From Antennarius striatus (taxonomy: Eukaryota; Chordata; Actinopteri; Lophiiformes; Antennariidae), in the NCBI RefSeq assembly GCF_040054535.1, contig NC_090784.1, positions 5,565,501 through 5,629,500 on the forward strand: DNA of 64,000 nucleotides, read 5' to 3'. Within the stretch, counting starts at the first letter, position 1. The number at the start of each line of letters is the position of its first letter. The position numbers were made by a program, and so were the translations under genes. Below the pieces are notes generated by a model, which worked only from the letters and a program-made list of their open reading frames with translations, was not told the DNA's origin and ran no database searches. Below are positions 1-64,000 of this stretch, one piece after another.

Positions 1-764
1 CTGACAATTACAATACATCAGCGCTTTGAAGCGGGACGTAACAACTGTTGTATGACACAGACTTGTCAGCATATCCTTGACAACAATGGAATAAGACACA
101 TATTTGTTGCAGAAGTTGATTCCTCTTCATTAGTGAGATTTTTGTAGAAACAAGTCAAACTAACACATTTTTTCCCCAGTTTATTTCCAAGAAATTAAAT
201 ATAACATAATAGTGAAATTTTGATCTAGTTACTGTTCAGTGGGGCTGCTTAACTTGACTCATAGGCTGATACTTCACTGTCATTTTCCACCTGCTAAAGA
301 TGGGTTTAGTCTATATACTCAGTCACTTTGATTCTTGAGCGACAGTTTAGTTTCAGTCCTATCACCTAAAGGCGTCAAGTTTCATCGTGATCTTGATCTC
401 CTGCAGTGTGCAGGTCAGCAATGATCGGTCTGCACACATGGAAGGTCCGGCAGTGGTTTTGTTGCAGTTTCACATTTTGCATATCTGATGAGTTAACGAG
501 TTTTAAAAAGAAAAAAAGGAGAGTTGAGTGGATGGAAAACAATGTTAATGTGGAAGATATAATATTTAATTTGTCATGAGAGAATCTTTAAATATTTAGG
601 AATGCTAGATGTACCACAGTAATAGATCAATAACCCTCTCGGGATGGCTAGATGGTACCAATACCACCCTCGTATTTTCACGTGGCAGGATCTGTTCTGA
701 ACGCCGGTGAGACTCGCCTCGTCTCCTCAGCTAGCGTTAGCCTACAAGTCACACAGACACTCAC
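1..764 (-). other. Start of bckdhb intron 1
   Basis: No further bckdhb exon, other gene or clear repeat is visible. The sequence is mostly AT-rich. The segment just left of the donor (about 690-760) is more GC-rich, as is common around a vertebrate first exon. Confidence 0.5.
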
Positions 765-960
765 CATATTGAGTGGTGACAGGGTCAGGCTGGAACGTAA
801 AGTGCGCCGCATGTCTTCGTTGTGTTTTTCCACGAGAGCTACAGCCAGGTGACAATTTCAGCAGAGTGGCTCCGAACGAGCTCTGAGCCACAGTGCCTAT
901 ACCAGAGGTGGAAAGTTTCGAGCTGGCACCTCGAATAAAAAACCGAGCAGCAGCCGCCAT
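765..960 (-). CDS. bckdhb: bckdhb exon 1 (partial gene), branched-chain alpha-keto acid dehydrogenase E1 beta subunit
   Basis: This is the first coding exon of the mitochondrial E1-beta subunit. With E1-alpha it forms the thiamine-dependent decarboxylase of the branched-chain keto acid dehydrogenase complex (leucine, isoleucine and valine breakdown in the matrix). The ATG (958-960) opens MAAAARFFIRGASSK, an Arg/Ser/Ala-rich, acid-free leader as expected for a mitochondrial targeting peptide. It is followed by AHFTFQPDP and QYG, which match the start of the mature vertebrate protein. After 65 codons plus one base the exon ends at a GTGAGTG donor (764 downward). The phase and residue count agree with exon 1 of the mammalian gene. 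Exon 2 is not in the window, and positions 1-764 are the start of intron 1. Lying downstream of ttk on the same strand repeats the human TTK-BCKDHB order and supports the call. Confidence 0.9.
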
Positions 961-1420
961 CGCTGTTGTTATGGCTAACCAGGAAGGGCAAAATGAATTG
1001 AAGTGGAAAGATCGTCGATATTAAAGAGCGCAGTGTGGAACTGAGAAAGACGCTTGATGTTTCTCTGAAATCCGGCTCAGAAATGTTGTTTTCCACCAGA
1101 CTAATGACAATGTACAGTATTTCAATACTGGGTTAAGATAATAACTGATGAACTGATCAACAATAGTAAGAAACAGACATGAGATTGTGTGATACTGTTG
1201 ATGAGAACACTTGCAGTGATTAACGAGGAAATGCATTGTATGACAAGAGGTAAAAATGTCAGAGTGACACCTCGTGTTTCTCGTCCTCCAGCTCCTTCGC
1301 ACTAGTTTGTGATTGGTCGGAATGGAGGGCGGTGTGAGTGAGAGCGCGTCGGAGAATCCGGTGATTCCGGTACGGTCGGAGCGTCTTTGTAATTTGAAGT
1401 AAAAAAAATCAATAACAAAT
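961..1420 (-). promoter_or_regulatory. bckdhb 5' flank / probable promoter region
   Basis: This is the sequence immediately upstream of the bckdhb start codon, and the 5' UTR must begin here. A GC-rich patch with an inverted CCAAT box (gattgg near 1312) lies around 1300-1385. No TATA box was recognised. Exact start sites cannot be read from sequence. Confidence 0.35.
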
Positions 1421-1499
1421 AGGTCGAGACGGCAAAAGAGTAGTCAGGTAAAAACATCACGTAACAGTAATCGAAATTAACAAATACATTAAATTACAA

Positions 1500-1965
1500 T
1501 AAAAATACATTAAATATGAAGGTAATTCAAATACAAATCTAGTGAGACACAGCTTGTAATGGACTGTAATATCATAGATTTAATCTTGAAGTTGACTGTT
1601 TGTGTATCTGGGACAGCGTAGAGAAGCGCGCTGGCCACCACAGACTGGTAGAACATCCTCAGCATGGTTATGCAGATGTTGAAGATTAAGGGCGCCTTGC
1701 TCAAGGGCGCCTTGGCAGAGCTGACACCTCCCATTGTCAGCTCTAATTCCAGGAATCGATCCTACGATCTTGGAACATTGGACAACCCACTGTACCGCTG
1801 AGCCACTGCCACCCCAAGCATTTTGATCCCAAGTTTATTCTTCTTTTCCTTTCAGCTTTTCCCTTCAGGGGTCGCCACAGCAAATCAGTTGCCTCCATCT
1901 AACTCTGTTTTCTGCATCCTCTTCCCTCACACCAACTAGGCCTCCTGCCAGGCAGGAGGAATTTA
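1500..1965 (-). mobile_element. Composite retroelement relic: tRNA-derived SINE segment with LINE reverse-transcriptase fragment
   Basis: On the minus strand, 1815-1740 reads like a tRNA-derived SINE head, with an A-box-like TGGCTCAGCGGT and a B-box-like GATCGATTCC about 35 bases later. It is followed by a fish-SINE-like section with a 12-bp direct repeat (aagggcgccttg, twice near 1690-1715). Beyond this a short frame encodes MLRMFYQSVVASALLYAV, a motif of LINE reverse transcriptases that normally precedes a conserved CWG. That reading soon stops. The plus-strand text at 1853-1945 (ggggtcgccacagc) is another dispersed fish repeat end. The whole is broken and non-coding; its family was not determined. 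Confidence 0.55.
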
Positions 1966-2294
1966 TATTATTTACACAATATATTTAAAATGCAAACTTT
2001 TTTTCCCCAGTTTTTCCAGTCTTTAGTGCTGATGGCAGCCCAAAGTTTAGAGTAGGAGTCAAAGTAAATTACAATACATTTTGAATATGGCTGCTTGTGC
2101 AGTTGGCCCTGAGTATCTAATTTTGAATGACATCACCAAACCAGTTACCAACAGCTCTATTGTTGAGCCATGAGAGAATAAGAGTAGTTAACCTTCATTT
2201 TAATTATGAATATTATTGATATGTGATATATAACCACGGTGATTATCTTAAATATAAGCTATTGCAGAAGACTTACTGACAGAAAAAGAGACTC

Positions 2295-2625
2295 ATATAT
2301 CAACTATGGTTTTCATTTATTAAGTTACTAAATACATTGAGTCTTCTCTCAAAAAAAGTGTAAATACATCAACAGATTGATTTTCTGATGAGTAGAGACA
2401 AAAAACCAACAACTTCTGAAGATACAGTAAGTATATTTGACAGTGCTTTAATGTACAGTTACATTTATTATAGATACAACTAAAAATATGACAAGAATGA
2501 CTTGGTTCATAAGATTCATACATAAAAGTTTGTTAGTACTATATCTACAAAAAATTTTGTTACTGAGCTGAAGCTGTTAAGATGAAGTTAAACTAAAAAA
2601 ATCCACAGAATTTTTTCAGGGGGAT
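2295..2625 (-). other. ttk: ttk 3' UTR with polyadenylation signals
   Basis: This is the AT-rich sequence following the ttk stop codon. Minus-strand AATAAA hexamers lie at 2464-2469 and 2316-2321, so either could end the mRNA. The downstream limit given is an estimate from the second signal. Confidence 0.5.
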
Positions 2626-5600
2626 CTAAGATGATGACTTTGCACACTCTGCAACATCCAGCTTTCGGCCACTGCTGCACATTTTTGCCAGATTCTATAA
2701 AAAGCAGACAAGAGTATCAGTATCTAAGATTAAGAAATCTCCCAGAAAGAAAAGCTTGAGCTGATAAAATCTTACATTAGCAGCTCGGATGATGCTGTTT
2801 GGAGACTGGAGTGCGGCGAGATCTGTTAGAATCTTCTTCAGATCGTTGTTACACGGAGGCTCTGGAACAGATAAAATGACATCAGGCCAGAGTCAGTGTG
2901 GATCTGAGTCCACACACTGTGATGAGTGAATGTTAGTTTGTATGTTGTACCTGGTTCAGGTGGTGACTGTGGCTTCAGCTGTAGATATGGATGCTCCAGC
3001 AGTTCTGCAATAGAAATTCTCTCTCTGGGGTTTCGCACCAGGCACCTCTGGAATGACCAGTCCATAAATACAGCTCATTTGGATTTTATATTCAACATAT
3101 CTCAAACTATTCTATGGACACGCATAAATACTTTAATTGATACAGGAATGATCTCTGAAAAAGACATGACTCCAAGAGATTTGTTTTTGAAATTTGTACA
3201 GACTATTGATTTTGATTTAACTATTATTAAATCAACAGAAAAAATATTCAACTTCTTATTCACATTTAACATACTATTTCTTTAATTTTCACTTTGAACA
3301 CATGTAGCAACTTAAAAAATTGAAAGCCCATCCATCTGATTTACTGGACGGTATGAGAGAGCCAATTCTTTTTTTTTTTGACACCATATATTTCATGGCA
3401 CATAATTTCATGGAGATGGAAATTCAAAACTCCTGATTTTACCTTTAGTACATCCAGCAAATCCTTCTCTGATAGGTCTGAAAATTCAATCTTGTGGGAG
3501 GGATCAATGATGGCTTGCAGCTTGGCAATCTGATTGGTGATGCTTTGGAATGGGGTTTTCCCATAAGTCATGCAGTAGAGGATACAACCAAGGGACCACA
3601 CATCACCTTTGGGGCTGATCTTTAGGAGGGAAAAGAATGTCTTAACAACTGTACTCCAAGTAGACATGACCGTTCAGGATTATTAACTGGCGTGGGAGAC
3701 GTACCTTGGAGCGTGCTTTTCCTGGCTGGGATGACGTGTCTTTGATGGCCTCAGGAGGCATGTAGTTCAACGTTCCCACCTGTGTTTGTTGAACAGTCAT
3801 GGATTAAGCAGGTAGAGACATATTCTCCAGGACTGCACATCATACCGTTGAAGTTTTTGTAATTTTATGCAGCATTCCATATATTTAGAGTGTATTAACA
3901 AAAATGTATTTTAGTTGTGCTGTTCCATGAAGCACAGTGACCACATCCAGGTACAATAGACACAAATCTTACTTGTGAATCTTTCATAATACTCGTAACA
4001 TCAGGTTGGATTTTGTTTGCAATGCCAAAGTCAATCAATTTCAGTGAAGCGTTCACAATGACAAAATTTGCTGGCTTCAAGTCGCTGTGAACAATCCCTG
4101 CAAAGTAGACAGGAAATTAATTTAATTTCAGTCCCATATTGAAAACAATGTTGAGATTCAATAATAGAACACAAGTAGGTGCTACAAAAGGAAGAGAACC
4201 ATGTTTGTGTATGGTTTGGACGGCCTCCAGCATGTTCTTCCAGTAGAACTTCCTCTCCAGCGGATTGACAGCTTTACGGTTTCGTAGCCATGTGTTGAGA
4301 TCCAGGTTTCCACACTCCATCAGCATGTAGATGTAGCTGTTTGTTATTTCACTATAATCACAATAACACAGTATTTCTGAGAAAAATTATCATAAAAAGT
4401 AGAACAGACAAAAAAAAAGGATTCAAGGCTCCATCAAATTACACCGATGATAGCAATAAGAGGGTGTCTACTCACTAATCATAAAGCTTGATAATTTGGT
4501 CGCTGTACTGCTGTAAGTGGTTCAGATGCTCAATTTCATTTTTGTAACTTTCTATTGTCTGTGCATCTGCCTCCTCAAGGTTTACATATTTTACAGCAAA
4601 CAGCTGCTTTTTATGATCCAGGACCTGGTAGACCTGAAAAAACAAACAAACAAACCAACACTAAAAAATGTTAAATTTTATATAAACAAAAACAAAGTGT
4701 ACTAGTGGTGGAAGGTGTAAGCTATGGTTCTAATGTTATACTTTGCTGGATCCCCCACGTCCGATCATCTTGAGTATGTAGAACTGCTTGCCCTTGATGG
4801 TAATAGATTCATTAGACAGCGCAGGGAAGGAAGCCTAAAACGGGGTTCAGACAAAAGGACGTTATGTTGTAAATATTTATTGAGCAAGTCAAAAAAATAT
4901 AGAGATACTTTCTGTATATTTTCTACAATGATAAAAGCTATTTGTTTTATCCATATCTCAAAAAACTACGATGGTTTTATATCTACAATAACAGCGCTAG
5001 GTTGTGGAAACTTAAGTTTTTAGTTTTTTGGATGTTGTTCATTACGGAAAGATGGCTGGTGTTTTGACAAACTTGTTTATGAAGAATTCTGGAATGTTGG
5101 TCATCAGACAACAGCAAAGGGAAGATTGTGATCACACTGTACCTGTGGAGTTTGGAAACTTGGAGCCTGGTTTTGTGGAGTAAAAGGCTGTGGAGGGGGT
5201 TCCACCCTGTGTGGAGCCACTGCAGACGAACAAACTTCAGGTCGTCTCTTTACAACTGGGGTAATAAAGCTGAAGAAAAAGATGGAGTAGACTTGAATGG
5301 AAAGACTTTTTGATGGTACCGATAAAGAAACGAAACAAAAATATATATCTAAGATAATACCTGCTGGCAGAGACGTTTCTGTAGCTGTTTGGCGTCTGAC
5401 AAACTACTGGTGTGTTTAGTGTGGATGCAGGAAGGAGGGACGGAGTAGGGAGCGAGTCAAGCAGGCGAGGAACAGGCTTGGGGTCAGGGGGTGTTGTGCG
5501 TTTATCCTTGGAAGGAAATAATTAGAATATTTGATCAGGATAATTAACTTTTTCAGTCTAAGGATAAAAACACAGTCCACACAGGTGTAGTCTGTGTTGA

Positions 5601-8600
5601 ATCCTAAAGGTGCTATAACATGAAATATAACAAAACTGGCCTCTATCATTCAGTCAACTCCTGCTCAAAACAGGTATGGCTGACCAGTTGCAGCTGAACG
5701 TTTTATCCTGCATATTTTTCATATGAGCATTTTTACTTAACATGATGTATAAGTCTACAGTAGTCACTTATGTACTGGGGTGTTTCATAGTTCTATCCTA
5801 AAACAGAATCTGATTGGCTTAACAAATTATTGATGATACGGAATACACCAGTTTCCCAAATGGAATCAATAAATCAAATCAGAAGATATTCCTTTACTTG
5901 TAGAGTCTAAAACAAATATTATAACTGTTATTTAATGAATGTGTAATATATTGTTCCTATATGAATTGCACAGAATATAAAGTACGAAATGTTATCAAAC
6001 CTCCGGAGAAACATGGCGACTGACAAAAGCTGGCATCTTCCACTCTGATGGTGGCTCCTTGCTGGCAGGTTTGAGTTGTTCCACAGACCGGGTCACAGGG
6101 AGCCGAGCGGGAAAATGGACTTCCTGATTTCTTCCACAAGTTGACACACACACTGGAGAACTTGATTGCAAATCTTCCAGACAAACAGTCAAAATTATTA
6201 AAAGTTTCAGTCACACCGGAGTCAGTGCTTTAGCATTAAGAGTGAGAGTGTGTTCAGTGAACACGTACCTGTAGAGTACTCCTCCTGCCTGGTGGGTACA
6301 AGCTGGTTCTCTCCAGCCTTCAGGTTACGTAAGGCCGTCTCCAGAAGCTCTGCTGGTTTGGCATTTAAAGTCTGAGCTTTGTGTAGAATTGAAGCTGCTT
6401 TGATCATATTACCTAAAGAGGAAAAGAAAATCAACTATAATTCAGAAAACAGGGTAACTAAACACTGACTATACAAACTCAAAATGTTACAAAAATATTT
6501 GAACAGTCTCATCTGGAACAACTTTGCATTCATTTTAGGTGTTTGATTTTCTCAAAAGTAAATCTCCATGTAATCCATTACATAGACATTTATGGAAATG
6601 GAAATAATAAGTATGTGTTCGATAATCAACAAATCTGTTTTGCTGTACTGTACCTTGAGAAACCTCAAACTGGGCATGTGTTATGTGGACAAAGGCAAAA
6701 CCTTTACAATTGGATCTAGCAAGTATAAAATGGTCTTGGGCTTCTTCTGGGTCTTCAATCCTTCAGAATGAAAAAGAAACAGAAACAAGGCTTGGATAAA
6801 ATTCAGCACTCTGGTAACGACAGGCTAATGCTGATTCAGTATTGTGATCAATGCTCACCCCCTGAGCTCTGCGTATCTGACCAGTATTCTGGCATAGCTG
6901 GTGTTTTTGCTGAACTGCCTTATCGGCAGCCTGGTGAAGATTTTGGAATAGCAATCCTTGAGCTTATTGAGGAAGTTGACGTCAGTGTGAGGGTTGCCTC
7001 TTTTCTCCAGGTTCATCAGATAAGACCAGCATGACTCAGGAGAATTCGTATTGATGACCTGATCGAAGTTGTGTGTGACATCTGCCAGAGAGAAAGATGA
7101 TGTCATCATATAGATATCACCGATGCACTAAGTCTACAAGTTTTACCATCTACTCAACCAACTGCAAAATACTGAGCAAGGCAGATTGTTGGGTACACAA
7201 TACCTTCCATTTTGAAGGTGTCCATCGAATGCAGGAGTGTGGTAGTGGTGTCCACAACTTCCTGGTCCTCCAAAGCGAAATGTTCTGGACTCACAGCCGG
7301 TGGCTGAGAACACAATGACATTTTTTTCTTTAAAAAGGGACCATTTGAGGAAAAAGAACCCAGCAACATATTTTTGATTTGGTGAGTTGATGTATTTTGA
7401 GGGCTGTGAGAAGAGATGTCTGCACACAAAGCTAATAAAAAAAATATTACACAATTTGAAGGATTTTTGTTGACTATCAAAAGATTTTTTTAAATTTTTT
7501 TAGCAACTCATGTGAAATGCACTCTGGTTACATTACGGTAGACAGAAATGTTTGCAGCTCACACAATCACACTTGGAGGAATAACTGACACTACAGGTAC
7601 AATGACACCTGTACTTTGGATTGAACGGTGCTTTTAATTCAAGTCAAATGTCCTTGAAGCAGAGTGCTGACAATGAATACCACTGATCGCTGTTTCTTTG
7701 CTAGATTCACATGACTGTGGTTGGTTTATACTCACCTGAAGATCTCTGTCGACTGTATTTCTCATTGACAGCCCAACTCCTGCATTCAAATTTGAACCTG
7801 ATGTTTTCCTGGTACCAAGTTGAATTAAAAAACAAAAATTATCACACTTTTTCAAACAGAACTGGCTGGGAAATAAGAAACCACAAAATATTTTTGTTTT
7901 TAAATTACTCTGTGTTTACTGGGGTAGAATGTAGTTTCTCAGCAATTTGTATAAAACATGCTTAATTTTACTCTAATCATTACTGTTGTGTTAAGTGATA
8001 CACTGTGTGAAGAACTGCAACATTTGCAAGGGCACTTAGATATTCAGTCCACATTATTTTAGTGATGTATAAAAGAAGCTTTTTCAGTGCTATATATTAT
8101 TTTGTTTTGAATTTAGGGGGAAAAAACTTTCATACAGCTTTCTGCAAAACAAATACACTAAATACATTTGGACACACATAATTCTATAAATAAATACCTG
8201 GACAAACTTGAATGGACTGATACATCACTTCTCTTAGAAGGCTTCTCCTGAATGCAGCCATTATCATCATCATAATCATCCTTTTCTGGGATAGAGAAAG
8301 GTACTATGGGAACTCTACCTGGCTGGAAAAACAATTTCACCCTCAGTAAACAAAACCAGCTTTCATGCAGTCTCTGAAAACAAACCAAAAAAACAACCCT
8401 ACCATGCTAAATAAATTTGCAAAAGCACAAATCTTATAAATGTTTCTCACAATGCTGACTATTCTCTTTCGGTGAGATCCGGATCTCCATTCGAGGAGTT
8501 GGTCATCTGATGAACCACCGAAGTGTTCCGTCCTGCAGGCAAAGAGAAACATAAGACATAATGTGTGAACTTCTCTACATCACACAGTTTATTAACCACT

Positions 8601-10345
8601 GAAAAATTATTCTTACCCTGAACCAAAGCTACTGGAAAGTGGAAAGTCGCCTGTCCCATCGGAAATTCTGTTTGCTTTTTGGAATGCAGAGCCTTTTCTG
8701 ACAGATTCATGCACAGTACGTTTCGAAGACGCTGGCAGAACACATGATATGAAAATTAGACAAAACTCTGTTAATATATATCAATCCCTTGTAATAGAAT
8801 ATTACTATGGACATTTTTTGATCTAACCACCTATGTCATGATGTAATAAATCACCAATTAATACTCACATGGTATATTTTCTTTATCTTCTGAACTTAAG
8901 ACTGGTGTTAAACCAGCCTGCATATTTTGTAAGGCTGCTTCCAGCAGTTCTTTTGGTTTGGCACCAACTTCAATAGCATCTTGTAATATGAAAATGCCTT
9001 TCTTTGTGTTGCCTAGCAAAATGATAAAGCAGAAACTGATATACACCAGACAATGTGCAATAAGGGATGTGTTTATATGTAAAAGAACACAAAATGCTCA
9101 TCTCATTTTTACCTTGATAATGTTCAAACTTTGCATGTGCAATGTGGACAAATGCGAAGTTCTGGCAATGAGATCTTGCCACCTCAAAGTTAGCTTCTCC
9201 CTCAGTAACATCTTGAATTCTAATAAAAAAATGTTTTTAAAAAGATGAATAAAGGCCTATTGTTTTAAGAAACAATCATAACAACATACAATACCAACAT
9301 AACAATCTGGCTGACTTGATCTGCTGATGAAACACAATTTGACCATGAAAATAAGTCAGACTACTCACGCTTTTAGTTCTGCAAATCTGACCAACATCCT
9401 GGCGTAGCTCTCGTTGTCACAGTGTTTACCCACTGGCATATCGGAGAATACTTTGATATAAAAGCCAATAAGTCTGGTGAGAAGATTACAATCAAGGTGA
9501 GGGTCTCCCCTCTTCTCCAGACCCATCAAATACGAAAGGCATGATTCCGGTGAGTTGGATCCTATAACCTGAATAATCTTGTTTGTGTCATCTGTAACAA
9601 TTGCAAGGTGTCATAAGTTTTGTCATACAATGCAAAAGCATGGATGTTACAGGGCCAGGCTTACTGGACATTACCTTCATGGAGATCCTTTTTGATTTTG
9701 TGGAGTCTTTGATGAAGTATGGCAAGCTGCTGCTTCCTGTCTGTGTGCTCCTCTTCCTCCATCTGAAATCGATTGGAAATTGTTAGATACGTCGCATTGA
9801 CCTAAATGAGGTTTGCACACAGATGTCCATTAACTATGGACACTAAAACCCCGTTCAATAAAAAATTCATAATTCCCTACTTTGTATGCATACTATGTTG
9901 GCAATATACAACATCACATTTAATACGAATCCCTGAAATACATTCTACAAAACTACACACTTTCATTGTCATTCACCCCATCAAGGATGTAGCGAAGTTC
10001 AGTTCTGCGGCTCTGTGGATCATTTGTTCTTATTTCTACTCTGCTGAAAAATGACGTTATGTTCCGCATTTTAATCATTTATTGTATGTCTACTTGCTGT
10101 AAGGAATAAAAAAAAAGGACGTTCGTTTCAATGAGTTAATCAGGACTTTGATGAACGCCATTAATAATAATAATAAAGTCACCGCTGTCTGTGGTGTTTA
10201 CAGTCCCCGTTAGCTGTTAGCTGACATGACATCGCTCGCTAACTCGATCTCTTGTGGATCATGCAACCTCGGTGGAAAAACATATCAAGACGTTGATAAT
10301 GACGTTAAAACACTACAACCGCATTAAAAAAAATAACCTTACCAT
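2626..10345 (-). CDS. ttk: ttk (Mps1), dual-specificity spindle-checkpoint kinase, complete, 25 coding exons
   Basis: Mps1/TTK works at kinetochores, starting checkpoint signalling and error correction. Coding exons, 5' to 3': 10345-10343, 9762-9675, 9591-9369, 9219-9113, 9012-8869, 8731-8617, 8532-8451, 8322-8198, 7808-7736, 7303-7204, 7081-6859, 6760-6654, 6412-6269, 6173-6001, 5506-5361, 5269-5143, 4834-4742, 4633-4476, 4351-4200, 4097-3973, 3779-3705, 3619-3443, 3047-2951, 2861-2776, 2694-2626. They sum to 3012 nt with no stop: 1003 residues against 857 in human. The kinase domain spans about residues 670-950: glycine loop GRGGSSK, lysine in [12 protein letters not shown], hinge MLMECGN, catalytic loop [25 protein letters not shown] and [19 protein letters not shown]. 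Residues 31-188 and 354-511 are two TPR modules, which explain the extra length. The first ATG lies at the end of exon 1 and a second in-frame ATG opens exon 2. Individual splice sites in the poorly conserved linker are inferred from phase. Confidence 0.95.
6269..7081 (-). other. ttk: ttk TPR module, second copy (three-exon cassette B)
   Basis: Exons 7081-6859 (223 bp), 6760-6654 (107 bp) and 6412-6269 (144 bp) encode residues 354-511. Lengths and phases equal those of cassette A. Matching motifs are [45 protein letters not shown] and [14 protein letters not shown]. By eye 41 of 75 residues agree between the two first exons. The open frame and conserved core positions suggest a functional second module rather than a decayed one. 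Confidence 0.9.
8869..9591 (-). other. ttk: ttk TPR module, N-terminal copy (three-exon cassette A)
   Basis: Exons 9591-9369 (223 bp), 9219-9113 (107 bp) and 9012-8869 (144 bp) encode residues 31-188. Recognisable Mps1 TPR motifs are [45 protein letters not shown] and [14 protein letters not shown]. This family of TPRs mediates kinetochore recruitment and dimerisation in Mps1. The entry phase is 1 and the internal phases are 2 and 1, identical to cassette B. Confidence 0.9.
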
Positions 10346-10480
10346 GTTGACGCGTTATATTATGTTTTTGTGTGTTTTCTGTGGCGCTGTCCTCGCCTGT
10401 AACTGACAGTTTTCAAACTTGGCTCTTCCGTCCGAGTGGCTCACTGATTGGACAGCGTTTGGTGATGACGTCATCTTCTT
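10346..10480 (-). promoter_or_regulatory. ttk: ttk proximal promoter with CHR, CCAAT and CRE sites
   Basis: Reading away from the start codon there is a CHR element TTTGAA (plus-strand ttcaaa 10412-10417), a CCAAT box about 34 bp farther upstream (plus-strand attgg 10447-10451), and a perfect CRE palindrome TGACGTCA at 10466-10473. NF-Y sites about 30-35 bp from a CHR bound by DREAM/MuvB are the known signature of G2/M genes, and ttk is such a gene in mammals. The sites are seen directly; their function is inferred. Confidence 0.6.
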
Positions 10481-10960
10481 CTCTGGTATTTACAGACAAT
10501 ATGCCATTAGCGCCACCTATTGAGCGAAAATGAGGATATTCTTAAATTTAATAATAGAGAAAATATCTTTACCAGCCATTAGCTCACTATCTAATAAAAC
10601 TCTTGCGTTGTTCTTCATTTTATTGTTTCTGCAGGTTCCCCTTTTCCGCAGTTTATACAGTATTTTAATTTCTCTCGTTTCTTTACCGGGAATACATGAA
10701 TGGACTTTGACTAAATAAATGAGCCAGTTCCTACCCATGAAAGCAGACGGTAGTTATTTCTGTCTGTCTTAATTCTGAAACGAGACTTTTTTTTTTAAAT
10801 TTTGGTTGATTTTATTTATTTTATTATACAGGTATACATATCCAAACGCTGCAAGTCCTTACAGATGGGATCACCGTGAATGAAAAATATGACTGATTTC
10901 TCCATTTCCGACAGTCCCTGAAGGCAGCAGCAACACGCTGCACTTCCCTGTTCCTCCCAG
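10481..10960. other. ttk-ebag9 divergent intergenic region
   Basis: About 480 bp between the ttk promoter elements and the probable ebag9 first exon. It is AT-rich with a short poly-T run near 10790. No coding sequence or repeat was recognised. Confidence 0.5.
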
Positions 10961-11250
10961 CTCAAAGATGGCAGCTATGGCACCGAGATGAGAGACGACA
11001 CCGATTTTGGAGTTATGTTTGTGAGACAACATTGATGTGCACGGCTGTCACAGATGTCATCGTTACACAATAGCGAAATAATTCGTCACGGCCAATGTGT
11101 CGCCTTGCAAAAACAGTTAAAGGATTCAGAAATGTCGTGTTTTCTTGTGGGCTAAGCTAGCAAGCGTCGGTTAGCAGCTAAATGAACTGGCCTCCTCTGC
11201 CTGAAGAAGAAAGCAGCTGCTCTGCACCCGGTCCACTGACATCCAGTAAA
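10961..11250 (+). promoter_or_regulatory. ebag9: ebag9 promoter / probable non-coding first exon
   Basis: A YY1-like AAGATGGCAGC (10965-10975) is typical of TATA-less vertebrate promoters at or just after the start site. The presumed non-coding exon ends at 11250, before a good donor GTGAGTGTCT, and pairs with the acceptor tttctctcag at 11345-11354. The 5' limit is a guess. Several upstream ATGs lie in it: 10968 opens a 7-codon ORF, and 11182 opens a longer one (see findings). Confidence 0.5.
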
Positions 11251-11367
11251 GTGAGTGTCTGTGTGTATGTTTCTTAATTCTAACATAAATATTGGTCTGA
11301 ATCATAGCGTTTCGTGTTACTTTAACCCCAGCTCGATCTTTTTGTTTCTCTCAGGCTCACTTTCACC

Positions 11368-14300
11368 ATGGCCATCACTCAGTTCCGTCTTTTCAAGATC
11401 TGCACCTGTCTAGCCAGCTTACTTTCTTTCTTCAAGAGATTGATATGCAGGTCAGTACAACGGAATACTTTCATCACAGACCCGGTAATTAGAAGCTCTG
11501 ATGCATATAATCCTCTTCTAGAAAGAGCTGTTAACACAAAAGTGTTGCATGTTCACAGGAAGCATGCAGGCTCATGGCATAGATGAATACATGTGTACTG
11601 ATCCACTAGTACGCATGTGTCAAACTCAGGGGGCCAAACGAGGCCCGCCGCATCATTTTATATGGCCCATGAGAGCATATAAGGTCAGGGTATCTAAAAA
11701 TGAATAGGTCAAAAGTGTGCTTTGACCAAAACTACATTTCCCACAATGCAGTAATTCAGCCCCATTTTAACTCCTGACAAAAATGTTTTGAACAAGTTAC
11801 AAACAGTGCAACTGTTTGTAACTTAAATAAGTAATACATTCAGAACTATTAAACATTAAGGAGTATTTACATTTATTTTACATTATATTGAGTTACATTT
11901 ATACGTTACATCTGGCCCTTTGAGGACAGCCCTTATTCTGATGTGGCCCTCAGTGAAAATGAGTTTGACACCCCTGCACTAGTAGAATCTAGCGATTCAG
12001 AAGGGGTTGTGATTTACGACACATGTTGGATGTCTGACTTTAGTGGTTAATGATAACATGCAAGTTTTGTTATATACTAGTGTAATTAAATATTTGTGTC
12101 CATCGCAGGAGTGGAAGGGGCCGTAAGCTCAGTGGTGATCAAATTACTCTTCCAACAACAGTGGATTTTTCATCATCGGTACCAAAGAAGGTCAGTATTT
12201 GGAAATATTACCATGAGACTAAAACTACATGTATTTGCCCACACAGATAAGCTACATATTATCTGAATTCTGTCTGCAAAATGCTGTATTATCTTTCACA
12301 GCCAGAGATTGAAGAATGGAGCTCCTGGGATGAAGAGGCTCCTACAAGTATCAAGATTGAAGGTGGCAACGGAAACATTTCCCCTTCATCTAATGAGGCA
12401 GACGAGGAACCGGACTACTTCAAGGACATGGCTCCCACTATTAGGAAAACACAGAAGGTTTGTCACGGAAATTGCGGCTGAAAAACTATTACTACATGGA
12501 CTTAAACTTAGTGATATACTGGATATCCACTTAGTAATTTTAGGCTATACATTGTTCTGTCGTTGTATTGCAGCTACAAAAAGAAGAGCTATTTCATTAA
12601 AGGTTCCATATTGTGCTTTTTTTTAAAAAAATCATGTCATTCAGACTGTCCAACTACACTGTATTTGAAATGTCTTGCCCCAGACTGATTTGTGGTCTTC
12701 AATATCTTTGATTGAATATTGATAAAATCCTCTTAACGCTTTGTGTTAATGGCCGTGTCTGAGCTCCCTCTATCAATACCCCCCGCCCCCCTCCAGTTCA
12801 AGTGCGTTTTGTTTACATGCACCACGTGAACATGTGCCCGTTATCATTGGATCCACCACTGTTTGGAAATTCTTTAATAGGCGAGGAACTTTTTTAATTC
12901 TCAGTGACTTTTTTTTACTTCCTATTTTGCTCTTATTTTTCTCTTGTTTTTCACCCTTGTTTTCCATGATGTTTATTCTTCTGTGCTAAGCGTGGATCTG
13001 CTTTCTCAGTTAGCTGAACGTAACACGTGCTCATTGTGTAAACATGATGAGACCAGCCAGTGAACACACAAAAAAAACAACGCACAATGTTTGCAAATGG
13101 GATAGAAATCCGTGAAGGAGACAACAGGTGAAAAATGTGTTTTTCATAATAGGACCCCTTTAAAGAATTGCTCAATATTATGGGATAATAAATGTTTCTC
13201 TTTTTTTTGCAGGGCATTGATTTCATCTTTGTACATTCATTGCAAACACTGATCCTTCGTGCGTTGTTTAAACTTAATATAGATAGTTGAATTTTAGGGT
13301 AACCCTCCTAACAACGCAGGTTTTCTCTGAGGAAATTTATCAGTAAAGACGATAACCAATCCACATGGGAACATATATTCTGATCATTGGTTAATTTAGC
13401 AGATAAGAGTAAAAAAATAGAGATATCCCTATAATGTGTGGCATTTGATATAGGAAAAAGTTACTGTTCTCTACTATCTGGAAGGTTTACTTAAATCTCT
13501 AAGTTTAGTGATTGTTCTCTACTTTTCGGGGTTTCCAGTACAATACCCTGCCTTTCTTATAAAACACCGATTGCACCTTGTATTTTGTGAACTACCAAGC
13601 TCTGAGAACCACCGAGACATTACAGAACCAACTATGCAGAACCACTGAGACATTATGGAACCTTTGAGACACTGTGTGAAGCTGACTGGAGAAAAGCTGT
13701 GGTACCGAAACCACTGAGTCATTTTTCTATTTCTAAGCAAATTACAGAGCCTAGGAATAGAAAAAGTTCATAACTTCCCTTCATTGCAACACACTGTGTA
13801 AATAAGTTGTAGGTCAGTATCTTTGACAAACTAGCTTTGTCTTACTGTTTGTATTAGTTAGGCAGGAGGAAAAAAGATCCCAGCTGTCCAAAGATGTAAA
13901 ACCAGCAAATCTTTTCCTATGATAGGATTGTCTTCTGTGTCATTGAATCCTTCAGCATCCGTTTTTCTTTGCTCTGCAGATCTTACTGAAGAAAAGGGAT
14001 CCGATCAACTACCTGGTTCCTGATGGCTCAGCAGGTTTCTCCAGCAGGCTGGCCGCCTCTCAGGACATGATGACCTTCAGTCCACCTTCAGTGAGTTACA
14101 GCTTCAGACAGGAATGCTCTTTTTCACACAAACAAGCTCTTTTGATCAGTTTTTTTTTCTGCTGTTAGAAATTAAATGCAACTGTATGGTACAAATATGT
14201 GTGCTAATATGTTAACAAAGCAGATCCACAAAATAAGGGATAGATAATGGATTTAAAATGGTTTTATCTTCATTCTACAGAAGGTGTGTATTAATTGCAA

Positions 14301-15488
14301 AACAAAATGTTTGAGGTGATTAAAATTATTATGGGACAGAATATTATAGTTGGTTCAATGTCATTAGCTTGTTTAGCTTTTAAAGAACTTTGTGAAAGGA
14401 TGGATGGATGGATGGATGGATGAGGAAGTCAGATTTCAATTTAACGCCACACCAACATCATCAATCAACATGAAAAAGGCAACCTTCAGCAAAGATAATC
14501 AATCTTTTTTTCATTATTCATTTGTTTAAATGAATTACAAATATAATTCATGGGTTTTTATCAGGCCACACAAATGGTACATAATACATTTTTATCACAT
14601 TATACATATAATGGACCAGAGATGTAAATAAAATCACATTTTCATGAGAAATTAACTGGTGGAAGATATGAGAGCTCTATTTCTGCAAATGAAAACCAGT
14701 CACTAACTCCTTGTGATGATCAGACTAGATTGTACAGTCATTGAATCTATTGCCAGAACGACACTGTTACGGTAAATGAAAAATACACTGAAATGGAAAA
14801 TTGTAATGGACGAACAAATAAAATACGTACTTGCCATATGAAGGAAGTTCTTGATTGTTTTTTTTTTTTTTAATTTTAGACTGAACTGGGAGAAATGGAC
14901 AACTGGCAGGAGGACACAAATGCCTGGGAGGACGAGTCGGAAGCTGCATGGGAGGCAGAAGAAGTACTCAGGTAATATTTAAACATTATGTCTGTATAGT
15001 ATGTCGACTAATACTTCACGTGGTTCATTGTTAATGCACCAAGCGAGTTTGAGGAAAATGTGTTGAATATAAGACAGATGTGTTAAACTAAATGGTTCCT
15101 TTTCTCTATAGAGAACATAAAGCAGTGTGTAAACACACTGAGTGTCAGTGAAAAGTGATTGTGGCAGCCAGTTCTGAGGAACACAAGGACAAGAAGTTAT
15201 ATTCAATGAGTGTTTCCGTTTTCCTGTGGCAGTGTAGTGTCACATAGTGGCCACAGGGTGGCAGTGTGCGCCTCACCACCAGGACACGAGAGAGATTTTG
15301 TTTTCCTCACTCAGATGAGAATCTTCCATTGATGGTGGATGTATGCATTTGTCTTGCCTTTACTTAACAGACAACAGAAGATGGCAGAGAGGGAAAAGCG
15401 TTCCTTGGAGCAGCAAAGGAAGAAGATGGAAAAAGAGGTTCAGAGGATGATGAAGAAGGAGCAGAAAATTGCCGTCAAGCTATCGTAA
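11368..15488 (+). CDS. ebag9: ebag9 (RCAS1), estrogen-receptor-binding fragment-associated antigen 9, complete
   Basis: EBAG9 is a small Golgi-associated type III membrane protein that modulates vesicle traffic and regulated secretion. Coding exons are 11368-11450, 12109-12190, 12302-12457, 13980-14090, 14880-14971 and 15371-15488. They total 642 nt, giving 213 residues, the same length as the human protein. The start MAITQFRLFK sits in a strong context (CACCATGG). Residues about 8-27 form the hydrophobic anchor, followed by RLICRSGRGRKLSGDQITLP. The middle has EEWSSWDEEAPTSIKIEGGNG and DYFKDMAPTIRKTQK. The tail (EEVLRQQKMAEREKRSLEQQ onward) is a charged coiled coil ending in VKLS. All junctions are GT..AG. 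It is divergent from ttk and convergent with sybu, as in the human EBAG9-SYBU pair. Confidence 0.96.
11612..11976. mobile_element. Non-autonomous hAT-type DNA transposon in ebag9 intron
   Basis: A 365-bp element flanked by a perfect 8-bp target-site duplication, CACTAGTA (11604-11611 and 11977-11984), the size used by hAT transposases. The termini are inverted: left tgtcaaactcaggggg, right gagtttgacacccctg. The outermost left bases have drifted from the right-end CAGGGGTGTC. Sub-terminal ggccc blocks also mirror each other. It has no coding capacity and belongs to the widespread vertebrate group whose ends read CAGGGGTGTCAAACTCA. Confidence 0.85.
12597..13163. mobile_element. Putative piggyBac-like MITE in ebag9 intron
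   Basis: About 567 bp bounded by TTAA on both sides. The left end is TTAAAGGTTCCATATTGTG. The right end, read in reverse complement, is TTAAAGGGGTCCTATTATG, with similar A-rich continuation. TTAA target sites and such ends fit piggyBac-derived MITEs common in fish. There is no transposase ORF. Internal sequence was not matched to a named family. Confidence 0.6.
14398..14423. repeat. (GGAT)n microsatellite
   Basis: Short perfect tetranucleotide array in the ebag9 intron between exons 13980-14090 and 14880-14971. Confidence 0.85.
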
Positions 15489-15930
15489 CATTTTAGAAAT
15501 GCTCAATATTGAGCCGGTGGGATGGGTCTACACAAAGACACAAATGATTCATTACCCTGTCTTTAAAGTCATCGAATCAACCGGGATTATCGTATTACAC
15601 TACTTATCTGTGATCAGACTATCCTCCACCCTATTTCCACCAGCAACCATTTAAGTCTGATTTCCAGATGCAGCAATGTAAAATGCATCATAACTGATGC
15701 ATCATCCCACACTGGCTGACAGACCTGGTGTACTTACTGTCCATTACACAGGTCATGTTGGTCCTCAAGGCAAAGCTGTATTCATTTGATTCCATTCATC
15801 TTAGCGTAAACGTTAGATACATCATATACAGGCACCGTTGGGATTCTGATTAAACCTGTCAGGTAGTGTAGAAATATGTTCTTTTTTGTTTCCCCAGGAA
15901 CATGTGTAAATAAACTGATATCAGTGCTCC
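15489..15930 (+). other. ebag9: ebag9 3' UTR
   Basis: Sequence after the TAA stop. The first AATAAA is at 15909-15914, which would end the mRNA near 15930. A later AATAAA near 17053 could support a longer form. Confidence 0.5.
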
Positions 15931-18754
15931 CTTTTGAAACTCAAATTGGGAGCCCAGTTCCCTTTCTTTGCTGTATTTATAACCTGAAAGGGCAAAGACA
16001 TTTTAATTTTAATTGTCCCTGTACATCAGTGACAGGCTCTTTTTTCTTGGATCGTTGTGCTTTTATATTTATGTCATCCATTGTCGGGATTTAATTTGTT
16101 TTTTCACTTATAATTGTTGCTTGGTATTTTGCAATGCAGCCCTAATACACTGGAAATCTGAATTGAAGGCAGAAGACAGGAACTGGAATCCAACTGTTAA
16201 TTCCGGCTGTGGGTTCCCATGGTAATCCCATGGCTTCTGGTCCTCGGTCTATTCTTTTAATTCAGTTTGATGTTGAAAGAAAATATTCAGCTTGACTCCG
16301 CTCATCAGTAATCTCAGACCAGTCACTGGTCACAGACCAGTTTTCTTCTTTTCTCGTCTGAAAGTGTAAAGCTGGTTTTGAATGAAAATCCTCTTATGCA
16401 TCATTATAATGGAATTGCGAGTCAGTGTTAGAAGTCTTGGTGCAAGGCCCAGTTAGGCAAGCTGTTGTCATGGAAACCTTGGCAAGTGAAGAAAAGCACT
16501 TGTAAATTTGAGTGTGCAGACGTGATGTCACACTATGAATGTCTCTGGCCTGTGATGTCAGATAACTGGAGATGAGATATCCATTTCATTCTGTGTGTCG
16601 CAGGCGTTTTGATGCATCTACAGGACCAGTGGGTTGATTTTACATAACAGTGTCACTGATTTACTCTGAGGGGCTGAATCTGTTAAAGATTGATTTTTAC
16701 AATGATAGGTAGAGCATGATCAGGTTTAAGAGGAATATTCAGAGGATGTTTTAATTTAAGGGAGTACAGCCGACTTTTTATTTGAATGTATTCTTTTTCA
16801 ATATCCTCGTTTTCCATTATTTTCTTCCATTTCCTTTTTATCTCAAAAACCACATGTGATTCAATCGTTTTGCACTTTTAAGTTTTCTAAAAATTAATTG
16901 CAAACAAGCTGTGGTCATTACCATTTTTATTTTTTTTCTCACAGATGTGTAAGACTTCACATTTGAAGGATTGTCATGGTTGAGTAACATTGAGTCCACA
17001 AACTCAATCAGTCCAGAGGGTTGTGTGTGTGTTAATCCTATTGAGGCTTTTTAATAAAATGATGGGATTCAAACCTCTAGAGGGAAATAACTAATGAGTC
17101 GATGAGTCTACATTATCTACTGGGAGAAAACGATATTGAGGGTTCCAATTAATTTGCATTTTAAGCTGTAAATGCATAAATTGATCATTAGTGAATTATC
17201 AGCTTTAGAAAGTAATCATTAAATTTTCTTGCAAACCCGAGAACATCGTTTCTCACCCTGTAATTAAAATACAGTGTATTCGTCCTTATAAACCGAAACA
17301 GCCTCCGATCTACTCTCCAGTCAGAGCTGCTGACTGAAGAGTTACTGCTGAGTCTGCAGGATGATCGTTCACTCGAGCAGTCACAAGCTTTGAAGTTTGG
17401 AGTTTGAATCTAGTCTCGTCATTGGTCACATCCCAGAAGTCCAGTCACCGCTGTCATGCCAGTGGAATGATCCGGATCACAGTGTTGGCGTTCCAGCGGA
17501 GGACATTATCTCCAGCCTTTGTGCGTCTTGGTGGTGGCGGTGATTTAGGAGACGATGAAGGCACCGAGGTCATGTTTCTAAAAATAGTTTTACATTCAAA
17601 CCTACTCTCAATAAGCAAGTTTGACCTAGTTGGTGAAAAATTGATATATATATTAAAAAAAACCTTCAATTTAGAAGCAATTTGAAATGAGAAAAGCAGT
17701 TGGTTTTAACAAATTGAGACGAGGTATGCTTGACATGTTTCAACACCTTGTGTGTGATGAGTGACGTGAAATGTGGCGCAGATGTTCATAGTTTCCAGAG
17801 GATACATCCTCATGACCTCCCTGATGCTGCGTTGGTATTTGCCTCAGGTGGTTTCTTCTATGGATGACCATGAACTTGGGTACATTTGTGGTCACCTCAA
17901 TTAACTATCATTGACCATCAAATTATTGTCATGCTCATTTCCACATTTTGCTTGAAGCACCAGCCTCACTCAGCTATTTTTTTCTGTTTGCTCTAACATC
18001 ACCATGTACGATGGCTTTTAATCTTCACTGACGCACAACAGTCGTCACTCATCCATCCACCATCACAGTGGTGTCACTCCCATCTGTCCACACCGCCTGC
18101 CAAAACCTCAGAGACTGACCCACTTCCAAAAAGGGAAGAATGAATTGCCGTAGAAAAATGAAACTTGGATGAATAATTGTTCTAAAAGACTAAATTTTAC
18201 GGCGCTCCAGTGATTTCCAACCAGTGTCCCCCCACTCATTTTAATCTAGCATCTACATACTAGTGTGGGGGATTACAGCATCTGATGACTCATTAGTCTG
18301 ATGCTTTGTGAAGTGTGAGTTCATGGTTATGCAATAAAAGATGACGCCATGGACCAGAGAGAGGACTTGACTCATGGCAAGCATACGAAATGTTAGCTCA
18401 TTTAGCCTTGATCCATTTCCCTTTAAAATTTCAGTGAAAATAAAAAAGGTTGTGTAATGACTTAAAAGGCGACTTTTTTTTTTTTTTTTTTGCATCCACT
18501 CTGGCGCCGACTCAGCTTTTGATGGTACAGGCAGCATTTTACAGCTTCTGTAAACCCAACCCCAGGGATGTCTGAAAGTACGGCGGTGAAAGCTTTTAAT
18601 GTTGGAAACGTCGCTCGGTTGCACTTGGATTCATGTGTGAACATGTGCAGATGATGAAAGCTCCAAGTCTTTGCTGGATCCTTACATAAAGGAACCCAAC
18701 AGCTGCTCTTTCTGCCCCAATGCAAACCTTGAAGATTCAAAAAGTCACAACGAT
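15931..18754. other. ebag9-sybu convergent intergenic region
   Basis: Both genes end toward this 2.8-kb stretch. I see no exon, RNA gene or clear transposon. A poly-T run lies near 18475-18491. Confidence 0.5.
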
Positions 18755-19391
18755 GTGTCTAGAATTTATCATGCTTTAATAATAAGGATACAAGGACATT
18801 TCATGTAAACCACCAGTATTGCACATAGCTCAGGCACATAACAAGGTGTCAGTTGCTTTGATGAGTCAACTTACTTCTATGAACAATACACAGGCTGTAC
18901 GAGATAAAGCTCTACTCTTGGAAGAAATATACACTCCACAAAACAATAACTTTGAGCAAACATTTAAGCTTTGGCTGAAGGTTTAAGGGTATTTTTTTTA
19001 AACGAGAACTCAAAACATTTGAATCTTCAGAACCCACCGAACAGAAACATTGAATTCTTCACCTCCTAAAAATCTCATCCTAAACAAAGAAAGTTGTTTT
19101 TACCCCAAACAAGGACAACTAGGGACACTGGAAATGATAACATAACCATCTACCCAGATGATCAGCTTATACACATAAATAATAAGTATATATAAATTAC
19201 CCTTGAAAATAATCTGTCACCACTTCCATCTCATGTTAACTGCACAGTGCAAAGTAAGGTGTTGGAACAAAAATAACCACATTACCTTTGTGTTAAACAC
19301 ATAATCGCAACAAATCTAATAAATACTCTTGAAAAAGATGCTTTAAGTGCATTAGGTTCAAGTTTAGGCGTGTGCATGCCGGTGGAAGCCT
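18755..19391 (-). other. sybu: sybu 3' UTR
   Basis: Sequence following the sybu stop. A variant polyadenylation signal ATTAAA on the minus strand lies at 18775-18780, placing the probable mRNA end near 18755. The limit is inferred. Confidence 0.45.
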
Positions 19392-22300
19392 TTACACATC
19401 TGAGCCGTGAGCAACGTGACGAAGAGTGTGCAATCCCATGATGCAACAGCCCCTAATAAGAGAGGCAATGTTGTAAACTGGAGCGCTTCCATCCACACCG
19501 TGCCGTGAGTACAGCCAGACTACAGTGGGTAACACAGGCGCTGCCACGGCCACCAGATCCACTAGGAAGTTGTTGCTCCAGTAATGCTTGCCAACCACGT
19601 CCAGTCCTGGTGACGGACGAGGTTCCTCCTCATCCACTCCGAAGTCCAGCTCCTTCATGAATCCCTGGCTATCTGCAAGTTCGGAGCAGCCCAAGCCAGA
19701 ATCAGAGGTGTCAGGTGTGGGACGAGGAGGTGCCGAGGTGGGGGGTGTGGCAGTAGATTTTGGCAGGTTTGGGAAGCCTGGAAGATTGGAGGCAGACAGG
19801 ACGGCGTCTCCAGCTGTCGTTCCATGGAGCTTCAGCAGCTGGATGAGCAGAATTGGAAGGTCTGGAGACATGGGGACCATGTCGGTCTGGATTCCTTGGT
19901 CGATTCCGTTGTGCTGGGAATGTGCGGACGAGGTGGCGGTGGTGGAAAGTGTGTTTGCTCGAATAAGTGGAGTTTCAGTGGATTTGTCAATCAGCTGCTC
20001 CTCTGACAGCGCAGACACCATAGGACCCGACTCCATCCCTGCCCTCAGCTTACCGCTGGAGTCCTGGCTGAAATCCATGGCAGTAGACATCAAGACGTGC
20101 TCCAAAATGTCCGCTCTGTTGGCCATCTCATCATTAACCAGCAGCCCACTATCCGCCATCGCCTCCGCCCCTTGCTCTCCCAGCCCCATTCCACTTTCGT
20201 CCTCCCCCATTATCTTCTTCCCACCGAGGTTGTCACAGAAGTCCAAGGTGTTTTCATCTTGGAGGCTGGCACCACTCTGGGCCAGCTCCATGCTTTGAAG
20301 CAGGGACTCCAACTTCCTGTTTTGGATGTTGATGTCGATGAAGTACTTCTGTATTCCCTTATCCTTCTCCATCAGGCTGCTCTTCATGGTTTCCACCACC
20401 TGACGCAGCTGCTTGATCTCTTTGCGGGCCTCTTTGAGAGACAGTTGAGCCTCCACCCGGTGACACTCCTCTTCGATCCAGTCCTCCCTCATCCTGCTGA
20501 GCTGAGCCTTCAGCTCCTCAATATCCCCTTCTCTAATGCAGCAGGATGGGAAAACAACAGTTACTTATGGAATGGTCTCATATTTTTGGAAGACATCCAT
20601 CTTCTCTTCCGGAGCATTAGCCGAGAATGTCCAATAGCACTTTTATAGCCACAGGATGTGCTCACTATAAAGCTAAAGTCAGCTGCCAATTCACTTAATC
20701 TCATCTGTATAAATGACTGGGGAATCCACATTGAACTGACCTCAGTAACAATCATCTAAGAGTAATGAAATAAATCAGGACATTTCTCTTCTTGAATTAA
20801 CCATAAAATATTGTCCAACATACTCTTCGCTTCAGGAATGGGGTGGTGGTGCTTGGCTGATGAGAGTACAAGGTTTAACAAGAGTGCATTAAATACGCTT
20901 ACCACCCATTCCACATCATATTTAGCTTTGTTGAACCTTCAAACCTCACAAAGTTTAGAGAATTTTATCATCGTGGGGCAGTTGAATGAGCCGGTATTGC
21001 TAGTCATGCATCACATGAGTTTAATGTCTGAGCAGAGCTACAGTGTGTAGGTACTAACCCCCATCCATGTTGTATTTATTTCTACCATCTTTGCTGTAAA
21101 ACCATAAAATGGTGCAATCACCACCGTGCTGCTAAACCTACACCAACCTGTCATGTACTCTGTTCTCAGACTCCAAGAGTTTGGTCTTCAGGTGTCTGAT
21201 GGCCACTTCCTTCTGCTGGAGAGGGGTGAGATACTGCTCAGGGTTCGGGGGCTTGATGCCATGATTATCTCTGCAGGAGTGGTAGCTGCCCAGACTTCTC
21301 CTGTTGGCCAGAGAGACGAACACGTTGGTTAAATGGATCACGGCCAACATTATTCAGTTCCCAACTAGAGAACGAGCCAAATTGACATTCAAAAGTAAAA
21401 GCCCCTCCCTGTAGACGGTAATTTGTTTGAGTTTACTGCCAGGACAGATGCAGTCTGAAGCCTGGAATTAATGTCTGACACGGGATAACTGGCCTTAAGG
21501 CTACAGGCAAAAATACTGTTTTGTTTCAATACAAGCAAGTTCTACGAGGATATAAATCACCGTAGAAAAAGAAAAATTACATGAGCATTTACAATTATCT
21601 TTGCATGCTCTTTGATAAGTGTTCCGTCTTGCTCAAAAGAACAAAAAGGAATTTGTTATCGTTTTAGCTGATGGATTTGCATCCCAAATGCCTCTCTTCC
21701 ACTCACGTTATCCTAGTAACCACGGATACATGAGGGTATGATGAGAGTTCTCTGTATCCAACCAGAAATAGAAACAGCCCAGCAGAAGGTAGCAGGAGAG
21801 TCAATCACATGACAGCCAGCCAAAAGACAATTCTTAAAACGACACTAGTGGAACGTTCTCGCTTCATGGGAGAAGTAATAATCAGATAAGGAGGGCAGAC
21901 TTTTCTATTATATTAAAAAAAAAAACTAAAAGACATGGGCTGGATGTTTGCAATTTAATCATCTGAGATGGGATTTTGAAGTTAAATCTTAATCTGGACT
22001 GAGATGCTAACAAATTAACCCAAAGCAGTAAACCTCCTGATTAATGCAGAGCCTAGAACACCAAGTCATGATGGACTCAAGCATTCATAGTTCAGCATCT
22101 TCAGTTTAGGGTTTAATCCTGTCATTTTAATTTATCAACGTTTTCTCTTAAACTGAGTTGGGTTCATTAATATCCAAATACAGCATGGCTGCAGTCCATT
22201 AGATCACTGTCTGGGTTCCTTGTTCAGACATCTACTATAATAAATCTTTATTAATCCCAACCACAGTCAAATCATGACCAATATAATCCCAGACAGGTGC

Positions 22301-25300
22301 AAGAGAGGAAATACTAAAAGTCTGACCTTAATCCAGCTACATAGCTCACACTCATCACACTGACCACAGCAAAAGCTGCATTTCAGATCTCTCTCAAAGT
22401 CCATCTTATTTCGGCCTCAAATAGGTGAGACTAAAAAATAATGAACCTATGACGGTAAAGAATGTTTAATTCCAGAGACGTGTTTGTTACCTGGACGTTG
22501 GGCTGGAGTGGCAGCTGCTGCTGTTGGTGGAGGAGGAGGCGACTCTGGGAGGAGTCTTATAGGGAGCGTACAGCTCCACATCACGGTTTGTCGTCGAGCT
22601 CCCTACTGGTTTGAACACTGGGAGCGGTCTGATGTGTGTGCCACGACTTGATCGGGAAAAATATATATATAAAAAAAGGAAAATAAATCATTGACTTCAG
22701 AAAAAGGCAGGAAATCTGAGGTAATGGTTAAACCATGAACATATGGAGGCCGTACCTGCGTGAAGGAGCTTTCTTTCCAGCAGAGCTAAAAGAAAGGCTC
22801 CCCTTGGTTTTTAGGCTGCCGGTGCTGCTGGAGGAGCTGAAGCCTGCCTCACTACCTGAAGGGGCATCACAGGTTCAGCTCACCATCACAAAGACTGAAC
22901 ACAAAACTCGAGATTCTATGAGACAACCTAAAAATCAAAATCAGAAAGTCTGGTCTAATTAATGACTGACCAGCTGCATCAGGACCAAATCAGTCTGGTC
23001 TTGGAGGATGATTTATTGTAATGGACTCTTTACAGATTGCACTAAAATCAGACCATTCAGATCTCGGCTGCCAGAGTTTTCACAAACATGGAGAAAGCAG
23101 AGTACATTACAATCCTGAGATCATTACGCCGTCTTCCTCTGTGAAGAATGATAAATTTTGAATCCAACTCCAGGTCTATAAAGCACTAAATAGTCTTGGA
23201 CCAAAGTGCATCTGATTTATTGGTGCATTATGAAACATCCAGACCCTCAGGTCCTCTGGGACAGGTTTACTTTGTGTTCCCAGACTGAGAACCCATCAAG
23301 CTGAAGCGGCTCCTCCATTCAATGGTCAATAGTCCCGGGGAACCAAATACTTGTGTCTGAATAGTTTAATATAAATTAACTTGTCTTGTTCATTGAGTAC
23401 CACATTTTCATTCTATATAACTTCTGATCAAGTGTCTCAAAAGGAAGACAATTCTTTAAAAATTAAAGTTCAAGACATTGAGGGGTTTTGTTAAAACCTC
23501 CATTAGTCAACAACATTGACATTACATTACCAAACATTAGCTTACATTGGCTGACATTAGGAAATATTAAACTTTATTCAATATAAATTGTTAAACAAAA
23601 GCAGTAAATATAAAAACGCAAAGTTTACTTTGGATTTTTTTCTCATTCTAAACCCATTGTTCATCTGTACATATATTTCAGAAGTCTCTATTGATTTTTA
23701 TAAAAATAAATAATATTTCAATTGTTTAATTTTTAGTTTTTTTGCAATTTTGAAAATTGAAATGTTTTGATCCCCAATGAAAAACAACAATTGTGTTTTT
23801 CATTGGGGATCACTTAACATTTATTTTACAGCAAAATAAATGTTTAGTGTTAATTTGCAGTTCACCACATTCAGGATATTACGTAACACCGTATTACTAA
23901 ATATTTAAGAGAAAATGACCCAATCAGACAAAATAAAACAAAATGAGTAAATTCATGCCAGGCTGACAATGAAATGCCACAAACAAGACAAATGATAAAA
24001 GCTACCACCACTAATAATAATTGTTAGATGTGCAGTAGAAGCATTGACAACTGAACAGCACTCGCCCCAAAGCTAACCGAGCTTCATTACAGACACATAC
24101 AATTATTCAGATCATTCTTAATCTTTCCCTGTTAGTTCGTTATCTAACTCCCTTTAATAAGCTCCGTCTCCTGTTATCCTGTTACAGCTTCTGTAAGCAG
24201 GACCTCCTTTAAATCTCCAGATTGGGGGGGAACAAGATATCCCAGCATGGAAGGGGTAGTCTTAGAAAACAGATTTTGGATCGGCTGCACACAATATCAT
24301 CACCCTGACGGGAATTTGAAGAAGGAGGCATACAGGTAACCTAATTCGTGTAGGTCCACTGGTGTGCTGGAATGAATCAATGAACTTGTAGTCTTGTAGG
24401 CTTCTGGTTTGCTCTCAGCACATTACTGTAGTAACATACCATAAATGTTGAAGCAGATAAAATATGACTGATTATCACTTTAAAGTATTGAGGTCAAACT
24501 TAAATCCATACCTGAGCAGCATCCCTTTCCATCAAACAAAACCATATTCCTGTGTCCAGTGATGACGGTGACAAACAACAATATTCAGAACCAAGTGATC
24601 CTTCACCTCTTGTTAAGTGGACTGACTGAAGGTCCACACAATCTATCGGTGGAGAAACCTCCTGCTAATCAGTCTAATTGGCTAAGCTCCCAAACATTTT
24701 CCTCAGCCAATGGAGCTTCTCCTCATTTTGACTCATCAAGCAGTTTTTTTGTTTTTTTTGGCCTCTCTAAAAGAGAGAAAATTTTAATTTCTGGTTAGGG
24801 AAGGAGTGCAGCATATCTAAAATATGTGATAAAGAAGCATTTATGAAAATTCAACCAGTTATTGCTCTGCTTTTAGACGAGCAGCTGTTTTGTCTCGACA
24901 CAGGAGGGAATGTGTTGCCTGCTGACGTGTCACAAATACAGTTATGGGTCTTTGGGGAACTGCTGTCAGTATATACAGTATGCATATAGATGTGCATTGC
25001 TCTATGCATATAAAAACTGGGTATGGGAAGAGTCAATAAAGGCAGACTATTTTCTCATCTCTGGATTTGCCACCTATGCTCTGTTCTAATCAGATTTTAA
25101 TAATCCAGGCCTAAAATGAAGAATTCAGATTCTACTGATCCTGATTACTTGAGATTTTTTAAAAAATCTTGATCTCCATTCTTCCTTACCTCTGGTTTTC
25201 ATGGCTGACTTCTGCTCCCTCTTGTGCCTGGGGGTGGTCCTCGGCTCCCCACCGCACTCGGCCATCACCCTCACCCTCTTGACTTTGAGCTTGTATTCGG

Positions 25301-26685
25301 GTGGTCTCGGTGACGGGGCGCTCTGCTCTGAGCCTGACGGGGTTTTGGAGGGGGACACAGACTGACTAGTGGGGCAGCCGGTGTCATCTATTGTAAACAG
25401 GCACATAGATAGCACTAGCCTACAAGTGGCAGCGAACACAAACGGACAGCTCAAGGTTCACCGTGGGTTTTATGAAGCACAGCCCAACAGTTTTTACGGT
25501 GGCTCGTCACTTTCATAAGATAGTTCACCTTTAACCTTTACAGACACAACATTACTGAACATTCTCGACTAAAATACAGGACAAGATGTGTGAAATACCT
25601 CAGGTATTCTGAAGCTTTAAGTTGCTTTCATCCATTGGAGGAGTTTAACTAAATACAGTTACACAAGTAATTCATCTTTATTTGGAGGTTTAATTTTTTC
25701 TGAATATTTCAGTTCCGTGTAACTTTAGAATCACATTTCAGTACAAATTAAATGAACATCCTGTTTGTTGTGTTTCATTGATCCCATCATTTAAATCAGC
25801 TTTTAGACTTAATACTGTACTCATCATTGTGTCTTTGACTCCTAAAAGAATTAATTTCTGAAAACAAGTGATAAAGTGGTCAAATCTGACCTAAAGGTGA
25901 AACAGAGAAAAGTCTAGTAAAGTTTCTAAAAAGAGGTGACGTCTTCTTCATTTAAATACAATAACCTTTCATTATGTCTCTACTGTGGTTGAGTCATCAT
26001 CTTAATCCATATCAGGATTTGGCATCAAATATAGCCATAACATTTAAAAGTACAATTTATCACATTACTTTTAAAATAAAGTTTCCCACACTGCATTAGT
26101 GATGTTTTCACTGTAATGGACCTCAACACATCTGCTGCTGCCTTCACTGCCCTCTCAATAAGGATTTAATGTTTGCCTAGAATGTAACACAACCTGTAGG
26201 CAACTTCCGAAGCATCTGAGTCTGTTTCAGTCATGAAGCGAGCCGTCTTCAGACTGGAGCTGGGGGTCTTACCGGAGCAGAAGCTGTTGGTGCTGATGGT
26301 CCTCTTGGAGTGGTCTGAGCTGAGGTCACACTCCTTCCCCTCCTCCTCCGACAGAGGTGAATCAGACTGAGGAGAGCTTTTGCCTTTTGGTCGGAAGGGA
26401 TGGAGGACCAAGCGTGGGATGCGGCTGCGGGGGCTCCCTTTCTCTGGTGATTTCTTTTCCTGTTCAGATTCACGTCAGTCAGAATGCAGGCAAGGATGTA
26501 GCACCCTCCTAGACTCAGATCTCCTATCTTTTCAGGAGGAACTTTGTTCATATTGTTCATATTTATGTCTGTTCTTCTTTAAAACATTACTTAAAAAAGA
26601 TGCCACCTCAATATGGTCAAGTCTGATTGAATATGCAGAAGTCTTTTGAGGAGACACCCACCTCATATTCTTGGAAGGGTCCCAT
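19392..26685 (-). CDS. sybu: sybu, syntabulin (syntaxin-1/kinesin-1 adaptor), complete coding sequence
   Basis: Syntabulin links syntaxin-1 vesicles and mitochondria to kinesin-1 for anterograde axonal transport. Coding exons, 5' to 3': 26685-26662, 26459-26273, 25387-25190, 22855-22756, 22646-22491, 21300-21148, 20532-19392. The sum is 1959 nt (652 residues; human 663) with consistent phases. The start MGPFQEYE parallels human MGPLRESK. Then come SRIPRLVLHPF, a Ser-rich part with STNSFCSDDTGCPTSQSVSP, and HGIKPPNPEQYLTPLQQKEV. A coiled coil runs from about residue 255 to 365 (WIEEECHRVEAQLSLKEARK, DKGIQKYFIDINIQNRKLES). Near residue 440 is GIQTDMVPMSP. A C-terminal membrane anchor lies around 595-615 (LVDLVAVAAPVLPTVVWLYS), followed by YNIASLIRGCC. 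The paralogue syntaphilin shares the coiled coil and tail but not the N-terminal segment. That segment and the ebag9 neighbour favour sybu. Confidence 0.95.
22990..23350 (+). mobile_element. Degenerate L2/CR1-like LINE fragment in sybu intron
   Basis: Plus-strand readings with stops and shifts give pieces of the LINE reverse-transcriptase tail, such as LRSSGTGLLCVPRLRTHQ at 23247-23300, preceded by a remnant of a KALNxLxP-type segment (ataaagcactaaatagtc near 23175). It is only a short, non-functional fragment antisense to sybu. Confidence 0.6.
23769..23811. repeat. Perfect 18-bp inverted repeat (hairpin)
   Basis: The arm gatccccaatgaaaaaca (23769-23786) and its exact reverse complement (23794-23811) are separated by 7 bases. 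It lies in the sybu intron between exons 25387-25190 and 22855-22756. It may be a foldback transposon relic or a structured RNA; sequence alone does not decide. Confidence 0.8.
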
Positions 26686-26712
26686 TGCGCTTCACGAAAT
26701 GTTTTCCCCTGA
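26660..26712 (-). other. sybu: sybu start-codon exon with 5' UTR
   Basis: The acceptor ttatcag (around 26707-26713, minus) precedes a short 5' UTR and ATG at 26685-26683. This shows at least one further upstream non-coding exon, which I could not locate. Confidence 0.6.
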
Positions 26713-26844
26713 TAAGTAGAGAAGAGGATAAATATCAGAGCAGTAGCGTTTCTTGTGGATTGTGCACAAACGTTTTGATGTGGTTCTCCAACCCCTAACA
26801 TACATTAGTCCTCAGTGTGAACTCTGTTACACAGTGATTCACTG

Positions 26845-26845
<1 letters not shown>

Positions 26846-26885
<40 letters not shown>
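26846..26885. repeat. (CA)n microsatellite
   Basis: Uninterrupted CA dinucleotide array upstream of the sybu coding region. Confidence 0.95.
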
Positions 26886-26887
<2 letters not shown>

Positions 26888-27356
26888 CTGTCTGGAACAG
26901 ATGGTACTAAAAGCCAGCCGTAAGTGTCACACCACGAACGCTTGAAGATAATTCGTCACTTTACCCTCAAAAATAAAATGCCAAGAACATTCTGAATGAA
27001 CTTCTGATATTCTTTAAATTCACATGAATTTAAAGGCAAAATGAGTAAAAAGAATAAAATAATTACCAAAAAGAAAAGCAGGGATTTGAGTTGAATATGA
27101 ACTTTAACATGCTTTTATGTTTATAGTGATAAGGCGGACACGTGTACATTTGCATGTATATGTTTAAGATCTTTGTTAGTTAGCATGAGGTTTGCTGGTA
27201 TTCATTACGTAAAATATTAGATAAACTTTTTGACCAGGAAAAGGATCTAAGATCACCAAAGTCATGAGGACACCACATCTGGGAACCATGTCTCCCAAAA
27301 TCCAGCTCAGTTCAATCAATGAAGCACTTGTTGAGATATATGAAAAATATGAAATT

Positions 27357-27531
27357 ATAATACAATATAATGTAATATAATATAATATAATGTAATATAA
27401 TATAATATAATATAATATAATATAATATAATATAATATAATATAATATAATATAATATAATATAATATAATATAATATAATATAATATAATATAATATTA
27501 CACTATATTATATTACATTATATTGTATTAT
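27357..27531. repeat. Palindromic AT-rich array of (TATAA)n
   Basis: A pentamer array of about 140 bp whose ends are exact reverse complements for 28 bp (27357-27384 and 27504-27531). Both arms carry the same non-array bases (a c and two g interruptions). It is then joined to (ATTC)n. Confidence 0.9.
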
Positions 27532-27674
27532 TCATTCATTCATTCATCGTCTACAGCATCATCCACTGTGGCGGGTCGTGGGGAGCCTATCTCAGCTGAC
27601 TGAGGGCATGAGGCGGAGGAAACTCCGGGTGCGACGCCAGTGCACTGCAGAGCCACACAGAAACTGACAATCAT

Positions 27675-27722
<48 letters not shown>

Positions 27723-27830
27723 ATAGGGTCAATTTGGAACGGCCAGTCAACCTGAAGCACATGTTTTTGGAGGTAGGAGGAAGCCGGAGAATCCACGCAG
27801 ACACGGGGAGAACACGCAGCAGTCACAGCA
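27532..27830 (-). mobile_element. Dispersed teleost repeat with embedded microsatellites, copy 1
   Basis: Recognised by typical fish-repeat text: gtggggagcctatctcagct, aggcggaggaaactccgggt and ggaggaagccggagaatcca, then cacgcagacacggggagaac. A (CA)n array (27676-27716) and flanking (ATTC)n are part of it. The same element occurs in the other orientation at 51.4 kb. Its family was not assigned. Confidence 0.65.
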
Positions 27831-30700
27831 GTCAATCAAAAGGTTTTTCAATCTGAATCACAAACATTTAGCTCAAAGTGCTTCAAGAGGGGAGCACAAA
27901 CTGACTTCAGGAAATCACTTTGTCATTCTACTGTACGTCAGACAAAACTGTAGGGCTTCTAAAATACTGAGATTTAACTCATTATTATTAAGATGATTAT
28001 TATGATTATGATTATATTATCATTATTATTATTACTCCTTTTTCCAATTCTCTTGAAAACTAGAGAACAGAGTAGAGATAATGCTGAACTTGCTATTTTT
28101 ATCCTTTCATATCCAGACCAGGAGGAGAAATGTTTAATTGATGCTTTAAAGCTAAATAATGCAGAGTTTTGCTCATGCGTATATAAACTTTACAATCACT
28201 ACACTTCCTTTTGCTTGTTGATTGCCTTTTTGAGTTGTTGCATAAGGGGTTTGTTGTATAACTGTATGATACATACCCCCCCCCCTTTTTTTTTAATGCT
28301 GTGATGATGTTTCTGACCCAGAGGTTTATGCGTTGCTCTTGCATCATTGAACCTTTTTCCTGCTCACTTCATCCAGATGTAAAATTTGGGCTGAGTAGTT
28401 GATGACCTTGCTTTGACCATCTGGCCTCCTCAAATGATGCTCTATCAATAACAGGATGATGTCAGTGTGGGGTGGCTTAATATGATCCACGTCCTCAGTA
28501 TGAACAGCCTGAAGAGGATTGCAAAAAAAAAAAATAGGGCAGAGAACCATGGGAATCAAAACCATTCTCTTTTTTATTAGACAAATATAGATCTGCCTCG
28601 GGTGGCCTTCACCACCATTTTCACATCCAGGCATCGGTTCTATTCATGCTGTAACAATGCACAACAGAACCAGGTTACAGGAACCAAATGGGGTAGAACA
28701 AGCCTGAGAGGAAAGAAATGCTGCACAAATGACTCCACCTCAGCATAGGTCTGTACAGGATGTCCTCTCCTCCTGCTGCTCCCGAGTTACTCTCCTCCAC
28801 TCAGATACTATTTACATGTGCCAGGTTGTGTTCCCAGCATTCACCTGCACAGTGCTTGTCTCCAACTGGATGAACATTTTGTCCCTGAGTCAGTGTGTGA
28901 GCTTAGGGAGCTTATATTTAAGATGTTTGTAGCATAAGATAATTGCATACGTTGAGTTTAGACATGACAATTTGCACAGTGATGACTAAAAGGGTGTGAG
29001 CCATTAAACCATAATGATAGATGCTAAAAATAATAAATGCAAGTCATTGTAAAATCTTGAGAAATAGATAAGAAACAACAAATACTAGAAAAAGTGAATA
29101 CTGGAAATGATGTTTTAAATAAAAATGTGCAGATGAGAGGAGAGAGGATTTTAGCTCATGAATAAATTTAGAAAGACAGAAACATCAGAAGTAAAGGAGC
29201 CAGAGATCAGCTGATGTCCTGTCTTCTAACTTCCTGATCAGTCAAAAGCTTGTACGACCTTTGAATCTACTTCTGTTGTGTTTGCAGCTGTTCCTGCCCT
29301 GCCCTGTCTACTTCATCAGGATCATGCATTCAACCCTCCACCTAGACCCTCTGCAGGAGTCCAGGCAATGTTGATTGGCTGCCTGCAGAGAACAGACTAA
29401 GCATTATCCAAGTTGCAAACGTAGGATTTCCAATTATCTTAATCATGCATCAGCAGACAACCCGGCTGCATCAGCGACGCTAAATCACTCCTTCAACACA
29501 CGAGAACCTGGTTTTAAGAGGTGATAGAAGGGAAGTCTTGAAGGAACGCTCTCATTGAGATGCAGAAATAATCTGAACATGGATGGTAAAGAAGTATTAA
29601 AGGCTCCACAGAAGCTTTTCCCTCATCCAGATGGTCAAAAACAGGATGGAGTGGGCGTGAATAACACGTTCTCTTAATCCCAGTCTATGTGCCGCGTCAT
29701 ACACAGGAACCGATGTGATGTTGTTTACGCCAGTTTAATATTAATCTGTGATGCATTGAATCCATTTGTTCTTTTGGGTGATTGTTAGTAAGAGAAACAG
29801 GTTTCAGTTTGTCAAGTGGCATTTATGTACAAATTATCTATTTTCTTTAACATTATGTTGAGAAATAATAACATTAAATCTTTACTGAGAAGTATATCAT
29901 TTATAACACTTGTTCAGAACCCATAAACATTTAAAAAATGACATCATCATTGCATGATGTCAGCACTAGGTGACCAAACTGACTTCATAATCACTCAGAA
30001 CAGATCACATGTAACCAAATACCAGCATCTGAGGAAATTACTTCCAAATGGTATCAATGACATTTACCAGGCTAGTGTCATATGGAAAACACAACTGTTA
30101 TGATATACACGGTAGAATAAATGTTTTGATTGTTCCACATTGAACCTTCGTGGTTCCAAACCCAACAAACTATAACCGTCAACATGAGACCAGAGATGTG
30201 AGCGCAGCTCTAACTGGGGGGCTGTGAACGCGCCCCATGTGTTGCATGTTTATACTCCCCCCTTTGTTTTCACTACAAAGCCTTTGTCATCCTTGGTGAA
30301 TACTCCAAACTATGTCGTGTCCCTGTTTCCAACGAGAGTCACATGATGTTCTTCCACACAGTCTTTACGCGTATTGCTTTATTTTATTTTATTTTACCGT
30401 CATCCAGCAGTTTGGTTTCATGTGGCGCCCCCGCAGTATGCTGTCATGTTTTCCTCCTCACTCTCTGGAATGAAACCTTTGCGATGTATGTCACGTGACG
30501 TCACTAAACGTGATTTAAACTTAAAATACAGACCTAACATTTCCACAATCATCACAAAACACCTGATTTGTGTCGACGTTTGCGTAATTTGACGCAACAC
30601 GGACTTTATAAACAAGCTCATCCTCAGCAGCACCTGCTCTCTGTAGAGTCAGTGTAATGGTGACTGAAAATGGTGGGTTGGTTTGAAACAAATTTAAAAA
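27831..30700. other. Region upstream of sybu, no gene recognised
   Basis: It holds AT-rich and T-rich runs (28284-28292) and an AT-rich trinucleotide patch near 27985-28030. A hidden non-coding sybu exon may lie here or farther right. No coding exon or named repeat was recognised. Confidence 0.4.
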
Positions 30701-30920
30701 AATTAAAAAAAACAACAAACACATTTCTTGCCTTGACGCTGGATGTCGGTTCCTCTCAGAAGGATGTGCGTCAGCGGGCGAAGCACCTCCGGCCGCTCCG
30801 CTGCTGGTGATCCGGCGGTGCCAGCCTGCGCTCTGCCGTCGTGATGTCGGGCGGAGGAGAGCTGGGAGCACACTGAGGACACACACGATTGGACAGGAAT
30901 CGGGACCACTGACAGTGCGC

Positions 30921-30982
30921 GCACACACACACACACACACACTCACACACACAGACACACACACACACACACACACACACAG
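30921..30982. repeat. (CA)n microsatellite, imperfect
   Basis: CA array with two single-base interruptions, next to a GC-rich patch (30760-30910). Confidence 0.9.
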
Positions 30983-33422
30983 CTTCTCGAGTGTGTTACA
31001 TAATGTGTCAGGCGTTACTTAACCATTGACGAGCCGCGCTGCTCCACCGAACCACACGCAGATCCCATGCAGTCCTGTGCGTCATCTTCGACAGCTATTT
31101 TTGCACATGATGTAAGCATTATCCATGAATTATTATTCATCAGCGGACAAAATTCATTTCATATTTCTTAATGTTTATCCAGGATCTAAATCATAAGCTC
31201 CATCAGGGGTGTTTCAGGAGAATCATATTGATATATCCCGCCTCTTTTGCGTTCTACAGAATGTGTCGGTCTCTAATCTGCAGAATAGAGGAACGCTCGA
31301 TACAAGCAGGAGGTCTGCGTGTACAGAGATGTGCGTGAACGCAGCGTGTTTTCCTCTCAGTCTGCTCTCCATGGTGCTGAAACCAGGAGATGGGCCCTGC
31401 TCCTCCTAGTTTGAAGTCACTGATGTACGGATGATAAATACATGAATAACAAGTGTCGTCATATTTGGCGCAGCGCCGTTGATGGAGTCATCGAGGAGTC
31501 GTGTAAATGCGTCTGTGATGCTGTTGTCTTATTGTGAGGTCGCTCTGGACTCTGGATCAAGACTCTTGTGTCGTTGTTTTACTGACGCCCTCTGCTGGAA
31601 AAACAACACGGTGCCACACAGTCCAAAAACAGACAATGAACAAGTTGAAACGTCACAATCACCACGATCCGATTCACTATTGCAGCATCCCCGCAAGTTA
31701 CCGTACTCTGGTACACAGTTTACAGGTTCATCTAACACAATTTACAACAATCAGTTATACAAATGTAATATAAATGACACCTGATACATCAGAAATCCCA
31801 CATATATATCCAGATTTGTTCTTGATGCAACGCGTTTGTCATATGTTTAATAAACTAACCCGACCTGCTTTTGTAAAAGGGCCTGAAGTCGTTGGATTTT
31901 TCTGATTTTTAAAAAAAATTGTCTGACATACAGAATTAATCAAAAATAGAATAAACACATAGAACAGGAATATGTTGTAGAGTCTGAGAGAACATATCAA
32001 TCAACCATATCTGTGACAATGAGAACACATGCAGACAATCTGCGTCATGTGTGGATTTGTTGGCGTTCAAGTGAAGGAAATAAAGAACTTATTCGAAGAC
32101 TTTGTAACAACTATCCTTTGAGTCCTTGTCAGATCTTTACTTTGTGTTTCTATCCTAAAACATTGATGTTGAGGAAGGAACAGACGTGTCAATCCAGTCA
32201 TGACGGCTGCATGACGAATGGTGGGCTTTAGAACCAGTCTTGGTCATGCTGTGTAGTTTTCACCGATAAATTAATTTTATATTGACAAAGTCTTCGAGAT
32301 AACTTCATCGGAGCGTTTGCCCTCGTTTTGTTTTTGGTCCATCCTCTGTTTGTAATATGACATAATGGCCACTAGAGGTCACTGTTGTTGTTTATAAGAT
32401 GCATCCTGTAATGGAGACGATCCACACACCCCCGTCTGCAGCCTCTCATCCGCCTTGCGGGTCCCGGGTATTTAGAACATTTATTATACAACTGGCTGAG
32501 TCGTCAAAGTTGAATGTTTTGTTTTTACACCTCAGGATGACATTTAAATGCACGAGAAGTATTATTTAACTTATTGTGTTATAAATTTCCGATGTATTCA
32601 AAATAAATGACACTATCTAAAGAGTTAAACGTCTCCTCCCCTGTCCAACATTTTATAAAATTACGAAATTTCATTTTTATTATAATTGCATTATTTCTTT
32701 GATTAATTTGTAAAACTCAGGCGCAAAATGCAGATTTTTCTCTGCTTTATGACCAGTTTATGCACGTGTCTTCATCCTATCCGTGCGTAAAATCTAATCT
32801 AATCTGATCTGACGTGTCCTTGGAAGCCCTCAGGCTCTAAAAGACCGTGATAAGGATCAGTTTAAATTAGTTGAACTGCAAACTGGACCTAGTTGCTTTG
32901 TGTGTCATGTTGGACTATTCGAACTACGTCTATACTCTGCTTTGTGCTGTCAGTCTAAATATGATTCTGAAACAGATATTTAGGAAAGTATCTCAACAGA
33001 TTATGCTTGATTTCATTGTAATTTGATTGATAATCGATGTAAAAAATTCCTGTTTGCAAAGAAAGAAGGAAACCCAAAATTAAATTTTCAACATTCTCTC
33101 TGGAAACCACCACCAACACCAACAAAAGCTTTCCCTCGATTGAGTATGGTGTGTTGTGGCGGTGATTTGGCGTCAGTTTGGAGCTCTGTGGCGTAGACCT
33201 GCATGGGAAGCCCTTCTCTGAGCCACCATGTGGGCGTGTTTCCCTCGGCCCAACGCGCTCTGTTCATGTGTGGAGTCCAGAGCGTGAAACGCACTTCTTC
33301 TGGTGTGACCGGAGAGCGCAAAAGTAGCAACTCTCCGACCCCGACGCGCACATCATCTCTCATTCTGGCGCCCCCCCGAATTCAACTTCACCAAGCGGGA
33401 AAGTGTTTATGAACATCTCCCG
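30983..33422. other. gdf6 5' flanking region
   Basis: No exon or transposon was recognised. The last 300 bp become GC-rich and must contain the gdf6 5' UTR and promoter; no TATA box was identified. The patch at 31090-31180 (taagcattatccatgaatta) looks like a non-coding element. Confidence 0.4.
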
Positions 33423-33437
33423 ATGTCTCCTCCAACC

Positions 33438-38992
<5,555 letters not shown>

Positions 38993-40455
38993 CGCTCATC
39001 ATTCACCAAAAAACCCCCCAAACAGACAGAGAAATCAAAGATGCGTCTCCATAGGTCCCACGTTAAAGGTATGAAGTCCAAACGTCTGCAATGTTCTGAC
39101 GCATGACGCGCCTTCTCCAAAAGGGATGCAGCCATTATTTATTCAGACTCCCTATTTAATTCACACTCACAGCCTTCCTTTCCAATCCTGTGCAAAAAAA
39201 AAAAAGTCATCAAACTGGCTTCTGTTTCCCAGAAGGTAAGACGTGTCCATGTGGCACAAGGTGTGGGCACAAGGAGGCGGGATGGGGGGCCCATTGATTC
39301 AGACTGTGCACCTGTTTCGTACCGAAGCCAGAGAGGAGCGTCAGACTTTCCCTGTCAGCGCTTTGCTGCTGCTGCTGCTGCTCTGCCGGGTGATTCTGAC
39401 AGCCATGCAGGACTCTTTTTGGGTATGTGCATCCAGGCCGTAATTGTCACTGTCTAGCTGGAGTCATTACAGTCCCAAGGAAGTGCCATACTTCTTGAAA
39501 AAAAGGGGGTGAATGGCTACCAAAAAGAGACAAAACCATGCACACACACTGGTTTGAGAGGAGGTGAGAGGGTGGGGTTAATAATGCCTTCAAGAGATTT
39601 TTTTTTTTTTTTTTGGCCTTACTGGACGTCAGTCGAGCGGTAGGGACGGAGGCGTCGTGCGCCTTTGTGGACATCAAGGGCACACAGCCAGATTGGTGAA
39701 CCGGGACCCTGTTTTGAAAAAGAAAAAAAAAGAAAAAGAAAAGAACAAAAAAAGCACACAAAACTGAAGCGAACTTTCTGCTGAAAAGTCTGCATCTTTA
39801 AGAAAATGCACTTCCACAACTGACTGCGCCAAGGACGTGCGGCCAGAAGAGTTTGTCTTCTCTGATGACGAAAATATATATATATATAAAAAAGACTCGC
39901 AAACGAGACGATATTTAAATGCACATTAGCTTTGAATGCACTGCTGTTCATTATTCTTTTGAGCTGTAAATATTTGTACAGTTGAAAACTTTACAAAGTG
40001 CAACGAATGAAGAAACGAGAAAACGGCATGTCTTTTGTAAATATACCAAATGCACTCAAATCGGTATAATTTCTATTCTATAATTATTTTATTATTTGTG
40101 ATGTACAGAGTCATGATAATCATATATTTCTTACATTGATAAGAGTAATTTAAAGTGTATTCGGATTTTTTTTTTTTTTGCAGTGGGTGGAAAATACCAT
40201 TCTAAATGTCTACCTCGTAATTGCATATAGGATCTGAGTTTTGAGGTGCATTCAGTTAGTGTAAAGAGCTTTTACAATGATATATAAGATCATTTATATA
40301 TATTTATATACATATATGTATGCATATACAGTATATACTGTATATATATACTGTATATATATACAAACACATATGTGTATATTTATTTATACACGTATAT
40401 TACTGGATAATATTCCACACCATTACTGTACAAATAAAATTCAAAACAAAATCTG
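38993..40455 (+). other. gdf6: gdf6 3' UTR
   Basis: Runs from the TAG stop to an AATAAA at 40433-40438. It contains poly-T/poly-A runs (39599-39614, 39718-39750) and an AT-palindromic section with repeated tatactgtatata (40325-40365). The end is inferred from the signal. Confidence 0.65.
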
Positions 40456-43400
40456 CTACTTCTTATGATCAGTGAAACTCATTTTGGATCTATTTCATTC
40501 ATTTAAAAACATTTATTTGTGAAGGAATAGTAAAATAAATTTATTTTTTATATTTAGCAATTAAAGGAGAAAAGGCATTGCTAATGCCTTTACAACCTAT
40601 AGAATGACTTGCAGCTGTCAAGGTTACAACCATGCATGCTATTTATACCATTCTACAATTTTGTACATGGATAATTCAAGATTCTGAAATCACACACAGC
40701 TTAAAATCACAAGCTTTATTATAATACCAGACCACCTTAATAATAAAATAATAAAAATTAATAATATGAATTAAAAATGATAATGTTGGACTATTTCAAG
40801 AATGCATAGATATTTTTTTTTTAACACAAGTCAACAGCAGAATACTTCATTTACATGTGCATTGCACACAGAGCACATGTACCTTCAGGTATGCCAGATA
40901 ACCCATTCTTCTTTTTGAGAAAACAAATATCATTATTCAGTGACTGCCTGGCTGAGGATTGTGCTGCAAACCTGTAGAAACATATGGTCACCATCCAAGT
41001 AGCAGGAAATCCACTGACTGACTGTCACTGATATGGCACTGACTGTACGAAGCCCAGCTATATCCCAATGAATTAGCCTGCCTGGGTCAAGTTTACTTAA
41101 CACTTTAATGTTTCCCAATCTGTGCATGAAAAAAGTTTGAAAGAAGGGATTGCTTCCATATAGGCTATCGACCTTGGCCTGGAAACAATTAGGAAATTGC
41201 TTTGAAATGTTATATGTTGTCCAGCTCTTGTACAGTATCATGTCACTCCCCACATGTTTGCTAGGGGGAAACAGAGGATGCTAAGTGCACTCTTTAGCAG
41301 GCGCAGCAAATGACTGACACAACAACCATTCCCCTGAGTATAACCAAATGGCCCCCCAGGCAATAAGTCTGGAGCACCATAGTCAGGGTGCAGCTATGAG
41401 CTGTGTTGCCCTCCTGCTACAAAAAAGTGCTATGGGAGACACAGGGAGCACCACCAGGAGTCTGTGCAGATGACGCCAGGTCCAAACTGCTGCAAAGTTG
41501 TGCAAGCCAGTCAAAATTTCTAAGCAACTTCATGGTAACCTGTAAGTTAAACCTGGACTTTTTGATTTATATTTATTTGACAAGTTCCCCGGTCTGGTGG
41601 GCACTGGCCTGGAGGTGAGGCAGAATGTTAAGGGAACAGTTAAATGGTGATGAAAGGGAAAGGAATGCTTTGTTTACCCGCTTCAATCCCTCACTCTCAA
41701 GTTAAATGTTCCTATAAAGTTCTTCATCACAACCACCTTATTGTCCCTCTGCTCCAAGCAGAGGCAAGGCAAGCAAAAAAAATTGTGTTTATTTGAAACT
41801 GGGTTTTAATATATTAGTCCAAGCAAACTGAAGTTGGCAAAGAGACAAGCTCTTCTCATCAGAAACACAAATAATCTTGACACTGCACATCTGTGCATAG
41901 AGGCTTCTCTTTAGAGATCTTTAAGGCTGCATAACTAAACATCTACTAGGTGTTGCTCTGGATGGAAATCCCGGGAATCTCTCTCTACAAAAAAGAAGCA
42001 TCTTGGCTCATATGGAGGCGGTGGAAGCATGCTTGTTCCTCATACTTAACCTCTCCGTTATCAGTGATGTCCTCATCAGCAATAGGAAAGATGTAAATCA
42101 TACTGATCCATCAGACAGCGAAGACTTCTAAGCAAGTAGAAATTTGTTTAAAGGGCATTAAGGAGCATTAGACACTTTATTGTAAAGACTTAGATCTCGT
42201 AGTTTGATTTGTTGAATGGATTCAGTTTAAATGTGGTGAAGGGAAGAAAGGAGCTGCCAAGCCCTGACTTTTAAACTGCTACTGATGAAATCCAGCAAGA
42301 ACGTTTTTACTTTACAGCCAATGTTGTTCACTTCACAATGTTTTTTTTCCTTGCCTCTAGAGGGGTCCCTCCTTCTCTGGTTTCTTCTCTTCCCCTCCAT
42401 CATGGATTGAAGTTACACTATACTATAATAAAGGTGGAGACCTTTCTTTATTCAACAATTCAACAGGCTAGTGCAGGGTGGCAATGCATCAGTAGCGTAA
42501 ACAGATGCAGGATAAAAACAGCAGAATTACGCATATTTATACACACATTATAGAGTGTGTTGCTTTATTTTTGGGCGAGTCATGCTGTGTAAGTGGACAG
42601 AAGGTTAACAGTGCACACAGATGGACAGCTGAGTGGTGCAGGAGCGCAGCAGATGCCTGAAGTGACCCCTGCCGCTGCTTTTCATTGAACCACTGGCTTC
42701 AACACAAAGGCAAGGGCAGCGCCAAACATTAAATACACTTACTTGTGCATTAATGCCCAAGGTCACGACTTCTTTTTTGTCCACCTGTCAGTCGTTTTCA
42801 AACTTCAATTTTAAAAGTAGCGCTTTGTAGATTGGAATTAAAAAAAAAAAAATCACTTGATGAACCAGAGTTCAAATTGTTAAAATGTTGGAGAGGCTGG
42901 TTGCACTTGGCAGATGCTGTTAAGGTGGTGACAGATAATAAACCTTGTTCAGGGCAGCCACAGTGTAACAAAAGAACTGACTGTTTCTTCTAACCAGGCA
43001 TCTGCTTGTTCTCCTCCTCCTCCTCTTCCTCTCTGGTCCTGCAAAAAGCCATCCCTCCCTCCTGTCAGACCATACGGTGACAGGAAGAGAGCAGACACCT
43101 CTACTTCACCACAGATAACCTACTAATTGCATTAAACGCACCCCCAACAGGGTTTTTGAAATGTGAGAATGAACCTATCGCTTATAAAGAGATTTCAACA
43201 GCAGAGGAAACGTTGAATTGAATCCATTATAAATTTTAAAAAAGAGGAAAATCCAAAGCCAACTTGATAGTCCTGCTTGGAATACCTGTCCAGCAAAGCC
43301 CGCTTTTGTTCTGCTTATTTTCTAAAGGAATGTCTGAGGGGTGCCCTTTCACCCCTCCTCATCCATTTACTGCCCCTGGTCTATGTTACAGATGGTGACC

Positions 43401-46400
43401 TGGGTCCTCGCCATCCCTGATCAACACACCTCCCGAATCTCCTACAAATCTCCGCAAAAAAGGAAGATTGTCTTTTTGTGTGCTCACAGTTCATCTTTTT
43501 TTTTTTTTCATTGACTGACCCTGTGTGTCGGTGTGAGGGTCTGAATGAGCTCCAGCCAAAAGTAAATTTACTCAGTTAACTCTGACAATGCGTATGTTTG
43601 GGAGCAAGGCAAGGACATGACCCCTGTCCAATTCATATCCGCGGAGGCTTGTGGAAAGGAGAGGGAGGGTCACTGACCATCCAGAGCTGGACAAATGGTA
43701 TCCAATGGTGTGAACACTCGACCCACGGAGAAATTCTGTGACTTGCCAAGGAAGAAGAAAAAAAATAAAGGAAATAAATAGGAAAGAGTATCCCAGACCA
43801 GTCATTATGGCTAGAAAGGAAAAGGCAAGAATGCCAGAGTCAACCACACCATTCCTCTTCTTTGCCTACATACTTGATCCATTCACATCAGACATTACAC
43901 ATTATGCTTAAAACATATCTAGATTTAAATTGAGACTTGGGTGGTAAAAAGAGGTTTTGGTTCAACATGGCAAAGTGAGACACATAGCTAAACAAACATG
44001 GGTCAGGGGCAATGAGGCAGCAAGGCAAGGATCTGACTTTGGGAGGGGTAGGAAGGGGGAGGGGGTAGGGGATGGGGGGGGGGGGGGTTCAGGAGGACTT
44101 GATGGACAATTCCACAACACGACTGAGGCAGAGCTTTCACTTAAAAATGGTGCCTGGCCTATCTCAAAAGGTCAGAGCCCAGAACACTAACACACTACAT
44201 TAATCATGAGAGGCTGCGGCTTACCTGTCTAGCGTTTCAGTTGTGCCGTACAGTTAACCTCAATTATGCTTGATTACGAGGTGTGGAAGACACAGGGCCC
44301 GGGCCGGGGCATGCAAAAGATCAGGCATCAATAATGCAACTTCAGATTAGATGTGCCCGTCTGTCACCGTGTAGAACGGATCGACGGTTTCTGCCTCCGT
44401 CGAAACGGGTCTGAAGCGCCATCGTCTGCATAGAACCAGACACATGTATATGAAACATGAACGCATACACTAAAGCATTACGTGGCGTACAAAAGAAAGC
44501 CAAAGGCTTGGTGCTGTCCCAGCCCCCTTCTTGGTAATTGCCCCATTATGTGTTGGTAGTGGATGGAGCCATTACAGATGTTTTATGACGGGGCCATTTT
44601 CATTTTGTCTTCCCAATGAGGGACAGATTTATGGAGCAGCGGCATTCTTCCATTCAGGGGTATAAAACAAAAAAACAAAACCCCACTACTACAATCCCTA
44701 ATACAGAAACACACACATGCTTGCTCACTTGTGAAGTGCGTGTAAATGTAAGGTTACCTTTTACGTGACCGTCCCGACCGTGAGCCTGACCTGTCCCACC
44801 TTCACCTGGCTCACCGCTGTGGCCACAGATGTAAGCAAAGGGTGTTGGCAACAGCTCATGAGATGAATAAATGTTTGATGGCCCTGTGGAACAAGGCACA
44901 CTTCCAGGACAGTCGTAAGCCTCTTTCCCAAGAAGGGGGGTGGGGGCTGCGGTGGGGTGCCTGTAGCATAGGGAGGCAGCAGGCCACGAATAAAACCAAG
45001 TCTGATACTTTCTCACCAAATGCTACTAAAAGGAAACATCATAAAGACCAAAGTAAACACCAGTTAGCTTTTCAGAATTAATCTCGTTTAGCTCACGGTG
45101 ATGGGTTTGAAGTGCAGCGTGGTTTCTTTCCAGAGGCTGTTTTGGTGTGGTTCCCCAGAGTTCCTATTTGGAAATCAAATCTTTAGCTCAGTAGCTTTTA
45201 TGCCAAGTAAAATATTGGTCATAAATTGGGGCCTGAATATGCAGTCTAATTACAGGGCTGTGGTCTGAAAATTTACCCTGCAACTCATGGCTACAATTAT
45301 TAAGGTTAACAATAGGGGTACTGGGGTGGAGATTGAAAAGCTTCAAAGAGATCAACTTATTCTATGACTCCTTTAATTGGCAAAACAAGACTCATGAAAC
45401 AGGAGTAGGTCCCTTTTTGTGCTCGGAATAGTTTTCTCTTCCCGCACAAACTGTCCAAAGTTGTCAGATACAAGTCTTTTAACAAACAAGGTCAGCAAAG
45501 AATCACTCAATATTAATCATTTACCAGAGACGCACAAAGAGATCCGGAGGGACCAGATAGCCTCGAGGACCCGGGGGGGGGGGGGTTTGCAAGGGGAAAC
45601 TGCTTCATCGTGTTACACACTGATATTTCTGACACCCTGTCAAAACTCACCGCTGATTGATTTTTGTATCGTAATGATCGTCTCAGACAAGACGCCCTCA
45701 TCTTCTCATTCCTGAATATCTGTCTCATTGTCGTGGCTCGGGCTATCGGCATCCACTGCAGCTGTCTGAACTAAATCAGGAAAATCAGACCTGGATGAAA
45801 ATCCGAGGGGATGGGTGGGGGAGTTGAATAAATGATATATGGCTGTCGATGTCTGAGGTTAGTTCCTTGTCAATTGTCTCAAATACCTCTCTTTCTCACT
45901 ACAACATAAATTCTGTCACTCGTTCATGAGGAATGGAGTGAGGTTTGTTTGACCAGATGTAACTTTATCAGCGACTCTGTCTCCCTCGCCATTCTTGTGT
46001 CTCTCACATCTCTTAGCGCAGTCACAAAAAAAGTCAGCCTTTCACACAATATTTCTGTTTGCCGTAGTCTGACCTCTTTGTGAACTGCGGTAAAGTGAAA
46101 GGCACTTTCAGCCAAGGGGAATCGGATGGCAGTAACCATATGCCTTTCAACTGATACAAAGGTGGGAAAGGGGGAGACCAAGGATGTGTGTGTGTGTGCA
46201 TGTGTGTGAGAAAGAGTATTTGGTGTGGTGGGAGGGGGTGTTGCATTCTAGGGTGAAAAGGAAAGTGCTGTGCTGCATCTTTTTGTGTTGGTAAAGTGGT
46301 GGCGGTTTAGGATGGGGAGGTTCAGGGGAGGGGGGGGGTGTCGGCTGGATGTGGTGCTGATCTCTAAGCAACATCCAACGGACTGACTGTTGAGTTGGAG

Positions 46401-48290
46401 CCCTCTTATGGATGAGTGCAATGAGTAAACAGCATTCCTTTCTCTCTGTCTGACCCTCTCTGCCTCCTCTTTTTGCCTGTCTTTCCCGTCTTTCTTACTG
46501 TCTGTGTGTATTATAAAAAAACTCTTCATGGCCCGGTCTGGTGTCTCTTAGAGCCGCAGTCCTCTGGCCTTTGGCTGACCAGCAGTCTTCACCGAGGAGG
46601 AAATGTTCTTGCCGACATTGTCTGTTTGTCTGTCTGTTCAGGATTGCTCAGATTTTTAAGAATGGATTTTTTTTTTTTTTGTCACGTCTTTTGTCAAGGT
46701 AGTTTAGAGCCCAAGTCAAGACCCGTTAGATTTTGGGGGTATTCTGGATCATCATCTGGATCCAGAATTATTTCAAAGGATTGTTGGACAGGGGTAATTA
46801 TGAGATTTTTTCCTTCTAACTTCATGGATAATTCAGACAATGCCTGGACAAAAATGATGCAATGATATCCTCATAAGATCTGCCACACGTCAAACATCAT
46901 CTGGATCTAAGTAATTCTCTGGATCTGGTGTTCCAGAATGTTTTAATTTATAGGGCTCACAAAAAAATTCCTGACTGTGAGATAACAAACAAGCAAATAC
47001 TAATGATACAGATTTGAACTTTAGAGCAAACTGTTCTGATTACTGTATATTGTTCTTCTTTAATATCCATCAAACTAATAATGACTAATGTGATTCCAAA
47101 TTTGAAAGGCAGGATTTCATGAGAAAGAGACATATTATGAGGGTCAAACTATCATGGGACTGCATTTAGGTGCAATGACATAATGGGGGAAGCCTTGGTG
47201 GAGTATTGCACTCTGTCTGCTGTCTAGCTAAAATATGAACAAGTAGAAAGGTATGCAACAGAGTGCATGCCTCCTCCAAGGCCGAACAATCCTAAACATC
47301 TATCTAGTCTGGCTGACCCACAGCAAGCCCCTCCAAAATTTTTTTTTGTTGAGTTCACTTCTAGATTTTTTTTTTTTTAAACTGGGGAAATTTTTGAAAA
47401 CTGCTGTGTCAAGAAGACGTGGAAAAAAAAGAGAGCCGCCACAGTGTCTGGACTTACATCACAGTGAAACCTGTTTTCTACTGTTCTATGCTGCACCCTT
47501 TCGTAAGGCGTCATGGAAATCCAACCTGTACATTTTACAAGTAAACAAAACAATAAGTTGGCAAACAGACACTGGTAAAAAAAAAAAAAAAGCTTCTCAG
47601 TGGAGGTGGTTACAAGCTAAAGAAAATGAACTCTAGCCAACAACACTGGCCCCAGCCTCAGGTCACCGAGGCATGACTCAGGACCTCCTTCTTTTGTTTA
47701 TTGATGTATGATGGGGTGCAGGGGAACTTTAGTCCAGTCAGAACTGTCTGTGGAGAAAGTGGCCTGAGAGTAATTGTTAAGCTCAAAAAGAGGTATTCAC
47801 AATACCAATAGCTATGCCAAACACTACATGTTTTTGTGAATCATATGCACGAATAAAAACAAAAACAAATTGTGTTACATGCAATGTAAGCATGGAATTT
47901 CAAGAAAATTGAAAATAAATGGTCAAGGATCAGATATCCATTTAAAACCACTTAAAGTTTGATTTAAATTTGTTGATAAAATTGGTTTATGCCGCATAAA
48001 TGAAAATTATAAATATTATAAATATTCTGTATTTGTTCAGGTGTACCTCTCATGTTGTCACCGCTAAGAAATGTGCTAAAACATTCAGGAAATGACTGAG
48101 TCAGTCAGTCAGCCAACATCACACTCATCTTTTTTCCATTTGGAATAACACATCTTCAGTCATCATCCTCATGGGCTCAAGTATAACATATCCAGCACTA
48201 GTAGTCACCTTGTACAACCTCAAACCACGTGACAGACCATAATGTCAACACTTTTCAGCCCACTCTGTGACCCGTGTACATTTATCAATC
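40456..48290. other. gdf6 downstream gene-free region, first part
   Basis: No exon with recognisable protein similarity was found. G-rich runs lie at 44041-44090, 45571-45583 and 46316-46340. Segments at 44515-44660 and 45165-45310 are of balanced composition, free of simple repeats and rich in homeodomain-like TAATTA cores, so they are candidate regulatory elements. Around 47190-47290 the text resembles a dispersed fish repeat (gcaacagagtgcatgcctcc). Confidence 0.4.
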
Positions 48291-48448
48291 AATCAACCAA
48301 CCTTTTTATATATAGGTTTATATAGCGCTTAATATTAGACATTTTGAAACACTTTAACATTAAGAAAAAAAGTGACAGGTACACACACACACACACGCAC
48401 ACACACACACACACACACGCACACACAAACACACACACACACACACAC
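48285..48448. repeat. Retroelement 3'-end-like (ATCA)n remnant followed by imperfect (CA)n
   Basis: atcaatcaatcaaccaacct followed by tatatagcgcttaa (48285-48330) resembles the short-repeat tail and terminus seen at 55360 with the LINE fragment. An imperfect CA array runs 48381-48448. Confidence 0.5.
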
Positions 48449-49305
48449 GAAAGAAAAACAATTTATTACCTGAAAGAAGACAATATCACAGTCATAATGC
48501 GATAGTTATAGTTTATTTCAATCTTAATTCTGCCCTCTAGAAGACTCAGTTTCTTATTCATGATAAATGTAGGATGTTTCTGACAATTTTTAAAGCACTT
48601 ATTCACATTTCTGAAGGCATTCATAGGGTAGATTCAGACATTCTTGAATCCAAAAATCAGTTCACGCAGCAACTTGTAGCCTCATTTCACTTTATTTTAT
48701 TTGTCTGCATAGCAGACACGGCCACTGCACAGACTTTGCCTGCATAGTAAATTTGATATATGTGTGTTCAGACGGTAAGGGAGAGCACGCCTCTGACTGA
48801 CCACAGAAACCCATCAGAAACTGCAGTTCAGACTCTCTGGGGCAAAGCCAGATTTTTTTTTGTTGCTGTGGTTGAAAATACTTTTGGTTCATGCTGATTC
48901 ATGTTTGCCTCATGTCTGAGTGAATTTGCATAAGTTAATGTACACTGGTTTCTTTGTATATTATTATCATGTCTACAATTCTGTCCGAGAACACCTCAAA
49001 GTATGTATATATGAATAAGTATATATTGTAATACCAAATCGCTGAGGCTCCATGATAGGGTATAACTATGTTGTCGTTAAGATGTGAATAAGGCTGGTTT
49101 GCATGTCCTATTTTAAACTCAACCTTGGATACATGACATGCATGTGTGTAGTGTGTGTTCACATATCGTTCATATTTAGTCGGCATACCTCAAACACATA
49201 AATGGATTACTTTAAATATATTACATACAGAAGCAAGTATTTAGTGATATAAAAAAATCAAGAACAGTTGTCTTATCATTTCTAAATCATCACCAGTGCA
49301 GCGTT

Positions 49306-51354
<2,049 letters not shown>

Positions 51355-51364
51355 AACCGAAACC

Positions 51365-51565
51365 CTGGATTCCAGTTGTTATTGACCGTAGGTGTGAATG
51401 TGTGTGTGTGTGCACGTTTGTCTGGGTCTCTGTGTGGCTCTACGGTGCACTGGCATCGCGCCCGGAGTGTCCCCCGCCTCACACCCTCAGTCATGTGGGA
51501 TAGGTTCCAGCTACCCGCAACAGCGGATGAAGTGGTCAAAGAAAATGGATGGAAGGAAGGACATT
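51365..51565 (+). mobile_element. Dispersed teleost repeat with embedded microsatellites, copy 2
   Basis: Shares with the reverse complement of 27546-27690 the ordered blocks ctgtgtggctct, gtgcactggc, tcgc.cccggagt, ccgcctca, ccctcagtca and gataggttcc or gataggctcc. A short (TG)n precedes and GGAT-like repeats follow, as in copy 1. Family not assigned. Confidence 0.65.
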
Positions 51566-53957
51566 TGATGATGAAAATGAATAAAAGACATGAAAAGTTG
51601 TCATTACATGTGGAGACCTCTTCGACCACATTACATAATGTGTCATTGAAGCATCAAGATGATAAAATAATGTGAAGGTTGCTTTTTAACCTGTTAAAGA
51701 TAATTGTCTACATGTCTCCAAACATAATTACATTAATCAGAAACTGTATTCAGAGAGACTGTAAATCAAATATAATGAGTGACATTTGCAACTTGTATAT
51801 TTTTACATTTATGAAGTTGCTATGACTGCATGTTTCCATTTTCTACACCTGCTTTTTCCTACGAAGGGTCTCCATGTAGAAGTTAGAATTCATGGAACCA
51901 ATTCCAGAAACCCTCAAGAATTTGGCGGTCTCAGTTCACCTGCATGTGTTTGTACTGTGGGAACAAACTGGATCATCTGCAGTGAATCCACACAAACACA
52001 GACATCACACGAAACCTCCAAGACAGAACCAGCAAAGACTTTCAAAGGGTCTCTTCAAAAATATCCTCTCCACATGCATAATGTAATGGTTCGTCCTTGT
52101 CTGAAGGCAAGAGCCCCTTGATAGCCATAATATACAGTCAGCCATGACTCTTTGGCTCCAGTTCCTGGACTCAAACTGAACCTGAGTGCATCTGTGCACA
52201 GTAAACTTTTCTGTTTTCTGTTTAGTCTGGCCGCAGCATTCTACTAAAAGATTTGAAAATTGCCTACTTAAAAAAAAAAAAAAAAGAAGAAGGAAAAAAA
52301 AAGCACTTCTCATCCAACAACTGTCCAAGTAGTTGAGAATGTACGGAGCGGAGAAATGCATAGCATCTATTAATTTGTGTCAATAAATGCATGAATTTAC
52401 AGACATGTCAATTTTATAAGGCTCTGACCAGAGTGCCAACACTTTCCACTAACGGCGAGTTGGCCAAATAAAATGGCTCAACTGTTTATGATTGATTGCT
52501 CACAGGAACAACAGTTAAGGTTTGGCGAACTGCATCTGCCTACCTAAAGCAATTTTGAGAGTGTGTGTGCCTGCACGTGTGTGTGTATGTGTGTGTGTGC
52601 GTGTTTTGCGCATATTTAATATGATTTTCAACATCTGCTCAGAATGAGTCAGTTTTTTTATACACATGCTGTACAGATGCACAAGTTTCCGCGCATAATT
52701 CAAATTTCTCTTGTCTAAATGAAGTAACATATAATTACACCTGGAGTTCCACACTTTTAAATATAATTACATGAGCTATTTGAAATTGATAACAGAGCCA
52801 GTGGATCTAAACCCCACCCGGCCAGAAATGAGTGGGACTGTCGTGGTTCGCTGTTTGCTGATTTATTGGCCATATATACTACCGTGTGTACTTAACTTGC
52901 CTTGGAAAACATGTGGATAAAAATTACAGCTCCCCTCTTTTTTTTTTTTTTTTCGACCCTCTCACACAGACCACATTGTGCTCTTCACCAATCACATTGC
53001 TGGCTTTCCAGTGTCATTTGAGGTGGGAACCCTCATAGGAGGGTGGGTGGGAGTTAGACACTAGCCTGAATAAATAAACCCGGAAACATTAAAAAGCCTT
53101 TTCCCCTTCACCTTTGAACTTGTGCATTAGATTGTGTAAACATACATTGAGACGTTTAGACACAGCCTCTCCTGACACGGCGCTACACACTCCAGCGGTT
53201 CTTCCTCCACCATCGACTACAGACCTACTGCCTGTTTGTGTGGGAGTGAAAACAGTCAGGGCTAAAAGCAACATCACTAAGTATTAACAGGAGGAAGCTA
53301 GGTTATTTTTCCCCTGATATGAACCCATCACACACCGATGACATGCTATATTGTTGTTTGTGACTCCTTCAAATAAAGGAATATCTATTTGAGTCTAGTT
53401 GCTTCTAATTTGATTGGGTATCCCTGCTTGAGTTGAAAAGTTTTAAAAGTTTTGTCCAGGTAAAATGGAACGAGTAGCAGAGTGTGAAAAAAAACCAAAC
53501 TTAGGTTTTATGATGCTCGTTTCTGATGGACGTATAGTTGTAAAAGGAATGAAGTAAAACATTGATAACAGATATGTGAATTGATTGTCATAATAAATGC
53601 CGGTTCAGCATGGAAGCAGCTAGTGTTAACACAAATCCAGTAAGCTGAGCAGCTCCCTGTGTTCTGGACTGTAGTTCTACTCCAGATGTTGGCGAGGGAA
53701 GTGTAGACTGTCAGCTGATGATCAGAGGAGATCCTTCCTCTGTCATTCAAACCATTGGAGAAAACATGATCGTATGGACGACGCCATATGCTCAGTGCAA
53801 ATCATGAGTCAAGGGGCAAAACTGCCATGAATAATATTAATCAGCAGTGTTTTGTAGTACGTAAATGTCATTCTAATGATGGGTTAGGAGAAAACACCCA
53901 CACATAGAGGGTAGGAACCTTTTCTAATAATACCTTTTTTATGGGTGAGGTATTAGA
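51566..53957. other. gdf6 downstream gene-free region, third part
   Basis: A poly-A/poly-purine run lies at 52269-52301 and poly-T at 52938-52953. No coding exon, RNA gene or clear transposon was recognised. Confidence 0.4.
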
Positions 53958-53960
53958 ATA

Positions 53961-54091
53961 CAACAACAACAACAACAACAACGACAGCGACAACAACAAC
54001 AACTGCCACAATTGAACTTTACCTTCATCCATCCATCCATCCATCCATCCATCCATCCACCATCCATCCACCCATCCGTCCATCCATCCAT
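53961..54091. repeat. (CAA)n and (ATCC)n compound microsatellite
   Basis: A CAA trinucleotide array (53961-54005) is followed 20 bp later by ATCC tetranucleotides with small breaks (54025-54091). Confidence 0.95.
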
Positions 54092-54381
54092 CTATTCAGG
54101 GTAATTTCTGCATGAGAAAATATTTCATTTGGTTTAAATATTCAAGAAGATTTTGATCACGTTAATTTCATTTCACATTTTATAAATGTGAAATCTAAAG
54201 GACATATTTACTGGATTAAATCGTTCATTTAAAATGGGCATAAACAAAGTTTCTTTGGTCTCTGCTTAAAATGGATGCAGGTATGTCAGCAGGGCCACAC
54301 TGAAGTCGACACAGGATGAAGTTACCACTGTGGACTTCTGAGGAACTACCTGGGTGGGCAGGGAAGAGAGTTTGGGCAGTC

Positions 54382-54469
<88 letters not shown>
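54382..54469. repeat. (CA)n microsatellite, about 88 bp
   Basis: Pure CA array; the poly-His-Thr frames over it are artefacts. Confidence 0.98.
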
Positions 54470-54470
<1 letters not shown>

Positions 54471-55354
54471 GTCGAAAAGAGGAGAAGGGAATTTGAGTGG
54501 GAATGGAGAGCTGAGGTAAGAATGGAAGTGTTTCAAGTTTATGAAGCTCAGTTCAAAGGAGCCATTTTTTTGTCTTCAAATAGGTCCTTATCACTATGCA
54601 AACACAAGCCCTTCAATATTTTAAGATACTTTGAATAACCCAAAATAAAGTATTTGTCACAGACAGGAGCAGCAGAGGTTGAGCTTAAGTGGATTTAAAT
54701 GGTCTTGATATAATAGTGACACCTCTACATGACCTACAGGAGCAAATAAGATCATTATGGATAAAACCGTCTAGTTCTACAAACAATCCTTATTGCCTGC
54801 GGAGTATGATTACAAGACAAGAGGAAAGGAGTTTTCTTTATACTTCATATAAAAATTGTGGTTAAATCTGATACCAGGTTTGAATCTGCAAGGAGAAAAA
54901 AAAATGACTCAGAGAAAAGATCAAATAGAGTTGTGCAAGGGCAAAAACACACAGCGGCCATGGTTATTCATTGAACATGTGAGAGAAATATCATGAATTG
55001 ATTCTTCTTATCCTCCTCCTTCTCCCCCCCCTTTTATTTAACATAGTTAATGTTGATAATTTCAGCTTTTCCCACAAAAAAAAAATCATTATTCTAATCA
55101 GCATTGAGACATGAATGAAGTAAACATCATTTTTGGTTAAAACAGATGACTTGTTTGTTGTCTGATTGAAAGGCATCTGCTCAGAGCATCGATAAGTTAA
55201 CCACCCTGCGGAGTCCAAACACTGGTTGTGACGGCTAATGAATTGGCTAAGACTGATGAAATGATGAATTTGGGGAATTTACGAGGACTGGGCAATGATG
55301 GGTCTGTGGAGGGAGCACATGACACAGAACCTGACCAAACAGTTAAAGACAGCA

Positions 55355-56660
55355 GAGGGATCAATCAATCAATCAACTTTTATTTTTATAGCACTGAATC
55401 ATATCAGAAGACATTTCTAAGCACTTTACAGATAGAAAGCCAACAATGCCCTCCAGAGAGAGCATAAGCAACGGTGGCGGGGAAAAACTCCCTCATTGAG
55501 GAAGAAACTCCGGGCAGGACCCAGGCTCTGGAGGGCGGTCATCTGCCTTGACCTGTTGGTTGGAAAACAGAAATACATTGGGGAGAGAGATAGGTCAAGT
55601 AAAAGAGAAAGAGAGAGCGAGAGAGTGGCAGACAGACCAGTTTGAGTTTAATGTCCACAGTGCTGTTGCTGAATTGGGGGCGGGATTTCCAGGCCTTTGG
55701 ATATCCTGTCTTCCATCCGCGTTCTCCACCTGTGGAACGGAGGCACAAAGACAGCAGCAGTATCGTGCAGACAGAGAGTGTGGTTTGACAGTAATAGTAA
55801 TAAATTCTAGGAATAGTAATAAATTCTAAGAGCATAGAAAGATAAAGAAAGTGAAGGAGAAGTGACAGACGCTCCGGAGTATCTCCCTTTAACGGGAGAG
55901 ATGGAGAAAAATACCCTTAGCAGCCTAGGCCTATAGCAGCATATCTAGTGGGGTGAGTGTTATTTCTAATAATAGGCTCTATCAAAGAGGAGGGTTTTTA
56001 GTCTACTCTTAAATAAGCTGAGAGAGTCTGCCCCCCGGACTGAAGCTGGGAGATCGTTCCAGAGTAAAGGGGCCAGATAGCTGAAGCTTCTGCCTCCTGT
56101 TCTACTCTTAAAAACCCAACGGGTCGCCAGAAATCCTGCATCCTCTGATCGAAGGGCCCTGGGGGGGTGATATACTTCAATAAGATCTTCAATGTAAGAT
56201 GGAGCCTTACAGTGGAGAGCTTTATGTTTGATCATTGTATTCTATAATTAATCGGGAGCCAATGAAGTGATGCCAGGACAGGAGAGATGTGTTCTCTCCT
56301 CCCAGTTCGAGTCAGTAAGCGGGCAGCTGCATTCTGAACTAACTGTGGAGTCCTAATAGAGGAGCTAGAACAGCCTGATAATAAGGAATTGCAGTAATCC
56401 AATCTAGAAGTAACAAAGGCATGAATGATTTTCTCTGCATCTTTAAAGGATAAGAAATTTCTAACTTTAGCAATATTTCACAAGTGAAAGAAGGCTGTCC
56501 GGGATACAGACTTGATATGAGAATTAAAGGATAGATCTTGATCAAAAATCACTCCCAGGCTCCTGACTTCATTGGTGGAGGATGACAGAGGGATGACAGG
56601 CTGACAATAAAGTTCTAATAGTGGTCGATGACAGAATATTAAGACTGGGCATGCCTGAGA
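55355..56660 (-). mobile_element. L2-clade LINE fragment, 3' part of reverse transcriptase plus tail
   Basis: On the minus strand, 56640 down to 55966 gives the C-terminal part of a CR1/L2-type reverse transcriptase with stops and a shift. Seen in order are RLDYCNSLLSG, LVQNAAARLLTRT, ASLHWLP, Y 'KALHCKAPSYIEDLI', LLWNDLPASVRGADSLSLFK and a terminal LLFDRAYY stop. The tail continues to about 55355, where the element ends in TTGATTGATTGAT-type repeats (plus strand atcaatcaatcaac). It is 5'-truncated, which is usual for LINE insertions, and interrupted by in-frame stops, so it is inactive. Confidence 0.8.
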
Positions 56661-59600
56661 GGTTTGAATGATGGGGTGATATTAGAATAAATTAATTAGC
56701 TAAGTAATTCAAAAAACTTGGGTAAATTTACACTACATTGGATAGTCACACATATTAGTTTTATATCAGGTCTGTAAACAGTAGTTTAGCAAACTGAAAC
56801 GTTTTTCCCATCATCAAAAAACTCCAAGGTGAAAAGCTAAATATGTGGTGTCAAAATGTAGATTAACTAAGAACAGAACATCACATTTGGGAACCTTAAT
56901 TCACCATTCAAAAGTTCAGAGTCTCACCTAATTGCCCTCAACAAATAATGTATCTGTAAAGCATGCATACATTGTGTGTCCATACGTGTTCATGTGCATA
57001 TGACCTGCATTATCTTGCTTTTCTTTGGTTACAGAGTACTCTAGGGTTTTTAGCTCAGGAGCTGGAGCCCTTAGGCAGACAGCAGGGGTTCCATACACAG
57101 CTTCCTGTAAAAAAATACCTCTCCACATCCTAATTAATGTGAAGGGCAGGCCCAAGATCCCTATAAAATCATACAAGACTATACCAATTTCCTGGTAGCT
57201 TGCTTGCTACATGTGCTTCTTGTTCCTCAGCAAAAGAGTTTCCTTCCCTGCAAACCTCATGAAGATTTATACACTGCCACCAGCAGCAGCAGCAGCCATG
57301 TTCCTTCCAACTTTCATTTTCATCTTTTCTTGTATTTTCTCTCAATGTGATTTTTATTTTCTACCATGAAACGCAGAGATAAGGCTTCCTGTCCTTTTGC
57401 TCTGACATAAAGCATGAAGATCTGATGAAACGGAGATGTCAGCACAGCAGAGGAAACACATGGTGTCTGCTTGTTGAATGAGGGACTGGCTTAAATCATT
57501 TGGCTAGGAAAGACGTTTTTGTGTGTTTGTCTGTGTACCTGTCTGCGTGTATGTGTGTCTGTTTGGGAATGTGTGATTGTGTTGGTGAGTTGGCGCTGAG
57601 GTATAAGAGGCCCAAAAGCAGACATGCTAAAAAATTATAAAGAAACACAGACTGATTGCATGCGCGGCTGCACCCCAACACTCAGAAGCAGTAACAAAGC
57701 CATCTGTCTGAAATGTAACAGATCGCCCCAAAGACACACACGCCTAGAGGCCAACACATACGTGAGAATTCACACAAAGCATGCACGCCATCCTCTTTAC
57801 CATTACTACCATGTTTCTTACATGTTCAATTTGCATGATTTCCAGTTTGCTAATCAGATGAATTTTCAGTTACACATTCATTTTGTGCAAGTCTTTATTT
57901 TTATATTAAAGTTTGTCCCTTGTACCACATTTTATGTGAACACTGTCAAACACTAGAGACAGGATTAAACCCAAGTGGAAACCCCCCTATGTTCTCAAAG
58001 TTCATTCAGCTACGTGGCATTAGGGTGTTAACAAATATTCCACTTTCTGGCGTGTTTGATCCAGTGTCTGTGGACAGGTCCACACCTCTCACTACTAACG
58101 TTCAGCTGAAGATTATATTCGGCCGTGTGACATGTCAGACATCATGTGCTGCCACAGACCTGATATCTGTTTGTTCACCGTAACCATGAACTTTCCCAAA
58201 CCTAAAATAAGTATTATAATTTCACAACTCAATCGTCAATGTACATTTGTTTCACAACTTTAACCATAAGAAATAATGCTGGCATTAAACCTACAAGGAC
58301 TTTATTTTATGTAATCTAAGGTCTTGTAAAACTATCTGAGAACAATGTTCCAGGACAGGATATGATGGGATATGTGGAGTGACAACATACATGTGTGTGT
58401 TTGTGTGTGTGTGTGCATGCGTGTGTGTGTACTGTATATAGTAGTGAACGCCTGGTATCATCTCTGAAATCCTGATGCAACATTATCCATCTCACAAGTA
58501 GTTTGGATAGACAAACACTAAAATAAAACAGCTTGGCCTCAAAGTGGAGTATAAACTGAAATCATGAGCTAAACTGTTGCATGTCAAACAAATGATAAAA
58601 CTGTCTAATCACTGTTGACTTGATGTTGGAAGATGGAACAGAGTTTCCGTTGTGTGCTAAACCATCTGATCTGGAAGATTTCAATGTCCTGGATGAAAAG
58701 GCAAAAAGTCAGTTCAAATATCTGTTTCGTAATAATTCATGGAAATCCAATAATATCTAACAATATAATGTTGTATTTCAAACCCAATTCAACAGCAATT
58801 AAAGAGAACCAGCTATCAGATAATTTTTCCTTTAAAAAGTAGTGTCAATCCAGACAGTGAACACATGACAGATTGAAAAATAAGAATGACGATAAATACA
58901 CTTTTTCTCATTAAAAAACAACAACATTGATAATGGTAAAACTTTCTGGTAAACATTTTTTTAGAATTCCTCAACCTTCCAATTGGATCTCTTCTTCAAA
59001 GCTTCCGAACTTTCTGAGGTTTAGCCACGCTTAGCTCAGCCTGAACATAAGATACCTTTCACTTTGAAGATTAATGAGAGATTTCAATATGCCAGACTTC
59101 TGTAGATCTTTACGGTACAAACCTCCAACAGAATCTCCCCAAGACTTCCATCTGTTTTCCAGCGAAGTCATTAGGCAAATCAAAACTCCACATCCTCAAA
59201 TATCCCCATAAAGCCTTTTTTGATTATTTTTGCTCACAGGAGGTTGATGATTGGCCAGAGGTAGACTAGATGAGGCCTATAAATAGCCAACGTGCTGAAA
59301 TGGTGTTGATTTTTTGATGGGAAAATTCTGTCAAAGTGCTGAAAAGTTATGACCTCCTATTCAAATGAATATAAAAAATGATGCACCGAAACACTTTTTT
59401 TTTTTTTTGAACAAGTGTGCAGCTGTACAGCTGAGTGAGTGACTTAATAAGAGAGCGGTTGCGATCTGGATGTTAAAGGTAGGAAGAACAAATGTAGACT
59501 CCAGACTCCTGTTACGTGTTACTGGACCTCCGTAGCAGTCATTTCCTCCACTGATGCAAACACACCCAGTGTAGGATATTGCTTGTATAACGCACATAAA

Positions 59601-60072
59601 AATCTCACCAATACAGCTTTCAATATAAAACAACATGACATGAAGTGATTGGGCCGGATAATTCCAGGTTCCTCATCAAGGCTTGATCACGCTAGGTGAA
59701 TGACAAACATTTGTTCATGGCTTTTGCTTTAATGGCGCCAGGATGAATCATCCCACTCAGTGAAGTCCTTTACACAGACCAGGTCCCACTTCAAGGAATG
59801 TGTGTGAGTCACCGCCGCTCATCCGACAACTGTCTACGGCTCGCCTGCAGCTTCTCTCGCTGATCCCTCCCTGGAGACCCATTCAATCAAACCCCCATAT
59901 ATTTTGTAATTAACTTTAACTGATGACTTTATGCAATAGTTGTGTTTTACTGTCTCCTTTAAATGCCATTTATCATCCTTGAGGTTTGGAGGTCTGAAAA
60001 GCGAGACCCTCCCCTAGGCTGAGCCAGTAGGATCTGGTCTGATCGGAGCCCTGTCTGAACCGTGACCCTACT
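56661..60072. other. gdf6 downstream gene-free region, fourth part
   Basis: No exon was recognised. Short TG-rich arrays occur near 57530-57570 and 58392-58435. The stretch 59640-59760 is repeat-free and motif-dense and could be a regulatory element. Confidence 0.4.
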
Positions 60073-60095
60073 ACCCACCCACCCACCCACCCCCA
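60073..60095. repeat. (CCCA)n microsatellite
   Basis: Short tetranucleotide array. Confidence 0.85.
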
Positions 60096-62900
60096 CACCG
60101 CACCACCCTCTTTCTTTCTCTGAGTGTCTCATGACTGACCAAGACAGGTTTATTAGCCTTTGACTAACCTGGCAGGAAAGGGGGAGCTTTGGTCGAGTCT
60201 TTACAAACACATTGGCAGTGGAGGAAACAACTGGCAGAGAGAAGGACGTTTTCACTGATTGATGACCGAGAGACAGGATTGATAAGCAAACTGTGGAGTG
60301 TGGGCAAAAAGCCTTGGGAGGTCAGGGGACTTTAGGAAACAGTGGTTTGAGTGAATGAGAGGAAAAGGTGGAGATGCACCCCGTAAACTTGTTCTCAGTT
60401 TGGAAACTGTTGTTAACACTCTGCTCCCCCATAAAAACAAAACAAAAACTGACCTGTAAAAGCTATGTCGGTACAATTTTAATGAAAGTGCATTACAATA
60501 TCTACTCTTCAGAAAATTTATTGACTGTCAAAAACACCTACAAACAATTAAAAAAAAAGATTTCTCAGGAAACATAAAAATCGAATGGGATATGAAGGCG
60601 GAAAAGTAATGCTCAATCCATGTCTGTTATTTCCATACTAAAACAGAGCAGAGTCTTTACATGTTTTTCTACGTAAGCCAAACAATAATCGCCGTTGCCA
60701 AGCTGGCTGCTGCTTTTACCAGTTAGTCCCCAGATGTCTGGGCAAGTGATGTGGGTCCCTGAATATCCTCCTTTCTCCCCTTTTTCCTCTCCAGGTGCCA
60801 TTGGACGTCCCCTAGCACACAGAAACGACCTGGACCAGGCAGCATATGCAGTCACAGCACTGACGAGTCATTGTGCAGTCAAAGGTTAGCTGTTTCAGAG
60901 GCCTTTAATCAAGAAATGTTCTCAATTTCCTCCCTCCGTGTTCCTCTTCTTGACCCCTGGTCCTCATAGTAAAGCTAGACGTGTACTGTAACACCCAAGA
61001 CAGCACTACTCTTTAATCTTGTGCTCCTCATTAGAATTACTAATACGTTTGCGGACAAAAGGTGTGTGACTGCCTGCATGGGTCTGTGTGTGTGTGTAAC
61101 TGTGTGCATACACATGCATGTGCGTGCTTCTCCATCTGGTCAGCAGGGAGGGAATACTTGAATAACAGGCTAATAAATATCAGGGGTAGGTTTATTGGTT
61201 TTGAAGCATATTTGCCGTTTGTTGAGAAACACTAAACCGATGAAGGTTCCTGGCAAAGTGGCAGGGTGGTGCGCTTTACTGAGCAAAAGAGAGGGTAGAG
61301 GAAATCTACTCTGACATTAACAGGTTGCTATAGGAAGTGTTTTTGGATTAAATTAGCATGGCATGCAATGTTGGCTGGTCTGAGTCTGGGGGCACGAGTG
61401 TGATAAAGGATGGAGCCATGAGAACTTCTGCATGTTTGATAGGTGAAGATGAGACAAGAGCAAGAGATCAGATGGCGAGGGCGTCAGAACAGCTGGAACC
61501 TCTGCAAGACGCTTCATTACGCCCTGGGCAGCCGGGCGCGTCAGCAGGACAGTCGCAGAGACTTGCCGGTTTAGAGAGGTGGAGGACAGGAGCAGAGGGA
61601 TGTGGGCCTGGGCAGGAAGCTGCTTATTTTTCCCATTATGCTTATTTATACTTACATTTTGTCATCATATAGGTCAGGTTGGAGTGATTGGTGAGGGAAC
61701 AGATTTATTGCTGTCACACTGGTTGTAGAAGAAGAAAAAACACAAATTTACAAAAAGGTCACTGCAAAGGTCACGAGGGATTTTAATAGAAATTTATGAC
61801 AATGCAAATAGAACACACTACTTTATTTTTCTGTCATTCATTCCCTGAAGGCTAATAAAAAACATCTTGACAGGAAAGAGTAGGATTGTGTCACACACAC
61901 AAAAACATTAGGGGACATTTTGGCACGAGGAACATAATGAACGTTATAATTTAAAATGTTAATATTTCTGAATTGCTGCTTATACACATTATGTATTTTG
62001 TATTGCAACGACAAGCAAAAACATATTGACTGTTGTTAGTTGTGTTTCCAAGGAAGATCACAAGAAATCATCCAGAAATTGGATTTTATTTTAGAGATAA
62101 TGTGATTTTTTTTTCATGGTCAAAAGTTATACAACTACTCATTCTCCTCAACTTATGTTTGTCTTTTAAACAATATTATAAATACAATTTCAGTAAAAAT
62201 CTATAGTTGAGCGAAAATATTTTAGTCCCACTGTTTTATTACAATTCCATACACAGACACTGGTACCTGTCATTTTTGTGACCATGAGATTTCCTGACAT
62301 CCATTATTTATAATTCCTTACATACTGCAACTTGGAAATAAACCTCTATTTCATGTCCATAAATTTTGATCAGGAGCAACATGCAGCTTCAACTTCGTCT
62401 CTCTCTTTGAAAGAAGGTCACAAAACCTGGAATGCACAGGAAGGAAGTCACATAACCGAGGCTATCTGTACTCACTCCCTTCCTTTACTTCCCTGCTCCT
62501 TTGTTTCCCACACCTTTTCTCTCTGATAAAGGGGAAAAGGGATGATGGAGCAATGAAAAAGTAGAGCACTGGGGTGTGGATTTGAGCTCATAAGTGTATG
62601 TGTGTGTGTGTGTGGATGTTGTAGGGCTTTTCAGAGGCTGCAGCCTCTCCTCCTGGGCTGTCTCTCATCACACCGCTGACCCCCCAGGAAGCTTTAGATG
62701 TCCGTCTGGCTTCATAATTCTCTTATCGACCTAATCTGGGCGATAAGGAAGGGGGAGTTGAAAGCGTAAACCCAGCAACGCAGTCCTGGAATCCAGTTGC
62801 AGCGGGTTAATTCTTTACCTGCCTGCTTGAGAGACTTGTTAACTTTGTGTGTGCTGTGCTCATGTGTGCATTACACTGCACTGAGACTACCAGAGCCTTT
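60096..62900. other. gdf6 downstream gene-free region, fifth part
   Basis: No gene was recognised. It contains a short TG array (61084-61100) and a symmetric pair of GATA sites at 62722-62747. Confidence 0.4.
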
Positions 62901-62990
62901 GTTTGTGTGTGTGTGTGTGTGTGTATGTGTGTGTGTGTGTGTGTGCATGTGTGCGTACGTGTGTGTGTGTGTTTATGTGCATTTGTGTGT
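62901..62990. repeat. (TG)n microsatellite, imperfect
   Basis: TG dinucleotide array with scattered A and C interruptions. Confidence 0.92.
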
Positions 62991-63903
62991 GCACCTCCCA
63001 ACCCCCCCTGTAGTGATACGGTTGCCCCCCACATGCAGGTCTGCTGGAGTATGATTGATCTGGGCAGAGGTAGTGGTCACATCCTGAACTGGAGTTGATT
63101 TCCTCTCCTCCCCAAATACAGACCTGGTGTTTATCATAGGCTCAGTGTCATGTTTGTATGTTTTCATAGATCAGCACTGTTATGGGGAGCTGACGGAGGG
63201 CAGAGGAGGTGGGATTGGGTCTGAGAGGAGGAAGAGGATAGGAAAAAAGAAAAAGAGGGTCTGAAATCAGCGTGCTTTCCCTCGCTGTCTTTTCTTCTTC
63301 CAGGCATAAATCTCCAGGCAGACAGAGCGGATGCAACTACTCAAAGAAAGTGCTAATCAACTGACTGATGTTGAAATGTCTGGCATCAAACCAGCAGATG
63401 GATATAGGATGATGCTGATACTGGTGAACTAACAGATGTGGCTTTTGGTGTAAGTTGGCTCACTTTTTTGAAGTACAGTAGCTCAGAAGAAAATGTACCT
63501 TAAAGTTAAATTACATAACAATCGTATTTGCATAACTTTATACTTAAACAAATTTTCTCAAAATAACACATCATAATAGATGGATATACATTATACATTA
63601 GTATACATCAATGTCTGTGGCCGTGAGAACAGGAACATAGTGATCACTAAGATTGTCCGGTGAAGGATTATCACCAATATTTTAGGTAATAATAGGGTGA
63701 AAGGCGGACATGATGTGAAGTGAAATGTGTGGATTCTAAGAAATAAACTATCAAGCGTAAAAAGATATTTAAAAAAAAAAAAAAAAAAAAACTCCAATGA
63801 TTAAACACCTGCCAAGGCAACTCAATTTCTCCAATATATCACTGCAACTAGAAGTCACAATCCAATGATAGTTTGACAGATGGTTTGACTCCATAACATG
63901 ACC
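62991..63903. other. gdf6 downstream gene-free region, last part
   Basis: A poly-A run at 63770-63790 is the only evident simple feature. No gene was recognised. Confidence 0.4.
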
Positions 63904-64000
63904 TCATTCATTCATTCATTCATTCATTCATTCATTCATTCATTCATTCATTCATTCATTCATTCATTCATTCATTCATTCATTCATTCATTCATTCATT
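63904..64000. repeat. (ATTC)n array reaching the window edge
   Basis: A perfect ATTC tetranucleotide array continues to the last base, so its full length is unknown. Confidence 0.97.

Follow-up and report, generated by a model that had tools for sequence, protein, structure and literature searches.

The ttk locus of Antennarius striatus raises the question of whether one Mps1 kinase can contain two TPR modules and, if so, where the second copy came from and what it may do. In human Mps1, an N-terminal extension (NTE) is followed by a TPR domain, a middle region (MR) that binds NUF2, and then the kinase domain (PMC6119859, PMC7493027, PMC5863767). The window, by which we mean the whole stretch of 64,000 nucleotides of A. 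striatus DNA that was analysed, contains a ttk gene for which an earlier note had proposed an intragenic duplication of a three-exon TPR cassette.

The ttk gene and its two TPR cassettes

The gene is on the minus strand at 10345-2626 of the window and contains an apparently complete coding region that we modelled as 25 coding exons. Exon borders were picked by hand with the GT-AG rule in mind, and under that choice all 24 introns are GT-AG. The spliced product is 1003 aa long with no internal stop (1002 aa when started at the second ATG), reproducing the length predicted before; human TTK has 857 aa. The modelled elements are as follows.

10343..10345, minus strand: coding part of exon 1, ATG only, ahead of a GT donor (spliced model; the ATG of the next exon is an alternative start)
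9675..9762, minus strand: exon 2, a short N-terminal extension, aa 2-30, helix-like by eye (spliced model)
9369..9591, minus strand: cassette A exon 1, 223 bp, TPR module A (module against human TTK TPR, E 1.5e-35; AF2 mean pLDDT 89.0; best PDB fold match human Mps1 TPR)
9113..9219, minus strand: cassette A exon 2, 107 bp (spliced model and module alignment)
8869..9012, minus strand: cassette A exon 3, 144 bp, with a KENIP stretch at its end (spliced model and module alignment)
8198..8731, minus strand: spacer exons s1-s3, at 8731-8617, 8532-8451 and 8322-8198 (spliced model)
8305..8319, minus strand: GRVPI, aa 256-260, candidate MR (NUF2-binding) motif between the modules (weak motif match)
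7204..7808, minus strand: spacer exons s4-s5, at 7808-7736 and 7303-7204 (spliced model)
6859..7081, minus strand: cassette B exon 1, 223 bp, TPR module B (module against human TTK TPR, E 1.3e-36; AF2 mean pLDDT 90.1; best PDB fold match human Mps1 TPR)
6654..6760, minus strand: cassette B exon 2, 107 bp (spliced model and module alignment)
6269..6412, minus strand: cassette B exon 3, 144 bp (spliced model and module alignment)
6001..6173, minus strand: exon p1, directly after cassette B (spliced model)
6094..6108, minus strand: ARLPV, aa 534-538, possible second MR-like motif 22 residues past module B (weak; pattern picked after the motif was seen)
5143..5506, minus strand: linker exons p2-p3, at 5506-5361 and 5269-5143 (spliced model)
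2626..4834, minus strand: exons k1-k9, kinase domain (aa 681-942) and C-tail (Pfam Pkinase 2.6e-62; TTK kinase structures 3e-137)

When the kinase domain was compared with PDB sequences, all 22 matches at E 1e-100 or better were TTK (best 3e-137), making it the same type of kinase domain as in human TTK/MPS1. Both TPR modules also match the TPR of human TTK (structures 4H7X, 4H7Y, 4B94) and are of the same module type, which upholds the TTK identity assigned in the earlier note. Judged from these matches, the gene is a TTK/Mps1 orthologue. The human protein has one TPR module and the A. striatus protein two, which is no bar to orthology because a single TPR does not define the family. The adjacent gene is presumably bckdhb, a conserved neighbour; the exon peptide assigned to it had no match in PDB at E 1, and two other open reading frames of the window had no match in NCBIfam. 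Relatives were absent from the viral contigs and genome contigs scanned, which is unsurprising for a gene of vertebrates.

The proposed cassette boundaries (A, 9591-8869; B, 7081-6269) proved exact to the base, as did the exon lengths of 223, 107 and 144 bp, and in either cassette the exons start in phases 1, 2 and 1 and the last one ends in phase 1. The duplication had been called tandem. The two cassettes do have the same orientation, but they are not neighbours, since about 1.8 kb of sequence with five exons separates them. These exons total 495 nt or 165 codons, in agreement with the spacer of about 165 residues described before. The homology of the first exons also stands, with the identity corrected from 41 of 75 residues to 40 of 73 whole codons. 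Cassette A, cassette B, and the larger unit from the first exon of A to s5 each start and end in phase 1. Such symmetric units can be duplicated by intron recombination without a break in the frame, and they could also be skipped.

Relationship and age of the two modules

Modules A and B align without gaps with 79 of 155 residues identical (51%; one-to-one BLASTP, E 1e-55), and their Smith-Waterman score is 393, where 1000 shuffles reached 52 at most. The cassettes share four matches at the DNA level. Three of these track the three exons with a few extra bases at the splice ends, the one at exon 3 extending about 40 bases into the preceding intron, and the fourth covers 23 bases (E 0.56). The two introns within cassette A are 149 and 100 bp long, and those within cassette B measure 98 and 241 bp. 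Four paired introns had global scores above shuffles by approximately 3.6, 3.1, 1.7 and 1.5 SD and are largely unalike; we attribute the excess to common splice ends and pyrimidine tracts; shared origin may also have left such a trace.

Between A and B, two methods gave dN of 0.38-0.44 and dS of 1.56-1.90, with silent sites near saturation, and NG86 gave dN of 0.40 and no dS because of saturation. The resulting dN/dS is about 0.23-0.25, a pairwise mean over both branches with dS taken from two of four methods. Over a long time, a ratio this low means that neither copy is expected to have been free of constraint, suggesting that both TPR copies are under constraint and were apparently kept by selection. 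Because the introns differ in length and sequence and the silent sites are near saturation, the duplication is old rather than an artefact of assembly. Thus, this gene underwent an ancient duplication of a three-exon TPR cassette and has retained the two copies. This agrees with the prior claim that both copies are open and conserved, and the identical intron sequence that had been named as the mark of an artefact is not what we found. The idea that the two cassettes are an assembly artefact or a decaying copy could draw on the intron bases matched before exon 3 and the paired-intron scores, but splice-site signals would explain these too, and the differing intron lengths, the change at about half of the residues, the low dN/dS and the lack of stops make it extremely improbable.

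BUB1 and BUBR1 are checkpoint kinases with an N-terminal TPR of related fold (PMC6119859), and they ranked third and fourth in the fold comparison of B. The A. striatus gene differs from them in having two TTK-type modules in one chain. For the predicted folds of the first exons of both A and B, the best PDB match was the human Mps1 TPR, and 51 of 146 alignment columns are invariant between A, B and the human TTK TPR. By contrast, module B scored 16.2 bits against Mad3_BUB1_I, below the Pfam cut-off of 31.4. Scores against Mad3_BUB1_I_2 were 16.2 bits for module A alone and 20.9 for the whole protein, also below the cut-off (37.6), and BUB1/BUBR1 sequences matched a profile of A, B and human TPR at E 0.12-0.41 only (five rows). 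We reject as highly implausible the capture of module B from BUB1 or BUBR1 in place of copying within TTK, given that the human Mps1 TPR ranks first for B by both sequence and fold, that the Pfam score is low, and that the exon lengths and phases of B equal those of cassette A.

Over the 146 columns, identities were 73 for A-B, 70 for A-human and 68 for B-human. Residues common to just two of the three numbered 22 for A-B and 19 and 17 for the other pairs, showing no preference (chi-square p 0.72). These distances suggest that the duplication is roughly as old as the split of fish and tetrapods, or younger with faster change. Equidistance of this kind would fit a two-module state ancestral to bony vertebrates, with one module lost in tetrapods. 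We think this origin, which is compatible with any of the functional readings below, unlikely but worth keeping in view: one residue present in A and B is absent from human (alignment column 36) and exon 1 holds 12 of the 22 columns common to A and B only, both weak evidence for a later duplication on the fish side. Zebrafish Ttk has approximately 983 residues, and the zebrafish nightcap kinase-domain mutation is reportedly numbered near 843. Both would fit a similar insert and are leads only; a literature search for I843K found no paper.

We also considered subfunctionalisation by exon. Residues common to human and one module only were 1 for A versus 7 for B in exon 2, and 18 for A versus 10 for B in exons 1 and 3 (Fisher p 0.016, runs test p 0.03). 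These p values are post hoc, uncorrected and based on one outgroup, and the idea was set aside.

Order of the N-terminal elements

The exons are arranged in the order NTE, A, spacer, B, linker, kinase. By eye, human TTK likewise begins with a short helix, which is followed by the TPR, a GRVP-type motif, the linker and the kinase; the A. striatus NTE is about 20 residues shorter than the human one. The core of the human MR is QSCPFGR, the arginine of which is invariant in various vertebrates (PMC11847324). The candidate MR motif in A. striatus has the context IPGRVPI (aa 254-260), which spans the s2/s3 border. A loose pattern chosen after inspection, [GA]R[VLI]P[VLI], matched the protein twice, at aa 256 and aa 534, and this post-inspection pattern occurred in 0.2% of shuffled spacers and 0.3% of shuffled post-B stretches. 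When regions were scored against QSCPFGR, the best match in the spacer was elsewhere than GRVPI (p 0.43 versus shuffles) and the post-B stretch gave p 0.97; the top match in six regions was KMCSSGR in the C-tail at aa 985 (p 0.034, uncorrected).

A candidate MR motif between the modules, short and weakly matched as it is, would leave A in the canonical NTE-TPR-MR place and make B the extra one. A point that is independent of any motif leads the same way: A directly follows the N-terminal exon, and the exon before B is unlike that exon. Cassette A thus appears to encode the canonical TPR, with cassette B as an additional copy between the MR and the kinase. An NTE-like stretch was looked for ahead of B, and exon s5 showed no signal against exons 1-2 (shuffle p 0.37), so that we discarded the idea that the NTE exon was copied along with B. 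Duplication of the spacer was discarded as well (whole spacer against post-B stretch, p 0.54; s1-s3 against p1, p 0.11, shuffles), and the spacer had no meaningful match in PDB (best E 0.94). The sole remaining likeness between the spacer and the post-B stretch is the short resemblance of GRVPI and ARLPV.

Proposed role of the second module

We infer that all of these parts are joined in one mRNA and that the GRVPI motif represents the MR. The protein would then be NTE, TPR A, MR motif, TPR B, linker and kinase. TPR A, directly behind the NTE, would perform the role of the human TPR. TPR B, ahead of which no NTE-like stretch was found, would add a weak contact with the Ndc80 complex and, by joining the multisite interaction with HEC1 and NUF2, raise avidity at unattached kinetochores, as extrapolated from the human mechanism. 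We hold this statement with middling confidence when taken as a whole, that is, an old duplication, both modules in one protein, A as the canonical copy and B as an avidity contact. For Mps1 in human cells, binding to Ndc80C is very weak with a single N-terminal module and improves when modules are combined; lone N-terminal modules give no kinetochore signal, two together give a weak one, and forced dimerisation increases it (PMC7493027). Since single modules are weak and combinations stronger in human, a second TPR is a plausible gain in avidity.

PMC6119859 calls the evidence on the Mps1 N-terminal region conflicting. Direct binding of the TPR to Ndc80C has been reported for human Mps1, with mention of another group that failed to detect it (PMC7493027), and for one school the TPR serves chiefly to hold back the NTE (PMC6119859, PMC7493027). 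Because of this disagreement, B could inhibit instead of strengthen. We give dimerisation less weight than the earlier note did: human Mps1 dimerises mainly via its C-terminal fragment, and the N-terminal part contributes weakly (PMC7493027).

The strongest competitor is that TPR B is an intramolecular regulator, which would adjust autoinhibition by binding to TPR A, to the NTE or to the kinase and make no kinetochore contact. Interactions of the human NTE with both the TPR and the kinase domain are described (PMC6119859, PMC7493027, PMC5863767), and B is located after the candidate MR and ahead of the kinase. The N-terminal self-association of the human protein is, however, weak (PMC7493027), and we consider such a regulator possible but rather unlikely.

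Alternatively, the cassettes may serve different isoforms. Omission of A or B is in frame, creates no new stop and leads to 845 aa, close to human length, so single-TPR isoforms are possible and might differ by tissue or stage. Skipping both cassettes leads to 687 aa, and skipping from the first exon of A to s5 leads to 680 aa. Against this, three exons must be skipped in co-ordination and five exons separate the cassettes; mutually exclusive exons are usually adjacent. With all modelled splice sites GT-AG, nothing in the sequence demands skipping, and we regard isoform use as slightly less probable than intramolecular regulation. An avidity contact ranks ahead in our assessment, at roughly even confidence, and regulation and isoform use are live rivals.

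The boldest reading, kept because of the second pattern match after B, is that the whole docking unit of TPR and MR was duplicated to form NTE-TPR-MR-TPR-MR'-kinase, a single chain that would be bivalent for the Ndc80 complex. We consider this a long shot. If it is true, this Mps1 could span two adjacent Ndc80 heads or engage HEC1 and NUF2 simultaneously, and its dependence on C-tail dimerisation could be lower than that of human Mps1.

Two TPR modules in one Mps1 were not described in the open-access matches listed, with the primary zebrafish mps1 papers outside that coverage, nor in the available portions of PMC6119859, PMC4373099, PMC3094359, PMC7493027, PMC11847324, PMC5863767 and PMC3513839; this is weak evidence that the arrangement is new. 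The Mps1 kinase and its TPR type are known, and the second TPR copy and the MR candidate between the modules are apparently new here. Zebrafish mps1 mutants have been studied (PMC3094359). If zebrafish shares the arrangement, results on the N-terminus of its Mps1 would not be transferable one to one to human. The interest of the finding hinges on its spread among fishes and on transcripts. The role of the Mps1 TPR is disputed between recruitment to Ndc80 and restraint of the NTE (PMC7493027), and two diverged and apparently constrained TPRs, one canonical and one extra, would provide a natural system to separate both roles by deletion of single modules in fish.

Genes neighboring ttk

Downstream of ttk and on the same strand is a first exon (window about 960-765, minus strand) resembling that of a gene we take to be bckdhb. 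A search of the PDB with the peptide of this exon gave no match at E 1. In human, BCKDHB likewise follows TTK in the same orientation. The window contains these other features:

19395-20564, minus strand: Syntaphilin-family exon (Pfam Syntaphilin, 1.3e-79)
33309-33854, plus strand: candidate first exon of the GDF5-like gene (upstream ORF, judged so by eye)
37970-38989, plus strand: GDF5-like growth factor (Pfam TGF_beta, 8.4e-37; GDF5 structures, 5.3e-68)

The ORF at 33309-33854 had no match in a Pfam search and is perhaps the first exon of the GDF5-like gene.

Motifs in the modelled Mps1 protein

The duplicated TPR cassettes of ttk are cassette A (9591-8869, minus strand) and cassette B (7081-6269, minus strand). 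The end of cassette A encodes SEDKENIP, with KEN at amino acids 184-186 (window 8884-8876, minus strand). A motif scan of the modelled protein found no KEN stretch in cassette B and no RxxL at any position. Since human Mps1 is degraded by the APC/C, as stated in PMC6119859, the KEN at the end of cassette A suggests that module A may carry a degron. The N-terminus of human Mps1 contains two LXXLL motifs described as important for nuclear entry in PMC4373099, whereas the modelled fish protein contains no LxxLL over its whole length, both cassettes included.

Human-shared residues in the two modules

In exon 2, most residues shared with human TTK were on module B, whereas in exons 1 and 3 module A had more of them (p 0.016 in a post hoc Fisher test). 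This exon-wise split is a possible sign that ancestral surfaces were divided between the modules.
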